Origin: [Limnothrix rosea] IAM M-220
GTDB lineage: Bacteria > Cyanobacteriota > Cyanobacteriia > Cyanobacteriales > MRBY01
Direction: 5' to 3'
Length of the DNA: 64,000 bases
NCBI RefSeq assembly: GCF_001904615.1
Contig: NZ_MRBY01000004.1
Location: forward strand, 1 to 64,000
Each line of letters begins with the position of its first letter. The first letter of the stretch is position 1. Below the pieces are notes generated by a model, which was not told where the DNA came from, made no database searches, and worked only from the letters and a program-made list of their open reading frames with translations. A program made the position numbers and the translations under genes. Below are positions 1 to 64,000 of this stretch, in pieces.

Positions 1-1760
1 TAATTTCTATCAAACCCTCTCCTCCTACTTTTTTCCAGTTTTGTCCTGTACTGAGATTCTGGAGATTCTTGTAATGACTTGGCAGTTGAAGCTTGTGAAT
101 CTTCTTGGAAGGCCTGAACCGCATTATTAATTGTGGAAAAAATATGATCAGCGCCGATTTTGTGGAGCATACCGGAACGTTGGAGCTGGGCGTATAGATC
201 TTGCTTGACTCGCATCATGGCGAAGGTAATATTTTGCGACTCTAATTCGTGGATAAATTCTGCCAACATGTCCGAAGCGGTAATGTCTATTTCGGCGATC
301 GCCTCGGCATTAAGCACAAACCATTTGACAGGCTCTTTTTCTGAATCGATGGCAGCTTTCGCTCGTTGTTTGAAATTTTCGGCATTGGCAAAACATAGGG
401 GCGCATCGTAGCGATATAAAACTAACCCCGGCATTGTGATCGAATGATCCCAATCTTCAATGTCATGCCAGCCAGCTAATCCTTTAATTTTTCCCAGCAC
501 TGCATCGTGGGGACGAGCGACACGACCAAACAACTCCACCACCGACAAAGTAATGGCGATCGCAATACCGACCAACAAATCAGTGACTAACACACTAATC
601 ATTGTGATAACAGCTAATGCAAATTCGGAGTTGCGGAATCGTTGCAGTCGTTTAAACTCATCAATTTCGATTAATCTTGTGGCTGCAAAAATCACTAATG
701 TGCCCAATGCGGCAGTGGGAAAAGATGCCAAAACAGGTCTGAGAAAAAGTAACACTAAAACGACCGAAACCATTGCCACCAGAGAAAATAACTGGGTTTT
801 GTTGCCCAGAGCATTACCAATCACTGTGCGGCTACCGCTACTGCTAATCGGAAATCCTTGCATTACGCCTGCGCCCATATTCGAGAAGCCCAAAGCCAAT
901 AATTCTTGGTTGGCATCGATGGTGTAATTGTTGCGCGCCGCAAAAGCACGAGCCGTTAGGACATTATCCGAATAGCCCACCACCGCAATGCCGACCGATG
1001 CTGAGATTAGAGCCAAAAGTTGACCATTGGCAAAATCCGGTAAACGCGGCACTGGTAAACTGCTAGGGATTTCTCCGACAACAGCGATCCCCAACTGGTC
1101 AAGCTGAAAGATTTTTACCGCAGCGGTTGCTGCCAAAACAGCAATTAGAGGCCCCGGCGCATTGGGAAAGCGGGATTGAATGGCGAAGAGAAAGATTAAA
1201 AGAACAATTGATAAGACAAGGGTCGGAACGTGAGCTTGGGGTAATTGCGTTAAAAAGCCTTGGATTTCGCCGGGAATTGTTTCGGCATCGATGGATAAGC
1301 CTGCAACTTTCCCCAACTGACCTGAAATCATGATTACAGCGACTCCCGCCATGTAGCCAATCAAGATGGGTTTCGAGAGCAAATTGGCGAGGAAGCCTAA
1401 CCGCAAAAAGTAGCCCACGACGTAAACGCCCCCGACAATGACAGCGAGCAATCCGGCTAATGTCCCATAATCACTGCCGTCCGCAGCAGCAAGGGGGGCG
1501 ATCGCCACTGCGGTCATCACGGCTGTTGTCGATTCGGGGCCAACGGACAATTGGGGGGACGATCCGAGAAATGTGTAGATCACCATGGCTGGCAAAATTG
1601 CCCATAGACCAGCTACTGGGCGCACCCCGGCTAATTCGCCATAGGCCATACATTGGGGAATGAGATAGGCGGCAACTGTTAAGCCTGCGAGAACATCTCC
1701 CCGTAACCAAGATTTTTGGTAGGACAGTAATCGTTTTAATCCTAATGGCGCTGCAAACAT
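1..1760 (-). CDS. SulP family anion transporter with STAS domain (3' end cut by window edge)
   Basis: Inner-membrane SulP/SLC26 transporter, probably for sulfate or bicarbonate. The first 586 codons are present with no stop before the edge. Around residues 31-50 the SulP signature AYLIPQCMAYGELAG is visible, followed by many hydrophobic spans. A cytoplasmic STAS domain begins near residue 440 (GLVLYRYDAPLCFANAENF). The ATG at 1760 is the first in-frame start next to the hydrophobic core; no clear Shine-Dalgarno sequence precedes it. BicA-type Na+/bicarbonate transporters and sulfate permeases share this architecture and cannot be told apart by eye. The last visible codons are basic and low in complexity, so the true stop is probably just outside the window. 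Confidence 0.9.
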   Translation of the reverse strand, partial: MFAAPLGLKRLLSYQKSWLRGDVLAGLTVAAYLIPQCMAYGELAGVRPVAGLWAILPAMVIYTFLGSSPQLSVGPESTTAVMTAVAIAPLAAADGSDYGTLAGLLAVIVGGVYVVGYFLRLGFLANLLSKPILIGYMAGVAVIMISGQLGKVAGLSIDAETIPGEIQGFLTQLPQAHVPTLVLSIVLLIFLFAIQSRFPNAPGPLIAVLAATAAVKIFQLDQLGIAVVGEIPSSLPVPRLPDFANGQLLALISASVGIAVVGYSDNVLTARAFAARNNYTIDANQELLALGFSNMGAGVMQGFPISSSGSRTVIGNALGNKTQLFSLVAMVSVVLVLLFLRPVLASFPTAALGTLVIFAATRLIEIDEFKRLQRFRNSEFALAVITMISVLVTDLLVGIAIAITLSVVELFGRVARPHDAVLGKIKGLAGWHDIEDWDHSITMPGLVLYRYDAPLCFANAENFKQRAKAAIDSEKEPVKWFVLNAEAIAEIDITASDMLAEFIHELESQNITFAMMRVKQDLYAQLQRSGMLHKIGADHIFSTINNAVQAFQEDSQASTAKSLQESPESQYRTKLEKSRRRGFDRN

Positions 1761-2039
1761 CGACGTTAAGAGAACTTTGTGGTTGTTTCTTATCGTAGCG
1801 TTCCGGCTTGTAAAACTTCTCTAACTTCCTACCCATAAGGCGATCGCCCACTGGGAATTTATTTAGGTCATGGCGAGAAGATGAGCTGGCAGTAATGGAC
1901 GGCGATCGCCGTATTTTCTAATATCAATATTTTTCCGTAAAATGTATCAGCGCGGCTAACCTATCATCGATATTTATCGCAAAATAAAAGGACGCGTTGC
2001 ATGCCATGAACGCGCCCTACAGATTACTGGCTAGCAGCT

Positions 2040-2315
2040 TTAGCCCAACTCCAATGAACCACTTGCTGCATCATTGTCAAACCATTTTATTTCCATCTCC
2101 AAGCTATGTTGAAGACCTTTAGTTTTCTTCTCTTCGTCCTCAACTTGAATCTCCAAAATTAGATTTTCTGGGATTTGTAATGTAAGTTCTTCTGTTCCCT
2201 GTCGCAAGATAACTTCACCTTGCGCAATTTTTTCGGCAATTTGGCGTAAAAAGTTACTGACTTCAGTGCGTGTTTTCGCTTCTTTGGTCTTAAACAGTCT
2301 GGTTTCCCGTCCCAT
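2040..2315 (-). CDS. Small amphi-Trp domain protein
   Basis: A 91-residue soluble protein matching the amphi-Trp domain family: an N-terminal helix rich in K/E (TEVSNFLRQIAEKIAQGEV), a beta strand with QGTEELTLQIPENL, and the family's closing strand with a conserved Trp (SLEMEIKWFDND). The family's biochemical role is unknown. The start at 2315 has a strong Shine-Dalgarno (GGGAGG) at the right distance. It stands alone between the SulP gene and a TspO-like gene. The family assignment is by motif recognition. Confidence 0.75.
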   Translation of the reverse strand: MGRETRLFKTKEAKTRTEVSNFLRQIAEKIAQGEVILRQGTEELTLQIPENLILEIQVEDEEKKTKGLQHSLEMEIKWFDNDAASGSLELG

Positions 2316-2719
2316 GCCAGCCTCCCTGATTTGATCAGCAACGACTTTGTTACCATTCTATCAAATATTTTTTGCATCGAATATTGCTCGCTTCGTCAAA
2401 GTAATCATTCCGAGTGAGTGTTGTGCAATGTGTAAAATACAAAACAAAAAAAGCGCATTATATTTTATTAATCGACCCGAAAAGAGCGGCGATCGCCTCC
2501 AGAAATTCATACAATAATTAGCCAAGAAATAATAGTGTCACGATGCAAACAGTTGGGGTTAATTAAGCTGTTATGACCATTGCAACAGCAGAAAAAAGAT
2601 TTTGTTTAAGGCGATCGCCCTTTTGGGAGTTGTATCTTTGCGGGGGAAATCGATAGGATCAAGTTATTAATTTCAGCTCAAAAAATATTTGTAATTTAGC
2701 GAGGACTACATTTTCCAAC
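2316..2719. other. Intergenic spacer with HIP1 sites
   Basis: About 400 bases between divergently transcribed genes. It holds HIP1 octamers near 2490 and 2611 and AT-rich stretches that could carry both promoters. No ORF with a plausible ribosome binding site, no RNA gene and no clear repeat was seen. Confidence 0.6.
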
Positions 2720-3511
2720 ATGACTTTAGAGCGCGATATTCAACGCCAAGTAATTAATCTTGTTGCAATTATTGCGGCTTTTATTACCAATGTCCTCGCC
2801 AATATCAAACCTTTAGACGGTTTAACGATCGCCGAAATTTCTGACCAATATTTTGAGCCAGTGCTGATTTTGCCCGCAGGTTACGCCTTTTCGATTTGGG
2901 GATTGATTTATGTGGGACTCATTTCGTTGGCTGTGTACCAAGCTTTACCGAGCCAGAAAAATAATCCTCACACGAAACAGCTTGGCTACTGGCTCACCTT
3001 TGCCAGCATCACGCAGATCATTTGGGTCATTTTCTTTCAATATCAATTATTTGCTGTGTCGTTAGTTGTAATCGGTTTAATCGTTGTGTTTCTGGCGAAA
3101 CTTTACCTCACGCTTAACCACGACGGTAAAGCGATTCCACAGAAAATTAGATGGCTGGTGCGCAGACCTATCTCGATTTACTGCGCTTGGGTTACGGTTG
3201 CAACTATCGTGAATGCCGCTTGTCTACTACATTTTCTCAATTGGTCGGGGTGGGGAATTGAGCCGGAAATTTGGGCGGCAATTTTACTGGTCATCGGTAC
3301 GGGATTAGCGGCATTTATTACTTTTAAATATCGGGATATTGTTTTTGGCGGCGTGTTTGTGTGGGCTTGGGTGGCGATCGCCGTAAAACATTCCCAAACA
3401 GAAATTGTGCCCACTGTGGCGATCGCCGGAGCGTTAATCCTCGGAAGTTTATGCGTCGCAACTTTATTTATGCCGCGCCGTACATCTTTATCGCTAGATA
3501 GTGAAAATTGA
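2720..3511 (+). CDS. Tryptophan-rich sensory protein / TspO-MBR-like membrane protein
   Basis: A 263-residue integral membrane protein with about seven hydrophobic spans. The segment PAGYAFSIWGLIYVGLIS near residues 51-70 is the hallmark of the long TspO-like proteins that databases call tryptophan-rich sensory proteins. They are longer than classical TspO (about 160 residues, five helices). TspO proteins bind tetrapyrroles or cholesterol, but ligand and role of this longer subfamily are not established. Tryptophans recur through the helices. The ATG at 2720 begins the first hydrophilic stretch; it stands alone with HIP1 sites near the 3' end. Confidence 0.75.
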   Translation: MTLERDIQRQVINLVAIIAAFITNVLANIKPLDGLTIAEISDQYFEPVLILPAGYAFSIWGLIYVGLISLAVYQALPSQKNNPHTKQLGYWLTFASITQIIWVIFFQYQLFAVSLVVIGLIVVFLAKLYLTLNHDGKAIPQKIRWLVRRPISIYCAWVTVATIVNAACLLHFLNWSGWGIEPEIWAAILLVIGTGLAAFITFKYRDIVFGGVFVWAWVAIAVKHSQTEIVPTVAIAGALILGSLCVATLFMPRRTSLSLDSEN

Positions 3512-3975
3512 AATTTGATTTACGCCGCCTATGGCATGGTTTTGCTGACTGCCTAGGGTATGTCTCCTATGGCTGCACTCATTTCCTAATTCACTAATTA
3601 ACCTAAGTTCGGTTTAAGCATGGTCTGGAATGACGACGCGGCGAAAAGGAGAGCGAGGGATGGGGCGATTTTTCATTCAAACAATTTTAGATTCTAGGTG
3701 TCAGAAAAAACAGACCTTCGTAGGTTCTCCGTGTCTCCCCCTCTCTGTGTCTCCCCCTCTCCGCATCTCCCCTTCTCCATCTCTCCCTCTCCCAACGTCA
3801 CCGTGTCTTCAAGGCATTTAGATAATTCCTTAACCCGAACTGACGTTAATTAATGATTAATAGAGCGGCATGGCGATCGCCGGCGCTGTCGCTTTACCTA
3901 TGACCAGCACCATATAGCACCCACTCCCCAAGCCTGAGCCGTTTAGGTCAATGGACTATAAGAAAATGTAGGTAG
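3512..3975. other. Intergenic spacer with CT-rich low-complexity repeat
   Basis: A 460-base spacer between convergent genes. Its central part is the CT-rich repeat listed separately, followed by a HIP1 site near 3873. The open frame running through the repeat codes for low-complexity Ser/Pro sequence and is not regarded as a gene. Confidence 0.6.
3728..3806. repeat. CT-rich spacer repeat (degenerate gtgtctcccc units)
   Basis: Tandem degenerate units of 8-16 bases built on TGTCTCCCC/CTCTCC, strongly biased to pyrimidines on this strand. Similar material lies in the spacers near 7565-7600 and 39957-40020. Such tracts are commonly seen in cyanobacterial spacers; no function is evident. Confidence 0.7.
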
Positions 3976-5724
3976 TTAGAAAGTGTAGGTGGTGCGTAGG
4001 GTGAAGACACTAGTCGTATCGTTATCAGCATCCCCTTCCGGATTGAAAATAACAAAAGCGCCGGGGGTAATACTAATATGATCATTAATTTGATACCGAT
4101 AAAAAGCTTCCAGATGATATGGCGTTTGGCGATCGCCAATATTCGCCGGACTTAAACTCGCCCCATTACCCGCAGCGACCCGATGGAGGGGCTGACCAAA
4201 CAAAATCCCCGCCGAATTCCCCTTTGCCAGCGCATCAGGAAAATATAGACCCGCCATCCAGCTCGTTAAATTTGTATAGGCCGAACCACCACCAGCTTGA
4301 TCCGCCATAATGTATGCCCCATAGCCCGTCAAATTCACACGAGGACTAACGCGCCAATTGACCGTCGCTCCAAAGGAATTAAACCGGATTGGAGTCGTGA
4401 GCGGTAAATCCCCAAAAACACCCGTTGCTCCCGTTGAGCCTGAAGTGCCCGTGAGTCCAGTTCCATCAATATTAATTTGGTGATAACTGTAGGCATAGTT
4501 CAAGCCCAAGTCGAGTTTGTCACTCGGACGAATGGTTAATTGGGTAGCAGCAATAAAACTGCCATTAAATAAGCCTGCCCCCAAAGGTGTACCCGGAAAT
4601 CCTTCATTTCCCGGTATGGCCGCATTCACAGAACCATAGAGTGCCCGTAAATCGATCACATCATTAGGCTGATAGATAAAACCGCCAGCTGAAGCCAATC
4701 CCGTACCACTAGTTCCCCCGGACATCCGTAGGACTGGGTTTAAAGTCGCAAAGCGTGAGATTGCTCCCTGACCTTCACTAGCAAAGGGAATAATCGTGGG
4801 AAACGCATCGGTCACTTCCGCCTTGGGGCCAATAAAAGCAGTTAATTTATCACTCACTGGCGTGACATAGAGCAGTTTATAAAGACAAAGACTATTATTG
4901 CCGCAACTGGTTTGGAGATTTTGTGGATTAAAGCCCGCAAATTGTGGCTCCCAACTGAGGCTGGTCATCCCTTCTCCTAGGAGGGATGCGTCGTTGGGGA
5001 AGAGGGTTTCTGCGACGCTCCCTGTGCCTGTAATCGAGCTGCCAGCGCTGAAATTATAGGCTTGTAAGCCAGTGATTAATGCGTCTTTTCCGGTGAAGCT
5101 AGTGGTCAAATTTAATCGGAGACGATTGTTGAATGTCACTTGTGCATCATCACTATTGGGCTCGCCGCCCGTTGCACCGCTCACTGAAAAGATGGCTTCA
5201 CCGCCCAGTTTTGTGGTGGTGGAGAATTGGTTGTCTTCTAATACTGTGGTGCGGGTTTCTAGATCATCGACCCTTGCATTTAGGGTGGCTAGTTCTGTTT
5301 CAAACTCGGTGATTAGTCGTCGGAGGGTATTAATGTCATTTATGCCCAGCTCAGAACCTCCTGCGAATGTTTGCCGCTCTATGGCATTCAGGCAAGCATT
5401 TAATCCTGCGGCAAATTCCCAACGGGTCAGGGGGCGATCGCCACGAAACGTCTGATCTGGATAACCCGCAATACAACCATAGCGTTCCACCAAACTCTGT
5501 AACGCCCCAAACGCCCAATCACTTGGTCTAACATCTCGTAAGCTCGACACTGAATTGACCTGCGCCATCTCCATGGTTGGGTTAGCATCTTCCGGAGCCA
5601 GGTTCTGGGAGAGGGGCAAGCGGGTAAGGGCTGCTTCCTGTGCTTGCACTGGCATACCAACGTTGACAATACTACCGCCGAGAGTCAATCCTGCTAGCCA
5701 AATTAGTTGTGACTGTTTGATCAT
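3976..5724 (-). CDS. SLH-domain OprB-type outer membrane porin (iron uptake porin class)
   Basis: A 582-residue major outer membrane protein of the cyanobacterial SomA/SomB type. It has a signal peptide in roughly residues 1-28, one S-layer homology domain at about 60-120 (DVRPSDWAFGALQSL, GYPDQTFRG, LTRWEFAAGLN) that binds pyruvylated peptidoglycan-linked polymer, a short coiled coil near 135-165, then an OprB-type beta barrel ending in Phe (TTYTF), the usual signal for BAM insertion. Members have been linked to inorganic ion and iron passage. Two Cys in a barrel loop (SCGNNSLC) could form a disulfide. A tiny membrane peptide gene lies just upstream on the same strand. Confidence 0.9.
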   Translation of the reverse strand: MIKQSQLIWLAGLTLGGSIVNVGMPVQAQEAALTRLPLSQNLAPEDANPTMEMAQVNSVSSLRDVRPSDWAFGALQSLVERYGCIAGYPDQTFRGDRPLTRWEFAAGLNACLNAIERQTFAGGSELGINDINTLRRLITEFETELATLNARVDDLETRTTVLEDNQFSTTTKLGGEAIFSVSGATGGEPNSDDAQVTFNNRLRLNLTTSFTGKDALITGLQAYNFSAGSSITGTGSVAETLFPNDASLLGEGMTSLSWEPQFAGFNPQNLQTSCGNNSLCLYKLLYVTPVSDKLTAFIGPKAEVTDAFPTIIPFASEGQGAISRFATLNPVLRMSGGTSGTGLASAGGFIYQPNDVIDLRALYGSVNAAIPGNEGFPGTPLGAGLFNGSFIAATQLTIRPSDKLDLGLNYAYSYHQINIDGTGLTGTSGSTGATGVFGDLPLTTPIRFNSFGATVNWRVSPRVNLTGYGAYIMADQAGGGSAYTNLTSWMAGLYFPDALAKGNSAGILFGQPLHRVAAGNGASLSPANIGDRQTPYHLEAFYRYQINDHISITPGAFVIFNPEGDADNDTTSVFTLRTTYTF

Positions 5725-5756
5725 TGCGAATTTCTATCCTCAAGTTTATGGTCGAT

Positions 5757-5885
5757 TTACTGGCGATCGCCGACGGTGGATTCAGCCTCATCAGGCTGTT
5801 CTGGCAAAAATATTGACTTCAGACAATAGAGCAAAATTAACAATACGAAATCTGCCGTGATCAAAAAAGCAATCTGGTTTTGCAT
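5757..5885 (-). CDS. 42-residue single-span membrane peptide (unlisted small gene)
   Basis: ATG at 5885 preceded by a strong Shine-Dalgarno (GGGAGGAAG) eight or so bases upstream; stop TAA at 5757-5759. The product begins MQNQIAFLITADFVLLILLY, a clear membrane span, and ends with an acidic hydrophilic tail (PEQPDEAESTVGDRQ). It lies 32 bases upstream of the porin start on the same strand, so the two could be cotranscribed. Size and layout recall small membrane subunits or stress peptides, but I do not recognise a family. HIP1 sits inside its last codons. Confidence 0.55.
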   Translation of the reverse strand: MQNQIAFLITADFVLLILLYCLKSIFLPEQPDEAESTVGDRQ

Positions 5886-6235
5886 TGTTTCTTCCTCCCA
5901 AGAAAAGATGAAGCCAAACCCATGGGCTTGGCGCATCGTTGTTCTATATGCCCAAGAACATAGCTTTTTGCCTATGCTTTGTGAGTTGAATATACGATTT
6001 TCACTATGGGCATGTAAACACTTTTTCGTTCGGTATTCCTAGTTAGATGTATAAGCTGCTTTTATATTTTGTGAGACAAATAATTTACCACGCTGATAGA
6101 AAATGACCTTGAAGACTCCGGAATTCCCGATAAAATCTTTGGCTCTCATGGTTGTGCCTCCATGTTTTCTGCTCTCCTTGTTCCCTCAGTTGCGGAATGA
6201 CCCATGTAATCTTTAGGTCGAATGGAGGTGAAAAA
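5886..6235. other. Intergenic spacer between divergent small gene and permease
   Basis: About 350 bases, AT-rich, with several short inverted segments (for example CATAG near 5960 with CCTATG a few bases later). It should carry the promoters for the small peptide/porin on the left and the permease on the right. No ORF with a credible start was seen. Confidence 0.5.
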
Positions 6236-6274
6236 ATGCCCTCCGAGTTTATGGGTCAAAGTAACCAGAATTAG
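6236..6274 (+). promoter_or_regulatory. Possible 12-codon leader peptide upstream of the permease
   Basis: ATG at 6236 follows a near-perfect Shine-Dalgarno (GGAGGTG, 6224-6230) with a six-base spacer. It reads MPSEFMGQSNQN and stops at 6272-6274, 69 bases before the permease start. The permease itself has no such strong site. This arrangement suits a translated leader that couples or attenuates the downstream gene, but chance is not excluded. Confidence 0.35.
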
Positions 6275-6343
6275 CGGTATTGCATGGTATAAGATGGGTC
6301 AGTCTTGGGGTTCTCCCTTTTCGTACCTTCATTTCGAGCACCT

Positions 6344-7444
6344 ATGGTCGGCTATCTCGTTTATCTCACTATCTCCGCAGCAACCTATGCGATTTTTTGT
6401 CTAGGTCTAAATCTTCAATGGGGCTTTACGGGACTCATCAATTTTGGTCACGTCGCGTTTATGACTATCGGTGCTTACGCCACTGTGTTGCTCGCGTCCC
6501 AAGGAATACCCCTAATCGTTGCACTACTTATCGGGATGGCGATCGCCGCGTTATTAGGTCTAATTATTGGTCTATCGACCTTGCGATTGCGGGAAGATTA
6601 TCTCTCGATTGTGACCATCGGCTTTTCGGAATTAATTCGTCTAGTTGCCCTGAACGAAGAATGGTTAACCCGTGGTGCTTTCGGTGTCCAGGGTTATCCG
6701 TTGCCATTGGGAGAATTTCGCCCGAACCAAGTCGGTAGGCTCTCGCTAATTTTCTGGCTGACGCTTGTCGCAATTTTTGCGGGTTGGCAACTGTGGCGCG
6801 GTATTCGCTGGCGTTGGAAAAAACAAAGAAAGCAAGGTGGCTCTGGTTTAGATGCGACCGTTTGGGGTGTGATTGGCGGCGGTATTATTCTCAGCTTGTT
6901 TATCAATGGTTGCGTTGCCCTACAAAATTACAACTACAAAGCCGGCTTAATGCTTCTGTCGGTGGTGGCATTGGCGTTAGTTTACGCAGGTTTAGAATAT
7001 CTCGTGCATTCCCCTTGGGGTCGTGTCCTGAAGGCGATTCGGGAAGATGAAGAAATTCCCCGTGCCCTCGGCAAAAATGTTTTTTGGTATAAGCTGCAAT
7101 CCTTTATGCTCGGTGGGGCGATCGCCGGGATGGCAGGCTCATTTTACGCATGGCAACTGACCAATGTTTACCCCTCTAGTTTTGAGCCACTGGTCACCTT
7201 TAACGCTTGGACAATCGTGGTTTTAGGCGGCGCTGGCACCAACCCCGGCACATTGATCGGCTCCCTCATTTTCTTTGCCTACGACTCCGTCACTCGCTTT
7301 GTTTTACCCCAACTGGATCTTGTGGATGATGCCCGCTTAGGAGCATTACGAATTATGGTGATCGGCTTGATTTTGATGGTGCTAATGGTGTGGCGACCCC
7401 AAGGACTGCTCGGCAATAAGGACGAATTGACCCTAGGTAAGTAA
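6344..7444 (+). CDS. natD: Branched-chain/neutral amino acid ABC transporter permease (LivM/NatD type)
   Basis: A 366-residue membrane permease of the LivM family. The signature LNLQWGFTGLINFGHVAFM lies near residues 20-40, and the cytoplasmic coupling region contains SPWGRVLKAIREDEEIPRAL. The C-terminal half has VLGGAGTNPGTLIGS. Cyanobacterial NatD is the membrane component of the N-I neutral amino acid transporter, whose genes are often scattered; none of the partners (natA, natB, natC, natE) is in this window. I chose ATG 6344 over a TTG 39 bases upstream because it starts the first membrane span. UrtC (urea) is a related alternative but fits the signature less well. Confidence 0.85.
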   Translation: MVGYLVYLTISAATYAIFCLGLNLQWGFTGLINFGHVAFMTIGAYATVLLASQGIPLIVALLIGMAIAALLGLIIGLSTLRLREDYLSIVTIGFSELIRLVALNEEWLTRGAFGVQGYPLPLGEFRPNQVGRLSLIFWLTLVAIFAGWQLWRGIRWRWKKQRKQGGSGLDATVWGVIGGGIILSLFINGCVALQNYNYKAGLMLLSVVALALVYAGLEYLVHSPWGRVLKAIREDEEIPRALGKNVFWYKLQSFMLGGAIAGMAGSFYAWQLTNVYPSSFEPLVTFNAWTIVVLGGAGTNPGTLIGSLIFFAYDSVTRFVLPQLDLVDDARLGALRIMVIGLILMVLMVWRPQGLLGNKDELTLGK

Positions 7445-7625
7445 ATGATGGCAATTTAGGTTGACGGTTTAATGAGCTTCTGGGGAAAAGAAGGCTCGAA
7501 GACAAGGGTATGCGGCAATATAGCTATTTTTCTCCCCCAGTTTTCTCGAAATTTGTGAGCTGAAGAAATTTCCCCCTCTCCTTCTCTCCCCTTCGCCGTA
7601 TCACCATTGCAAGATCTGCGTGGAT

Positions 7626-9350
7626 TTAACGGTGATGTTCGATGGCCGTAATACCGCTGTTTTCTAAGACCTGACCATGAGCAACGGTGGCATAGATGAG
7701 ATGGCGATCGCCACACTGCATTTGTTGTTGGACAGTGCATTCGAGATAAGACAAAGCCTCCTGTAGAATCAAGCAACCATTATTGCCGACGGTCGTCGAT
7801 AGCTCCTCAAAAGGATTTTCGCCGATGATACTGTGGTGGAAAAAATAACGGCGCACATTACGACCTTCCTTGAGGATATTTAAGGTAAATTGATCCCCTT
7901 GGTGCATCATGAGATCAGCATTTTGGCCAGCACTGACAGCAATGACTAATCCCGGTGGATTAAAACTAGCTTGGGTCACCGAAGAGGACAGTACACCTTT
8001 ATGGGTATCACCATCGCGAGTGGTGACAACGCAGAGAGAACCCACAATCCTGTCAACGGCTTGGGTTGTGCGATCGCCCTTGGTTTTTGTCCGGTTCAGA
8101 CCGGGAGATCGCAGTTTTTTATTAGCTTTGAGAGTTTTTGCAAACTTACTTGCAGACTCTTGGCAAGATTCTAGCACTGCCGCATCGGGGGTGAATTTTA
8201 CCCGAATCGCATCAAAACCAAAGCGATAATTCGCATCGCGTAGTTTATTTTCTAAAAAGCCAATCGCCTCACCACTCCAGCCATAGGAGCCGAAAACCCC
8301 CGCTAATTTCGTCGGTGTCGCAGTGGACAGGATTATACCTAAAGCAGTTTGGATCTGGGTGGGAGCATGACCCGCTAGGGTGGGAGAGCCGATCAAAAAG
8401 CCATCACAAGCTTCGATCGCCTCGGTAATTTCCGCGGGTTCGGCAGTTTCACAATTAATAGTATTAACCTGTAGACCCTCGTCGATGAGACCCTGGGCGA
8501 TCGCCCGGGCAAGCACAGCCGTATTCCCATAGGCGGAAGCATAGAGTAAAGCGACGGTTAATTCCTTCGATTTTTGACGTTGACACCACTGGTGATAGTC
8601 GTACACAAAACGGCTCAAACTATAGCGCACTAAAGGGCCATGGCCGGGGGCGTAGATCTGAGCCGGAAATTTTTCGAGTTTTTCTAGAGCCTTCTCGACA
8701 GACTTACTCTGGGGAGCATGGAGACAGTCAAAATAATAGCGGCGATCGCCATCGAGCTCCTTCCAAGCCTCATCAAAAACAGCATCACTACACACATGGA
8801 CACCAAACAACTTATCCGTATATAAAATCTGCGTTGTCGGATCAAAGGTGCAAAGACCGTCAATCCAGCGGGGTGTCGGTACTGTCGTTAAAACAAGGGG
8901 GTGACCATGGTGAATTTCTAAAGTGGATTCCCCCCGGACAACCTGGACGCGATCAGTCCACTGGGGAAACGCCATCCGAAAAATATTGGCACCGAGGTGA
9001 GAACAGACAACCGTTGCCTGGGGAGCCTTTTGTAATAAAGCTTCTAAGGTCACCATGCGGTTGGCATTGATATGACTGAGGATCACATACTCTAACGTCG
9101 TTAGGTCAAAGTGCTCTGCCAAAGCCGAGAGATAGATATCAGTAAAAGATTCCCCCGGCGGATCAATTAATGTGGGGCGATCGCCGCGAATTAAAAAAGA
9201 ATTAGCCGTTGTCCCCTGCTGGCGAGCATATTCAATTTCAAACTTGAGCCGATCCCAAGTCCGCGATCGCAACATCAACGTATTCGGTGCAATTTCCACC
9301 ACCTGAACATCCTTCGGGCGAGTCGGGTTGAGAGTTGTGGTAACGGACAT
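7626..9350 (-). CDS. flv2: Flavodiiron protein Flv2 (subunit with non-canonical metal ligands)
   Basis: A 574-residue A-type flavoprotein with the cyanobacterial three-part layout: metallo-beta-lactamase-like domain (about 1-250), flavodoxin domain with FMN (about 265-405), and C-terminal flavin reductase domain (about 430-574). The usual diiron ligands are mostly replaced: H93, N95, N97, R98 where the partner has H-E-D-H, then R161 for His and K180 for Asp. That pattern marks the Flv1/Flv2 class, which acts as heterodimer with a canonical partner. Third gene of the flv4-2 operon, which in Synechocystis protects photosystem II at low CO2. HIP1 sites are frequent in the gene. Confidence 0.92.
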   Translation of the reverse strand: MSVTTTLNPTRPKDVQVVEIAPNTLMLRSRTWDRLKFEIEYARQQGTTANSFLIRGDRPTLIDPPGESFTDIYLSALAEHFDLTTLEYVILSHINANRMVTLEALLQKAPQATVVCSHLGANIFRMAFPQWTDRVQVVRGESTLEIHHGHPLVLTTVPTPRWIDGLCTFDPTTQILYTDKLFGVHVCSDAVFDEAWKELDGDRRYYFDCLHAPQSKSVEKALEKLEKFPAQIYAPGHGPLVRYSLSRFVYDYHQWCQRQKSKELTVALLYASAYGNTAVLARAIAQGLIDEGLQVNTINCETAEPAEITEAIEACDGFLIGSPTLAGHAPTQIQTALGIILSTATPTKLAGVFGSYGWSGEAIGFLENKLRDANYRFGFDAIRVKFTPDAAVLESCQESASKFAKTLKANKKLRSPGLNRTKTKGDRTTQAVDRIVGSLCVVTTRDGDTHKGVLSSSVTQASFNPPGLVIAVSAGQNADLMMHQGDQFTLNILKEGRNVRRYFFHHSIIGENPFEELSTTVGNNGCLILQEALSYLECTVQQQMQCGDRHLIYATVAHGQVLENSGITAIEHHR

Positions 9351-9423
9351 AGGATAACCTCACAAAAATTGGTAATAAGCAAATGAAAATAAGCCAAACT
9401 GGTAACTTGTAACCCCAGCTCAA

Positions 9424-9450
9424 AACGATAAATTTCGATATAATATCGTT
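9424..9450 (-). promoter_or_regulatory. Inverted repeat between psiE-like gene and flv2
   Basis: AACGATA (9424-9430) and TATCGTT (9444-9450) form a perfect 7-bp stem with a 13-base loop in the 104-base spacer between two operon genes. Read on the minus strand it follows the stop codon of the PsiE-like gene by a few bases and is followed by a short T stretch. It could be a processing, stability or partial termination element. Confidence 0.4.
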
Positions 9451-9454
9451 CCCA

Positions 9455-9991
9455 TTAAAGATGCTTCACAGACGCGGAGCTCTCCCCATGGCTTTGCCGT
9501 TGATAACGTTGAACAATTGTTTTTTCTGGATCAACCCCTTTAAAAGTAGGTGGAATCCACACCCGCACAAGGAGCAACATGCCTAAAACAATCAAAAAAG
9601 CACAGGCCGCTAAAATCTTTGTCCAATCCGTTTCTAAAACGCCACTGACAATAACTTCCCGCAGGACAGAAACAATCGAAACCTCGACGGCGACCCCGAT
9701 AGAAATCCGTTGCTCTTGGAGATAAATAATCAGCAAACGGAAGAGTTCCACCAAAATTAGCAAAAACAAAATATCGGCGGTGACAGTATGGAAATGCACA
9801 GGTGGCAACATCGAAAGAAACATATCCCGCATCTGCAACACCATAAAACTGAATAGCCCGATGCAGAGGGAAACGACGATCAAATCCTGAACAGATTCCA
9901 ACACGCGCACCACTCGTCCACGGTTTACTTCATATAAAGAGACGGGATTGTCAGTATTGAGGGGTTTGGGGGGAGTGATGATTTGTTGCAT
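9455..9991 (-). CDS. PsiE-family membrane protein of the flv4-2 operon (Sll0218-like)
   Basis: A 178-residue protein with four hydrophobic spans matching the phosphate-starvation-inducible PsiE family. It lies between flv4 and flv2, exactly where Synechocystis has sll0218, a thylakoid protein needed to assemble or stabilise photosystem II together with Flv2/Flv4. I chose the ATG at 9991 because an AGGA lies about ten bases upstream; a TTG at 10042, 51 bases earlier, would only add a poorly hydrophobic extension. The C-terminus is basic and hydrophilic. The short distance to flv4 (57 bases) supports cotranscription. Confidence 0.85.
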   Translation of the reverse strand: MQQIITPPKPLNTDNPVSLYEVNRGRVVRVLESVQDLIVVSLCIGLFSFMVLQMRDMFLSMLPPVHFHTVTADILFLLILVELFRLLIIYLQEQRISIGVAVEVSIVSVLREVIVSGVLETDWTKILAACAFLIVLGMLLLVRVWIPPTFKGVDPEKTIVQRYQRQSHGESSASVKHL

Positions 9992-10048
9992 AGCGGGAAA
10001 ATCCTGAAATAGTGTGCTGGGTAGATGGCCGAAAAGCCTCAATTTACT

Positions 10049-11776
10049 TTAATAATGACTGCCAAGTTTACGGTGGTGAACGGCTGTCAGACCATTGACA
10101 TCGGCGACTCGTCCGGCATCAACTAGGCCATAAATCACCCAGTGATCGCCGCAGTCCATACGACTAGAAACTTCGCATTCGATGTAGGCTAGTGCGTCGG
10201 CGAGGATCGGACAACCGTTGCTAGCGGGATAGGTTTTGATGCCTGCAAAGCGATCGCCCCCCGGTGGAAAACGCTTGAGGAAATGTTTCATGAGGGGTTT
10301 ATAGTTATCTTCCTCCAGGACATTTAAGACAAACCGATCTGTGACTTGCATCAAGGATTCGATGGCTCGATCTTTGGCGACGGCGATCGCGATACCAAGG
10401 GGGCTACCACTAGCTTGAGTGACCCAAGACGCTAACATTGCACTGCTCAAGTTGCCTTTTTTCGCAGTAATCAGATAAAGACCTGTACTAATACGTCCGA
10501 GGGCTTGTTCTAGTTCTAGATCGATGGCCTGAATTTTCTTTTGGGTGCGATCGCGGGTTAGCCACTGCCCCATATCTGTTCCGGCCTCGTCACAAAGTTG
10601 ATCCGTAGCAGCCTGGGGAGATTCTTTTACTAAGATTGGCGGGAATGCTTCTGTTAAACCAATGCTCCGAAATTTGTTACGGAGGGGATAAATCGGCTCA
10701 TCTTCGCCACCGCCTGTTTCAAAGAGACCGATGGCCTGTTTTTTGTGGGCAGCAGCCAAAACAGTATTGAGAGCCGTTTGGGCGATGGGACAGGACTGGG
10801 GCGGCATACCAATAATCAATCCGGCCGCAATTTCGACCCATTCCCGCAACTCTTGGGGGGAAGTTTGTTGTAAATCGATAAGCTCGACCTGTACACCATT
10901 GCGGTTCACACCATGGGCGATCGCCCGGGCGAGATGGTCACTGTGACCGTAGTCTTGACAATAGAAGAAGACCACAAGCGTATCCGTTTTTGCCTGAGCC
11001 TCACTCCAGCTTTTGTACTGCTCTAGCCAGTGGGAAATGGATTCTTCTAAAAGGGGGCCATGGCCTGTCGCGATTAATTTGATATCTAATTTAGCGATAC
11101 GTTTGAGAGCCGCTAACACCGACCGAGCATTGGGAGCCATGAGACAGTCGTAATAATACCGAAAGTCCGCCTCTAGAAGTTGGGGATTTTTGTCGTAAAT
11201 ATGGTCATCACAGTAGTGCATCCCAAAAACATCACAGGTATATAAAATGCCCGTACCATGGTCGTAGCTAAAGATCGTATCTGGCCAGTGAAGATTGGGA
11301 GCCGAGACGAATTCTAAAACATGACCTTTCCCTAAATCGAGGCGATCGCCACTTTTGACGATCAATGACTTGAAGGGATGATGCACCATATTTTCTAAAA
11401 ATTTAATCGCAACCTTTGCCCCCACAATCACAATATCGGGAGCGATAGCCAGCAAATCCCCGATCAAAGCACTATGGTCCGGCTCCGTATGGCTAACAAC
11501 CAAATAATCAATGGCCGAAACGTCAATCAGCCCAGTGAGAGCTTCTAGATAGAGCTCTTCAAATTTGCGGTGGGAAGTATCGACAAGAGCTGTTTTTTCG
11601 CCACGAATCAAAAAAGAATTGTAAGTCGTGCCATTGCGTAGCCCAAACTCAATATCAAACCGATCTCGATCCCAATCTAAAGATCGGAGCGCTGTCGTCT
11701 CAGCGGCAAGCTCGGCTATTTGCATTGTTAAACGCTGCTGGAATTTTTCTGGAGCAGACTGTATCAGGGCAACCAT
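10049..11776 (-). CDS. flv4: Flavodiiron protein Flv4 (catalytic subunit, canonical diiron ligands)
   Basis: A 575-residue flavodiiron protein, first gene of the flv4-psiE-flv2 operon. The beta-lactamase-like domain keeps the diiron ligands H96-x-E98-x-D100-H101, H163 and D182, with a further His in ATGHGP. Flavodoxin and flavin reductase domains follow. In Synechocystis the Flv2/Flv4 heterodimer takes electrons from the photosystem II acceptor side under low CO2 and high light. The ATG at 11776 is preferred over a TTG 15 bases upstream; a GGAGAG lies just before it. An antisense RNA controls flv4 in Synechocystis, but nothing in the sequence alone shows one here. Confidence 0.93.
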   Translation of the reverse strand: MVALIQSAPEKFQQRLTMQIAELAAETTALRSLDWDRDRFDIEFGLRNGTTYNSFLIRGEKTALVDTSHRKFEELYLEALTGLIDVSAIDYLVVSHTEPDHSALIGDLLAIAPDIVIVGAKVAIKFLENMVHHPFKSLIVKSGDRLDLGKGHVLEFVSAPNLHWPDTIFSYDHGTGILYTCDVFGMHYCDDHIYDKNPQLLEADFRYYYDCLMAPNARSVLAALKRIAKLDIKLIATGHGPLLEESISHWLEQYKSWSEAQAKTDTLVVFFYCQDYGHSDHLARAIAHGVNRNGVQVELIDLQQTSPQELREWVEIAAGLIIGMPPQSCPIAQTALNTVLAAAHKKQAIGLFETGGGEDEPIYPLRNKFRSIGLTEAFPPILVKESPQAATDQLCDEAGTDMGQWLTRDRTQKKIQAIDLELEQALGRISTGLYLITAKKGNLSSAMLASWVTQASGSPLGIAIAVAKDRAIESLMQVTDRFVLNVLEEDNYKPLMKHFLKRFPPGGDRFAGIKTYPASNGCPILADALAYIECEVSSRMDCGDHWVIYGLVDAGRVADVNGLTAVHHRKLGSHY

Positions 11777-12248
11777 GGGAATTCTCTCCAAGATCTGTTA
11801 AAACATCACATAAATCTCTGTAACCCTCATCATGCAATGGTTTTAAAGAAATGTAAAATGTCAATTCCTAACCAAAATAATCAGATAAACTTATGTCTTG
11901 AGAATTTAATAAAAAGATAATCTAATATTTTTGGTTTGTTTAGGGGAATTAGGGCGATCGCCAGATTGATGAAGACACCTCAGTTGTGATTAAAGCTTGC
12001 CTCTAAAATTGCCAGGGGAAAAAAGAACCCGGAGAAAGGACACATTGGTATTGTTTCTACCCGTGATGCTTGGGCAACCATAATTGTTTGGTCAAGATCG
12101 ATGCTGCCCATCGGGTGGCAACCCCAAGGACTCCCCCAGTAATCAGGATGGGTTAACCCTTGGCCAATAACAATCCCGATCCCCATATATATCAAGCGTT
12201 CTTGAGGCAGATTGCGCTACCCTAAATAAAATATTTTGAGTTTTTTCC
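11777..12248. other. Intergenic spacer upstream of flv4
   Basis: A 470-base spacer between divergent genes flv4 and the DUF362 gene. The flv4-proximal half is AT-rich and suits a promoter region; HIP1 lies near 11953. A 68-codon minus-strand frame (12186 to 11980) has no Shine-Dalgarno sequence and matches nothing I know, so it is not called. No terminator or repeat stands out. Confidence 0.5.
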
Positions 12249-13208
12249 ATGAGTAGCGTTAGCCTAATTGCCGCAACATCCTATGAGCTTGACCAATTGC
12301 GTCAGTCCCTAGAAACTTTGCTCGCGCCTTTGGGTGGCATGGCTGCTTTTGTGAAACCCGGCGATCGCGTTTTGCTCAAACCCAATATGTTGACTGGGGC
12401 ACGTCCAACAAAAGAATGCACTACTCGCAAAGAAATCGTTTATTGCGTCGCCCAAATGGTGATGGATGCAGGCGGTAAACCTTTTATTGGTGACAGTCCA
12501 GCCTTTGGGTCTGCCCACGGTGTGGCCAAGCAAAATGGCTATTTAGAACTCATTGAAGAGCTTGATATTCCCCTCATCGAGTTTCATGGCAAACGCTACG
12601 AAACCGAAAGCGATAATTATAAAAATCTCCGCCTTTCCAAAGAAGCGATGGAAGCCGATGTGGTGATTAATTTGCCTAAGGTGAAATCCCATATCCAGCT
12701 CACCATGACCCTCGGTGTAAAAAATTTATTTGGTTGTGTCCCCGGCAAAATGAAGGCTTGGTGGCACATGGAAGCAGGCAAGGAGCCGGAAACCTTTGCG
12801 GATATGCTCATCGAAACGGCTAAGGCGATCGCTCCGGATTTAACGATTATCGATGGAATTATTGGTCATGAAGGCAATGGCCCTAGCGGCGGCGAACCTA
12901 AAGATTTAGGTGTTTTGGGCGCTGCGGCAGATGTTTTCGCGCTGGATCGGGCGATGGTTGATATTCTCGGCGTTGAACCAGAGCTTGTCCCAACCGTTGC
13001 ACTCTCCATGAAAAAGGAGCTCTGCTCGACTGTCGAAGCGATTAATTTTCCTTTAGCAGAACCAAAAGAGTTGGCGATCGCCGACTGGAAACTTCCCGAA
13101 GCTCTAATGCCCATCGATTTTGCTTTGCCGAGAATCTTGAAATCTACCTTCCGACATCTTTATATCCGATTTATTAAAGAGCCCATGGCATCTTATTCAG
13201 ACAAATAA
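12249..13208 (+). CDS. DUF362 domain-containing protein
   Basis: A 319-residue protein of the DUF362 family. Visible family features are VKPGDRVLLKPNML near residue 40, the motif NLPKVKSHIQLTMTLGVKNLFG near 143-164, and TIIDGIIGHEGNGPSGG near 200-215. Many DUF362 proteins carry an added ferredoxin domain; this one has none and lacks the Cys clusters. The molecular function is not established. It is transcribed alone, with a clean intrinsic terminator about 95 bases after the stop. Confidence 0.85.
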   Translation: MSSVSLIAATSYELDQLRQSLETLLAPLGGMAAFVKPGDRVLLKPNMLTGARPTKECTTRKEIVYCVAQMVMDAGGKPFIGDSPAFGSAHGVAKQNGYLELIEELDIPLIEFHGKRYETESDNYKNLRLSKEAMEADVVINLPKVKSHIQLTMTLGVKNLFGCVPGKMKAWWHMEAGKEPETFADMLIETAKAIAPDLTIIDGIIGHEGNGPSGGEPKDLGVLGAAADVFALDRAMVDILGVEPELVPTVALSMKKELCSTVEAINFPLAEPKELAIADWKLPEALMPIDFALPRILKSTFRHLYIRFIKEPMASYSDK

Positions 13209-13302
13209 GTCTAAGAAAAAGCTAAAGAAGTCAAAAAATATACATTTACTCTTTGATCCCCGCGCTAACGTAAAAATACCCTCCGATTGCTTATCAAGCG
13301 AG

Positions 13303-13332
13303 ACCGTCCTGACCCAGCGACGGTTTTTTTTT
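13303..13332 (+). terminator. Intrinsic terminator after the DUF362 gene
   Basis: Perfect 6-bp stem ACCGTC (13303-13308) / GACGGT (13319-13324) with a 10-base loop, directly followed by a run of eight T. Confidence 0.85.
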
Positions 13333-13422
13333 GCCAATTTTTTGCTGGCGATTTTTCTCCAAGTCTTGTAGGGTGCGTTAATGAAATGCAATGCACTTTT
13401 TCGCGAATCTTTTCTGTTGAAC

Positions 13423-13451
13423 GTGCGTTACGCTTCGCTAACTCACGCTAC
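13423..13451. repeat. Dispersed 29-bp palindromic repeat, copy 1
   Basis: The 29 bases beginning GTGCGTTACGCTTCGCTAAC are imperfectly self-complementary. The reverse complement matches 37835-37863 at 27 of 29 positions. Copies lie in spacers directly before genes (here 21 bases before a glycosyltransferase start). Confidence 0.75.
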
Positions 13452-13471
13452 GCATTATCTAATCGGTTTCT

Positions 13472-14599
13472 ATGACCCGTTATGCATTTGTTCATGAATG
13501 GCTGACTCCCTATGCCACTGGCGGTTCTGAATTGGTCGTAAAGGAAATTCTTCAAGATATCGATGCGGATCTGTACGCACTAATTGATTTTGAATCGACC
13601 AATCCCGATAGTTATCTTTTCGGCCGAGAAATCGGGACGAGCTTTCTCCAAAACTTTCCCCGCGCGAAATACGGCTTGCAAAATTATTTGCCCCTAATGC
13701 CGATCGCCGTTGAACAGCTCAATCTCGAAAACTATGATGTGATTCTCTCGTCATCCCATGCCGTCGCCAAGGGCGTGATCACTCGTCCCCAGCAGCTCCA
13801 TATCTGCTATTGCCATACGCCGATGCGGTATGCGTGGGATCTCACCTTTGACTATTTAAATAATTCTGGCTTGGGTAAAGGCATTAAGGGCATTGTCGCG
13901 CGCTACCTTTTGCACCGATTGCGGCAATGGGATGTGATCTCCGCGAATCAAGTCGATTATTTTATTGCCAACTCTCGATGGACAGCCCAACGAATTTGGC
14001 GCTGCTATCGTCGTAAGGCTGAGGTGATTTATCCGCCCGTTAACATTGAACGCTTTCCTTTTGTTGAAAAAAAAGAAGATTTTTACGTCACGGTTTCTCG
14101 TTTAGTGCCCTATAAAAAAGTCTCATTAATCGTTCAGGCTTTTAACGAATTGGGCAAAAACTTAGTGGTCATCGGCGGGGGAACAGAGCTAGAAGAATTA
14201 CGGGCGATCGCCCAGCCAAATGTCCAGATCCTTGGCCGACAACCCGATAATGTTGTGGAAAAATACCTATCCCAAGCGAAAGCTTACGTTTATGCGGGCT
14301 GCGAAGACTTCGGGATCGTCCTCGTCGAAGCCCAAGCCTGTGGCACACCTGTGATTGCCTTTGGACAAGGTGGCGCTCGTGAAACTGTCCGTGATATACG
14401 TTCTGACCCATCCGGAACGGGTATTCTATTTCTAGAACAGTCTACAAAATCATTAGTCGAAGCTGTAAAGCAGTTTGAACAGGCTCAGGAAAAGATTTCT
14501 GCGGCAGCCTGCCGAACCCAAGCCCAACGGTTTGCCGCTAACACTTTTCGACAAAGCTATGTAGAATTTGTAAACAACTGTCAAGCAAAGGCTGGGTAG
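13472..14599 (+). CDS. Glycosyltransferase family 4
   Basis: A 375-residue GT-B glycosyltransferase. N-terminal GGSELVVKEIL follows the first strand (nucleotide-sugar/acceptor face), CYCHTPMRYAWD lies near residue 110, and the C-terminal EDFGIVLVEAQACGTPVIAFGQGG carries the E-x7-E motif of GT4 enzymes. It probably adds a sugar to a lipid-linked exopolysaccharide or LPS precursor. The next gene, a phosphoglycosyl transferase, is 95 bases downstream on the same strand, so the pair likely works in one pathway. Sugar donor and acceptor cannot be read from the sequence. Confidence 0.88.
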   Translation: MTRYAFVHEWLTPYATGGSELVVKEILQDIDADLYALIDFESTNPDSYLFGREIGTSFLQNFPRAKYGLQNYLPLMPIAVEQLNLENYDVILSSSHAVAKGVITRPQQLHICYCHTPMRYAWDLTFDYLNNSGLGKGIKGIVARYLLHRLRQWDVISANQVDYFIANSRWTAQRIWRCYRRKAEVIYPPVNIERFPFVEKKEDFYVTVSRLVPYKKVSLIVQAFNELGKNLVVIGGGTELEELRAIAQPNVQILGRQPDNVVEKYLSQAKAYVYAGCEDFGIVLVEAQACGTPVIAFGQGGARETVRDIRSDPSGTGILFLEQSTKSLVEAVKQFEQAQEKISAAACRTQAQRFAANTFRQSYVEFVNNCQAKAG

Positions 14600-14694
14600 T
14601 CAATTTATTTCTCTTGCTTTCTGAGTTTGCAGAAATTCCGACGGTCTCGCTAATGTAAATTCGGCAGTTCCGGTGTGTGGAGATTTAGACGAAT

Positions 14695-15429
14695 ATGACA
14701 GTTTATCGGCAATTTGACGCGCTCAAGCTGCTCACTGCGATCGCAAGGCAGGGATCGGTTGTGACCTTTCCTGTGGCTCGGGATTACCCTTCCGCGCTCC
14801 AAAAGGTGCTCAATGGTGCTTTTGCGAAACGTACTTTCGATATTTGTTTTTCCCTTGGTGTACTGATTTTTTTGTCGCCACTCTATCTCACGATCGCCCT
14901 CATTATTAAGCTTTCTTCGCCGGGGCCTGTGTTTTATGTCCAGCGGCGCGTTGGCAAAAACTACAAAGCTTTTGGTTGTATTAAATTCCGCACTATGGTG
15001 CTTGATGCGGATCAAGTACTTGAGGAGATGTTGCGGCGATCGCCCGCACTACGTGCCGAATTTGAGCAGGATTTTAAACTAAAAAAAGATCCCCGCATTA
15101 CGGCGATCGGTCGCTTCTTGCGCTTAACGAGTCTCGATGAATTTCCGCAGTTTTGGAATGTGCTCATGGGTGATATGAGTATTGTTGGCCCGCGCCCCCT
15201 TGTGCCCCGCGAGATTTATAAATATGGTCGTCACATGGATAAAGTATTGACCATTCGTCCGGGTCTAACGGGTCTTTGGCAAGTGTCTGGCCGTAATGAT
15301 CTTCCCTACGCGACAAGGGTCAGAATGGATTCTTATTATGTCCATCACCGCCATTGGTTTATGGATTTCTGGATTGTCTGTAAAACCATTTTTGTGATGC
15401 TTGTCCCCAAAAATAATGGTGCTTATTAA
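14695..15429 (+). CDS. Exopolysaccharide sugar transferase (bacterial sugar-phosphate transferase family)
   Basis: A 244-residue monotopic phosphoglycosyl transferase that loads the first sugar-phosphate onto undecaprenyl phosphate. A re-entrant hydrophobic helix (residues about 44-67) precedes [14 protein letters not shown], the KFRTM motif, and [20 protein letters not shown] with the catalytic Asp-Glu pair; [13 protein letters not shown] follows. It is the minimal catalytic form, lacking the extra N-terminal membrane domain of WcaJ-type enzymes, though a 40-residue N-terminal extension is present. Works with the upstream GT4 gene. Confidence 0.9.
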
Positions 15430-15508
15430 ATAAAGCCGAAGTAAGTCGAAGGGGCAAGGTAAAATATAACGAACAAAAATTCGAAGCAAACTTTTACCCA
15501 AGAGATAT

Positions 15509-15793
15509 ATGAACGTTTTCGGCATCGGCCTTCCAGAAATGGCGCTTATTTTTGTCATTGCCCTACTGGTATTTGGCCCCAAAAAGCTACCGGAGATTGG
15601 TCGTACCCTCGGTAAAACCCTTAAAAGTTTTCAGGATGCCTCCAATGAGTTTCAGGAAGAGTTTAAAAAAGAAGCTGACAAAATGGAAAAGACTGTTTCT
15701 ATGCAGGCTCGCCTAGAGGAAAGCGAAACGGAAAAGGCGGAGAAAGTTGAGGTGGAGGAGGTTAAGACTGAAACTTCTTCTACGGAAGCTTAG
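15509..15793 (+). CDS. tatA: Twin-arginine translocase subunit TatA/TatE/Hcf106 family
   Basis: A 94-residue protein with the TatA layout: short N-terminal membrane helix ([21 protein letters not shown]), the invariant [11 protein letters not shown] hinge, an amphipathic helix, and a highly charged Glu/Lys tail. It forms the pore-forming component of the Tat pathway in thylakoid and plasma membranes. TatA versus TatB cannot be separated safely by eye; cyanobacteria usually carry one of each class. TatC is not in the window. A HIP1 site followed by a T run lies 20 bases after the stop. Confidence 0.88.
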
Positions 15794-15864
15794 ATTTGTA
15801 CTGTAGCTGGGGGCGATCGCCTTTTTTTTCGTTATTTTTAGTCCGATACGCTGAAGGCAGAGAT

Positions 15865-15903
15865 CTATAGCCAAGGCTAGCAAGATTAGTACAAAAACCT
15901 TGG
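15865..15903. repeat. Dispersed hairpin repeat, copy 1
   Basis: TATAGCCAAGG and CCTTGG flank the core CTAGCAAGATTAGTACAAAA. The core and right arm recur at 54832-54863 with two mismatches, where the right arm extends to CCTTGGCTATA, the complement of the left arm here. This suggests a short mobile palindromic element. Confidence 0.65.
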
Positions 15904-16011
15904 GGCTCAAAAATCGGGGATTTGTGAAATTCTAGCGAAGTAAACGAAACCTTCTGAAAAATCCCCGACCGTATCGTTCTAAACGTATTGACCGTGACTA
16001 TATTCGTGACT

Positions 16012-16728
16012 TTAATAGCGAATGGTCAAAGTCACCGAAGCATTTACGTTTTGCTCACCGCCTTCTACTGGTGTCACGGCTGTATCACTGGCCGTCATCG
16101 CAAAGCTTTCAGCACGAACTAAAGGCATTGGTGTTGCAGGCTGGCTACCATTGACCTGAATTTGAATGATCTCCTGGGAATTTAAGCCAAGGGATTCGAG
16201 GACAACTTCGGCTTGGGTTTTGGCATCTTGGGAGGCTTCTCCGAGGGCAATTTTCTCAGCGGCGGCGATCGCCTCATCAGTTGCCCGAAAGGAAATACCA
16301 TCAATGCGCGTTGCCCCCGCCTGAACCGCTTCATCCATGATGCTGCCTGCAGATTCTGTCGGCACTTCAAAACTGACGGTGTTGGTCGCGATATAGCCAA
16401 TTAAACGACGCTCATCACCACTCCAATCATATTGGGGCTGCAGATTAATGCCTGTGGTGGTCAATTTTTCGACATTTTTCCCCTTAAGAAATTCCACCAC
16501 CTGCTGGCTCCGGTTCGCCATCTCTGCCTGAACCTGTTCGGCGGTTTTGCCTTTGACTTCCACGCCTAAACGCACCTTGGATAAACTGGTGGCGATCGCC
16601 TCTTGTCCTTGCCCAGTGACGGTAATGGTTCGGAGTAATGTGGCCTGGTCGTCAGCAATTACACTAGTCGTACATCCCAAACAAATCAATCCTGTAAAGA
16701 TAGGCAACCAAAATTTTTTGCGGATCAT
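16012..16728 (-). CDS. SIMPL (DUF541) domain periplasmic protein
   Basis: A 238-residue exported protein. The N-terminus is a signal sequence with a possible lipobox (LICLGC, residues 14-19). The body shows the SIMPL/DUF541 pattern: ITVTGQGQEAIATSLSKVRLGV near residue 35, TTGINLQPQYDWSGDERRLIGY near 95-115, and a closing VNASVTLTIRY. Members (for example E. coli YggE) are periplasmic and linked to oxidative stress, but the mechanism is unknown. It is convergent with no operon partners; the next gene starts 188 bases away on the other strand. Confidence 0.85.
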   Translation of the reverse strand: MIRKKFWLPIFTGLICLGCTTSVIADDQATLLRTITVTGQGQEAIATSLSKVRLGVEVKGKTAEQVQAEMANRSQQVVEFLKGKNVEKLTTTGINLQPQYDWSGDERRLIGYIATNTVSFEVPTESAGSIMDEAVQAGATRIDGISFRATDEAIAAAEKIALGEASQDAKTQAEVVLESLGLNSQEIIQIQVNGSQPATPMPLVRAESFAMTASDTAVTPVEGGEQNVNASVTLTIRY

Positions 16729-16916
16729 ATTTTTAGTCCATATTTATAGAAATCAACTTAATTTCAGTCTAGAACCTCGAAAAAGATAGTTGGGATTCGT
16801 TTACAAAACTGCAACTACATTACCAAAATTTAAGCTGTTACAAAAAGCGAAACCTTTGTCGCTGCGGGAAAGTCACCAAGCATACTGGTAAACAAATATA
16901 GGAAGGGAGTAAACGA

Positions 16917-17804
16917 ATGCCCTTTAGTGATGTTCGTGATTTTCAGATCGCGGTTTTATCTGGCTTTTTATTATTAGGTGTCTATACAAGAGATTGGACA
17001 TTACATTTAGATTGGGTCGCTTTTACAATGGCTGCCTGTGTGCTGACTCAATGGCTATTTAGTCTTTATTTTGCAACGCGAAATTCTCCTGAGGAGAAAA
17101 AACTAAAAATTAAACCTATTTTGATTTCTGGGTTACGCAGTTCTTTGATTACAGCTTTAGGTTTGTCGCTATTGCTCAGGACAAATCATATGGGTGTTTT
17201 GATACTGGCGGGTTGTTTGGCGATCGCCAGTAAATTTTTGCTCAAATACGAAAAAAAGCATTTCTTTAACCCCGCCAATTTTGGCATTATCAGCGTATTG
17301 CTCCTAACCAATGACGCATGGGTTTCACCGGGACAATGGGGCACTGATTGGTGGTATCTCATTTTATTCTTCTCTGCCGCTGGTCTAGTGCTAAACAAAG
17401 TCGGGCGTTGGGATACATCCATTGCCTTTCTTGCGAGTTATGGTGGCTTAGAAATTCTGCGAAACTTCTGGCTCGGCTGGACTTGGGATGTGGTGCTGTT
17501 GCAACTATCTAGTGGTTCTTTGTTACTTTTTGCCTTTTTTATGTTGACCGATCCGCGCTCGATTCCCAATGCGAAAAAAGGACGAATTTTCTGGGCAATT
17601 AGTATTGCTTTGCTCACCTTTATTTTACAAAATGGCGTTTATTCTTCTAGTGCAATTTTCTGGGCTTTATTTGCTTTAGCACCAAGCACAATTGTCATAG
17701 ACAAAATTTGGAAAGGGAAACGTTTCAACTGGCAAAAACCAGAGCCGAGTAATATCCAAACTGAGAATAATGATTTGTTTGTTCCAGCGATTAATTTAGC
17801 GTGA
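16917..17804 (+). CDS. RnfD/NqrB-like membrane protein (orphan)
   Basis: A 295-residue protein with about nine or ten membrane spans, resembling the NqrB/RnfD family through NPANFGIISVLLL near residue 120 and the segment LLLFAFFMLTDPRSIPN near 200, which corresponds to the FMxTDPxTSP signature of RnfD. In complete Rnf/Nqr complexes this subunit carries flavin and helps couple redox to ion transport. No other Rnf or Nqr subunit is nearby. The classical SGAT flavinylation motif was not seen. A strong Shine-Dalgarno (GGGAG) precedes ATG 16917. First of a three-gene cluster with a DUF2330 gene only 10 bases downstream. Confidence 0.75.
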   Translation: MPFSDVRDFQIAVLSGFLLLGVYTRDWTLHLDWVAFTMAACVLTQWLFSLYFATRNSPEEKKLKIKPILISGLRSSLITALGLSLLLRTNHMGVLILAGCLAIASKFLLKYEKKHFFNPANFGIISVLLLTNDAWVSPGQWGTDWWYLILFFSAAGLVLNKVGRWDTSIAFLASYGGLEILRNFWLGWTWDVVLLQLSSGSLLLFAFFMLTDPRSIPNAKKGRIFWAISIALLTFILQNGVYSSSAIFWALFALAPSTIVIDKIWKGKRFNWQKPEPSNIQTENNDLFVPAINLA

Positions 17805-17814
17805 GGAAAAGGTG

Positions 17815-19143
17815 ATGTTGTTGCGATATTTAAAGGGACTATTGATTAGTTTTATTGGTCTTTTATTACTCACTCAGCCAGCTTGGGCATTCTGCGGCTT
17901 TTATGTCGCGAAAGCGGATACCGAACTCTACAATCAAGCTTCCCAAGTCATTATTGCTCGGGACGGCGATCGCACCGTTGTAACCATGGCCAATGACTAT
18001 CAAGGTGATGTGGATGATTTTGCGATGGTTGTACCAGTGCCAGTGGTGCTAAAAGAAGACCAAGTCCATGTGGGTGAATCAAAAATTATCAAACGTCTCG
18101 ATGACTTTAGTGCGCCGCGTTTAGTGGAATATTTCGATAGTAATCCCTGCCAAGTGAATGCTTTTGATGATTTTGGCGGCGGCTGGCTCAGAAGAGAATC
18201 GATGAATGCACCGGTACCTGCCATGGCTTTAGAAAGTGCGGCAGATCTTGGGGTGACCATTGAGGAAGAATTTAGCGTTGGGGAATATGACATTCTCATT
18301 CTCAGTGCCAAAGAATCTGATGGTTTAGAGACTTGGCTTCGACAAAATGAGTACCAACTTCCCGATGGGGCGAGTGATCTTCTTAAGCCTTACATCCGCA
18401 CACAAATGAAATTTTTTGTGGCAAAGATGAATCTCGAAGAGTTTGATCGCACTGGCGTTAATGAGCTGCGTCCGCTCATGATGGCTTATGAGTCGCCGAA
18501 ATATATGCTGCCCATCCGATTGGGGATGATGAATGCAAATCAGGCGCAGGATCTACTGGTTTATATTTTGTCTCCGAAGGGTCAAGCGGAAATCACAAAT
18601 TACCGCACTGTTAAAATCCCGTCCAATGTGGAGGTGCCTGAGTTTGTGGAAGATGAGTTTGGTGATTTTTATACCACGATGTTCGAGAACGATTATCAAC
18701 GGCAGGGGCGTGATGATGTTTTTCTTGAATATGCATGGGATATGAGCACCTGTGATCCTTGTTCTGCACCGAATTTAACGAAGGAAGAATTGCAGTCGGC
18801 GGGGGTCTTTTGGGATAAGGATGCCTTTGTTCCTCAGGTTTTTATTACGCGGCTCCATGTGCGCTATACCCGCGATAAATTTCCGCAGGATTTGAAATTC
18901 CATGAAACGTCGAATCGTCAATCGTTCCAGGGTCGTTACGTGATTCGTCATCCTTTTCGCGATAAAGATGGGCTTACCTGTGATGCGGCAACGGAGTATT
19001 TAAGTCGTACTCGTCGTCGTCAGGAGGAGGAGGTGCATACTCTCGCGAAATTAACGGGTTGGGATAAGTCGGAAATTCGTCGTAAGGTTGATTTTGTTGA
19101 TGCGCCTCAAGCAACGGGTGATTGGTGGGATTCTATCTGGTAA
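17815..19143 (+). CDS. DUF2330 domain-containing exported protein
   Basis: A 442-residue exported protein. The signal peptide ends near WAFCGFYVA, and the mature part opens with the DUF2330 pattern AFCGFYVAKADTELYNQASQV and VTMANDYQGDVDDFAMVVPVP. Conserved Cys occur singly and as CDPC in the C-terminal half, suggesting disulfides. No catalytic motif is evident; function unknown. It begins 10 bases after the RnfD-like stop codon, with the Shine-Dalgarno GAGG overlapping that stop; a GTG three bases earlier is an alternative start. Close spacing argues for a joint role with the upstream membrane protein. Confidence 0.85.
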   Translation: MLLRYLKGLLISFIGLLLLTQPAWAFCGFYVAKADTELYNQASQVIIARDGDRTVVTMANDYQGDVDDFAMVVPVPVVLKEDQVHVGESKIIKRLDDFSAPRLVEYFDSNPCQVNAFDDFGGGWLRRESMNAPVPAMALESAADLGVTIEEEFSVGEYDILILSAKESDGLETWLRQNEYQLPDGASDLLKPYIRTQMKFFVAKMNLEEFDRTGVNELRPLMMAYESPKYMLPIRLGMMNANQAQDLLVYILSPKGQAEITNYRTVKIPSNVEVPEFVEDEFGDFYTTMFENDYQRQGRDDVFLEYAWDMSTCDPCSAPNLTKEELQSAGVFWDKDAFVPQVFITRLHVRYTRDKFPQDLKFHETSNRQSFQGRYVIRHPFRDKDGLTCDAATEYLSRTRRRQEEEVHTLAKLTGWDKSEIRRKVDFVDAPQATGDWWDSIW

Positions 19144-19292
19144 TTTTCGCTAACCAATGGGTGATGCTACATCCTTGATTTCTGAATGAAGTTGAGGATT
19201 TTTTCTTGGAAAAATAATCGGCGATCGCCTCTATTTTGTCTAGAGATAAATAGGGTTAAAGTTGGAACAGATTGAGAAACAGAGATTTTGCG

Positions 19293-19763
19293 ATGAGAGT
19301 TCTGAAAAGACGCGGCTTAGTTTATCGAGCGACTGAAATCTTACTGCCAATTACGATAATTGCCAAGGCTCTCCATCTAAATTATTTGATGGGACAAGTT
19401 TTGAATTTTGCCATTTGGCTTTATCAAAAATTTCTTTCTCCCCATAAAGGTTTTGTTTGTGCCTACCGGAAACTTTATGGTGACGCGAGCTGTTCTGAAT
19501 ATTTTCGGCGGGCGATCGCCCATGGGGGTTTAGCTGATGCGATTCCATTGTTTCAACGACGATTATTTGACTGTAAGCAGGCGAAACAGCAGTTACTTTA
19601 TAGCTCTCTTTCCTATCAGATGATGGCTAATAACAAACGCCGCCGAAAACAACGAGGTCTGGATTTTTGTGATTGTGGTGATCTCGATTTTGATGGTACG
19701 CCTGATTGTTTGGAAGGTTGTGATTGTGATTTTTGCGATTGTGATTTTTGTGACTGTGGTTAG
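19293..19763 (+). CDS. YidD-like protein with a cysteine/aspartate-rich C-terminal tail
   Basis: A 156-residue protein. Residues about 38-100 match the YidD membrane-insertion factor family: AIWLYQKFLSPHKGF, then CSEYFRRAIAHGG and a Cys in RRLFDCKQA. Ordinary YidD proteins are about 70-90 residues. Here a long N-terminal helix precedes the core and the tail (125-156) has nine Cys in 31 residues, alternating with Asp, plus DLDFDGTPD that resembles a calcium-binding loop. ATG 19293 is preferred to a TTG 21 bases upstream. It follows the DUF2330 gene by 149 bases on the same strand. Confidence 0.75.
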   Translation: MRVLKRRGLVYRATEILLPITIIAKALHLNYLMGQVLNFAIWLYQKFLSPHKGFVCAYRKLYGDASCSEYFRRAIAHGGLADAIPLFQRRLFDCKQAKQQLLYSSLSYQMMANNKRRRKQRGLDFCDCGDLDFDGTPDCLEGCDCDFCDCDFCDCG

Positions 19764-19878
19764 GCGATCGCCTGCCTATCTACACAACTTCTGGGGAAGG
19801 TTTACCAAAGAGTTGATAAGTGATTTCAGTGATTTAAGGGATTTATTTCGTTTTATCCTGCGTGTTTTAACCGCTTCA

Positions 19879-21918
19879 TTACTCATTAAAGATCAATATA
19901 GATGTCGTTAGCTGACTCGAAATAGTGCTCGTGAGATCGCCGACGGCTAAGCCCCCAGCTGTGCGATAGCGGGTCGAGTGCAACACAACGAGGTCGGCTT
20001 GCTTCGCACAATGTTGAATCACTTTAGCAATGTTATGGTGGCGAATGACTTTGATTTTTACGGGGAGGGTCACCTCTGCTTCGGCTAAACAATATTGCAA
20101 TTCTGTTTTAAAGGTTTGGTGCTGCGCCTTTGTCATCCAAGGATCACTCACATGGAGTAGGGTCATGTTGGCTTGGTTGGCGATCGCCAAAAGTTGCACA
20201 AACCGAATCATCTGCAGATCTTCGGAGGTGAAACCCTTTATGGGCACAAGAATACGTCGCCAATTGTTTGGGTGATCAAATAATCGCAAGGCCGCCACCG
20301 GACAATGGGCAGACCAACAAACACTGTTGATAACGCTACCTAGTAACCTCGCTTTCAGGCTTTCAGTGCTACTCCAGCCCATAATAATTAACTGGGCATT
20401 TTCTTCCCGGGCAAGACAGGTAATCGCGGCGGCGACATCACGGTCAATGCGAATTTTCGGTTGTGCTGGGATACCAAGGGTTTCGCTCGTGGCGATCGCC
20501 TGATCTAAAAGCTCGTGACTATGACCCATGCTCACATCGATACTGGCATCATCCAGAGGGCTATGGGCCGTGACAATAGAAGTCGGCAGCAACATGCCTT
20601 GCTTAACGCGGGTAATTAGTGCAGCAGCAGCCATTAATGCATCGGTTCTTTTGGGGTTAGCTAGGGGAATCACAACTTTGTAAGGGGCATCGGACAAGGG
20701 GGCGATCGCCGGTTCAAGCTCTGCTAAAACTGCCGTCGGAACCGCAATAAACCGGGCAAACTTTGTTGTTAGGATCGGCCCTAAAATCGAAGTCACCAGC
20801 ATCAGCACAATGACCGCATTAAAAACGGATTCACTAATCAGACCCACCCGAAATCCCACCAACGCCGCCGCAAGGGTGGCCGCCACCTGCGGTATGGACA
20901 ATGACCACATCGTCAAAGCTTCTGACCAACTGTACCGATAAAGCAGTTTGGCGATCGCCGCCGCCGCAAATTTTGACCCCACCAAACCAAAAACAATACA
21001 AAGAGTCAGGGGAAATTCGTACAGTAAATTATTAACAAATGCCGGAATATCTAACAACAATCCCATACCAACAAAGAAGAAGGGAATAAATAATGTACTA
21101 CCGACAAATTCAATTTTTTCCTTTACCGGACTATGACCAACAACATCATTGACCGCCAAGCCTGCGAGAAAAGCCCCAACAATTTTATCAACATTAATTA
21201 ACTGTGCACCAACAGAAGCCAAAAAGACAGCCAATAAAATAAATAAAAACTGATTGCTCTCCTCATCACCACTACGCCGAAAAAAGAGATGACCTAATTT
21301 TGATAAACCAAGTAAAACACAAACACCATATATCCCTAAAATGAGTAATTGGGTGGCAAGAAAAAGCCAAGAAAACTCCCCTTGGTGCACCGAGACACAT
21401 ACCGCTAAAACCACTAAAGCCGCAATATCAGTAAAGATTGTCGCGCCAATGGTCACCGTTATACTTTCGTTGGCCAATATACCAAAGCGATTAATAATTG
21501 GGTATCCCAGTAATGTGTGAGAAGCGAGGAGTGAGCCAATTAAAATAGCGGCATTCCAACTAAAGCCAAAGCTTAACCCTACAGTAATACCCGTGAGAAG
21601 TGGAATTAAAAAAGTAAGAAAACCAAAGGTCAATGAACGGTCTTGGGTTTTGCGAAACTCTGCAAGATTAATCTCCAATCCGGCAACAAACATTAAATAA
21701 ACCTTGCCAATATCAGAAAATAAAATCATCGTTTCACTATCAGGATCGAGCAGCCCTAAAGCATCTTTTCCTAATAAAATTCCGGCACAGAGTAGACCGA
21801 CTAATCCCGGCAGTTTAATCTTTTCAAAGATGGGAGGAACGGTTAGGGAAACGAAGAGTAATAAGGTAAAGCTAAAAAGCGGATTGCCGACTAAATATTC
21901 AACCGAGCTAGAAAACAT
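19879..21918 (-). CDS. CPA2 cation:proton antiporter with tandem universal stress protein domains
   Basis: A 679-residue protein. The first 390 residues are a Kef/NapA-type CPA2 antiporter with 12-13 membrane spans; LLASHTLLGYPIINRFG and FLAGLAVNDVVGHSPVKEKI are visible ion-path motifs. Two universal stress protein domains follow (about 405-545 and 550-679; starts YKVVIPLANP and WRRILVPIKG), which may bind nucleotide and gate transport. Cyanobacterial homologues include Na+/H+ or K+/H+ exchangers of the Nha group; ion specificity is not readable. It is a single-gene unit convergent with the YidD-like gene. Confidence 0.88.
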   Translation of the reverse strand: MFSSSVEYLVGNPLFSFTLLLFVSLTVPPIFEKIKLPGLVGLLCAGILLGKDALGLLDPDSETMILFSDIGKVYLMFVAGLEINLAEFRKTQDRSLTFGFLTFLIPLLTGITVGLSFGFSWNAAILIGSLLASHTLLGYPIINRFGILANESITVTIGATIFTDIAALVVLAVCVSVHQGEFSWLFLATQLLILGIYGVCVLLGLSKLGHLFFRRSGDEESNQFLFILLAVFLASVGAQLINVDKIVGAFLAGLAVNDVVGHSPVKEKIEFVGSTLFIPFFFVGMGLLLDIPAFVNNLLYEFPLTLCIVFGLVGSKFAAAAIAKLLYRYSWSEALTMWSLSIPQVAATLAAALVGFRVGLISESVFNAVIVLMLVTSILGPILTTKFARFIAVPTAVLAELEPAIAPLSDAPYKVVIPLANPKRTDALMAAAALITRVKQGMLLPTSIVTAHSPLDDASIDVSMGHSHELLDQAIATSETLGIPAQPKIRIDRDVAAAITCLAREENAQLIIMGWSSTESLKARLLGSVINSVCWSAHCPVAALRLFDHPNNWRRILVPIKGFTSEDLQMIRFVQLLAIANQANMTLLHVSDPWMTKAQHQTFKTELQYCLAEAEVTLPVKIKVIRHHNIAKVIQHCAKQADLVVLHSTRYRTAGGLAVGDLTSTISSQLTTSILIFNE

Positions 21919-22120
21919 AAAATTTGCTGCCCAACACCCATTGGAATAGCCTTTAAGTTTAACTGAATTGTTCTTCGTTTTAGCTTGGATGGGGGAGGAA
22001 AACCCCTCGGCGATCGCCGACTAGTGCAGCAGCAGCCAAAAAAAAGCCCAAGGGCGATCTTTTTTAGGGTTAAAAACGCTAGACTTGACATAATTCGTTA
22101 CATTCATGGAGAGCCGCGAC

Positions 22121-22387
22121 ATGGCAGCAAAGATAGAGATCTATACTTGGAGTGCTTGTCCTTTTTGTATCCGCGCCAAACGCCTATTAGATAGCAAGGG
22201 AGTGGACTACACCGAATATTGCATCGACGGAGATCACGAGGCTCGCGAAGCAATGACGGATCGCGCGAATGGCAGCAGTAGTCTCCCGCAAATTTTTATT
22301 GATGACCAACATATTGGCGGCTGCGATGATATCCACGCTTTAGATCGCCAAGGTGAATTAGAGCCGATGCTAAGCCAAGCTGCTTGA
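22121..22387 (+). CDS. grxC: Glutaredoxin 3
   Basis: An 88-residue dithiol glutaredoxin. The active site is CPFC near residue 15, followed by the cis-Pro loop SLPQIFID and the GGCDDI glutathione-binding motif near 72. It reduces protein disulfides and mixed disulfides using glutathione. GGAGAG at 22108-22113 is properly spaced for the ATG at 22121; an in-frame ATG at 22106 lies upstream of that site and is rejected. An intrinsic terminator follows. Confidence 0.93.
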   Translation: MAAKIEIYTWSACPFCIRAKRLLDSKGVDYTEYCIDGDHEAREAMTDRANGSSSLPQIFIDDQHIGGCDDIHALDRQGELEPMLSQAA

Positions 22388-22424
22388 GGATTACCGCATG
22401 TGCTGAAAAAAATTGATGATTTTG

Positions 22425-22450
22425 ATCCCTTGTCGCCGAGGGATTTTTTT
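22425..22450 (+). terminator. Intrinsic terminator after grxC
   Basis: Stem ATCCCT (22425-22430) / AGGGAT (22439-22444) with an 8-base loop, then seven T. Confidence 0.85.
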
Positions 22451-22596
22451 ATGAGTAGAGTTCATCAAATCTGGTGAATTTGTGTTGGTATCGGCAAAAT
22501 TAAAGTCAAAGAATATCCTAATCGTACTCTCTGTTACAGAACTTTAATGGGGTCTTTTTTAGGTTAAGGGGTGCTGTGATGATCTCTGGGAGTTAA

Positions 22597-23589
22597 GTGG
22601 TGATCTGCGCCGATTTTCCTGTTATTTATTCCACATTGTCGGCGATCGCCTTAGTTGAGAGAGTCCTGCCCCTGTACGGTTTAGTGGATATTGAAAGATG
22701 TGAGCTGTGGCATCGCGGCTTAAGCGATATTTATCTTGTCCAAAGCTCCGATGAACTTCGAGTTTTACGGGTTTCCCATCACCATTGGCGATCCCGCGTG
22801 GATATTGATTTTGAAATTGAGTTTTTAAATTTTTTAGCAGAGCATCAAATGCCGGTGGCTGCACCGATTGCCACAAGCCAAGGAGATTTTGTCGTGGAAG
22901 TGGGTGCACCGGAAGGGACCCGTTATGCAACGTTATTTCCCTTTGCCCCCGGCGAAATTGGTCTAGGGGGCTGGACTGTCGAGCAAAGTACAAAGCTGGG
23001 TCAGGTTGTCGCAAAAATCCACCAAATTAGTGCCGATTTTAGTTGTGAACATCCCCGTCAACCCCTCGATCTGACTTATCTGCTAGACGAATCTTTGTCT
23101 TACATTTTGCCTTTTTTAGGCGATCGCCCCAATGATGGGCAATTCCTCGAAACAACAGCCGAAAATATCCGTAAAAAATTAGCCAACTTTTCCACCGAAA
23201 AGCCCTTTTGGACAGTGTGTTGGGGCGATGCCCACAGCGGTAATGTGCACTTCACAAAAGATCAACAAATCACCATGTTCGATTTCGATCAATGTGGCTA
23301 CGGTTGGCGTGCCTTTGAAATTGGGAAGTTTTTTCAGGCCGCCTTAACCACAGGCATGCGCCGCAATGTCCGTGAAGCCTTTGTCGCTGGCTATAAATCC
23401 TCTACACCCTTTACCGAAGCCGAAGAATACGCCCTACAAAGCTTGACACAACTGGCTTATATCTGGTCATGGCGCATCAGCTTGCAACATATTTTGCTCT
23501 TTAATAACAGCCAATTAGACCGCCACTATTTCCTGAAACGCATCGAACGGTTGAGGACACTATCTACCCGGGATTGGCAATTGTTTTAA
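22597..23589 (+). CDS. Aminoglycoside phosphotransferase-fold kinase (SrkA/homoserine kinase-like)
   Basis: A 330-residue small-molecule or protein kinase of the APH fold. The catalytic loop reads VCWGDAHSGNVHF (near residue 208), with Trp in place of the usual His, and the metal-binding DFD in MFDFDQCGYGW follows. The N-lobe has LRVLRVSHHHWRSR, rather than the usual simple Lys. SrkA/YihE-type stress kinases and homoserine kinase II share this architecture, but the true substrate is unknown. A GTG start at 22597 has GGGAG just upstream. Single gene. Confidence 0.8.
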   Translation: MVICADFPVIYSTLSAIALVERVLPLYGLVDIERCELWHRGLSDIYLVQSSDELRVLRVSHHHWRSRVDIDFEIEFLNFLAEHQMPVAAPIATSQGDFVVEVGAPEGTRYATLFPFAPGEIGLGGWTVEQSTKLGQVVAKIHQISADFSCEHPRQPLDLTYLLDESLSYILPFLGDRPNDGQFLETTAENIRKKLANFSTEKPFWTVCWGDAHSGNVHFTKDQQITMFDFDQCGYGWRAFEIGKFFQAALTTGMRRNVREAFVAGYKSSTPFTEAEEYALQSLTQLAYIWSWRISLQHILLFNNSQLDRHYFLKRIERLRTLSTRDWQLF

Positions 23590-23656
23590 AACATTCGAAG
23601 TGACTGATTGTCCCAGTCATACAATGTCAGAGTAATGCAGCGGACAGATTTTTTTA

Positions 23657-24205
23657 ATGCAAGTATTGACCCTGCTAAATATCGATGAGCTAGACCTTAA
23701 GTTTCTGAGTGCAGCCAATGAGCGCCTTATCCACGGCATTGAACGTCTCGCGATCCTCGACCAAGTTGTTTTCGTCATTGAAACCTGTCTAGAAATTGCC
23801 GCCCTTAGCATCATTGTTTTAGCCTCCCTCAGAGCCTTAAAGCATATTGTGATTCGCTATGCAAAATCCCGGCAGCTCATTGATCACCATGAGGTTGTAC
23901 GCCTCGAATTTGGTTTGTCTTTAGCCCTAGCTCTGGAATTTTTGTTGGCGGCAGATATTGCCGCTACCGCCGTCGCACCGTCATGGGAAGCCCTCGGAAA
24001 ACTGGGTGTTGTTGCGGCTATTCGAACTTTTCTTAATGTTTTTCTTGAGCAAGAAGTGGAAAAACTTGAGGAAAAAAATAATCGCACTAAATGGCTCGTG
24101 CGCCAAATTCGCAATTTTGGGAACTCTGCTTCCCTGCCGCCGGAAAGACGGCGATCGCCGGAAAACTTGCGCCAAAATTTCAAAGACGATGACGACTATC
24201 GGTAA
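23657..24205 (+). CDS. DUF1622 membrane protein
   Basis: A 182-residue protein with two to three membrane spans (about 37-60, 85-105 and 120-135) and a basic C-terminal cytoplasmic tail. The segment LEFGLSLALALEFLLAADI with the following AIRTFLNVFLEQEVEKLE is typical of DUF1622, a widespread family of unknown function. It starts 67 bases after the kinase gene on the same strand. A 200-base spacer with no feature follows it. Confidence 0.85.
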   Translation: MQVLTLLNIDELDLKFLSAANERLIHGIERLAILDQVVFVIETCLEIAALSIIVLASLRALKHIVIRYAKSRQLIDHHEVVRLEFGLSLALALEFLLAADIAATAVAPSWEALGKLGVVAAIRTFLNVFLEQEVEKLEEKNNRTKWLVRQIRNFGNSASLPPERRRSPENLRQNFKDDDDYR

Positions 24206-24414
24206 TTCTAAGCAGATACCTAACATCAGCTTTAGTTCAAGATTCCATCAAAAATCCATAGAACAAAAAGACCGAAAAAGTCAGAAGACCCACCAATGTC
24301 GGACATTTTCCCACAAACATACGAGCTCAGGACATCTAACCCCCACCCTGTTTTCCCACTCTTCCCTTCACCCTGCCATCATGACAGGCTTAGCCGAACC
24401 CAAACCGAAGTAGC

Positions 24415-25164
24415 CTAGATCCCAGAACCATCTAAATACTGTTGAATTTCCTTATCACTAATACGACAGGCATTACTGCGACTTCCATCAGCCACTGGCG
24501 CAACAACCTTCACCGTAATCGCATCAGTAGACTGCTCTTGAATATTTTGTAGTTGTTCTTCAAGGGCCTCAATGCGGTCGACCAAAGCTCGAATAACAGT
24601 TGCTTCAGAGTCGGGTAAACTGCCATGTTCAAGGGGACTCACCTTCACGCCAGAACGATAGACGATGCGGCCGGGAATACCGACAACCGTGCAGTCGGAC
24701 GGTACATTACGCAAGACGACCGAACCCGCGCCGATACGCACGTTATTGCCAATTTCTAGATTCCCTAAAACCTTTGCGCCACCACCGACAACAACATTTT
24801 CACCGAGGGTCGGGTGACGTTTGCCGCTTTCTTTACCTGTTCCCCCTAGGGTTACCCCTTGATAAATCAAGCAATAATCACCAACGATCGCCGTTTCACC
24901 AATGACAACCCCCATACCATGGTCAATAAAAACGCCATGACCGATTTGAGCACCGGGGTGAATTTCAATGCCCGTGAGGAATCGCGCAATGTGGGAAAGA
25001 AAGCGGGGGAAAAACGGGATACCTAATTTAAAGAGGGCATGGGAAATACGGTGGAATAATAATGCCTGTAATCCGGGATAGCAAAATAAGACCTCAAGCC
25101 AATTTCGGGCGGCGGGATCTCTCTCAAAAATAATGCGAAAATCGGCGAGGAGAGTAGAGAGCAT
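24415..25164 (-). CDS. cysE: Serine O-acetyltransferase
   Basis: A 249-residue CysE, the first committed step of cysteine synthesis (L-serine plus acetyl-CoA). Residues about 60-180 form the left-handed beta helix of hexapeptide repeats, with IHPGAQIGHGVFIDHGMGVV, the active-site His pair, and GGTGKESGKRHPTLGENVV. It is the short form lacking the long N-terminal helical domain of E. coli CysE, as in most cyanobacteria. The C-terminal 65 residues are variable and end in YLDGSGI. Single gene, convergent with DUF1622. Confidence 0.95.
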   Translation of the reverse strand: MLSTLLADFRIIFERDPAARNWLEVLFCYPGLQALLFHRISHALFKLGIPFFPRFLSHIARFLTGIEIHPGAQIGHGVFIDHGMGVVIGETAIVGDYCLIYQGVTLGGTGKESGKRHPTLGENVVVGGGAKVLGNLEIGNNVRIGAGSVVLRNVPSDCTVVGIPGRIVYRSGVKVSPLEHGSLPDSEATVIRALVDRIEALEEQLQNIQEQSTDAITVKVVAPVADGSRSNACRISDKEIQQYLDGSGI

Positions 25165-25330
25165 AACGATTTCTGGGAGATGAATTCGGCAGACGGCTGA
25201 ATAAAATCATGAGACCGTTTCTATAGTATCCGCTGAGCGGTAAGACTGGTAGCGCTTCGGTTTAGTAATTTCATCACTTTAATGGGCTTTTGCGATGGAT
25301 TGCCCCCCTATGGAGATCATTTATTTCGGC

Positions 25331-26959
25331 CTATTTCAAACGTCCCGATCGCAAAATACTAATGATTAGCCACAGCCCTAATAATGTGGCAAAGGCAAAT
25401 AAAATGTCGTTCAGAATTAAAACTTGGCGATTTGGTGAAGTGCTAACGATCGCCGCCCCCATGATCAGCGAACCGACCACAATACTAAAGGACAAACGAT
25501 TTGCCGAATCGTCGATGCTACGGCGCAACCCGTCAAAATCTTTAATGCGCAGATTCCACTGCAAGGTTTCCGAACTGAGGCGATCTAAAATGACATCCAC
25601 CTGACGCGGCGATCGCAGGGACATCGTTTTAAGATCTAAAACCGTGCGAAACATCGTCTGAAAAGGAGTATCCCCAATCAACTGTCGCCGGAAAATATCC
25701 GTAATGAGCGGCTTAATTTCATCGAGCAGATTCACCTCTGGGTTGAAATTGCGAGCTACCCCCTCAAGATTCGCTAAGCTCTTGGCATATAACCCTAAAT
25801 TCCCCGGAAGTTTAACTTTATTCTTGCGCGCAACTTGCAGAATTTCATAGATTACCTCACTAAAATTGAGCTGCACTAAACTCTGGTCATAATATTTCCG
25901 CAAAAGTTTGTCATAGTTGGCTTCGAGCCGAGAAATATTAACATTCGGCGATTCTTCCGACAGCTCTAAAGTTAGCTGGGCACAGCTTTGGGCATCAATA
26001 TCAACGATCGCCAATAACATTTCCGTCAGAAGCTTTTGGGTGCGAGGGTCTAAACGCCCCACCATGCCGCAATCAATCAGCGCCACACGACCGTTATCTA
26101 AATAAAAAATATTCCCCGGGTGAGGGTCTGCGTGGAAAAAACCATCAACAAAAATTTGTTGGAAAAAAGCGCGAAACAAAATGGTGCTGATCGCTTGCCG
26201 TTGTTTTTTTGAAGGAATATCTCCTTCTAATAAAGGTTTGCCGTCGAGCCATTCCATCACCAAAAGTTTGCGGGTCGTCAAATCCCAGTTAATTTCAGGG
26301 ATCGTCAGCTTTTGTTGATCAAACCAGCGACTTTTTGCGAGGTTGCGTCGCAGTTGATCGGTATAGCCTGCCTCTGTCCGGAAGTCTAATTCGGCTTTAA
26401 CAGCTTGGGTGAAATCCTTTGCTAGGGCCACCACATCGTAATCTTGACCAATTTCTGTGAGGGCAGCGAGTTCGGCGATTCCTTTGATCAGTACAATATC
26501 CTGAGCCACAATCTGATCAATACCGGGACGTTGAACCTTGAGGGCAACGGCTCTACCATCTTTGAGGACAGCGCGATGAATTTGGGCAATGGATCCTGCG
26601 GCGACGGGATTGGGATTAATTTCTTGGAAAATTTCGCTGAGGGGTCTACTGAGCTCTTGGCTCAGGGTTTGTTCGATCTCAAACCAAGGTACTGTGGGCA
26701 CGTTGGCCTGGAGGTCGGTGAGGGTTTCGATGTACTTGGGCGGTAGCAAATCCGGTCGGGTACTCAGTAGTTGGCCGAGCTTGACGTAAAAGGGGCCTAA
26801 TTCGACGAGAATATTGCGAAAAACTTCTGGGGGGGGGATTTGTGGTTTATCGGCTTTGCCACCGGTCAGTAAGCTTTTCATGAAATCCCAGCCATTGCCG
26901 AGGACAACTTCAATAATTTCTCGTTGACGGGAGCTGCTTTTGGTAAGGGAGAAAACCAT
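25331..26959 (-). CDS. ABC1/UbiB-family atypical kinase
   Basis: A 542-residue membrane-attached atypical protein-like kinase. Family motifs are FYVKLGQLLSTRPDLLP (KxGQ), the Ala-rich loop AAGSIAQIHRA replacing the Gly-rich loop, the Glu of ELDFRTEA, and FFHADPHPGNIFYL followed by DCG at the catalytic/metal site. Two membrane spans end the protein. UbiB/COQ8/ABC1K proteins support quinone synthesis or stability; cyanobacteria have several paralogues. ATG 26959 is used; a frame upstream to 27082 overlaps the divergent gene and lacks family sequence. Confidence 0.9.
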   Translation of the reverse strand: MVFSLTKSSSRQREIIEVVLGNGWDFMKSLLTGGKADKPQIPPPEVFRNILVELGPFYVKLGQLLSTRPDLLPPKYIETLTDLQANVPTVPWFEIEQTLSQELSRPLSEIFQEINPNPVAAGSIAQIHRAVLKDGRAVALKVQRPGIDQIVAQDIVLIKGIAELAALTEIGQDYDVVALAKDFTQAVKAELDFRTEAGYTDQLRRNLAKSRWFDQQKLTIPEINWDLTTRKLLVMEWLDGKPLLEGDIPSKKQRQAISTILFRAFFQQIFVDGFFHADPHPGNIFYLDNGRVALIDCGMVGRLDPRTQKLLTEMLLAIVDIDAQSCAQLTLELSEESPNVNISRLEANYDKLLRKYYDQSLVQLNFSEVIYEILQVARKNKVKLPGNLGLYAKSLANLEGVARNFNPEVNLLDEIKPLITDIFRRQLIGDTPFQTMFRTVLDLKTMSLRSPRQVDVILDRLSSETLQWNLRIKDFDGLRRSIDDSANRLSFSIVVGSLIMGAAIVSTSPNRQVLILNDILFAFATLLGLWLIISILRSGRLK

Positions 26960-27099
26960 TGATAGCCTACTGTGCGGAATTGTGAGCGAATCGTTTTTAC
27001 TATACGTCAGTTTTCTTGGCGATCGCCGTAACCTTAGGAAGGATTTTGCGAACGATTGTCGATTATGATGGGAAAAATTCACGTCACAATCTCAACTGT

Positions 27100-28938
27100 A
27101 TGGGCTGGCAATGGTGGTTAGGAAGATTTGGGGTGTTGGGTTTGGTGTCGATAGTTTGCCTCGGTGATACCTCTGAAAGGGCGATCGCCCAGCCCCAGTG
27201 GTCAGAGCAGGATATTTTACCGAATAGCGTCTACAGCGCAGACATACAGCTACCGCTACGTTACGAGCCGATTCCCCAAGAGTTTATGCGCCTCGGCCAA
27301 GGGCTGGAAACCATGAAATACCGTTGGCAGAGCAGTCAACTCACCTACCAAGCCCAACAGACTTTAGGACACAACAGCGCCGATGCCCACAAAATGAATG
27401 AGGCGGCCCATCAAGATTTTCTCGACAAAATCCAGCGCAAAATTGATACCTATTACTATTTTGTGGAAGCAAGGGAATTTGCCTTAGCGACGGCTGAGGC
27501 GCGGGACATCGGTCAATTAGTCGGTACGGCTCACCAACAGCAAACACCGACGGAAACATCGGAAATTCGCGCCATTTGGTTAGATCGTGGCGCAATTGTA
27601 GCGGCAAAAAATGAAGTTGGTTTAGCAAAGGTGTTTGATCGTTTTGCCCAGGCCGGCATGAATGTCGTATTTATGGAAACGGTAAATGCTAGCTACCCGA
27701 TTTTTCCGAGTACTGTTGCGCCAGAACAAAATCCGGCTTTAAAGGGTTGGGATGCCCTCGCCAGCGGCGTTAAACTTGCCCATGCTCGTGGGATGGAATT
27801 GCATGCTTGGAGTTGGATTTTTGCCGCAGCGAACCAACGCCATAACGAAATTATGGGTCAGCCTCGGTATTATTTGGGGCCTGTGTTGAGTAAAAATCCA
27901 GACTGGGTAGCGGGCGATCGCCGGGGTGAGCCGTTCCATTACCGTAGTCGTAAGGCGTTTTTTGATCCCGCTCATCCTGAAGTGCAGGCCTATCTCATCG
28001 ATTTACTGACGGAAATTGCGACAAAGTATGACGTTGACGGTATCCAGTTTGATTATATTCGCTACCCTTTCCATGAGGTCACTCGCAATGAAGTGTATGG
28101 GTTTGGGGATGCTGGACGGGAAAAGTTTCGGCGCAATGGTTATCGTGATCCGACCCTATTACAAGTTGGCGATCGCCACTGGCAAGCATGGCAAGATTTT
28201 CGAGTGGAACAAGTAGACCAGTTTGTCGAGAAAGCCAGTCGCACCCTAAAGCAACAGCGACCAGACTTAACCCTATCCGCTGCCGTTTTTGCCCTACCCC
28301 GCACCCAACGCCTCGAACAAATCCAACAAAACTGGGAGGCTTGGATCGAAAACGGTGACCTCGATCTCCTCGTACCCATGACCTATGCCAACAATGCTCC
28401 AGCCTTAGCAGAACTAACCGAGAATTTACTCCGCTCATTTCCCCAACGCAGCACGTTGCTTGTGCCCAGTATTCGATTATTAGACTTAGAGTCCGGACTG
28501 GCTCTAGATCAGCGCGAATTATTACGACAGTTACCTACCGCTGGTAACGCTTTTTTTGCTGCCTCTAACCTCAATGCTGATGTTGTTGAGTCCCTCGGTA
28601 CTAGGCCTGCTGTGTTGCCCCACCGTGAACCGTTACAGGCGATCGCCCAGCGTTTCCAAACCCTACAACAGGAATGGTCCCTCAGCTTTGTCGAGACCCC
28701 GTGGGAAGCAGCCGCCACAGTATTTATTCGTAATTTGCAGCAAAGCCAACAAAATTTTAATAAAAAAAACCTACTATTAACTCAGAGCTACTGGGTTGAT
28801 TTTCGACAGGCCTTTCAACCTCACCTTGAAACCTACGCTAAGCAGAACCCTTATCAAGCCGAAGTTTGGCAGCATCGCCTTGATGGCATCGAACAACTCC
28901 TTCACTATGGCGATCGCCAGCTCTCTTTCATTCCCTAG
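27100..28938 (+). CDS. Family 10-like glycosyl hydrolase (GHL10), exported
   Basis: A 612-residue exported protein. The signal peptide starts at MGWQWWLGRFG and ends near the AIAQ. The GHL10/DUF187 barrel begins at EIRAIWLDRGAI (near 162) and includes FAQAGMNVVFMETVNASYP, GMELHAWSWIFAA, the core DVDGIQFDYIRYPF, and DLLVPMTYANN. These are distant relatives of GH13/GH10 enzymes thought to act on surface or peptidoglycan-linked sugars. The start at 27100 is chosen because longer frames overlap the divergent kinase. A sensor kinase starts 11 bases after its stop. Confidence 0.82.
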   Translation: MGWQWWLGRFGVLGLVSIVCLGDTSERAIAQPQWSEQDILPNSVYSADIQLPLRYEPIPQEFMRLGQGLETMKYRWQSSQLTYQAQQTLGHNSADAHKMNEAAHQDFLDKIQRKIDTYYYFVEAREFALATAEARDIGQLVGTAHQQQTPTETSEIRAIWLDRGAIVAAKNEVGLAKVFDRFAQAGMNVVFMETVNASYPIFPSTVAPEQNPALKGWDALASGVKLAHARGMELHAWSWIFAAANQRHNEIMGQPRYYLGPVLSKNPDWVAGDRRGEPFHYRSRKAFFDPAHPEVQAYLIDLLTEIATKYDVDGIQFDYIRYPFHEVTRNEVYGFGDAGREKFRRNGYRDPTLLQVGDRHWQAWQDFRVEQVDQFVEKASRTLKQQRPDLTLSAAVFALPRTQRLEQIQQNWEAWIENGDLDLLVPMTYANNAPALAELTENLLRSFPQRSTLLVPSIRLLDLESGLALDQRELLRQLPTAGNAFFAASNLNADVVESLGTRPAVLPHREPLQAIAQRFQTLQQEWSLSFVETPWEAAATVFIRNLQQSQQNFNKKNLLLTQSYWVDFRQAFQPHLETYAKQNPYQAEVWQHRLDGIEQLLHYGDRQLSFIP

Positions 28939-28949
28939 AAACAGGCCCC

Positions 28950-30854
28950 ATGCCGATAGAAGCGCCCCACCAGAATAAACATCAAAATATTCGTCCCTTC
29001 GGCCTAGGTGACTGGTTCGCCATACCTCCAGTTGATCCCAAAACACAACAGGTAAGACTGCCAAAATCCCTTGTTTGGGCGGTCTGGTTCATCTGTCTTT
29101 TGCCCCTGTGCCTCAATCTGATCGGCGCAGATTTTGCCTCCTACCAGCTCCCCTTTGCGCCAGAAACCTATACTGCTGCGACACCCATTGATGTTTTGTA
29201 TGAAACCCTCAGTGGTAGCTTTACCCATACCATCCTTGAGTGGAGCGCCTTTTGTACCGCGATTTTCACTGTCGTACTCGCTTTTATTCATTTCCGCCTC
29301 CGACAGGATGTCACCACTCCAGTGATCGGTGTTGCCCTACTATGCGCCGGAGTAATGGATGCATTTCACACCCTTGCGGCGGATCGTCTCGTTGAAGCTG
29401 TCGCCGATAATCAAGATCTAATCCCCTTTACTTGGGCGATTTGTCGGATGGCAAATGTGCTTTTAACCCTAATGGGAGTAAGCATTTTCCTCCTTCTAAA
29501 ACCCAAAAAATGGAAAAAGAGCATTTATCTTGTTTTAGGCATTAGTCTTGTCTTTGGCTTGTTATCCTATGGGGTGATTGATCTCGCTGCAACGAGCCAA
29601 AATTTGCCGAGAACGACCTATCCCGACGCATTATTTACAAGACCTTGGGACGTTACACCTCTCGTTTTATTTGTCTTTGCTGGGCTGTTTATTTATCCTC
29701 GCTTTAATAAGAGCTATCCGAGTATTTTTGCCCACTCTCTAATTATCAGCACCATTCCCAATGTCATGACGCAAATTCACATGTCGTTTGGGTCTACGGC
29801 GTTGTTTGACCATCATTTTAATGTGGCTCATTTTCTAAAAATTATTGCTTATCTTGTGCCTTTAGCGGGCTTAATTTGTGACTACTATTACACCTATAAA
29901 AAAGTTGATCTTGTGAATCGTAATCTAAATTTAAAAATCCAAGAGCAAGAAGAAACGGCCTATGCCCTTAGGGATTCAGAACATCTGCTACTCAAAAAAA
30001 ATCAAGAATTACAAGAAGCATTTGTTTCCCTGAAGGAGACGCAAACGCAATTGATCCAAACGGAAAAAATGTCCTCGTTGGGGCAAATGGTGGCGGGTAT
30101 TGCCCATGAGATTAATAATCCGGTGAATTTCATCCACGGTAATGTGATTCATCTGCAACAGCATTTTGAGGACTTAATGGAGTTGGTGGCGCTTTATGAG
30201 GCGCAGTATCCCCAAGATGATGGGGCGATCGCCGAACTGATGGAAGATATTGACTTAGAGTTTTTGAAAGGGGATATGCCCAAGATTTTAACCTCCATGA
30301 AAATGGGGTCTGATCGCATTCGGGAAATGGTGTTATCCCTACGGAATTTTTCACGATTAGACGAAGCTGATATTAAAGCAACGGACTTAACAGAAGGTAT
30401 TGAAAGTACTTTAACGATTCTCAATAGTCGCCTTAAAAACCATGTCGAGGTGGTCAAAAATTATGGCGATTTGCCGCTCGTCAATTGTTATCCGGCACAG
30501 CTTAATCAGATTTGGATGAATTTGATGACGAATGCTATTGATGCTATGGAAGAACGCAAGCAGCAAGATAAGGACTTTAAACCAAAATTAACTTTGAGTA
30601 CACAGGTTATGGATGAAAAATATGTTTGTGTGGCGATCGCCGACAATGGTTCAGGCTTTGATCTGTCAATACGCCACAAAATTTTTGACCCATTTTTCAC
30701 CACAAAACCCATTGGCAAAGGCACAGGTTTAGGGTTATCGATTGTTTACCAAATTGTCGAAAAACACCAAGGCAGAATTGATATGGAGTCACAACCAAAT
30801 CAGGGAACAGCCTTCCGTGTGGTTTTACCGATCAAGTTAATTGAAGTCACTTAA
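28950..30854 (+). CDS. Membrane sensor histidine kinase
   Basis: A 634-residue sensor kinase. The N-terminal 320 residues carry about seven or eight membrane spans, resembling MASE3-type sensor modules ([28 protein letters not shown]). A coiled coil (about 330-375) leads to the HisKA box with phospho-acceptor His in [12 protein letters not shown], the N box [22 protein letters not shown] and [12 protein letters not shown] ATPase motifs. No receiver or output domain is fused and no response regulator is adjacent. It lies 11 bases after the GHL10 gene, implying cotranscription. Confidence 0.88.
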
Positions 30855-30953
30855 AGTGATCACAAAACTAGTCATAATATCATCCTTGATCCTGACGACA
30901 TCGGCGTTCTATGGGAGTATTTTGGAAGAAAAGCAACAAAACTAGCTTATTTT

Positions 30954-33155
30954 ATGACTAATGCCCAAGAAAAATCCGGTTTAGGGATGTTTGGGGGGGT
31001 TTATACTCCTTCTATTTTGACGATTTTGGGGGTCATTATGTACCTCCGTTTTGGCTGGGTAGTGGGGAATGCGGGTTTGCTGGGAACCCTTGCCATCGTT
31101 ACCCTTGCTAATGTCATTACTTTTCTGACGGCGCTATCTATCTGTGCGATCGCCACGGATAAAGTCGTGCGGGTGGGAGGGGCTTACTATATGATTAGTC
31201 GCTCTCTGGGTCTGGAAACCGGTGGAGCTGTGGGCATTCCTCTATATTTTGCCCAGGCTTTTTCTGTGGCACTCTACACCATTGGTTTTGCGGAAAGTGT
31301 GGTGCAGGTTTTCCCGAATCTGAGCCAGCTTTATGTTGCTTTAATCGTGACTATTTTGGTGGGCGTTTTAGCTTTAACCTCTGCCAGTATTGCCATTAAA
31401 GCTCAGTATTTCATCATGGCGGCGATCGTTTTGTCTTTGCTGTCGTTCTTCTTGGGTAAACCGCTGGTAGAAGCTGGCGATGTTGCCATGTGGGGTTCTA
31501 GTGCGGCAACGCCGATTCCTTTTTGGACAGTATTTGCGGTCTTTTTTCCGGCGGTTACTGGTATTATGTCGGGCGTTAATATGTCGGGTGATCTAAAGGA
31601 TCCGGTGAAGTCCATTCCGACGGGAACCCTTGCGGCGGTGGCGACGGGCTATGTGATCTATATGGTGATTCCGCTCTTTCTCTTTCAGCGGGGAGATACG
31701 GCCAGTTTAATTGATGATCCCCTCGTCATGCAGCGGTTGTCACTGTGGGCACCAGCTATTTTGCTGGGTGTTTGGGGTGCGACTCTGAGTAGTGCGATTG
31801 GTAGTATCCTTGGTGCGCCTAGGGTATTGCAGGCATTGGCAAGGGATGGTGTGTTGCCGCCTTGGCTTGGTTTTCTCGGTACTGGTAGTGGTCGTGATGA
31901 TGAGCCGCGTATGGGCACTATTGCGACTCTTGGGGTGGCGATCGCCGCTGTTTGTATTGGGGATTTAAACCTAATTGCCCCAGTATTGACCATGTTCTTT
32001 TTGACGACCTACTTCGTTCTGAATGTGTCAGCGGGCATCGAAACTTTTTTGCAAAGCCCTTCGTTCCGGCCCACCTTTAGGGTGCATTGGGCGCTATCTC
32101 TACTGGGGGCGATCGGCTGTTTGGGCGTGATGTTTTTGATCAATGCGATCGCCACCGTGGTTGCAGCCCTGATCGTACTTTGTATTTACATTTGGCTACA
32201 GCGCCGCGAAATTGAAACCGCCTGGGGCGATGTCCGTCGGGGTCTATGGATGGCCCTTATTAGTAAGGCGATCTACCAAGTTTTAGGATCTGATGATAGT
32301 AAAAATTGGCGTCCTCACCTTTTAGTCTTGTCCGGTGCACCCCGAAAAAGGTGGTCACTCATTGAGCTTGCCGATGCCTTTAGTCACAACCGCGCCCTCA
32401 TGACCGTTGCTAGTATTTTGCCCACAGGCTCCCGTGATGCGGGCCAACAGCTAAAGCTCGAAACAACAATTCGTGACTACATCAGTAAGCGCGGTATTCG
32501 AGCCTTAGTGCGGGTGAGTACTGCCGAGGATCCCTTTGATGGGGCGATGAATCTCATCGAAACCTACGGCCTTGGTGATTTGGTTCCCAATACAATTTTG
32601 CTTGGAGCCAGTGAATCGCCAGAACGCATTAAAACCTATTGTCAGCTCATCGAAGATATTCATATTGCTGAACGTAATGTCGTGATTTTCCGGGAAAATC
32701 CCCAGTTTATTTTCGGCCAACGCAGGCGTATTGATATTTGGTGGGGCGGTATCCAAACAAATGGAGGTTTGATGTTGATGTTGGCGTATTTATTGCGCAC
32801 CGACATCGAATGGCGCAATGCTCAAATTTATCTCAAGCTGGTTGTCCAGGATGAAGCAGCCGCCCAGGCCGCCAGACAAAACCTTGAAGAATTGATTTCT
32901 GTTTCCCGGATTAAGGCAGAACCCATTGTCATTATTGCCGGCGATCGCCCGTTCGACCAGATTTTACACGAATCCTCAGCCCATGCAGACCTTGTCTTTT
33001 TAGGCATGGCTCGCCCAACCGAACATCCAGATTTTATGCAGTATTACATAACCCTCCAAGAACGGATACAGCCCTTGCCCAGCACCGTCTTTGTCCTTGC
33101 CGCACCAAACTATGCCTTTGCAGAAGTCATCGGCTCCAACCGTGCTGCCACCTAA
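30954..33155 (+). CDS. Cation-chloride cotransporter / amino acid permease family (SLC12-like)
   Basis: A 733-residue APC-superfamily carrier. GVYTPSILTILGVIMYLRFGW near residue 16 is the strong SLC12 (cation-chloride) signature, followed by about twelve membrane spans to residue 425. The C-terminal 300 residues are a soluble domain with a Rossmann-like pattern (HLLVLSGAPRKRW, NTILLGASESPER, ADLVFLGMARP), as in eukaryotic and archaeal NKCC-type proteins, likely regulatory. It stands 99 bases after the sensor kinase on the same strand. Substrate cannot be read from sequence. Confidence 0.82.
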   Translation: MTNAQEKSGLGMFGGVYTPSILTILGVIMYLRFGWVVGNAGLLGTLAIVTLANVITFLTALSICAIATDKVVRVGGAYYMISRSLGLETGGAVGIPLYFAQAFSVALYTIGFAESVVQVFPNLSQLYVALIVTILVGVLALTSASIAIKAQYFIMAAIVLSLLSFFLGKPLVEAGDVAMWGSSAATPIPFWTVFAVFFPAVTGIMSGVNMSGDLKDPVKSIPTGTLAAVATGYVIYMVIPLFLFQRGDTASLIDDPLVMQRLSLWAPAILLGVWGATLSSAIGSILGAPRVLQALARDGVLPPWLGFLGTGSGRDDEPRMGTIATLGVAIAAVCIGDLNLIAPVLTMFFLTTYFVLNVSAGIETFLQSPSFRPTFRVHWALSLLGAIGCLGVMFLINAIATVVAALIVLCIYIWLQRREIETAWGDVRRGLWMALISKAIYQVLGSDDSKNWRPHLLVLSGAPRKRWSLIELADAFSHNRALMTVASILPTGSRDAGQQLKLETTIRDYISKRGIRALVRVSTAEDPFDGAMNLIETYGLGDLVPNTILLGASESPERIKTYCQLIEDIHIAERNVVIFRENPQFIFGQRRRIDIWWGGIQTNGGLMLMLAYLLRTDIEWRNAQIYLKLVVQDEAAAQAARQNLEELISVSRIKAEPIVIIAGDRPFDQILHESSAHADLVFLGMARPTEHPDFMQYYITLQERIQPLPSTVFVLAAPNYAFAEVIGSNRAAT

Positions 33156-33373
33156 ACCATTTAGAAAATATCCTTAGAAAAGAATCCCTCCCTTAGCGGA
33201 CGTAAAAGTGATTCATTTTCAAGACAATAAAACCTAATATTTCTAGCCCCTTGGCGTTAGATATCATCAGCTCCCATATACTGTTCGAAAACAATCACGG
33301 AAGTTACGGATGTCTTCGTTTAAAGGGGCTAAAATGACCCTCAAATCACCACTGTCCCTTCCCTAAAATCCCT

Positions 33374-34477
33374 ATGTCTGAACGGAAAGTTACCGTTTCC
33401 CTTTCGACCTTACTGCTCATCGTCGGTTCAGTATTGTTGCTGTTTCTCCTGTGGCAATTACGCAGCCTCCTTGTGGTGCTCATGATTGCCGTCGTTATTG
33501 CCGCTACCCTTGCCCCAGTGATCCGCACAGCAGAATCCTTCCGAGTACCGCGCTGGCTCGCTGTGATAGGCGTATACCTCGGCTTAATCTCTGTTTTGAC
33601 TGGCGCTGTCCTACTGGTGGGGCCAACGGTGGTTGACCAGATCCAGAAACTGGTGCGCAAATTACCGCTTTATCTAGAAATTCTTGGGGTTTTAGCCCAG
33701 TCCCTGCTTGTTCGTCTCGGTATGACTGAGCCAGATATGCTGAATCAGCTCAACCAACTCTTTGATCTCCAGTCCCTAACCTCTTGGGCCTTCAAATCGT
33801 CCCAGGAAGTGTTAATTCGTTCCTATGGCATTACCCGTGGTGTGATCGGTGGCTTACTAAGTTTGATCTTGGCCTTTTTCCTTTCCGGCTATATGTTGTC
33901 TGGCTCTGATAAATTACTGGCTGGATTTACAAGTCTATTTCCAGAACCCTGGGATAAGCTTTTACTCGCACAGGTTCCGCTGATGAGTGAACGTATGGGC
34001 GGTTATATTCAAGGCCGTATTTTAGTGTCTAGCATTTTGGGGGTTGTCATTACGATTGGACTACGGTTATTGGGTATTTCTGATTTAGCTTTAGGTTTAG
34101 GGGTGATTGCCGGTGGCACAAACTTGATTCCATTTTTTGGGCCAGTTTTAGGGGCTATTCCCGCGCTCATTGTGGCGATCGCCCAAGGTGGCTGGACATT
34201 TTTATGGGTATTCCTACTATTTTTGATGATTCAAAATCTCGAAACCTACGTTCTTGACCCATTACTCGTTGGCTCGTCCGTAAAAGTTAATCCCCTCTAC
34301 CAGCTACTTGCCGTCCTCGGAGGCGCACAAGTACTCGGTATTTTAGGAGCTGTGATTGTTCCCCCTTGGGTTGCTGGCGCTGCAGTGCTACTGGACAATC
34401 TTTATCTCAAGCCCAAAATTGCCATCCCTTCAAAGGTGCTATCACCCTTCGACAACCTTACATCCCAGAAAAACTAA
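33374..34477 (+). CDS. AI-2E family transporter
   Basis: A 367-residue membrane protein with about eight spans and a central cytoplasmic helix, in the AI-2E/PerM family. Visible markers are MIAVVIAATLAPVIRTAE, GYIQGRILVSSILGVVITIG, and TNLIPFFGPVLGAIPALIVA. Some members export autoinducer-2 or act as Na+/H+ antiporters, and the substrate here is unknown. It is on the same strand as the cation-chloride cotransporter, separated by 218 bases. Confidence 0.88.
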   Translation: MSERKVTVSLSTLLLIVGSVLLLFLLWQLRSLLVVLMIAVVIAATLAPVIRTAESFRVPRWLAVIGVYLGLISVLTGAVLLVGPTVVDQIQKLVRKLPLYLEILGVLAQSLLVRLGMTEPDMLNQLNQLFDLQSLTSWAFKSSQEVLIRSYGITRGVIGGLLSLILAFFLSGYMLSGSDKLLAGFTSLFPEPWDKLLLAQVPLMSERMGGYIQGRILVSSILGVVITIGLRLLGISDLALGLGVIAGGTNLIPFFGPVLGAIPALIVAIAQGGWTFLWVFLLFLMIQNLETYVLDPLLVGSSVKVNPLYQLLAVLGGAQVLGILGAVIVPPWVAGAAVLLDNLYLKPKIAIPSKVLSPFDNLTSQKN

Positions 34478-34760
34478 GCATTTCGTAGATTTTTTCCGCC
34501 TTTGTCCTCTATCTAAAGGAGAAATTTTCCCTAGAAAAGGTGAGATTTAAAGTTTTGAAACAAAAAAATTGTTGAAATCTATGTAAATTAATGCTTTCAG
34601 CGATCCTTTTTCCCTAAAGAGCGCTTAGAATGATGCAGGAAAACCTTAGAATCGCTGTCTTTGGGCCGATTGTCGTTCCGAATGCTCCAGCAGAGTTCTT
34701 GTTTTACCCGGGTTTTTTACATATACTGCTCACAATCACTGAATATTTAGGAGATTCTTA

Positions 34761-35042
34761 ATGAATAAGGGCGAATTAGTTGATTTGGTCGCATCTAAAG
34801 CAAGTATCAGCAAAAAACAAGCAGATACTGTCGTTAGCGCTACCGTAGAAGCAATCATGGAAGCTGTCGCCAATGGCGAAAAAGTGACCCTTGTTGGTTT
34901 TGGTTCTTTCGAGCCTCGTCAGCGTAAAGCAAGAGAAGGACGTAACCCCAAGACAAATGAGAAAATGCAAATCCCTGCAACTGTTGTACCTGCCTTTTCT
35001 GCCGGGAAACAGTTTAAAGAAATGGTTGCTCCCAAAAAGTAA
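34761..35042 (+). CDS. hup: HU family DNA-binding protein
   Basis: A 93-residue nucleoid protein. It has the complete HU fold: helices at 2-38 (MNKGELVDLVASKASISKKQ), the strand GFGSFEPRQRKAREGRNPKT leading into the DNA-minor-groove arm with the proline of QIPATVVP, and the closing helix. It bends DNA as a dimer and is highly expressed in cyanobacteria. The ATG has AGGAG seven bases upstream. An intrinsic terminator follows the gene. Confidence 0.97.
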   Translation: MNKGELVDLVASKASISKKQADTVVSATVEAIMEAVANGEKVTLVGFGSFEPRQRKAREGRNPKTNEKMQIPATVVPAFSAGKQFKEMVAPKK

Positions 35043-35080
35043 AATTAGCTGACGCAGAAAATTAGAATAGTTTTACGGAG

Positions 35081-35117
35081 GCTTAGAATGTCGAGAGATG
35101 ACTTTCTGAGCTTTTTT
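35081..35117 (+). terminator. Intrinsic terminator after hup
   Basis: Stem GCTTAGAA (35081-35088) / TTCTGAGC (35104-35111), eight base pairs with one G-U, followed by six T. Confidence 0.8.
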
Positions 35118-35472
35118 ATGTGGGATATTTTTTGTGGCATAGGGGAGGGTACAGTGTGGAAAAAATGAGCAGAACATCATAGTTTGTTGGTTAATTTTAT
35201 TCCTAGTCTGGGAGCTTTAGGCTGTTTTCTTTGGGTTTGAAAAGTGTTTTTTTTGAAGTGTTTTACTGTAGTCATGGTCGATAAGAGGGGTGGGGATTTA
35301 ACATGTTAAACCTCGATAGGATTAAGGTTTTAAAGTTTATCTGATGTCTAGACTTTGATGGCTTTGGTATATCTTTGGCTGAAGTATTTTGTTTGGGTGA
35401 AGGGTAATGTAAGGCGGTTTGTGTTGGGATATGGCAGGTTGCATATTTTTTTTACTTAAGTTTTTTGTAATT
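35118..35472. other. Spacer upstream of the FAD oxidoreductase
   Basis: About 350 bases, T-rich on this strand, containing the 14-bp palindrome listed separately. No ORF with a credible start, no RNA gene and no second repeat was seen. Confidence 0.5.
35297..35310. promoter_or_regulatory. Perfect 14-bp palindrome, possible operator
   Basis: TTTAACATGTTAAA lies 163 bases before the start of the FAD oxidoreductase gene. Perfect two-fold symmetry suits a dimeric repressor site; the regulator is unknown. Confidence 0.35.
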
Positions 35473-36453
35473 ATGTTGAATGTTGCGGTTGTTGGCGTTG
35501 GTTTAGCTGGAATTTCAGCTGCTGTACAATGTCAAAAACAGGGCTTAAATGTGGCTCTTTTTGACAAATCCCGTGGGGTTGGCGGACGTTTAGCGACCCG
35601 TCGAGGCTTTGAAACTCGTTTTGATCACGGTTTACCCAGTTGGCAAATTCAAGGCGATCGCACCCAACAATTAACAGAAGAATTAATCGCAGAAAACCTT
35701 CTTAAACCTTGGCAGATTGCCCGTACAAATTTTAATAACATTAAGGATTTGCAGGCTTTAGAAACAAAAATTTCTTTGATGGCTCCTGATGGGATGACGG
35801 CGATCGCCAAATATTTAGCCCGTGACCTAACCCTTAATCGTTCCTATCACCTAGAAAAAATTAGTCAGAAATCTAACCATTGGGAACTTGCCTTTAAAAA
35901 TGGTGAAGTTGTAATTACAGAAGCGTTGATTTTAGCGATTCCCTGTCCCCAAGCTTTACCATTAGTAAAAGATTTTATAACAACAGAAATTGGCGATCGC
36001 CTAAAAGCTATTTCCTACGAGGCTGCCCTATCGTTAATGCTTGGCTTTGAAGCATTAGAGCTAAATTTTCCATGGCAAGAACTACGCTTAGACAATCACC
36101 CTATCTTTAAAAAGATTATATTAGATGGACAAAAGCGATCGCCTCGAACACCAACCCTTGTGGTTCAAACAAACGCAACTTTTACAAAACAATATCTCGA
36201 CACCAATGATCTCGAACCAGCAGCACAAATACTCATCACAAAACTGCAAGCTCTCTTCAATTTATCCCAGCCAAGTTGGCATCAAATTCACCGTTGGCGC
36301 TATGCCCTAACCAAAGCTACCTTAGGTGATAATCATCTTGCTCTGCCCACAACTTTACCGCTCATCCTCTGTGGGGACTGGTGTTTAGGGAATGGTATCG
36401 AAGGGGCGATCGCCTCAGGTACTACTGCAGCAAAACACTTTCTAGAAAATTAG
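35473..36453 (+). CDS. NAD(P)/FAD-dependent amine oxidase-like oxidoreductase (renalase-like)
   Basis: A 326-residue flavoprotein. The Rossmann FAD motif is VAVVGVGLAGISAAVQCQ at the N-terminus, then FDKSRGVGGRLATRR with the family's GGR motif and DHGLPSW; the C-terminal FAD-binding segment is LCGDWCLGNGIEGAIASG. The closest class is bacterial renalase-like enzymes, which oxidise dihydropyridine isomers of NAD(P)H, but the substrate is uncertain. I chose ATG 35473 because it begins the Rossmann strand; a frame extending 54 bases upstream adds only hydrophobic residues without a ribosome binding site. Confidence 0.83.
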   Translation: MLNVAVVGVGLAGISAAVQCQKQGLNVALFDKSRGVGGRLATRRGFETRFDHGLPSWQIQGDRTQQLTEELIAENLLKPWQIARTNFNNIKDLQALETKISLMAPDGMTAIAKYLARDLTLNRSYHLEKISQKSNHWELAFKNGEVVITEALILAIPCPQALPLVKDFITTEIGDRLKAISYEAALSLMLGFEALELNFPWQELRLDNHPIFKKIILDGQKRSPRTPTLVVQTNATFTKQYLDTNDLEPAAQILITKLQALFNLSQPSWHQIHRWRYALTKATLGDNHLALPTTLPLILCGDWCLGNGIEGAIASGTTAAKHFLEN

Positions 36454-36670
36454 CGCCGTTAAAGAAAATGCCTCTTTACTAACAGAATTAAAGATAGTTT
36501 TTATATTTTGGGATATCTACCATTAGAAATAGGTCTTTTGACCCTGAAAAAATCAACCAAAGAAAAATGAGTCTCACACTTCTGGTAGGTTTTGCTACTT
36601 TTTAAACATTCATTAATCCATCGCAACTGTTAATTAATACTGTTGGCAAAGTTGATCCCTAAAGAGCCTC

Positions 36671-36721
36671 GCTACCATAAGAAGTGCAGACATAGAAAGA
36701 GAAAAGAAAATATATGGTAGC
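36671..36721 (+). promoter_or_regulatory. Hairpin enclosing the fbp ribosome binding site and start codon
   Basis: GCTACCATA (36671-36679) and TATGGTAGC (36713-36721) are perfect 9-bp complements. The right arm contains the fbp start codon (ATG 36714-36716) and the 33-base loop holds the purine-rich ribosome binding region. A transcript beginning upstream of 36671 could fold to occlude initiation. Confidence 0.5.
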
Positions 36722-37766
36722 GTCATCAGCTAGCTTCGTTGAAAGTCCAACTTTAGACCGCGATTGTACGACCCTCTCGCGCCACGTTCTACAGCAACTC
36801 CAAAGCTTTGAGGCGGAGGCACAGGATATCAGTGCCATTATGAATCGTATTGCCCTTGCGGGAAAACTCATTGCCCGCCGTCTGAGTCGTGCTGGTTTGA
36901 TGGAAGGTGTCCTTGGCTTTACGGGAGAAGAAAATGTCCAAGGTGAATCGGTCAAAAAGATGGATGTCTACGCCAATGATGTCTTTATTTCCGTCTTTAA
37001 ACAGAGTGGTTTAGTTTGTCGGCTTGCTTCTGAAGAGATGGAGAAGCCCTACTATATTCCTGAAAATTGTCCCGTTGGTCGTTATACGCTGCTTTATGAT
37101 CCCATTGATGGTTCTTCTAATGTTGATATTAATCTCAATGTCGGCTCTATTTTTTCGATTCGGCAACAGGAGGGGGAAGACCTTAACGGCGAAGCAGAGG
37201 ATTTATTGCAAGATGGCCATAAACAGTTGGCGGCGGGCTACATTCTCTATGGTCCCTCGACAATGTTGGTCTATTCCATTGGTAAAGGAGTACATTCTTT
37301 TATTCTTGACCCAAGTTTAGGGGAGTTTATCCTTGCTGAAGAGAATATTGTGATGCCGAGCCATGGCAAAATTTACAGCGTTAATGAGGGGAACTTCTGG
37401 CAGTGGGAGGATTCGATTCGCGAATATATCCGTTATATGCACCGCCATGATGGTTATACTGCCCGTTATAGTGGCGCTTTGGTGGGAGATTTACACCGAA
37501 TTTTGACCCAAGGTGGTGTCTTTTTATATCCCGGTACGCAGAAAAAACCGGAAGGAAAATTACGGTTACTGTATGAAACAGCGCCGTTGGCTTGGCTAAT
37601 TGAACAGGCTGGTGGTAAGGCGAGCACAGGTACGCAACCATTACTGGATTTTGTGCCAACAATGCTGCATCAAAGAACGCCTGCGATTCTCGGCAGTACG
37701 GAGGATGTGGAGTTGGTTGAATCGTTTATTCGCGAGGGTTTGCGTCAGGTTGTGCAGACTGTTTAA
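36714..37766 (+). CDS. fbp: Fructose-1,6-bisphosphatase class I
   Basis: A 350-residue FBPase-I that makes fructose 6-phosphate in the Calvin cycle and gluconeogenesis. Metal and substrate motifs are [42 protein letters not shown] and [17 protein letters not shown]. Length is usual for class I. Most cyanobacteria also carry a bifunctional class II FBPase/SBPase. The start codon lies inside an inverted repeat (listed separately), which hints at control of translation. A terminator-like hairpin follows the stop. Confidence 0.96.
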
Positions 37767-37777
37767 TTTAAGAAAAG

Positions 37778-37811
37778 AGGCGGTTGTCGTGACTGTGGCG
37801 ATCGCCTTTTT
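37778..37811 (+). terminator. Probable terminator after fbp that uses a HIP1 arm
   Basis: AGGCG (37778-37782) pairs with CGCCT (37803-37807), the latter formed by a HIP1 site followed by T residues. Loop of 20 bases makes it weaker than the other terminators in the window. Confidence 0.45.
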
Positions 37812-37834
37812 GTAGACACCAAATTTTAGAAAAA

Positions 37835-37863
37835 GTAGCGTGTGTTAGCGCAGCGTAACGCAC
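37835..37863. repeat. Dispersed 29-bp palindromic repeat, copy 2
   Basis: GTAGCGTGTGTTAGCGCAGC and the following nine bases match the reverse complement of 13423-13451 at 27 of 29 positions. Lies 25 bases upstream of a small gene. Confidence 0.75.
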
Positions 37864-37888
37864 AGAAAATGATGGACTGTTATTAGAT

Positions 37889-38110
37889 ATGACTGAATTA
37901 ACTGGAAAAATTGAAAAGCGCGATGTTGGGATTGGTGTATGGGCACTAGCAGCCACTGATGGTCAGGTGTATGAGTTACGAAATTTACCATCGGACTGTC
38001 AGCAACCGGATACTGAAGTGAAGGTTACGGGCAGGGTGCTTGAGGATGCAATGTCGATCGCCATGATTGGCACAATCTTTGAAGTTGAAAGTTGTTCATC
38101 ACTTCAATGA
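37889..38110 (+). CDS. Small conserved-looking beta-strand protein
   Basis: A 73-residue protein, MTELTGKIEKRDVGIGVWAL at the start, then DGQVYELRNLP, VKVTGRVLEDAMSIAMIG and EVESCSS. The alternating pattern resembles a small OB- or SH3-like beta barrel, and I believe similar proteins occur in other cyanobacteria, but no named function is known to me. It sits between fbp and nadB on the same strand, directly after a dispersed palindromic repeat and before a heptamer tandem repeat. Confidence 0.6.
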   Translation: MTELTGKIEKRDVGIGVWALAATDGQVYELRNLPSDCQQPDTEVKVTGRVLEDAMSIAMIGTIFEVESCSSLQ

Positions 38111-38113
38111 TGT

Positions 38114-38155
38114 CTGATAACTGATACCTGATAACTGATACCTGATACCTGATAG
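38114..38155. repeat. Heptanucleotide tandem repeat (six copies)
   Basis: Six head-to-tail copies of CTGATAN (A, C, A, C, C, G in the last position). Short tandemly repeated heptamers of this kind are typical of cyanobacterial spacers. Not a CRISPR: there are no unique spacers. Confidence 0.85.
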
Positions 38156-38234
38156 GGAAGGGGCATTAACGGAACTTTAAGGCTATAGTGATTAAAATTT
38201 ACGACCCACAATTGTCCTACCGCCCCCGAAACCA

Positions 38235-39893
38235 ATGACCAGTGAGACGAATTTACCGAAGCAATTTGACGTTGTGGTGATTGGCAGTGGGGCGGCGGGC
38301 TTGTATGCTGCTTTGTCGTTGCCCAGTCATTTACGAGTGGGTTTGATCACGAAGGCAAAGTTACGGACAGGATCAAGTAAGTGGGCACAGGGTGGTATTG
38401 CAGCGGCGATCGCCCCGACCGATTCCCCAGATTTACACTTTACCGACACCATTAAAGCCGGAGCTGGACTCTGTGATCCCGCAGCGGTTAGTTTTCTTGT
38501 CAATAATGCGAAGGCAGCAATCCATCACCTTGTGGATATGGGGGTGGACTTTGACCGTAAAAATGGTGAACTTGCCATGACCTTAGAAGCTGCCCATTCC
38601 CGACCAAGGGTTTTGCACTCAAAGGACACCACCGGGAAAGCGATTATCACCACGCTGATCGAAAAAGTTTTAGAGCGTCCAAATATTCATGTCGTTTCCC
38701 AAGCTTTTGCGCTGCAGTTGCGCCGTGATCAAACAGGTAGATGTTGTGGCGTGAGCGTTTTATATGATGGTTGCATTCATTGGCTTAGTTCTGGGGCAGT
38801 AATTTTAGCGACGGGTGGTGGCGGTCAAGTCTTTGCCCAAACGACAAATCCGACCGTGAGCACGGGGGATGGGGTTGCCTTGGCGTGGCGACTAGGGGCA
38901 CAGTTGCGGGATCTGGAATTTTTTCAGTTTCACCCAACCGCTTTAACCAAACCCGGTGCGCCGCGCTTTTTAATTAGTGAGGCAGTGCGGGGCGAAGGGG
39001 CACATCTTCTTGGTTTTAACGGCGATCGCTTTGTCTTTGGCTACCATCCAGACGGTGAATTAGCGCCGCGGGATGTGGTGAGTCGAGCGATATTTAGTTA
39101 CCTTGCTGAAAATGCGGGTGATCCGGCAAATGCTCACGTATATCTCGATTTGAGCGTTATTCCAGAGGAGGAAATCCGGCGACGCTTTCCGAATATTATT
39201 CGAATGTGTGCCGAGTGGGGCGTTGATGTTTTTTCAGAGCCGATTCCAGTCGCGCCTGCTGCCCACTATTGGATGGGGGGCATTAAAACTAAGGCGACCT
39301 GTGAAACGTCAATTTCCGGTTTGTATGCCATTGGCGAAACGTCTAGTACGGGTGTTCATGGTGCAAATCGTTTAGCCAGTAATTCTTTATTGGAATGTTT
39401 AGTTTTTGCGGCGCAGCTCCACCAGTTTGACCCTCCAAATCCTGATGCCCCGGAAGAAAATATTTCACCAAAAGTGGTCGCGGAACATTGGCGGCGGGAA
39501 ACGGTGAAAGTCCAAACTATTCGGGCAGATTTACCGTTTTTACTGTGGCAAAGTGCAGGGATTTGTCGGCATCAACAAACTCTAGATGAGGCGATCGCCC
39601 AAGTTTCACATTGGCGAGATCAATTACAGGAAATGGCTTTGGCGCAATTTTTACAGCTTCGGGAAGATACCACCATTGAATTTGAACACCCCGACGCGGA
39701 AACCGAGCTTCGTCTCTACGCTGAGACCTGTAACCTTGCTGATGTCGCATGGCTAATCCTTAAAAGTGCAGCTTGGCGCACCGAAAGTCGTGGTGGACAT
39801 TATCGACTTGATTACCCGGCAACTCAACCAGATTGGCAAGTGCACACTTTTATTGAAGGGGAAGAATTTCGGCGATCGCCCCTTGTGGAGTGA
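38235..39893 (+). CDS. nadB: L-aspartate oxidase
   Basis: A 552-residue flavoenzyme that makes iminoaspartate for NAD synthesis. The FAD motif is VVIGSGAAGLYAALSL; KWAQGGIAAAI, HSRPRVLHSKDTTGKAI, EFFQFHPTAL, ISEAVRGEGAHL and IPVAPAAHYWMGGI are family signatures, and GVHGANRLASNSLLECLVF closes the FAD site. The C-terminal helical domain ends with SPLVE. The quinolinate synthase partner NadA is not in this window. A CT-rich repeat spacer separates it from the convergent KAS-like gene. Confidence 0.96.
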   Translation: MTSETNLPKQFDVVVIGSGAAGLYAALSLPSHLRVGLITKAKLRTGSSKWAQGGIAAAIAPTDSPDLHFTDTIKAGAGLCDPAAVSFLVNNAKAAIHHLVDMGVDFDRKNGELAMTLEAAHSRPRVLHSKDTTGKAIITTLIEKVLERPNIHVVSQAFALQLRRDQTGRCCGVSVLYDGCIHWLSSGAVILATGGGGQVFAQTTNPTVSTGDGVALAWRLGAQLRDLEFFQFHPTALTKPGAPRFLISEAVRGEGAHLLGFNGDRFVFGYHPDGELAPRDVVSRAIFSYLAENAGDPANAHVYLDLSVIPEEEIRRRFPNIIRMCAEWGVDVFSEPIPVAPAAHYWMGGIKTKATCETSISGLYAIGETSSTGVHGANRLASNSLLECLVFAAQLHQFDPPNPDAPEENISPKVVAEHWRRETVKVQTIRADLPFLLWQSAGICRHQQTLDEAIAQVSHWRDQLQEMALAQFLQLREDTTIEFEHPDAETELRLYAETCNLADVAWLILKSAAWRTESRGGHYRLDYPATQPDWQVHTFIEGEEFRRSPLVE

Positions 39894-39956
39894 CGCGTTA
39901 GAGGGACACGGCGAATGGGGGAGTGGGAGAATGGGGGAACAGAAAAAACTCATCAT

Positions 39957-40020
39957 TAAAAACCATCTTGTCTCTCTATCTCCGCGTCTCCGTGTCCCCG
40001 TATCCCTGTGTCCCCCAACC
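39957..40020. repeat. CT-rich spacer repeat, second copy
   Basis: Degenerate units around TCTCCGTGTCCCC between nadB and the KAS-like gene, of the same kind as 3728-3806. Confidence 0.65.
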
Positions 40021-40023
40021 TCC

Positions 40024-41175
40024 CTATCCTGCCAAAAATTCATCCTCAAACCGCAGGGCGATCGCCCCATTTTGTCCACCGAAACCAAAGCTTAGACAAA
40101 GGGCATGGTGAATTATTTCCGGTTGAGATTGCCAGACAAAATTTAGATCAAACTCAGGATTTCTCAGACCAACACAGGGAAATAGAGTTTGCGATCGCAG
40201 CATCATTAAAGAAAAAGCCGCACTCATAATCCCCGATGCCCCAAGACTATGACCCGTTGCGCCTTTACTGCCACTCACCCACGGGCGGTGAGGAAATAAT
40301 TCTGCAATCATCTGGGCTTCAGCTTGGTCATTAAGTTTAGTGCTTGTGCCGTGGGGATGAATGTGATCAACTTGGTTTGGGGTTAAATTCGCTCTCGTTA
40401 AACATTGGGCGATCGCCCGTTGGGCTGGTAAATGGCTTTTTTGTGGCGCACTGACATGGTAGGCATCACAGGTAAAACTCCAGCCGAGAATTTCACCATA
40501 AATTTTGGCCTTTCGTCGCCGAGCTGAAGTAAAAGTTTCCAACATTAACATCGCGCCCCCTTCCCCCAGAACTAAACCCTCGCGATTTTTATCAAAGGGA
40601 AAACAGCCCTGCGTTGCCATTGCACCCATTTTCTGGAAACCCGCAATACTCAATCGCGTAATTGGTGATTCGATCGCCCCCACCAAGACCCGCTCACAGT
40701 CACCGCGCCGTAACAATTCAAAGCCCTGACACAGTGCCCAAAGTCCCGTCGTACAAGCCCCCATCGGTGCCAGTAAAGAACCCGCTGAGCCAATTTGTCT
40801 AGCCGTGGCGATCGCCAACTGTTGCGGTAAAAGTTCTAACCAATCTTCTAATAGTTGCTGATTGCCGCCGCGATATTTTTGATTGATTGCTTCAATTTTC
40901 CCTTGAAAACCACGACTAGACCCCACCACCACCGCACAATTTTTCAGGGGCTTTGTTAACTTAGCATCCACTAGAACATCGTTAACTAGCGGCGATCGCC
41001 ACGACTCTAAATTCAGAGGATATTTCCCTAACATCGCCACCGGAATCACCAGTAAATCAGAAAAAGGTTGCCGTAGCCGAATTGCCGTTTTTCCCGCCAG
41101 TAGCGCCTGCCATGATTGGCTGAGATTACCCAATCCCGAACATAAACCCATGCCAGTGACGACAACACGCACCAT
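40024..41175 (-). CDS. Beta-ketoacyl-ACP synthase II-like condensing enzyme
   Basis: A 383-residue thiolase-fold condensing enzyme. The Cys-His-His triad is present: GACTTGLWAL (nucleophile Cys), HPHGTSTKLND, and KGATGHSLGASG; FGFGGQNGAIAL closes the fold. It is 30-35 residues shorter than standard FabF and clearly divergent in the N-terminal third. It stands away from any fatty acid cluster, so it may serve a special acyl chain (secondary lipid or polyketide) rather than bulk synthesis. Convergent with nadB. Confidence 0.85.
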   Translation of the reverse strand: MVRVVVTGMGLCSGLGNLSQSWQALLAGKTAIRLRQPFSDLLVIPVAMLGKYPLNLESWRSPLVNDVLVDAKLTKPLKNCAVVVGSSRGFQGKIEAINQKYRGGNQQLLEDWLELLPQQLAIATARQIGSAGSLLAPMGACTTGLWALCQGFELLRRGDCERVLVGAIESPITRLSIAGFQKMGAMATQGCFPFDKNREGLVLGEGGAMLMLETFTSARRRKAKIYGEILGWSFTCDAYHVSAPQKSHLPAQRAIAQCLTRANLTPNQVDHIHPHGTSTKLNDQAEAQMIAELFPHRPWVSGSKGATGHSLGASGIMSAAFSLMMLRSQTLFPCVGLRNPEFDLNFVWQSQPEIIHHALCLSFGFGGQNGAIALRFEDEFLAG

Positions 41176-41300
41176 CTTCCCAATGTCCTAAATTATCCCA
41201 ACAAAAAAGGGTAATCCCCTTTAGACTACCCTGACTATTTCCCTTAAATTGCGCAATTCACGAACATCCATAAAATGCAGTAAGACTTAATTGCAAATCA

Positions 41301-42023
41301 TTACTTAATGAGATTGTCCGCACCTTCAATTAATCTGGCAGATTCAATGCGATCGCCCATTTGAATACTGTCCACCACATCAATCCCTTCAACAACCTTG
41401 CCGAAAACAGCATAATTACCATCAAGGAAACTCAACTCAGCCAAGGTGAAATAAAACTGCGCCGATGCCGAATTTGGAGCCTGCGAGCGAGCCATGGCGA
41501 TCGTCCCCTTTTCATGCTTAAGCGTTACCTTACTCCCATCAAGACTAGCCCGACCATACACAGGATCTTCACTGCCCTCTAACTTGATTTCTAACGGTAA
41601 ATCCCGGCGAGCACCCGTTTCCGGCTCGACATAGCCACCACGGCCAAGCTGGGCGATCGGCACACTAGGATCTTTCCCCACAGGATCACCACCCTGCGCC
41701 ACAAAAGGCTCAGGATCGCGAATGACCCGGTGAAAAGCCAAACCATCATAAACCCCCCGCTCCACCAAATCAGCAAAATTACCCGCTGTAATAGGAGCAT
41801 CTTCGCCATTGAGCTCAATCACAATAGATTGTCCATTGACGACCATTTCAACCTTAGCCATACCCTCTAAACGAGGCGTATAGTCATCAAAAGGATTAAC
41901 CGTTGTTGTTGTCGACTCAGTCGTACTAGATTCACTGTCCGGTGTACTCGTTGGCGCGCAGCCGACTAAAGTCAAACTTCCGATCAAAACAGCGATACAA
42001 AAAACTTGCCACGGATGTCTCAT
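41301..42023 (-). CDS. Cyclophilin-type peptidyl-prolyl isomerase, lipoprotein
   Basis: A 240-residue periplasmic or lumenal foldase. Residues 1-22 are a lipoprotein signal with lipobox LVGC; a Ser/Thr-rich linker follows. The cyclophilin domain (about 60-240) shows [49 protein letters not shown] and [11 protein letters not shown]. Most catalytic positions are kept. The ATG at 42023 gives the lipoprotein signal; the longer frame to 42095 is not credible. Next gene in the same direction upstream is ycf4. Confidence 0.9.
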
Positions 42024-42149
42024 TGGGATCTTTTTTTCTCCGAAAATTTCAACACAACAAAATTCAACAAAAAAGTAGGGAACTCGACGTGTCAATCACA
42101 CCATAAAGTTCCCATGACCATACTTAAAACATAGGCAAATAGAAAAAAT

Positions 42150-42722
42150 CTAGAGTCCTTCGAGGGGAATCGTTAAAAATCTGGCTAATTCAGCCCCTTG
42201 ATTTTCCAGTTCAGACAGAGGAATAGGCTCCCCCACACGAGTGAGAGGAATATCGCCCTTATTTTTGACCCGTAAATAAAGTACACGGCGAGGATTTAAG
42301 CCTTCTTTGATCTCCGCGCGAATTGCCAAAATATCACTAAGGTCATATTTAAAATCGATAATGCGATTTTTACCAACAAAACCATAACGAAAAATGGTGA
42401 CTTTACCCGTTTCTTTGTTAAATTCGTTGTAGCCACCGCCGACATTCAGAAAAGCAATAAACCACAGATAGGCAGAAAGTAATGTACCTGCCACACCGTA
42501 GAAAGTGAGTGCTGCCCCCTGGGGAATAAACTGTAGTGCGCTTGGATCGCTCACAATCAGAAAATTAGTATGAAAATAGCTCGATAGGCCTGCTAGGAGA
42601 AAACCAATACCGCCGATCGCCGACACCGTTGCCCAGAGAAAGTTACTAAAGCGGCGGGAACCAACAATAGATTGACGCAAAATTGCATCTGTGCCAGTCG
42701 AAGCCGTTGCCTGTGCTGCCAT
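42150..42722 (-). CDS. ycf4: Photosystem I assembly protein Ycf4
   Basis: A 190-residue thylakoid membrane protein with two spans near residues 30-50 and 70-90 and a hydrophilic C-terminal domain. GSRRFSNFLWATVSAIGGIG, SSYFHTN, IPQGAALTFYGVAGTLLS and GYNEFNKETGKVTIFRYGF are Ycf4 signatures. It assists assembly of photosystem I. It lies between sdhB and the cyclophilin gene, all on the minus strand with short gaps (47 bases to sdhB), so cotranscription with sdhB is possible. Confidence 0.95.
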   Translation of the reverse strand: MAAQATASTGTDAILRQSIVGSRRFSNFLWATVSAIGGIGFLLAGLSSYFHTNFLIVSDPSALQFIPQGAALTFYGVAGTLLSAYLWFIAFLNVGGGYNEFNKETGKVTIFRYGFVGKNRIIDFKYDLSDILAIRAEIKEGLNPRRVLYLRVKNKGDIPLTRVGEPIPLSELENQGAELARFLTIPLEGL

Positions 42723-42769
42723 AGGATTTATATCTAAGATTTTTTTAGAAGAGATTTATTTTAGAACCA

Positions 42770-43771
42770 TTATTTTACTGGATTATCAGAACCAGATTCG
42801 ATGAGGCTTTCCACCTGCTCAATTAAACCTTTCACTTCCGTTGCTCCTGGGGAGGCTTCAAAAGATATGGGTAGCTTGCCATGGGTAAGCATCCGCCAAC
42901 CGAGGGGAAAAATTTCACTCACTCCCTGCAACCCCATCACAAGAAAAGCAAAACGTCGTTCATCGATCCAACCGCCATCTTTCACGAGATTAATTAATGT
43001 TTTCCGATGACGAACCGTCCGATGCTCTTTGGGATCTTTTTGCTGCAATAATGCGCCTTTGATTTGGGTGATTTGATCCATGGGCGCGACTTCTTGGGGG
43101 CAGACGGAGTTGCATTGGTAGCAGCGGGTACAAGCCCACACCCCAAACTCAGGATCATGGTAGTTTTCTAGCCGCTGATCCGTGTTATTATCTCGCGAAT
43201 CTACCACCATGCGTTGGGCTTTGGCTAGGGCATGGGGCCCAGCAAATTTGGGGTTTACGGCCACTGCATTGCATTCGGAATAGCAGGCACCACATAGGAT
43301 ACAATTGCCAGTCTGGTTAAGTTGTGCCCTTTCTGCTGGTGTCTGGAGAAATTCCCGTTCCGGAATCGCCCGTGAGGCGGTACTGACGTAGGGTTCCACT
43401 TTTTCAAGGTTGTCCCAAAACCCCTGCATATCCACGACCAAATCTTTAATGATCGGCATATTTTTGAGGGGGGCGATCGCCAAAACAGGCTCATTATGAG
43501 AATCAGGGTCGATGTCTTGCAGACGTTTTATCTCAGAGCCAACATTTTCTTTACAAGCTAGAGCAGAGCGACCATTGATGGTGATGGCGCAACTACCACA
43601 AATGGTATTACGACAATTTTTTCGAAAAGCAAGACTCCCATCTTGTTGCCACTTAATCTGATTTAAACAATCTAAAATCGTGGTGCTTTCAGGTACAGAG
43701 AGACGATAGACTTTTAATTCCGGTGGAATATTTCTATGGGACTGACGGAGAATTTGTAACGTGATATCCAT
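42770..43771 (-). CDS. sdhB: Succinate dehydrogenase/fumarate reductase iron-sulfur subunit
   Basis: A 333-residue iron-sulfur protein of respiratory complex II in the cyanobacterial long form. The [2Fe-2S] Cys are in CRNTICGSCAITINGRSALAC; CILCGACYSEC and CTRCYQCNSVCP supply the [4Fe-4S] and [3Fe-4S] ligands. It passes electrons from succinate to plastoquinone in thylakoids. The gene is divergent from the AbrB regulator, the same pairing as sll0823/sll0822 in Synechocystis, so they probably share a regulatory region. The flavoprotein subunit is not in the window. Confidence 0.95.
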   Translation of the reverse strand: MDITLQILRQSHRNIPPELKVYRLSVPESTTILDCLNQIKWQQDGSLAFRKNCRNTICGSCAITINGRSALACKENVGSEIKRLQDIDPDSHNEPVLAIAPLKNMPIIKDLVVDMQGFWDNLEKVEPYVSTASRAIPEREFLQTPAERAQLNQTGNCILCGACYSECNAVAVNPKFAGPHALAKAQRMVVDSRDNNTDQRLENYHDPEFGVWACTRCYQCNSVCPQEVAPMDQITQIKGALLQQKDPKEHRTVRHRKTLINLVKDGGWIDERRFAFLVMGLQGVSEIFPLGWRMLTHGKLPISFEASPGATEVKGLIEQVESLIESGSDNPVK

Positions 43772-43920
43772 CGAGACTGCCTAACTTTGCAATGATGCTT
43801 TTCGTTTCTAGTTTAAAATACCCGTCTAAAAGATTAAACCTAAAGAAATAAACTTCAATAAACTTGACATTAATTTCAGTCTTACTGAGTAGTTATAAAA
43901 AAATAATGAAGGCTTTTTTC

Positions 43921-43958
43921 AAAAAGTTTTTGATTTTTTTGATCAAAAACTTTTTTTT
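43921..43958 (+). promoter_or_regulatory. Perfect 14-bp hairpin with T run in the abrB leader/promoter region
   Basis: AAAAAGTTTTTGAT (43921-43934) pairs perfectly with ATCAAAAACTTTTT (43942-43955) around a 7-base loop and is followed by three more T. It lies 76 bases before the AbrB start codon in a divergent spacer, so it could be an attenuator if transcription starts upstream, or an insulator between the two genes. Confidence 0.6.
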
Positions 43959-43976
43959 GCGGTTATATTTACATAT

Positions 43977-43992
43977 GTGATAAATTTGTCAC
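43977..43992. promoter_or_regulatory. 16-bp near-palindrome, candidate operator in the sdhB-abrB spacer
   Basis: GTGATAAATTTGTCAC is two-fold symmetric except for one pair. It lies 42 bases upstream of the AbrB start in the region shared with sdhB. Spacing does not fit the SyCRP1 (TGTGA-N6-TCACA) or NtcA (GTA-N8-TAC) consensus; autoregulation is conceivable. Confidence 0.4.
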
Positions 43993-44033
43993 TGAGAAAA
44001 ATTCGACGCAAAACATAAAAAATCTTAGAAATT

Positions 44034-44402
44034 ATGAGCGAAACAGCAACTACTCCCTTAAAGGGGAAAGCGCTTCTGAGTAAGGTTAAAGAACTATCCC
44101 ATTTACCCCGTCGTGAAACAGCAAAACTCTGCGGCTACAGCACTACAAAAAATGGCCAAACCCGAGTTAATTTAACTGGTTTTTACGATGCTGTTCTTGA
44201 AGCAAAAGGTCTTCCTTTAGACCCGGGTGGTAGTCAAGATGGTCGTGGTCGTGAACCGACTTACCGCGTTAGTGTGCACAAGAATGGTCAAATTGTAATT
44301 GGTTCGACCTATACTAATCAGATGAATCTAAAGCCCGGTGATGAATTTGAAATTAAAATTGGCTATAAGCACATTCACCTGAAGCAGATTAGTGAAGAGT
44401 AA
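44034..44402 (+). CDS. Cyanobacterial AbrB-type transcription regulator (cyAbrB2-like)
   Basis: A 122-residue DNA-binding protein. The N-terminal half is the cyanobacterial extension (KALLSKVKELSHLPRRETAK, LCGYSTTKNG), and the C-terminal half the AbrB-like fold with REPTYRVSVHKNGQIVIG and LKPGDEFEIKIGYKH. In Synechocystis cyAbrB2 (sll0822) represses inorganic carbon uptake, nitrogen and hydrogenase genes. Position next to sdhB matches that locus and supports cyAbrB2 over cyAbrB1. A strong hairpin and a near-palindrome precede the gene, and an intrinsic terminator follows. Confidence 0.9.
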   Translation: MSETATTPLKGKALLSKVKELSHLPRRETAKLCGYSTTKNGQTRVNLTGFYDAVLEAKGLPLDPGGSQDGRGREPTYRVSVHKNGQIVIGSTYTNQMNLKPGDEFEIKIGYKHIHLKQISEE

Positions 44403-44539
44403 TTTTGCTCGTCCACACCAAATATAGTGATGAGTTGGCGGGTGATTTGTGGGATAGAAGATGTATTATCTATAATCCATCAACATTTGTCTAATTTTGG
44501 TTAACCTGATCTATATTTGAAAAAATATATTTAGTCTGG

Positions 44540-44570
44540 GAGTTATGGATTTTTCATAGCTCTTTTTTTT
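44540..44570 (+). terminator. Intrinsic terminator after abrB
   Basis: Stem GAGTTATG (44540-44547) / CATAGCTC (44555-44562), eight base pairs with one G-U and a 7-base loop, followed by a run of T. Confidence 0.85.
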
Positions 44571-44597
44571 GTTTTTTTTTGCCCGCCATAGATATTG

Positions 44598-45425
44598 ATG
44601 GAGCTGATGGATATATTTTCGCGACAACTTAAACAAAATATGCCGCTGATACTTGGGATGGCTTACATTGGCTTTGTGTTTGCTTTATTGTCGCAAAGCG
44701 ATCGCCCAGAAATTGGTGGGACAGCAGGATTATTTACCCTGACGCTCCTCTATCGCTGGTGGGAGTCAGAAAAACCTCTTAGGCAAGTGAAGTTTAATAT
44801 TAGGGCGATCGCCACAGGTATTGTCATTAGTTTGTGGCTAATTTTTAAAGCATTATATTACAGCAACGATGAAGCTTTTTTGCGCATATTGCCCCTACTA
44901 GGCTTCACTAGCTGGAGCTTACTTTGTTACGGTTGGCAGAGTTTTCAGAAATTAAGCATAGGCTTTTTTTTACTGGGATTTTTAGCATTTCCCTGGGAAA
45001 TAGTTTATGTCGTTATTGACTTATCGTTACTGACTACAAAATTAGCCCACTTATTTTTAACAGTTGCTGGTTTGCAAGCGGAAAGGATTAGTACTTTAAT
45101 TCGCTTAGGATCTGGAACAATTGAGGTTTACCATGGTTGCTCAGGCCTAAAAATAATGCTTCAGCTAGTGGGTTTTAGTTTGATTTATCTAGTGTTAAAT
45201 CCACAACCTAGGCTGAAAATTATTGGTTTTATTACCGGGGCGATCGCCCTTGGTTTTACTTTAAATGGCTTCAGGGTGGCAATGATGGCCGTGCTCGTTT
45301 CTTTGGGAGATGAAAAAGCCTTTGACTACTGGCACCTTGGTACTGGCTCTTTAATTTTTAGTGTGGTGGGTTTAGGTTGTTTAGCATTATGGGGATGGCA
45401 GGTGCAGAGATGGCAAAATATCTAA
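44598..45425 (+). CDS. crtA: Cyanoexosortase A
   Basis: A 275-residue membrane cysteine transpeptidase with about eight spans. The exosortase triad is visible: Cys181 in YHGCSGLKIM, Arg226 in NGFRVAMM and His246 in DYWHLGTGSL. Exosortases cut and transfer proteins carrying a C-terminal PEP-CTERM signal, handling surface or EPS-linked proteins. I use ATG 44598; a TTG directly before it and an ATG at 44607 are alternatives. The next gene overlaps its 3' end and is the usual system partner. No PEP-CTERM substrate was found in the window. Confidence 0.85.
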   Translation: MELMDIFSRQLKQNMPLILGMAYIGFVFALLSQSDRPEIGGTAGLFTLTLLYRWWESEKPLRQVKFNIRAIATGIVISLWLIFKALYYSNDEAFLRILPLLGFTSWSLLCYGWQSFQKLSIGFFLLGFLAFPWEIVYVVIDLSLLTTKLAHLFLTVAGLQAERISTLIRLGSGTIEVYHGCSGLKIMLQLVGFSLIYLVLNPQPRLKIIGFITGAIALGFTLNGFRVAMMAVLVSLGDEKAFDYWHLGTGSLIFSVVGLGCLALWGWQVQRWQNI

Positions 45426-46054
45426 AAAAATGGCATCCATACCTGCTTGGCATACAAACAGTGGCCTTATGTGCTCTTAGCCTTAAGTTGTGGCTAGCTC
45501 CCAGTACCCCAAATCAAATGTCTCCTATCGCGGATTATGGCAAAATACAGATCGAAAACTGGCAAAATATAGCTCAAAAATCACTGACGCAGAACGAAAT
45601 AACTAGTTTGATTTCAGGTGAATTTCGAGGTGGGACAGAGCAGCTATTGACCCAACAGGATCAAATTTTAACGTTGAAGGTCGCAACATTCTCCCATTCG
45701 AATGGTGATTTAAAAAAATATCTTAAAAATTATAGCGATAACCTTTTAACGATTACGCAATATGATTTAAACGTTGGACATTATGCTGTGTTTGCCGAAA
45801 ATGACCGTTTAACAATGACGGCTTGCCTAACTGAATTGCAACAAGGGACGGTAACGGCAGATCAATTTAAAGTGACTCAAATTCGTGCAGCATTTAACAC
45901 AATACAATTGTGGCGCTGGCTGAGAAATCAAGATCAACTTATTCCCCACACTTGTCACTGGCGATCCCTTAGCCTATCTCCTATTACTCCTGAGGCAAAT
46001 AAGAGACTCTTGCATATTTGGCTAACCCTCAATAAAACAATGCCGACTCTCTAA
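45410..46054 (+). CDS. Cyanoexosortase A system-associated protein
   Basis: A 214-residue protein with one N-terminal membrane anchor (WHPYLLGIQTVALCALSLKLW) and an extracytoplasmic domain. It matches the partner family that accompanies cyanoexosortase A in nearly every genome; its role, perhaps substrate presentation or EPS coupling, is not established. The ATG at 45410 overlaps the end of the exosortase gene by 16 bases, indicating translational coupling. Two Cys near the C-terminal half (TACLTEL, HTCHWRSL) might form a disulfide outside the cell. Confidence 0.75.
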   Translation: MAKYLKKWHPYLLGIQTVALCALSLKLWLAPSTPNQMSPIADYGKIQIENWQNIAQKSLTQNEITSLISGEFRGGTEQLLTQQDQILTLKVATFSHSNGDLKKYLKNYSDNLLTITQYDLNVGHYAVFAENDRLTMTACLTELQQGTVTADQFKVTQIRAAFNTIQLWRWLRNQDQLIPHTCHWRSLSLSPITPEANKRLLHIWLTLNKTMPTL

Positions 46055-46145
46055 ATTTTGTATGTTTTTTATTTCTGCCTATCCCCTAACCCAACTCTTT
46101 TCCATAATTTGAAAAGGGTCTCGACCCAGCCTTAAGCTTCTTCCC

Positions 46146-47039
46146 ATGATGAAAAAAATACTGGCGATCGCCATCCTTGCGTTGATCTGCCTCTCTTTCC
46201 TTACGCCCGTTGCCTATGCCCTCGAAAAAGCTGCAATTATAGAGCTCGAAACTAGGCTATCGACAGAACTAGAAGAAAACACAACCCCATCAGACCTCAA
46301 TGACATCAAGAATGAAGCACCAGAAGAAGTCCTGATACCAACATCCGATGTCCCAGCAGAAATAGAGGGTGCAACTTACTCATCCGATTGGGATTATAGT
46401 GGCGAGGGTGCACCAGAAAATTGGGGCAAACTGAGGGAAGAATACAAACTCTGCGAAGTCGGAGAAATGCAATCGCCGATTGATCTAGATGCAGTACAGT
46501 TTAAGACTCAAACTCCCCTTGATCTTGACTATGCTGTCACTACATTTGAAGTCGTCAATAACGGGCATTCGATTCAGGTTAATTATCCAAAAGGAAGTAC
46601 TGCAACCATCGGCGAGGAAACCTATGAGCTATTACAACTTCACTTCCATACACCTAGTGAACACACCATTAATGGTGAGCATGCTGCCATGGAAATCCAT
46701 CTAGTCCATACCAATGGGGCAGGAGAGATGGCCATTATTGGTTCGATGGTTGAAATAGGAGAAGCAAGCTATGAGGTGAATAAAATTTGGCAAAATATTC
46801 CCGCTTTAGGGGAAAGTCGTCGTAGTGATTTGGCCTTGAATCCAAAGGGTTTCATACCAAAATCCCTAGCCCATGCAACTTACCTCGGCTCTCTGACAAC
46901 TCCTCCTTGTAGTGAAAATGTGAACTGGGTTGTGATGGCGGAGCCTGTCACTTTTTCTCAGGAACAAATTGAAACTTTTCAACGTTTTTATCCAATGGAT
47001 GCTCGTCCAATTCAAAGAAAAAAGTCTTGGTCCTATTGA
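46146..47039 (+). CDS. ecaA: Alpha-type carbonic anhydrase, exported (EcaA-like)
   Basis: A 297-residue exported carbonic anhydrase that interconverts CO2 and bicarbonate outside the cell or in the thylakoid lumen. The signal peptide ends near VAYA; a 50-residue acidic linker precedes the alpha-CA domain (about 80-295). Zinc ligands are H166, H168 and H185 (LQLHFHTPSEH, MEIHLVH); QSPIDL, TYLGSLTTPPCSENV and Cys103 with the Cys in TTPPC (disulfide) complete the fold. ATG 46146 or 46149 is the start. It follows the exosortase pair by about 90 bases. Confidence 0.93.
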   Translation: MMKKILAIAILALICLSFLTPVAYALEKAAIIELETRLSTELEENTTPSDLNDIKNEAPEEVLIPTSDVPAEIEGATYSSDWDYSGEGAPENWGKLREEYKLCEVGEMQSPIDLDAVQFKTQTPLDLDYAVTTFEVVNNGHSIQVNYPKGSTATIGEETYELLQLHFHTPSEHTINGEHAAMEIHLVHTNGAGEMAIIGSMVEIGEASYEVNKIWQNIPALGESRRSDLALNPKGFIPKSLAHATYLGSLTTPPCSENVNWVVMAEPVTFSQEQIETFQRFYPMDARPIQRKKSWSY

Positions 47040-47045
47040 TGAAAA

Positions 47046-47309
47046 ATGTCGCTAACTGGTAGGGCTTCTTCTGGTTGGTTTTACCAAATTATTGCGATTG
47101 TCCTAATCTTTGAAAAGTTAAAGTTGTGGATTGCTGGTGATTCTTGGCGATCGCCCCACCCACAAGAAATTGAAATTTTCTGTGGACTAGTAAATATGGC
47201 GACTCTTTTGCATCATATTTATATGAAAGAGCACTATGTGCCGGAAAATTACACCACAATAATTTTGTTGGTTCGAACTTTAGGGCTTGACTCAAAAAAA
47301 CTATACTGA
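47046..47309 (+). CDS. Hypothetical 87-residue protein (doubtful)
   Basis: An open frame that starts 6 bases after the alpha-CA stop codon. The N-terminus has a hydrophobic stretch (WFYQIIAIVLIFEKLKLWI); the rest contains no motif I know. No convincing Shine-Dalgarno precedes it, and its 3' end overlaps the end of the convergent chorismate lyase gene by 9 bases. It may be a real small membrane protein or a chance frame. Confidence 0.3.
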   Translation: MSLTGRASSGWFYQIIAIVLIFEKLKLWIAGDSWRSPHPQEIEIFCGLVNMATLLHHIYMKEHYVPENYTTIILLVRTLGLDSKKLY

Positions 47310-47897
47310 GCCAAGATATTTCGATAAATAGGGTGAAAAGACCTCATAAATGAGGGTTAAAGGTTTACCGTCATGCCAAAATAAATAATGTCGTCCCCAG
47401 AATGGCCCTTTCTCTTGAAATGCAGTTTCGAGTGCTGGCGATCGCCCATAATAAAGACCTTGAATATCCCGATACAATTCCGTATGGAGACGAGTTAGAC
47501 TTTCCCAGATCGGCAGACTACGATTTTGTAAATAATCATCCACATGGTTGGCATCCCACCAAGATGTAGCATAGGCAAGACGTTGACCAGAAGCAGTCCT
47601 CAACCACACTTGGCGACGTAAATGGGGCGTTGGAATAGCCGAAATCAAACTCGGTGCACCATCATCACCTTGACCGATCGGTGACATGTCAATAACATCA
47701 ACTTCAATTTTTTCCCGCGTCAGCAGCCCTAGGTGTCTTGTCGGAGAGCCGTCTCCCAATAATAAAATCTGCCAAGCAGGCGCTAACTGACTATGGGGTA
47801 AGCCAGCTTGGACTTGGTCTACACCACCCTGCCAAATCGGCTCAAGGCGATGCCACTGTTGCTGGATAGAAGTCGGCGAAGTAAGTGCTGTAGTCAA
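47301..47897 (-). CDS. Chorismate lyase (DUF98 family), quinone synthesis
   Basis: A 198-residue soluble enzyme of the chorismate pyruvate-lyase (UbiC/DUF98-like) family that makes 4-hydroxybenzoate, the first intermediate of plastoquinone synthesis in cyanobacteria. Markers are LLLGDGSPTRHLGLLT, RRQVWLRTASGQRLAYATSWW with the conserved Arg and Trp, and YYGRSPALETAF near 150, followed by GRHYLFWHDGKPLTLIYEVF. Single gene, convergent with the doubtful ORF after ecaA. Confidence 0.8.
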   Translation of the reverse strand: MTTALTSPTSIQQQWHRLEPIWQGGVDQVQAGLPHSQLAPAWQILLLGDGSPTRHLGLLTREKIEVDVIDMSPIGQGDDGAPSLISAIPTPHLRRQVWLRTASGQRLAYATSWWDANHVDDYLQNRSLPIWESLTRLHTELYRDIQGLYYGRSPALETAFQEKGPFWGRHYLFWHDGKPLTLIYEVFSPYLSKYLGSV

Positions 47898-48096
47898 GGT
47901 TCTTAAAAAACTTCAACAATAATTAACGTTGATCATAAACAATTCTGGAAAAGCTTGCTGCAAACCTTGAAATTTAAGCCCTTTACTAAGGAATGATGGC
48001 GTTTTTTTTGAGGCTTCATTCAATTGACAGTCCTAGATGCTTATGCTTAGATTGTATATTGGCTATCAGAAGAACTTCGTAGTACTCTGACCATCG

Positions 48097-48419
48097 GTGA
48101 AAGCTCGGTTGGTGGTGTGGCGAAGCATGAACAAAGTAAGCAGTTTACACAATATTTGTTATTATGTAGACATCCTTAAACATGACATGGGAACTCCAGC
48201 CAGAGCCAACTGCGGGTCAGTTAAGCCTTGTGATGTGGCGGCTGCTCAAGTCATAAATACCCGTGGGCAACGGGAAATAGAAAATGCCTGTGGAGTCGAG
48301 GTAGTGGGGCATCGGTAACGGTGTCTAGCCAACTGGCAGTGAAACAGGAAATCTTTGGGGCGACCCAGGGAAATCTCCCGGCATACCCGCTAGGGCGGCT
48401 GGGAGAGGATGTCAATTAG
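48097..48419 (+). pseudogene. C-terminal remnant of a TnpB (IS200/IS605-family) gene with a frameshift
   Basis: The frame ending at 48318 reads CDVAAAQVINTRGQREIENA, which matches the RuvC-III motif of TnpB (D-x-AAQ-x-I-x-x-RG), preceded by a degenerate Cys-x-x-x-x-x-Cys zinc region. A second frame, one base away, continues from 48315 as [20 protein letters not shown] and stops at 48417, resembling the conserved VKQE tail of cyanobacterial TnpB. The split between frames shows decay. Most of the gene, including RuvC-I and the helix-turn-helix, is missing. It lies about 50 bases upstream of rpsP. Confidence 0.75.
48320..48419 (+). ncRNA. Possible omega-RNA/right-end structure of the TnpB element
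   Basis: The last 100 bases of the remnant contain nested hairpins, with CCCAG (48364-48368) pairing CTGGG (48399-48403) around internal GC-rich arms, ending at AGGATGTCA. Functional TnpB genes carry their guide RNA scaffold at this position, overlapping the 3' end. Without an intact TnpB it can only be a relic or be served in trans. Confidence 0.35.
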
Positions 48420-48466
48420 TCAGATTCACTATTTTTAGTAACTATAGAAATTCCTTAGAAATCCCA

Positions 48467-48715
48467 ATGGTAAAGCTACGTTTAAAGCGTTTCGGCAAAA
48501 AGAGAGAAGTTAGTTATCGTATTGTTGCTGCGAAGAGCACTAGCCGTCGTGATGGCCGTCCTCTTGAAGAGCTTGGTTTCTACAACCCCCGCACAAAAGA
48601 GACTCGCCTTAATGTTCCTGCAATTGTTAAGCGCCTTCAAACTGGTGCTCAGCCGACCGAGAAGGTTCGCAGTATCCTAGAGAAAGCTAAAGTATTTGAC
48701 CAAGTTAATGCCTAA
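48467..48715 (+). CDS. rpsP: 30S ribosomal protein S16
   Basis: An 82-residue ribosomal protein with the S16 signature [20 protein letters not shown] at the N-terminus, and [17 protein letters not shown] following. It overlaps the next gene by 8 bases, a conserved rpsP-KH protein pairing. A TnpB relic ends about 48 bases upstream, so the promoter probably lies within or just after that element. Confidence 0.97.
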
Positions 48716-49127
48716 TTCCTCCGATTCCTCTACACAGCTCGCCCCTGATTATGGGCAGATTGTTAAGTTTCTCCTAGAGCCTCTAGTTGATGATCCAGCT
48801 TCTCTAAAGGTTGATTGTGAAAGGCTTAGTAGCACTGAAAAAGTCTGGGTGCGTGTGGCTTTTGAGCAAGAGGATAAAGGTAAAGTTTTCGGTAGGGGCG
48901 GCCGTAATTTAAAGGCCATTCAAACCGTTCTTGATACTTCTGCTATTGAGACAAATCATCAGGTTTATCTGGATGTTTATGGTAGTAGTCGTGATGACAG
49001 TTCGAGGGGCTCTCGTTCTGGTGGATCCCGTGGTAGGGGTGGTGAAGGCCGTCGTCGTTCATCTTCATCGCGTCGCCCTCGTGCTCCGAAGCCTTCGCCT
49101 CAGTTGCGGTCAAATGGTGATGGCTAG
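48708..49127 (+). CDS. khpA: KH-domain RNA-binding protein (KhpA-like) with RGG/SR-rich tail
   Basis: A 139-residue RNA-binding protein. The KH domain (about 10-92) contains the GxxG loop in [15 protein letters not shown] and matches KhpA, a small RNA chaperone of many Gram-positives and cyanobacteria. The C-terminal 45 residues are unusual: repeated Arg-Gly-Gly, Ser-Arg and Gly-Arg ([19 protein letters not shown]), like eukaryotic RGG boxes, suggesting extra nucleic-acid contacts. ATG 48708 overlaps rpsP by 8 bases, so translation is coupled. Confidence 0.85.
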
Positions 49128-49218
49128 TGTTTTGCTTTAAGGCATGCATGCGGGGCGATCGCCTCTGCTGGAGTTGATGAGTATTGCCTCCGACAAAAAA
49201 AGTTTATAAATGACCAAG

Positions 49219-49242
49219 AACCTTGCTGAGCGAGGTTTTTTT
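49219..49242 (+). terminator. Intrinsic terminator after khpA
   Basis: Stem AACCTTGC (49219-49226) / GCGAGGTT (49230-49237) with a 3-base loop, eight base pairs (one G-U), followed by a T run. Confidence 0.88.
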
Positions 49243-49271
49243 ATTGGCCATATATTGAAAATTAAAACGAG

Positions 49272-50213
49272 TTAGCTTTCGTCTAGGCTATAGCCTAGTT
49301 CAGCTAGACTGGCACGGGATTGACGCCATTTTGGTTGCACTTTGACGAATAATTCTAGGTAAACTTTTCCGGCAATTAGCTTTTGAATTTGTTGGCGGGC
49401 GGCGGTGCCAATGGTTTTGAGCATTGAGCCTTTTTTGCCAATCAGGATGCCTTTTTGGGAGGAGCGTTCTACGTTAATGGCGGCACGAACTTCTGTGATT
49501 TCTGGTGATTCTTTGACTTGCTCAATGGCGATCGCCACAGAGTGGGGCACTTCTTGGCGGGTGTGGAGCAAAATTTGTTCGCGGATGAGTTCTGCCATAA
49601 TGAATCGTTCCGGCTGGTCGGTCACTAGATCTGGGGGATAGTAGTAGGGGCCTGGCTCTAGGGACGAAATCAGGGCATTTTCTAGACTATGGAGGCGATC
49701 GCCTTGAAGCGCGGAAAATTCCTGTAGTTGCCAATGATTCTCTGAGGCTAAATCTTGATAGGACTGGAGGATATGGGGCTTATTCTCGGGGCGCTGGTCA
49801 ATTTTATTCACGCCGAGGATCACAGAAGCTTGGGTCTTGGTGAGAAAATCTGCGATAAAGCGGTCTCCTTTGCCAAGGGGAACAGATCCATCAACGATAA
49901 AAACGACTAAATCTACTGCTCCAACGGTGCTACGGGCATTTTTTACGAGGATTTTGCCCAGTTCGTGGTGGGGTTTGTGGATACCCGGTGTGTCAACAAA
50001 AATAATTTGCGATCGCTCATTGGTAAAAATCCCCCTTAGGCGATTGCGAGTGGTTTGCGCAACGGGTGATGTAATGGCAATTTTTTGGCCAACTAATTGA
50101 TTCATTAATGTTGATTTCCCAACATTTGGGCGACCCAGTAAGGCCACAAAGCCTGATTTGAAATCGGCAGGTGCGATGGGAATTGTTGGAGTGAGGGGAA
50201 TATCGCTGGTCAT
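49272..50213 (-). CDS. era: GTPase Era
   Basis: A 313-residue GTPase for 16S rRNA maturation and small-subunit assembly. G1 is GRPNVGKST, G3 DTPGIHKPHH, G4 NKID; the KH domain near the C-terminus shows GILIGKKGSMLKTIGTAAR. A 20-residue N-terminal extension, PLTPTIPIAPADFKSG, precedes the G domain. Convergent with rpsP-khpA, with the terminator hairpin between them. Single gene. Confidence 0.97.
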   Translation of the reverse strand: MTSDIPLTPTIPIAPADFKSGFVALLGRPNVGKSTLMNQLVGQKIAITSPVAQTTRNRLRGIFTNERSQIIFVDTPGIHKPHHELGKILVKNARSTVGAVDLVVFIVDGSVPLGKGDRFIADFLTKTQASVILGVNKIDQRPENKPHILQSYQDLASENHWQLQEFSALQGDRLHSLENALISSLEPGPYYYPPDLVTDQPERFIMAELIREQILLHTRQEVPHSVAIAIEQVKESPEITEVRAAINVERSSQKGILIGKKGSMLKTIGTAARQQIQKLIAGKVYLELFVKVQPKWRQSRASLAELGYSLDES

Positions 50214-50707
50214 AAAGTTGGGTATAGATATTTCTCTATTTTACTGGCTGAATGCGTCGCCATAGCCACGGTATACCTTCTGTAATGCAGGGGGCGATCG
50301 CCCCATAACGTCCCTAGTCAGCAGGGCAAAAAATCGGTACAAAGAAACTGAGTTTTTTGAGTAAAACCTCAAGTCCAATCACCAGACTGAAGCCCAACAT
50401 GCCCCGCAAAATTAAGCAAAAAACAATGCTTGGGGATTTTCTGATTAAAGCTATCTGCTGTAAAAAAGCCACAAAAAACGCCCAGCAATGCCCCGAACTT
50501 GGTATTGAGTAAAGGCGATCGCCATGATGCCACCGAGTATCTAAATTAAAACTTTTTGGTAGAAAAAATAACTTGTTTAGGTTTCGCTGCAGTTACCCCC
50601 AAAGCCAATGATCACCCAAAGAAAACCCGCAAAAACTCGATTATCAACATTGCGCTAAAGTAAATAGACCTAAAACCATCAGCCGCAAAGACAGACCTGC
50701 TCTTCAC
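50214..50707. other. Spacer with a possible decayed coding remnant on the minus strand
   Basis: About 490 bases between divergent era and the M16 protease gene. Read on the minus strand near 50510-50310, two frames with no start give hydrophobic pieces (FGALLGVFCGFFTADSF; then GMLGFSLVIGLEVLLKKLS) separated by a frameshift, consistent with the relic of a membrane protein gene, perhaps a PAP2-type phosphatase. No intact gene, RNA or repeat was seen. Confidence 0.35.
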
Positions 50708-52003
50708 ATGACCTCTATCCTAGTCTCCCCGCCACGCCTCAATACCCCAACTATCAAAACATTACCCAATGGCTTAACCGTGGTTGCGGAACAGGTTCCA
50801 GTCGATGCTGTCAGCCTTAATGTCTGGATGAATATTGGCTCTGCCGTCGAAGCCGACAGTATTAACGGCATGGCTCATTTTCTTGAGCACATGATTTTTA
50901 AAGGGACTCCCCGCATTGCCAGCGGTGAATTTGAGCAGCGCATTGAAGCCAAGGGCGCAGTTACCAATGCAGCAACCAGCCAAGAATATACCCACTACTA
51001 CATTACCTGTGCCCCCAAGGATTTTGCCGAGCTTGCTCCCTTACAGCTAGATGTATTACTAAATCCCAGCATTCCCGACGATGCCTTTGAGCGAGAACGT
51101 CATGTTGTCCTAGAAGAAATTCGCCGCTCAGAAGATAATCCCCGCCGCCGCACTTATTTCCGAGCCATTGAAACAGGGTTTGAACAATTGCCTTACCGTA
51201 GACCTGTCCTTGGCCCCGCATCGGTGATTGAGGGATTAAAGCCCCAGCAGATGCGTGATTTCCATGGGTTTTGGTATCAGCCCCATCGCATGACTGCCGC
51301 TGTTGCTGGAAATTTGGAAAGCGATCGCCTGATTGAGTTGGTGGCAGAGGCCTTTGAAGAACTATATCAACCTCAAGCGCTGACCGCTGAAGTGCCGACT
51401 TTTGCCGCTTTAGAGTCGGAGGACTCCTTTGATGAAATTGTCCGCCGTGACTATGAAGATAGTAGTATCCAGCAAGCGCGTTTAGTGATGATGTGGCGTG
51501 TGCCGGGATTAAAGGATCTAGAGGAAACCTATGCCCTCGATCTGCTGGCCATGATTTTAGGTCAGGGGAAAGTGTCGCGTCTCTACCGAGATTTGCGAGA
51601 ACAACGGGGTCTGGTCTCGCAGATTAGTGTGAGTAACTTTACCCAAAAACATCAGGGCATTATTTATATTTCTGCTAAATTACCGGCTGAAAATATCCCC
51701 GCCGTCGAAGCGGCTATCTTGGCTCATATCCAAATGATTCAGCGTGAATCGGTTCTAGGGCAGGAAATTGAGCGGGTCAAAACTCAGGTGGCTAATCGCT
51801 TTATCTTTGGTAATGAACGTCCCGGCGATCGCACAAATCTCTATGGTTATTACCAGTCTTTATTCGGTTCTTTAGAGCCTGCACTGAACTATGTTGATCG
51901 TATCCATCAAATTACGGCAGCAGAGATTCAAGCTTCGACAATCAAATATCTGAATCTTGGCGCTTATGCCGTAGTTGCCATTAAACCAACTGCTGAAAAT
52001 TAA
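50708..52003 (+). CDS. M16 family zinc metallopeptidase
   Basis: A 431-residue protease of the pitrilysin/processing peptidase family. The inverted zinc motif is HFLEHMIFKGT (H-x-x-E-H, near residue 58), with the second Glu in HVVLEEIRRSEDNP. RNY-like active-site loops (YYQSLFG, LYGYYQ) are in the C-terminal half. Cyanobacterial members are often paired (active plus inactive subunit); only one copy is here. It likely degrades peptides or processes exported proteins. Confidence 0.92.
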   Translation: MTSILVSPPRLNTPTIKTLPNGLTVVAEQVPVDAVSLNVWMNIGSAVEADSINGMAHFLEHMIFKGTPRIASGEFEQRIEAKGAVTNAATSQEYTHYYITCAPKDFAELAPLQLDVLLNPSIPDDAFERERHVVLEEIRRSEDNPRRRTYFRAIETGFEQLPYRRPVLGPASVIEGLKPQQMRDFHGFWYQPHRMTAAVAGNLESDRLIELVAEAFEELYQPQALTAEVPTFAALESEDSFDEIVRRDYEDSSIQQARLVMMWRVPGLKDLEETYALDLLAMILGQGKVSRLYRDLREQRGLVSQISVSNFTQKHQGIIYISAKLPAENIPAVEAAILAHIQMIQRESVLGQEIERVKTQVANRFIFGNERPGDRTNLYGYYQSLFGSLEPALNYVDRIHQITAAEIQASTIKYLNLGAYAVVAIKPTAEN

Positions 52004-52277
52004 GCTGAAAATTAAATATCAAGGGTCTTGTTTTCATCAGGAGGCGATTATTTTGTCTGGGATTTTGAATGTTTGTTGTTTTTTTGCTACTGGAGAGTGT
52101 AGATCTACTCCGATGGAATTCGGTAAAGTGTTAACGGCTTAAATTCTCCCGTGATCAAGCTTTGAGCATATATAGATATTTTATTTAATAGGGAATAAGC
52201 GGGAATAAGCGTCCTTGAAATTCTTTGCCATAGTCCCCCCAGACTTTTTTCTGTTTGACAAGATACCCTAGTTTTTT

Positions 52278-53081
52278 ATGCTGCTGAGTGCGACTAAAAT
52301 ATCTAAATTTTGCCGATTTGTTAGTCTTGTCTTTTGCCTCTGGTGCAGTTTTGGGGCGATCGCCGGGGCGGAAGGTTTGCAAGCGCGCATCAGTAGCTAT
52401 CCAAATTGGTCACGCTTTCCCTCGGTTGAGACGGTTCAGGGCGCGACGGATTTGGTTTATCCCAGCTGGATGGGAGGAACATGGCAGGTTACTAGTATCC
52501 TCCGCGAACAGATTGCGCCGCTAGCCCCAGATATTGTCACGCCGGGCTTTGAGCAAAATCGTCAATTGACGGATCAGCCAATTGTTTTTACGGTTAAATT
52601 TGAGCCGCAGCAATTTTTTGAGCAACCGGCCTTTTCACTACCGAAACTGTTGGGGGGCGATCGCCCCATTGTCGCTAACCGAGAATTTAACGGCACAGAA
52701 ATTGCCAAAGCCTATCTCGGTAAACAGGGGTTTCTCACAGTGAAAGTTGACCCCACCAATCCCAACCGCCAACTCACTCGCCTCAACAGCGAACAAGCCC
52801 TCATTTCAACCGTGACGGCAAGGGCGACCGAAACACCTAGGGAAACTGAATTTTTAAGCACCGAAATTACCCAGCAGCAGTTTCGAGGCATCCCCGATGC
52901 CTATCTCAATACCGTAGAAACCACCACAGACTATCGGTTGCAAAACTCTGGCCTAATTACTGCGACGCAAATTACTGCCATCTATCTGTCACCCAATGAT
53001 CCCCAATTTTTTAAGGCGAACAATCGGCCTGTCGCCCTCTATCTTTACGATCTCAAACTGGAACACATAAATCCGGTTTAG
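52278..53081 (+). CDS. Exported DUF6816-like protein of cyanobacteria and plastids
   Basis: A 267-residue protein with a signal peptide (hydrophobic 10-30, cleavage near GAIAGAEG). The mature part has YPNWSRFPSVETVQGATDLV, YPSWMGGTWQVTS and DFNxxEIAKAYLG-like segments that recall a cyanobacterial/plastid protein family annotated DUF6816, possibly lumenal. Function unknown. The spacer before it contains a 10-base direct duplication (GGGAATAAGC, 52191-52210). The next gene, a CPBP protease, is about 100 bases downstream. Confidence 0.7.
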   Translation: MLLSATKISKFCRFVSLVFCLWCSFGAIAGAEGLQARISSYPNWSRFPSVETVQGATDLVYPSWMGGTWQVTSILREQIAPLAPDIVTPGFEQNRQLTDQPIVFTVKFEPQQFFEQPAFSLPKLLGGDRPIVANREFNGTEIAKAYLGKQGFLTVKVDPTNPNRQLTRLNSEQALISTVTARATETPRETEFLSTEITQQQFRGIPDAYLNTVETTTDYRLQNSGLITATQITAIYLSPNDPQFFKANNRPVALYLYDLKLEHINPV

Positions 53082-53178
53082 GTAAACTTGGTCTTCATGG
53101 GAAAAGGCGATCGCCGCCTCGCTTCTCAACCCCTGAGAATCCGATACATTAGAAACTGAAGAATTCCCGTAAACCCCC

Positions 53179-54015
53179 TTGAAACCATTTTGGCAACTTT
53201 GTCGGCAGTCCCCAGCACCGCTACGGCTGTTTTTATTTTTTGCATCATTAGCCGTACTTTGGTTGCCTTTAGCTACCCCCCTTTACCTTTTGCTACGGCA
53301 GGACGAAAACCTCACGACCATTGTGACCATGGGTTTGCTCTTCGTGATTTTTTTGTTTTATTTACCCCGATGGGTGAAACAAGTGCATAGTCTCGACAAA
53401 CCTTTTGGGCAATATGGATTAGTCTGGCAAAAAATTAATGGTGTCGAACTGCTCCAAGGATTGGCTTGGGGATTTTGCTTCACGTGGGGTCTATTGATTA
53501 TTCAGCATTTACTAGGTTTACTCACCATCCTGCCGCCTTCTACAACAATTATTCGCTTTGCCCTAGAAGGAGCCCTCACGGGTTTGGGGGTCGCCCTTGC
53601 CGAAGAATTAGTCTTCCGTGGCTGGATTTATGATGAGCTCGAACGGGATTACCACCCCACAACTGTTCTGTGGAGCTGTGGCGGACTGTTTGGGATCGCC
53701 CATTTTTTGAAACCATTAATGGAAATGATTCGCACATTACCCGTGCTGCCCGGATTAACCTTACTAGGCATGACCCTTGTCTGGGCAAAGCGGGGCTGTC
53801 GAGGACGATTAGGCAAACCGATTGGCTTACATGGAGGGCTAGTGTGGGGCTATTACATTTTTAATGTGGGTGGTTTGATTCAATATCATGATGATATTTC
53901 CCCTTGGATTACAGGCGTTGATGGCAATCCCCTCGGTGGTTTATGTGGCATTATCGGGCTTTCCTGTCTCGCGTGGTTAATGTGGCGATCCCAGAGACAT
54001 ACTGCAACCCCCTAA
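53179..54015 (+). CDS. CPBP-family intramembrane protease
   Basis: A 278-residue polytopic membrane protein of the CPBP (CAAX protease and bacteriocin-processing) family. The Glu-Glu-x3-Arg motif is LAEELVFRGWIYDEL near residue 141, followed by the two His motifs (GIAHFL and LHGGLVWGYYI). Members process prenylated or secreted peptides or act in bacteriocin immunity. The start is a TTG at 53179 with no better in-frame ATG nearby, so the true start may differ slightly. Confidence 0.88.
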   Translation: MKPFWQLCRQSPAPLRLFLFFASLAVLWLPLATPLYLLLRQDENLTTIVTMGLLFVIFLFYLPRWVKQVHSLDKPFGQYGLVWQKINGVELLQGLAWGFCFTWGLLIIQHLLGLLTILPPSTTIIRFALEGALTGLGVALAEELVFRGWIYDELERDYHPTTVLWSCGGLFGIAHFLKPLMEMIRTLPVLPGLTLLGMTLVWAKRGCRGRLGKPIGLHGGLVWGYYIFNVGGLIQYHDDISPWITGVDGNPLGGLCGIIGLSCLAWLMWRSQRHTATP

Positions 54016-54165
54016 ACAGACTATATAAAACTTCATAGAACTGCATAGACCGCCATGACGGACTCTAACAAGCTAGTTATTGATTTTTATTCGCAATAAA
54101 CTTGACTTGAGAGGTAGTCTTTGAATACAATTTGACTGTCCTTAATTGAGAAAGATTATAGATAA

Positions 54166-54354
54166 ATGAGAATTGTTCGATCCTGTGGTGTCAGCACAAT
54201 TGCTGCTTGTTTGAATGTGACAAGAAAAGAGGGGATATCGGGAGGATTATTGGGCGATCGCCCCAATGCTATTACGAGCTCAGAAACCCTAGAGTTCCAG
54301 TCTGACGATGGTTTTCCCGAGGAGATAGATATTTTACAAGGAGAGAAAGGCTAG
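54166..54354 (+). CDS. Hypothetical 62-residue protein (doubtful)
   Basis: An open frame from ATG 54166 to 54354 with two Cys near the N-terminus (SCGVSTIAACLN) and an acidic end. No clear ribosome binding site and no family resemblance. It is followed after 45 bases by a tiny ORF with a strong ribosome site, so a small two-gene unit is possible. Confidence 0.3.
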   Translation: MRIVRSCGVSTIAACLNVTRKEGISGGLLGDRPNAITSSETLEFQSDDGFPEEIDILQGEKG

Positions 54355-54399
54355 GACTACTGCTTTGTGCCCATGGGTCTTATTTAAAGGAGTCGCTAC

Positions 54400-54465
54400 A
54401 TGTTTCTAATCGATTTTGTTTATTTTATGTTTGAAAAAGTCTTAGGATTACCGGATCAAGACTAA
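54400..54465 (+). CDS. 21-residue small membrane peptide candidate
   Basis: ATG 54400 is preceded by AAAGGAG (54386-54392), a near-ideal Shine-Dalgarno with 7-base spacing. Product is MFLIDFVYFMFEKVLGLPDQ plus a final Asp: hydrophobic first 15 residues and an acidic end. Tiny membrane proteins of this size are common around photosynthetic and transport complexes, but I do not recognise it. Confidence 0.4.
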   Translation: MFLIDFVYFMFEKVLGLPDQD

Positions 54466-55073
54466 TAATTATTTGCAATAAAAGTATTGGGATTTCACTA
54501 GGTTTTGTTGCTGGCGATCGCCTTGCGCTTCGGGCTTTTCAGGTCGGCGATCGTCACAAACACAAGTTGGGGTCGGTACAGAGTAGGGGGATTAACAATG
54601 TCGTGTGTTAGTCCCTTTTTTTTTAAGCGTGGCCCTACCAAAAAGCACCGCAAGCTCACTTAAATCAAAGCCAATATCTGCAAATATTCTGGTATGAGCA
54701 TGGATACCATCAGCATTAAAGTTTGTCATAATCGCCATATCTCCCAACACAAAGTCGTTGACGGTTCCGCTGCCCATGGGAAAACTTCTGTCGATTGGCT
54801 TTGGGACTTTAAGCTGCATCCAGAACAAAGACTAGCAAAATTAGTACAAAATCCTTGGCTATACCTTGTACGCTTAGCTCCAGAAACAGCGCAGACCCTA
54901 TGCTCGCTATAGTTTTTTACTCTTGGATTAGCCCGTTATAAAGACCCACATCTCTATTCACTTTTATCAGGCTTTGCCGTTCGATCAATGGCCACTAAGC
55001 CTCACCAGTGTCTCTATTTTTAGAGAAAATCAACGGCTCTATACCAGCTCCAGACCGTTCTTACCTCTCCTTG
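54466..55073. other. Spacer between small ORFs and feoC
   Basis: About 600 bases containing HIP1 near 54514, the second copy of the dispersed hairpin repeat (54832-54863), and two overlapping open frames on opposite strands that I do not accept as genes. Downstream of 54910 the sequence is T-rich with a small stem CTCTA/TAGAG near 55015. Confidence 0.5.
54832..54863. repeat. Dispersed hairpin repeat, copy 2
   Basis: CTAGCAAAATTAGTACAAAA followed by TCCTTGGCTATA; matches the core and right arm of 15877-15903 apart from two bases. The right arm here, CCTTGGCTATA, is the complement of the left arm of the other copy. Confidence 0.65.
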
Positions 55074-55406
55074 TCACCCCCTGAGCTCAACATTGCATTG
55101 ACAGTCACTATTTTCTGGATTACGGAGAGTTTTAACCCGCTTTTTGGGAGCCTTATTTTGTTGTGAAAAAGCAAAACTTCTGGGCTGTTGATCGATCCAT
55201 TCATAGAACTCGATCGCCTTAGGATTGCAAGCAGTGCAACCATGGCATTTACCGGGAGTTGGTACTTTTAAAACTCGACCCTTACGCATCAACTTGTGGA
55301 GCATTTGTCTGATCACATCCTCACTCATATGAAAATGGAGCTCTAATTCTGCTAGGGAAACGCGATGATAATCAGTGATGAATTTTTGTAGTTCTTGGAA
55401 GATCAT
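55074..55406 (-). CDS. feoC: FeoC-like iron-sulfur regulator of the Feo system
   Basis: A 110-residue protein. The first 50 residues are a winged-helix domain (FQELQKFITDYHRVSLAELE, SEDVIRQMLHKLMRKG), followed by a Cys cluster CHGCTAC that typifies FeoC and may hold a [4Fe-4S] cluster. The C-terminal part has two more Cys (DCQCN). FeoC proteins stabilise or regulate FeoB. Last gene of feoA-feoB-feoC, 156 bases after feoB. Confidence 0.85.
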   Translation of the reverse strand: MIFQELQKFITDYHRVSLAELELHFHMSEDVIRQMLHKLMRKGRVLKVPTPGKCHGCTACNPKAIEFYEWIDQQPRSFAFSQQNKAPKKRVKTLRNPENSDCQCNVELRG

Positions 55407-55562
55407 AATAATAATGCCAGCCTTCGCTTAGGATGTCGGTTTTATATTTTGTCCGTAGTTTTTTCATGCTTGAAACGGTCGATTTAGATTAACTTGAGGG
55501 GTTTGCCATCTCCCTAAATGAGTTTGATGAACCTAGATTTAGGGAGATAAGTACTGGCATTT

Positions 55563-57902
55563 TTAGGAGGACTGACTGTAATCGAAGTTGCTACCAAGAT
55601 TATTGGAGACTTTAAGGAATTTGAAAGAGGCGATCGCCGCCGCCATCACTCCCACCCCACCAATCACCCAGGCCATCGACGACACCGGATGCAGCGAGAA
55701 AGTCGCAATCTGATAAAACATCACCGCAACCCAATAACCCAAACCCGTCGTCCAGCCAGCCACCAAGAGCGTCCACCCCAAATTTGTCTCACGGTAAACC
55801 GCACCAGTCGCCGCAACACAAGGGAAATACATCAACACAAACAATAAGTAAGCAAAAGCAGCCGTCGGGTTCTTAAATCTTTGGGACATTTGACCAAAAG
55901 TACCCGTAGCAACCTCCTGTTCATCCGCCGCCATAGCCTGATCCGTCACCTCACCAACACTTAAACCGAGGGGATCGAGCATTTGATTCCCCAAATCAGC
56001 AAAATTCGCCGGAATCGTCGCAAAAGCCTCACCAATGCCGCCCCCAAAATCGAAGCTTGACTCCTCCTCAACTGCCTCAGATTCCTCCTCGATCGCCAAT
56101 TGACCATAGAGAGAATCAAGGGAACCCACCATCGCTTCCTTCGCAAAGACACCAGTAAAAATGCCGACAGTCGCTGGCCAATTGTCCCGTTCAATGCCCA
56201 TCGGTGCGAACAAAGGCGTTACCGCTCGGCTAGTGGCAGACAAGATCGATCCCTTACTGTCCTGAGCACCAAAAGAACCATCCGTACCCACAGAATTTAA
56301 CAAGCTCAAAATCATCACCATCAAGACGATCACTTTCCCAGCTCGCACCATAAAACTTTTCAGTCTGTCCCCAGCCCGAATCATGATGCCTTTGAACCGA
56401 GGGATGTGATAGGGCGGTAATTCCATCACAAAGGGAGAGGCCTCCCCTTCCATGATCGTATTTTTCATCACGATCCCCGTGAAGATCGCCGCGCCAATGC
56501 CAATGAGATACAGTCCAAAAACAAGATTTTGTCCATTTTGTGGGAAAAAGGCGGCGGCAAATAGCGCGTAAACCGGTAATCTCGCCCCACAAGACATAAA
56601 GGGATTCATCATGATCGTCATCAGGCGATCGCGCTTATTTTCCAAAGTTCTCGTCGCCATAATTGCCGGCACATTACAACCAAAACCCACCAACATCGGC
56701 ACAAAAGACTTACCCGGTAGCCCCACAACACGCATCAACTTATCCATCACAAAAGCCGCCCTTGCCATATAGCCAGAGTCTTCAAGAATGGAGAGAATCA
56801 CAAACAACAAGCCGATTTGGGGAATAAACGTCGCCACCGTTTGCACACCACCACCAATCGCCGTAACAAATCCAATCAACCAGCCGGGAGCACTAATCGA
56901 CTCCAACCAAGCTTGGGGAGCATCCACAAACACCGTGCCCACAGAAATATCAAAGAAATCAATAAACGCGCCCCCAATATTAATAGCAACGAAGAACATT
57001 AAGTACATCACCACCAAAAATAAAGGCATCCCAATCCAACGATTGAGCACAATTTGATCGATCTTGTCCGAGGTGGTGCTGCTGATGGTGCGAGTCTGTT
57101 TAACCGCACTTTTCATCAGGCTACGGATAAACCCATAGCGACTGTCCGCCACGATAATATCGATATCTTCGTTTAACAGTTGATGGATTTTGCGACGATT
57201 TTTAATCACAATTTCATCCACCTTTTTTCCCCTGACCTCTGGAGCGACACTGTCCTCATATTCCAGTAGTTTCAGGGCAAACCAACGGGTAGAAATTTTC
57301 TTATTGCGCCCTTTCTCTTCGATTAGGGGTTCAATTAAATGGATGCTGTCTTCGATGACGGCTGGGTAGGCAACAACTGTTGGTAAATTCCCCGGATTTT
57401 TAATGAGCTCATTAATCTTGCTCCGGAGTAGGGTAATGCCTTCCCCTAAAAAGGCACTGATGGGAATGACAAAACAACCGAGTCTTTGGGACAGTTCTTT
57501 CGTGTTAATTTCTAATCCCTGTTCCTTTGCTACGTCCATCATGTTTAATACGGTCACCATGGGGAGGTGCATTTCTATGATCTGGGTCGTGAGGTAGAAG
57601 TTCCGCTCTAGGTTGGAGGCATCAACGATATTGATGACTAAATCGGCTTCTCCTGTGAGCAGATAATCCCGCGCAATTAATTCATCGAGCCCTGTGTTAT
57701 CGTCTTCTGCGTCGAGGGAATATACGCCCGGTAGATCCACGACGGTGACTTCAATGTCGTCATAGATATATTTACCTTCTTTGCGATCTACGGTGACTCC
57801 GGGCCAGTTGCCTGTGCGTTGGTTGGCTCCGGTTAAATCGTTGAAGAGTGTGGTTTTGCCACTGTTCGGGTTGCCAATTAGGGCGATTTTCTGCTTTCTC
57901 AT
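55563..57902 (-). CDS. feoB: Ferrous iron transport protein B
   Basis: A 779-residue ferrous iron permease. The N-terminal G domain has GNPNSGKTTLFNDLTG (G1), DLPGVYSLD (G3) and NMMDVAKEQG (G4); a helical GDI region follows. The C-terminal membrane domain contains the Gate motifs with Cys (GFGCNVPAIMATRTLENKRDR, MSCGARLPVYALF) and several spans; the loop between the last spans is acidic (IEEESEAVEEESS). It imports Fe2+ under low iron. feoA starts 67 bases upstream in the transcript direction; HIP1 sites are frequent in its frame. Confidence 0.97.
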   Translation of the reverse strand: MRKQKIALIGNPNSGKTTLFNDLTGANQRTGNWPGVTVDRKEGKYIYDDIEVTVVDLPGVYSLDAEDDNTGLDELIARDYLLTGEADLVINIVDASNLERNFYLTTQIIEMHLPMVTVLNMMDVAKEQGLEINTKELSQRLGCFVIPISAFLGEGITLLRSKINELIKNPGNLPTVVAYPAVIEDSIHLIEPLIEEKGRNKKISTRWFALKLLEYEDSVAPEVRGKKVDEIVIKNRRKIHQLLNEDIDIIVADSRYGFIRSLMKSAVKQTRTISSTTSDKIDQIVLNRWIGMPLFLVVMYLMFFVAINIGGAFIDFFDISVGTVFVDAPQAWLESISAPGWLIGFVTAIGGGVQTVATFIPQIGLLFVILSILEDSGYMARAAFVMDKLMRVVGLPGKSFVPMLVGFGCNVPAIMATRTLENKRDRLMTIMMNPFMSCGARLPVYALFAAAFFPQNGQNLVFGLYLIGIGAAIFTGIVMKNTIMEGEASPFVMELPPYHIPRFKGIMIRAGDRLKSFMVRAGKVIVLMVMILSLLNSVGTDGSFGAQDSKGSILSATSRAVTPLFAPMGIERDNWPATVGIFTGVFAKEAMVGSLDSLYGQLAIEEESEAVEEESSFDFGGGIGEAFATIPANFADLGNQMLDPLGLSVGEVTDQAMAADEQEVATGTFGQMSQRFKNPTAAFAYLLFVLMYFPCVAATGAVYRETNLGWTLLVAGWTTGLGYWVAVMFYQIATFSLHPVSSMAWVIGGVGVMAAAIASFKFLKVSNNLGSNFDYSQSS

Positions 57903-57969
57903 GGGTTTACTGGTTGATCATTCTTGATAGCGGTTAATGGTCGATGGGGAGGGAATATTGTTGTGGTTT

Positions 57970-58530
57970 TTACAACTGCTCGACGACTAGTGCTTCGGCT
58001 TCTCCTTTGCGTAGGCTCAATTTGAAGCCTCTAACTTTGATTTCGACGGGATCACCGAACGGGGCAATGCGGGTTACGGTGAATTCTGTGCCTGGTGTTA
58101 GACCCATGGCGAGGAGTTTTTTCTTGTAGGCTTTTTTGTCAGCTTCACTACTCATTTGGTAGCGGATGACTTTTGCTTGTTGGTCTACTTGGAGGTCTTT
58201 TAGGGTGATGACAGCATTTTCCATGTCTTTGATTTCTTTGATCTCTACTAAATAATCGAAGGGACGGTCTGAGACTAAGATTTGCTTCGCCATGGTTGCG
58301 TCAATGCCGATGCGGGTCTCTCCTACTGCGATGAGGAGGTTGCCGGCTAGGTTTTGAATGATATTGATAGCCATGCCGGGGGCTAGGCCCATTCCCACTA
58401 GGCGATTGATGCCGTCTTTGTTTTCGTAGCCGGCAATCCAGAGGCGATCGCCCATGGGGGCATTAGCGAGAGCCATCAAAGATCGCTCGTGTTTTTGGGA
58501 GTTGTCTTTATTTGTATTGATCTGAACCAT
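57970..58530 (-). CDS. feoA: FeoA with two tandem FeoA domains
   Basis: A 186-residue protein, twice the usual FeoA length. The first SH3-like FeoA domain spans about 20-90 (GINRLVGMGLAPGMAINIIQN), and the second about 105-186 (KLLAMGLTPGTEFTVTRIAPFGDPVEIKVRGF and the LSLRKGEAEAL end). FeoA is needed for FeoB activity. ATG 58530 has AAGGA nine bases upstream. Its leader contains a 14-bp triple repeat 21 bases before the start codon. Confidence 0.92.
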   Translation of the reverse strand: MVQINTNKDNSQKHERSLMALANAPMGDRLWIAGYENKDGINRLVGMGLAPGMAINIIQNLAGNLLIAVGETRIGIDATMAKQILVSDRPFDYLVEIKEIKDMENAVITLKDLQVDQQAKVIRYQMSSEADKKAYKKKLLAMGLTPGTEFTVTRIAPFGDPVEIKVRGFKLSLRKGEAEALVVEQL

Positions 58531-58551
58531 GTCATTTCCTTCTCTATGTAC

Positions 58552-58593
58552 GAGATTTAGACTCCGAGATTTAGACTCCGAGATTTAGACTCG
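58552..58593. repeat. 14-bp tandem repeat (three copies) in the feoA leader
   Basis: GAGATTTAGACTCC occurs three times head to tail (58552, 58566, 58580; the last ends in G). It lies just upstream of the feoA start codon on the minus strand, within the untranslated leader. Possible regulator-binding iterons or slippage-prone element. Confidence 0.75.
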
Positions 58594-59470
58594 TTGTCTG
58601 TTTGTCTTGCCATCGTTAGGTGGATGTGGTGAAAACGGGACAGTTTTGTTTGGATAAAAAAAAGTCGCCTAGTGGAAGCGCAATGTTATTGAGAAGCTTT
58701 CCTATTTAATTTCTATCCAGAGTAGTCCCACTATTCAATATGGGCAATGTGATCATTCATATATGTTTAAATTTCAGGCGGAACCAGTGGCGGTATCTGC
58801 TGTGGGGGTCAGCTTTGGGGATGGTGAAAATAGGGGCTGAAATAATTTTGAGAAAAGCCTTGTAAGCTTTGGTATTCAATGCTTTACAACTTCTGCTGCA
58901 ATGGGTTTCTGAGGGGGGCAGAGTGTGTCTTTTTTTGTTGAAAAGTCAAGGTTTATTGGTTTGTATTTTTGTAAAAGAGGGTAAAGAATTGACAATTTAA
59001 AGATCGGTTAATGGCTTTTTTTTTGATAAAAATCAAGTTTAATTGGCAAAGTCATTAATGCTATAAATAGTCATTTTTGGGGTTTGGCTCCAGTGTTCGA
59101 TTTTTATGTCGGCTCAATTGGGCGATCGCCTCGCTGGTAGTCAAAATTAGAGGGAAGTGAGCACCATTGGCAGGGAAAAATAAACACCCAAAAAAGCTGA
59201 AAGATCTACTCCTAACCTGAGTTCGGTTATGGTGCTTTCTCTAGGGGGTGACAAGTGGGAAAAAGGTTGCGGAGAGTGAGTTTGAGAAAAGAAGGGCAAA
59301 AAAGCAGGGAGAAGATTATCGCCGGAGGGTCAAAGCGAATGGTGGTTTTGGGGCTATATTGGACTGTTTTGGTGAGCTGATTAGAATAGAAACGGCAGGA
59401 CAGGCAAGTTGGCCAATGGGTTGGTGATGGCGTTGGCAAAGTCTGCATTGAAATCAGGAGCATTTTTTAT
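58594..59470. other. Long spacer upstream of feoA and the MFS gene
   Basis: About 880 bases between divergent feoA and the MFS transporter. AT-rich with poly-T and poly-A stretches, a HIP1 near 59121, and a purine-rich minus-strand tract around 59230-59330. No Fur-box consensus, ORF with a credible start, or RNA gene was found by eye. Confidence 0.5.
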
Positions 59471-60901
59471 ATGGGTTTAATTCGGGAAGCTCAAACCTCT
59501 CAACAGGATCTAGATCAAAAGTCAGTTGCTGATCAGGAGAGATTTTCTGCTTTCCAGCTCTGGAATATGAGTATTGGCTTTCTGGGGATTCAGTTTGGCT
59601 GGGGTCTCCAAATGGCAAATATGAGCTCTATTTTTGAGCATCTTGGGGCGAGTGCCCACAGTATTCCGATCCTCTGGCTGGCTGCGCCTTTGACGGGGTT
59701 AATTGTTCAACCCATTATTGGCAATTTGAGTGATCATACGTGGGGGATTTTTGGTCGCAGACGACCCTATCTCCTCGGTGGGGCGATCGCCGCATCTATT
59801 GCGTTGGTGCTGATGCCTCGCTGTTCGAGTTTGTGGATGGCGGCAGGATTATTGTGGATTCTCGATACCAGCGCCAATGTCAGCATGGTTCCCTTTCGAG
59901 CTTTTGTGGGTGATCTTTTGCCGAAAAAACAGCGTACCCAAGGCTTTGCCATGCAGAGCGTCATGGTGGGTCTGGGGGCGATCGCCGCGTCAGTGATGCC
60001 TTGGTTGCTAAACCACCTTGTCGGGATTGATCCTTCGACCAATGCCACACGACAAATTCCCCTCACCGTCGAATTGTCTTTTTATCTCGGTGCTGCTTTA
60101 TTCCTCGGAACTATCATTTGGACGGTCGTGACGACCCCTGAATCGCCGCCTGCGGATCTCGAAAAATTCGGTAAATTGCAAGCAGAGCGCGGCGGTATTC
60201 TCCATAGCCTCGAAGAAACATGGCAAGTGCTCGGCGAAATGCCCCCAACCATGAAGCAGTTGGCGTGGGTGCAAATGTTCACATGGCTCGGTATTTTTTG
60301 CTTTTTCATTTACTTTCCCCCGGCGATCGCCCGCAATATTTTTGGGGCGGTGGATATCGATTCGGCCTTATATAACGAAGGCATCGAGTGGGCAGGGCTA
60401 TGTTTCGCCATGTTTAACGCGGTGTGTATTCCCTTTTCCTTTGTTTTGCCGTGGCTGACCCGTCGCTTTGGGCGCAAACTTATTCACATTATTTGTTTGC
60501 TGTGTGGTGGCATTAGTTTAATTGCGCTACTTTTCATCCATAATCCTTTGCTCCTACTCGTCTCGATGGCGGGATTTGGCCTAACTTGGGCGAGTGCCCA
60601 GTCGATTCCCTACGCCATTTTGACCTACGCTCTACCGACCCAACGGCGGGGTATTTATCAAGGTATTTTTAACTTTTTTATTGTGCTGCCCGAAATTGGT
60701 ATTTCCCTCGGATTTGGCTGGATTATGGAGCATCTTTTACACGAAAACCGTTTACTCGCGGTGGTTTGTGGCGGTGTATTTTTATTAATTGCCGCCATGC
60801 TAATGCCCTTTGTTCAGTCAGCCATCGAAACGCCCAGCAATAACTTAGTTACGTCTAAAGTACTACCCAAGGATATGTCGAAAGAACAGCTAATGCCCTA
60901 G
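59471..60901 (+). CDS. MFS transporter (GPH/SLC45-like sugar symporter type)
   Basis: A 476-residue 12-span MFS carrier. FLGIQFGWGLQMANMSSIFE near residue 37 and IIGNLSDHTWGIFGRRRPY near 80-98 resemble the GPH/SLC45 sucrose-type group; GRKLIHIICLLCGG is the second-half repeat. The substrate may be a sugar or glycoside but is not shown. The next gene, on the same strand 100 bases later, is another transporter-like protein; they may work together. Confidence 0.85.
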   Translation: MGLIREAQTSQQDLDQKSVADQERFSAFQLWNMSIGFLGIQFGWGLQMANMSSIFEHLGASAHSIPILWLAAPLTGLIVQPIIGNLSDHTWGIFGRRRPYLLGGAIAASIALVLMPRCSSLWMAAGLLWILDTSANVSMVPFRAFVGDLLPKKQRTQGFAMQSVMVGLGAIAASVMPWLLNHLVGIDPSTNATRQIPLTVELSFYLGAALFLGTIIWTVVTTPESPPADLEKFGKLQAERGGILHSLEETWQVLGEMPPTMKQLAWVQMFTWLGIFCFFIYFPPAIARNIFGAVDIDSALYNEGIEWAGLCFAMFNAVCIPFSFVLPWLTRRFGRKLIHIICLLCGGISLIALLFIHNPLLLLVSMAGFGLTWASAQSIPYAILTYALPTQRRGIYQGIFNFFIVLPEIGISLGFGWIMEHLLHENRLLAVVCGGVFLLIAAMLMPFVQSAIETPSNNLVTSKVLPKDMSKEQLMP

Positions 60902-61004
60902 CGAAATCGTCGATGATTTTTAGATAAAGCAGCCGCAAACATTCACCCATTCATTTCACAAAATCCCACCCACCCCTGAACATTTAGCGAGATCTAGGTA
61001 GCCC

Positions 61005-64000
61005 GTGCAAATTGCTTTTTCGCGACCTTTCCCATTAAAGTTTGACCGCTTATTACAGTTACTGTCCCTCGCTGTGACGGTTCTGATTTACAGTGTCCTC
61101 GGCATGGCGATCGCCAACTCATTATTTGTCAGTAAAGTCGGTGCATCCCAGCTACCTTTTGCCTTTGCGCTCATTGGACTATGTTCGATGCCTGCGTATT
61201 TGCTCTTTTCGCAACTGGTTGATCGCTACAGCCGCACCAAGCTTTTTCGCTACATTTTGTTCGGTTCCATACCCGTGATTTTGGGGCTACGGTTTTTATT
61301 AAATTACGACTCGCCCTATCTCTACTATTTGCTACTCATCGCCATCTTTTTTCAGTGGGATTTTCATAATAATGTGCTGTATCCCAGTCTCCTCACCGAT
61401 TATTTCAGCACCCTAGAATACAAACGCTACGCCCCGAATATCGGCATTGCTCAGGCGATCGGCACATTACTCGGCGGAACATTGACGACGGTACTTTCCC
61501 ATTACTGTTCAACGAAAAATTTATTACTTTGTTTGCCGATTTTTTATGTTTTGGGCATTGCCCAGCTTTTATATTTAGAGCGATCCCAACGACAACTTGC
61601 CCAAGCCAGCCAAAGCGCTGAATCAGTCGGACTATGGGAATCGATGCGGACATTCCCCGAACTCGTGAAGCGTTATCCCCTGAGTTTATTTTTAGCCAGC
61701 AGTAGTTTTTTGTTGGTGATTATTTATATCAGCTCAGAATTTTTGTGGTTTAACATCTACGGCGATCACTTTGATGAACAGGCGTTAACGGGATTTTTGG
61801 GTTTAATGCGTATCGTCATTAGCCTGATCCAAGTGGCGGTTATTTATGGCGCAACGAAACCGCTCCTGGAAATCCTTGGGGTGGCGCGACTCAATCCGGT
61901 TTACCCGATGACCACTTTAACGACCTTTGGAATTTTGCTGTCCAGCTTTGGGTTACCAGCGGCGATCGCCCTACACATTAACGGTGATGCTCTGTATAAA
62001 GCGATTAATTTACCGATTCACCAACTCAATTACAACGCCATTCCACGGGAATTTGTGGGGCGCATTCGGTCTCTCAGTGACGGGCTAATTTATGCGGTGG
62101 GTTTAACCTTGGCGGGCGTTGTGCTGTGGCTCGGCGAAATCTATCTCGACCTCAAGCAAATGGCTTGGATTGTGGCCGGTTTAACGCTGTTACTTTTGGC
62201 GGTACGGTTACCGATGGGTCGCTTTTATGCCAATGGTTTAGAGGAGATGATTCGGTCTGACAATATTGATTTGGATGTGTTTGATCTAGAGCCAATTCCG
62301 CTAAATCCTCAGTCCTACGAGGCGATTCGAGAATTGCTCGCAGAAGGCGATCGCTACAGTCAGCTCAAGGGCTTTGAATTGGCAAAACGCATGGAGCAAC
62401 CCGATCAGTTTTTGCCGGAAGTCGAACAGCTCCTCACCCCAAAGGTTGCCACAACTGACCCACAACTCTACGGCGCGGCGATCGCCCTGTTTACCGATTG
62501 TTCTGAACCGATCCAGCAAGATTTAATACAGCGTCTAGATAATCCCGATTGGCAGGTTTTTGCCCTAGAAATTTTATTAATTAATCGCTTCATTCCTAGC
62601 CCCACCCAAATTCAAACTTGGCTCAGTCACACAAATCCTGAGATGCAAACCTTGGGGGCGATCGCCGAGCTACAAAAGCAAAACCAACTGCCCACAAACT
62701 GGGATAAAGAACTCAATCACGCCACCGCGAGGATTATTACCCGTATCGTCGCAGCCAGTGATAAACCCGTTTTTGCGCCCCTCATCCCCAATGTTGTGCT
62801 GACCCAAACAGACCCCGACATTATTCGCACTGGTTTAGAAGCTCTATTGCCCCTCACCCAAATCGACGACCAAGAAACGGCCAGTATTGCCCGCAGCAAA
62901 CTCAGTCATTTTGAACCAACAGTTAGAATTGCAGCGTTAAATTTACTCTGCGCGACCCGTTGCCCCGCATACATTGAGGCGATCGCCACCGCCCTTGAAG
63001 ATCTCGAACCGAGAGTCCGCCAACAAGCCGCCATCACCCTTGCTATTTATGGTCGCCAAGGTATTCATGCTGCCCAGCCGCGCCTCAGAAACCCTCGCCC
63101 AGAAGTGATTGATGCCGCAATTATCGCCATCGGTGCGGTGAAAACAAGGTATGCCAGCGACGTTTTATTTAAACATTTAGAACCCAGCTTTAAACTGCTA
63201 GACCAAACCCGCCAATGGCAAGCGGATTTAATCGACTCTCCCCAATTAAGGGTTCTGCACATTGCGATCCAAGACTACGGCGATCGCCTCACCCAGAAAG
63301 TTTTATTTGTCCTAGCCGCCCTCGGTTATGCCCCCACCGTAAACGTCATTAACCGCCTGCTCGCCACCAATGCCCAAGCAGAACTCGAAAATGCCATCGA
63401 ATTTCTCGCGTCCCTAAATCACCGTCGGTTTGTCACGCCGCTGTTACCCCACCTCAAAGCCCTTGTCGAACAGGACAGCGCTACCTCGAAACCCCGTGAT
63501 CCGCTCACCCCAAAATGGTTACGGGAAAAAGGCTATCGTGTACTTTTAGAAGCCATGGAATCCGGCGATCGCTGGATAAAAATTGGCGCGCTGGTTGCCC
63601 TAGAGATGGTACCGTCAGTGCTAGTTGATGACCCCGACCCCTTTGTGAAACAAGTGGCAGGGGAGCTTTATGACACCCATGCCCCAGCCAAAACTGCTAT
63701 GAACCGACTGCTCCTTTTAAAAACAGTCACACTTTTCCGCAATCTCTCCCTCGATGAGTTGATGCTAATTGACGATAGCCTTGAGCAAACTCAAATTTTG
63801 GCGGATACAGCCATCTTTGATGAAGGGGGATATGCCGCACATCTCTACATCATTGCGGAAGGCACAGTGGAGCTAACCAAGAAAGTTGACGGCACACCCC
63901 GCACCACCAAACAGTTAAGCGTCGGTGACTATTTTGGGGAAGTGGCTTTATTCGACGATGCACCGTTATGGGATGGGGCGATCGCCCAGACAGATTGCAC
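61005..64000 (+). CDS. Transporter-HEAT repeat-cyclic nucleotide-binding fusion (3' end cut by window edge)
   Basis: At least 998 residues. The first 415 residues form about 12 membrane spans with the layout of MFS/ATP:ADP (NTT-like) carriers; AIPREFVGRIRSLSDGLIYA resembles the Npt1-type loop. Residues 430-880 are helical HEAT-type repeats (PTVRIAALNLLCATRCPA; PRVRQQAAITLAIYGRQ). A cyclic nucleotide-binding domain begins near 895 (LRNLSLDELMLI-like start, then AAHLYIIAEGTVELTKK and LSVGDYFGEVALFDD with the phosphate-binding cassette). Start is GTG 61005, directly after an in-frame TAG. Role unknown. Confidence 0.82.
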   Translation, partial: MQIAFSRPFPLKFDRLLQLLSLAVTVLIYSVLGMAIANSLFVSKVGASQLPFAFALIGLCSMPAYLLFSQLVDRYSRTKLFRYILFGSIPVILGLRFLLNYDSPYLYYLLLIAIFFQWDFHNNVLYPSLLTDYFSTLEYKRYAPNIGIAQAIGTLLGGTLTTVLSHYCSTKNLLLCLPIFYVLGIAQLLYLERSQRQLAQASQSAESVGLWESMRTFPELVKRYPLSLFLASSSFLLVIIYISSEFLWFNIYGDHFDEQALTGFLGLMRIVISLIQVAVIYGATKPLLEILGVARLNPVYPMTTLTTFGILLSSFGLPAAIALHINGDALYKAINLPIHQLNYNAIPREFVGRIRSLSDGLIYAVGLTLAGVVLWLGEIYLDLKQMAWIVAGLTLLLLAVRLPMGRFYANGLEEMIRSDNIDLDVFDLEPIPLNPQSYEAIRELLAEGDRYSQLKGFELAKRMEQPDQFLPEVEQLLTPKVATTDPQLYGAAIALFTDCSEPIQQDLIQRLDNPDWQVFALEILLINRFIPSPTQIQTWLSHTNPEMQTLGAIAELQKQNQLPTNWDKELNHATARIITRIVAASDKPVFAPLIPNVVLTQTDPDIIRTGLEALLPLTQIDDQETASIARSKLSHFEPTVRIAALNLLCATRCPAYIEAIATALEDLEPRVRQQAAITLAIYGRQGIHAAQPRLRNPRPEVIDAAIIAIGAVKTRYASDVLFKHLEPSFKLLDQTRQWQADLIDSPQLRVLHIAIQDYGDRLTQKVLFVLAALGYAPTVNVINRLLATNAQAELENAIEFLASLNHRRFVTPLLPHLKALVEQDSATSKPRDPLTPKWLREKGYRVLLEAMESGDRWIKIGALVALEMVPSVLVDDPDPFVKQVAGELYDTHAPAKTAMNRLLLLKTVTLFRNLSLDELMLIDDSLEQTQILADTAIFDEGGYAAHLYIIAEGTVELTKKVDGTPRTTKQLSVGDYFGEVALFDDAPLWDGAIAQTDC

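Follow-up and report, generated by a model that had tools for sequence, protein, structure and literature searches.

The genes for an RnfD/NqrB-like membrane protein and for an exported protein of the family DUF2330, which lie side by side in [Limnothrix rosea] IAM M-220, form a real two-gene module, since the two families are paired far more often than expected by chance. The locus is part of a stretch of 64,000 nucleotides that was analysed as a whole (the window) and that belongs to a genome of 4.07 Mb in 92 contigs, rated 100% complete. The original prediction had joined three open reading frames of one strand, encoding an RnfD-like, a DUF2330 and a YidD-like protein, into an envelope redox or assembly module. 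All three are present and their family matches are confirmed (Pfam NQR2_RnfD_RnfE, PF03116, 2.9e-14; PF10092, 3e-71, with 240.3 bits against a gathering cut-off of 24.7; TIGR00278, 3.3e-19), and the idea of a conserved, self-contained envelope module from which DUF2330 is exported is borne out by the gene neighbourhoods and the signal peptide. As the best explanation we propose that the pair is an electron conduit of two components, based on flavin, in which DUF2330 serves as exported redox partner; to this reading we give about an even chance.

The features of the locus are collected in Table 1. Between the stop codon of the RnfD-like gene and the start of the DUF2330 gene, with GAGGAAAAGG just upstream, there are 7 bases if translation begins at GTG and 10 if it begins at ATG, so the 10-base gap first described holds for the ATG start. 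The source genome has a single DUF2330 copy, and an Rfam scan of the region gave no match.

Table 1. Features of the RnfD-like/DUF2330 locus, in positions of the window.
Feature	Position	Strand	Basis or remark
RnfD/NqrB-like integral membrane protein, 295 aa	16917..17804	+	PF03116, PDB profile matches, linker deletion, relative's model
Codon of Thr79, likely counterpart of riboflavin-binding NqrB Thr162	17151..17153	+	equivalence from motif position, not superposition
NPA motif including Asn118	17268..17276	+	counterpart of riboflavin-binding Asn124 (C. tetanomorphum RnfD) and Asn123 (A. woodii)
FMLTD, Phe208 to Asp212	17538..17552	+	Asp212 = Asp248 (C. tetanomorphum), Asp249 (A. woodii), Asp346 (NqrB); Phe208 = NqrB Phe342
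Spacer with Shine-Dalgarno-like GAGGAAAAGG and overlapping GTG/ATG starts	17805..17814	+	sequence
Exported DUF2330 protein, 443 aa; alternative start ATG 17815	17812..19143	+	PF10092, AlphaFold2 model
Predicted DUF2330 signal peptide, residues 1-26 (...QPAWA/FCGF)	17812..17889	+	sequence; model helix 2-19; cleavage site inferred
Cys28, residue 2 of predicted mature DUF2330	17893..17895	+	invariant, 63/63
Cys113 of DUF2330	18148..18150	+	62/63
CDPC motif (Cys314, Cys317) of DUF2330	18751..18762	+	invariant, 63/63
His349, sole invariant His of DUF2330	18856..18858	+	63/63
Cys390 of DUF2330	18979..18981	+	62/63
Terminator-like hairpin, 12 pairs, then T run; closes two-gene unit	19171..19199	+	consensus scan; by itself no proof of function
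Divergent YidD, 163 aa, Cys-rich tail; outside module	19272..19763	+	TIGR00278, genome comparison

Among 149 genomes of the same order as the source genome, 91 carry DUF2330 and 89 carry PF03116. Both families are found together in 86 of the 94 carrier genomes, and in 82 the two genes are direct neighbours with the same orientation (Fisher p = 5e-31). Most exceptions within the order can be accounted for: in two cases where DUF2330 is missing, the RnfD-like protein is a long fusion to FG-GAP/UnbV domains, and another exception sits at a contig end. In four genomes of one family both genes are present but apart. Three cyanobacterial DUF2330 proteins keep the CDPC motif although their genomes gave no RnfD-like match, which we count against a conduit module.

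The pairing extends well beyond this order. When 85,000 species genomes were scanned with an alignment of varied RnfD-like sequences as query, 498 relatives were confirmed, and the best 80 of these, which we examined, are spread over about ten phyla (Pseudomonadota, Nitrospirota, Acidobacteriota, Myxococcota, Spirochaetota, with Leptospiraceae, Verrucomicrobiota, Bdellovibrionota and others, including one cyanobacterium). In 77 of the 80 DUF2330 adjoins the RnfD-like gene on the same strand; two of the other three loci are truncated at contig ends, and the last, L100, is a true exception. The neighbourhood search that the original prediction had proposed thus reveals strong, conserved pairing both within cyanobacteria and in other phyla. 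L100 and the four cyanobacterial genomes in which the RnfD-like gene lies away from DUF2330 were counted against a conduit module. A mirror-tree comparison of both families gave r = 0.70, compared with 0.11 for the best of 2000 shuffles; this correlation includes shared species history and therefore counts as support only. The viral contigs searched contained no relatives.

The arrangement of the two genes varies. In the 71 measured pairs the RnfD-like gene comes first 49 times and DUF2330 22 times, and six loci (Nitrospira, Myxococcaceae and one deltaproteobacterium) have one uninterrupted frame that spans both, from which a fusion protein is possible. The Nitrospira frames retain a perfect AAGGAGGT and an internal ATG ahead of DUF2330, so that a separate DUF2330 protein can also be produced; this kept ribosome-binding site in one-frame loci we count against a conduit module. 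There is no conserved third gene near the pair, recurrent neighbours such as the ruvB/tolB region being lineage-bound synteny. The occurrence of both gene orders and of six single frames, together with the lack of such a third gene, was counted in favour of a conduit module.

PF03116 is the sole domain found in the RnfD-like protein, which reaches 44 bits with the NCBIfam rnfD model, below its cut-off of 207. Profile matches to the RnfD chains 8ahx, 9eri and 7zc6 in the PDB cover the whole ten-helix fold, and a model built for a one-frame relative superimposes on Azotobacter RnfD (8rbq_D) with Z 24.5 over 254 residues and on NqrB with about 22, the RnfD/NqrB range being Z 21-24.5. The next matches of this model are AmtB/ammonium and urea transporters (Z about 10-12); that the fold is common to these transporters we counted against a conduit module. 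Across 65 diverse relatives Asn118, Phe208 and Asp212 never vary (65/65), and each of these proteins has either Ser or Thr at position 79. In solved complexes the same residues form hydrogen bonds with riboflavin (PMC9588780, PMC11889175, PMC10643135): the flavin is held by Asn124 and Asp248 in C. tetanomorphum RnfD (PMC9588780), by Asn123 and Asp249 in A. woodii RnfD, where N123A/D249A variants are inactive and the strains do not grow (PMC11889175), and by Asn200, Asp346, Thr162 and Phe342 in NqrB (PMC10643135). For A. woodii RnfD a role in electron transfer only, not in sodium transport, was reported (PMC11889175), whereas others proposed ion transport via NqrB (PMC10643135).

The covalent flavin site, in contrast, is lost. 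The FMN attachment motif occurs in none of the 65 relatives, and every one of them has lost the five-helix linker together with its FMN-bearing Thr, leaving about 93-98 residues between NP and DP versus 169 in E. coli RsxD. ApbE occurs in only one of the 149 order genomes, and that one is without DUF2330. Altogether, the retained riboflavin-site residues, the lost FMN linker and the rarity of ApbE indicate that the inner flavin site was kept and the outer covalent one lost. Neither PF02508 (RnfA/E-NqrD/E) nor PF04205 (FMN_bind) nor ApbE (PF02424) was found anywhere in the source genome; hence the originally claimed absence of other Rnf subunits holds genome-wide for these three families.

In DUF2330, the two cysteines that are conserved in 62 of 63 sequences, Cys113 and Cys390, are jointly missing from the unpaired cyanobacterial proteins L055-L057, which retain Cys28 and CDPC. 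This joint loss suggests that Cys113 and Cys390 probably form a structural disulfide, and that Cys28 and CDPC, perhaps with His349, make up a separate functional centre. A c-type cytochrome or haem site was considered and ruled out, as the residue after CDPC is Ala or Ser in 63 of 63 sequences and CxxCH does not occur. The exported protein is a member of Pfam DUF2330, but more distant members differ from it: they are devoid of CDPC, most have a C-terminal membrane anchor, and the loci examined show no RnfD-like neighbour. The AlphaFold2 model (pLDDT 87.5) has baculovirus P35 as its best fold match (VIA Z 11.2, rmsd 4.5, 220 aligned residues), at low TM-scores of 0.29/0.42. Foldseek likewise matches P35 (E 6.5e-5), and of the viral models three P35/P49 proteins, and no others, match significantly. 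At the sequence level no PDB entry matches DUF2330 above noise, and the comparison found no similarity to P35.

The AlphaFold2 model of the one-frame chain of Nitrospira defluvii (759 aa, two domains) has a pTM of 0.82, compared with about 0.55-0.58 expected from the pTM formula if two domains of these sizes were each well folded but not placed relative to one another. As read from pTM on this relative's chain, the relative placement of the domains is hence predicted with confidence, and the RnfD-like and DUF2330 domains confidently dock in the predicted structure.

With this in mind, the conduit could operate as follows. Riboflavin would be bound non-covalently by the RnfD-like protein, within the membrane's inner half, and the protein would pass electrons outward from a donor in the cytoplasm or the membrane. 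DUF2330 would cap the opened outer flavin pocket, and its Cys28/CDPC centre, which may work as a dithiol/disulfide or else as a metal site of Cys3-His type, would take or give electrons, allowing DUF2330 to act on an envelope substrate. The redox role foreseen by the original prediction is consistent with the conservation of the riboflavin site and of the cysteines, while the reaction itself is what we infer.

Other readings assign different tasks to the two proteins. YidD was rejected as the third member that had been suggested: its presence is independent of DUF2330 across the order genomes (p = 0.59), outside the window there is a single case of it lying within 20 kb of the pair, and there it is a fragment on the other strand, the terminator-like hairpin stands between it and the pair, and the source genome has another, canonical yidD elsewhere. 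The unusual Cys tail described for the YidD-like protein does exist, as a Cys-rich C-terminal tail. That all three proteins form an envelope assembly module for membrane-protein insertion, as the common strand and close spacing in the window might suggest, is therefore without support and largely refuted, and its probability is close to negligible. We also think it very unlikely that DUF2330 is a protease inhibitor like P35, with the RnfD-like protein only an anchor. The fold match described above speaks for such an inhibitor, as do the variable disordered loop 118-146 and the N-terminal Cys, which we take to be reminiscent of P35. However, sequence similarity was not found, the TM-scores are low, a common fold proves no function, and a mere anchor needs no invariant riboflavin-site residues.

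Somewhat more weight is due to two further possibilities, both of which we still regard as unlikely. The RnfD-like protein could be a solute or ion channel or transporter of the ammonium/urea-transporter fold, with DUF2330 as a periplasmic binding, gating or protective partner and no electron transfer. The RnfD/NqrB fold is indeed related to that of Amt and urea transporters, which follow next in the model comparison, and the loss of the covalent flavin site would fit as well; yet the model is far nearer to RnfD/NqrB, the invariant polar residues are exactly the riboflavin binders, the gate residue Phe208 is kept, and a partner with three invariant cysteines would be unexpected. Alternatively, DUF2330 might handle metal through Cys28, Cys314, Cys317 and His349 as ligands, the RnfD-like protein giving electrons for metal reduction or release at the membrane. 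Three invariant cysteines and one invariant histidine would suit this role, which we consider about as improbable as a channel, and DUF2330 has structural matches to zinc-binding PA4063 and ZrgA; these matches (Z 4-4.7), however, are too weak to mean anything alone, and no metal gene is conserved near the pair.

Returning to the electron conduit, the closest known counterparts are the Nqr/Rnf-like two-subunit systems (Meheust et al. 2021, PMC8238504; later structural work in PMC10979944), although the present pair has no NAD- or FMN-binding domains. Both comprise an NqrB/RnfD-like subunit without the flavinylation Thr and one exported partner, and outward electron transfer was proposed for the known systems (PMC8238504). 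In those systems the membrane subunit bears an NAD-binding domain (PF00175) in the cytosol and is joined by a flavinylated FMN_bind partner, whereas the RnfD-like/DUF2330 pair has neither, with ApbE and FMN_bind missing from the genome. A member of that two-subunit family is also found on a Mesorhizobium plasmid, beside ApbE. With RnfD and NqrB of the Rnf and Na+-NQR complexes the RnfD-like protein shares the ten-helix fold and the riboflavin-site residues, but the pair differs by its missing covalent FMN site, by the other subunits not being found and by a score below the rnfD cut-off.

UnbU/UnbV, which are encoded in the enediyne PKS gene cassette, offer a further likeness: there an RnfD-like orphan, also devoid of the FMN loop, likewise has an adjacent or fused second protein and occurs in distant phyla. 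UnbU/UnbV are unlike the present pair in having an FG-GAP/UnbV partner instead of DUF2330 and a biosynthetic gene cluster of their own, and they form a separate clade: in the tree of RnfD-like proteins the DUF2330-linked clade stands apart at 98/98 support, the position of E. coli RsxD being unsure. FG-GAP/UnbV proteins lie beside RnfD-like genes in enediyne-type clusters of Streptomyces, in Serratia and in one cyanobacterium, and are fused to RnfD-like proteins via an extra membrane helix in two cyanobacteria. In Metabacillus an orphan RnfD-like gene without the FMN loop overlaps by 4 bases with that of an anchored AhpC/TSA redoxin with CxxC. Such orphans beside a redoxin, or beside or fused to FG-GAP/UnbV, were counted in favour of a conduit module. 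No functional study of UnbU/UnbV was found in the literature searched.

In the open-access papers searched we found neither an earlier description of the RnfD-like/DUF2330 module nor any mention of DUF2330 or PF10092. We tentatively propose that the pair is a new two-protein transmembrane redox system of about ten phyla, namely an ApbE-independent riboflavin conduit of RnfD fold that is wired to an exported protein of P35-like fold with a Cys28/CDPC redox terminal; more broadly, orphan RnfD-like proteins may be a general membrane module for electrons whose exported partner is exchangeable (DUF2330, redoxin, UnbV). The chance that this wider proposal is correct we put somewhat below even. The established setting of RnfD and NqrB is a large redox pump, of which they form a single component. 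If the proposal is true, a free-standing RnfD-like protein that has retained the riboflavin site alone and works with a single exported partner would come close to the simplest possible flavin wire through a membrane, and DUF2330, a family of unknown function, would gain a testable role and, by analogy, a link to UnbU/UnbV. Cyanobacteria are strikingly poor in flavinylation systems (PMC8238504); the module would bring extracytosolic flavin-based electron transfer to these organisms.

Immediately upstream of the RnfD-like/DUF2330 pair, the window carries a TatA/E gene and a gene for an exported SIMPL (DUF541) protein. The genome encodes two YidD proteins, a canonical one and the divergent one in the window, whose C-terminal tail, rich in Cys and Asp, is partly covered by alignments from some other cyanobacteria.

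Coordinates of the features discussed (L-numbers, loci of relatives in other genomes)
Feature	Location	Strand
TatA/E gene	window 15509-15793	
SIMPL (DUF541) gene	window 16012-16728	other strand
DUF2330 gene	window 17812-19143	+
Divergent YidD gene	window 19272-19763	+
Canonical YidD gene	G000:C35:32596-32796 (contig elsewhere in the genome)	
DUF2330 gene, Deinococcus plasmid	L032:8055-9158	
RnfD-like and redoxin genes, Metabacillus plasmid pB218	L035:5189-6576	
Cyanobacterial fusion	L058:2902-5751	-
Cyanobacterial fusion	L060:2756-5797	-
UnbU-like, UnbV-like and third gene, cyanobacterium	L061:4819-8741	
RnfD-like gene with DUF2330 array, cyanobacterium	L072:4733-10576	
UnbU/RnfD-like gene, Streptomyces	L081:3746-4882	
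Run-on of the RnfD-like frame into DUF2330, Nitrospira	L107, L131, L144 (~6850-6890)	

At L072 and similar cyanobacterial loci, one RnfD-like gene is followed by tandem DUF2330 arrays of up to four copies. In three Nitrospira loci no stop separates the RnfD-like frame from DUF2330, yet DUF2330 keeps a perfect ribosome-binding site ahead of its own start codon; dual products from this frame are possible. The Deinococcus plasmid carries a DUF2330 gene (47% identity to the window's), which its annotation breaks into two pieces, and no RnfD-like gene lies in the surrounding stretch. On Metabacillus pB218, an RnfD-like gene shares 4 bases with a gene for an AhpC/TSA redoxin that is anchored and contains a CxxC motif, and these two could represent a further thiol-redox pair.

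Two cyanobacterial fusion proteins (950-1014 aa) combine an RnfD-like domain, an additional membrane helix and an FG-GAP/UnbV-ASPIC region and unite UnbU and UnbV in a single chain. In a cyanobacterium (L061), an UnbU-like gene adjoins an UnbV-like one; with a third gene in the same orientation, the arrangement resembles part of the actinobacterial enediyne cassette. The Streptomyces UnbU/RnfD-like protein bears a long C-terminal Cys-rich repeat tail.

Finally, structure prediction points to a common fold of DUF2330 and P35/P49, caspase inhibitors of insect viruses, and a search for sequence similarity between them found none. A bacterial relative of the P35/P49 fold may deserve separate study.
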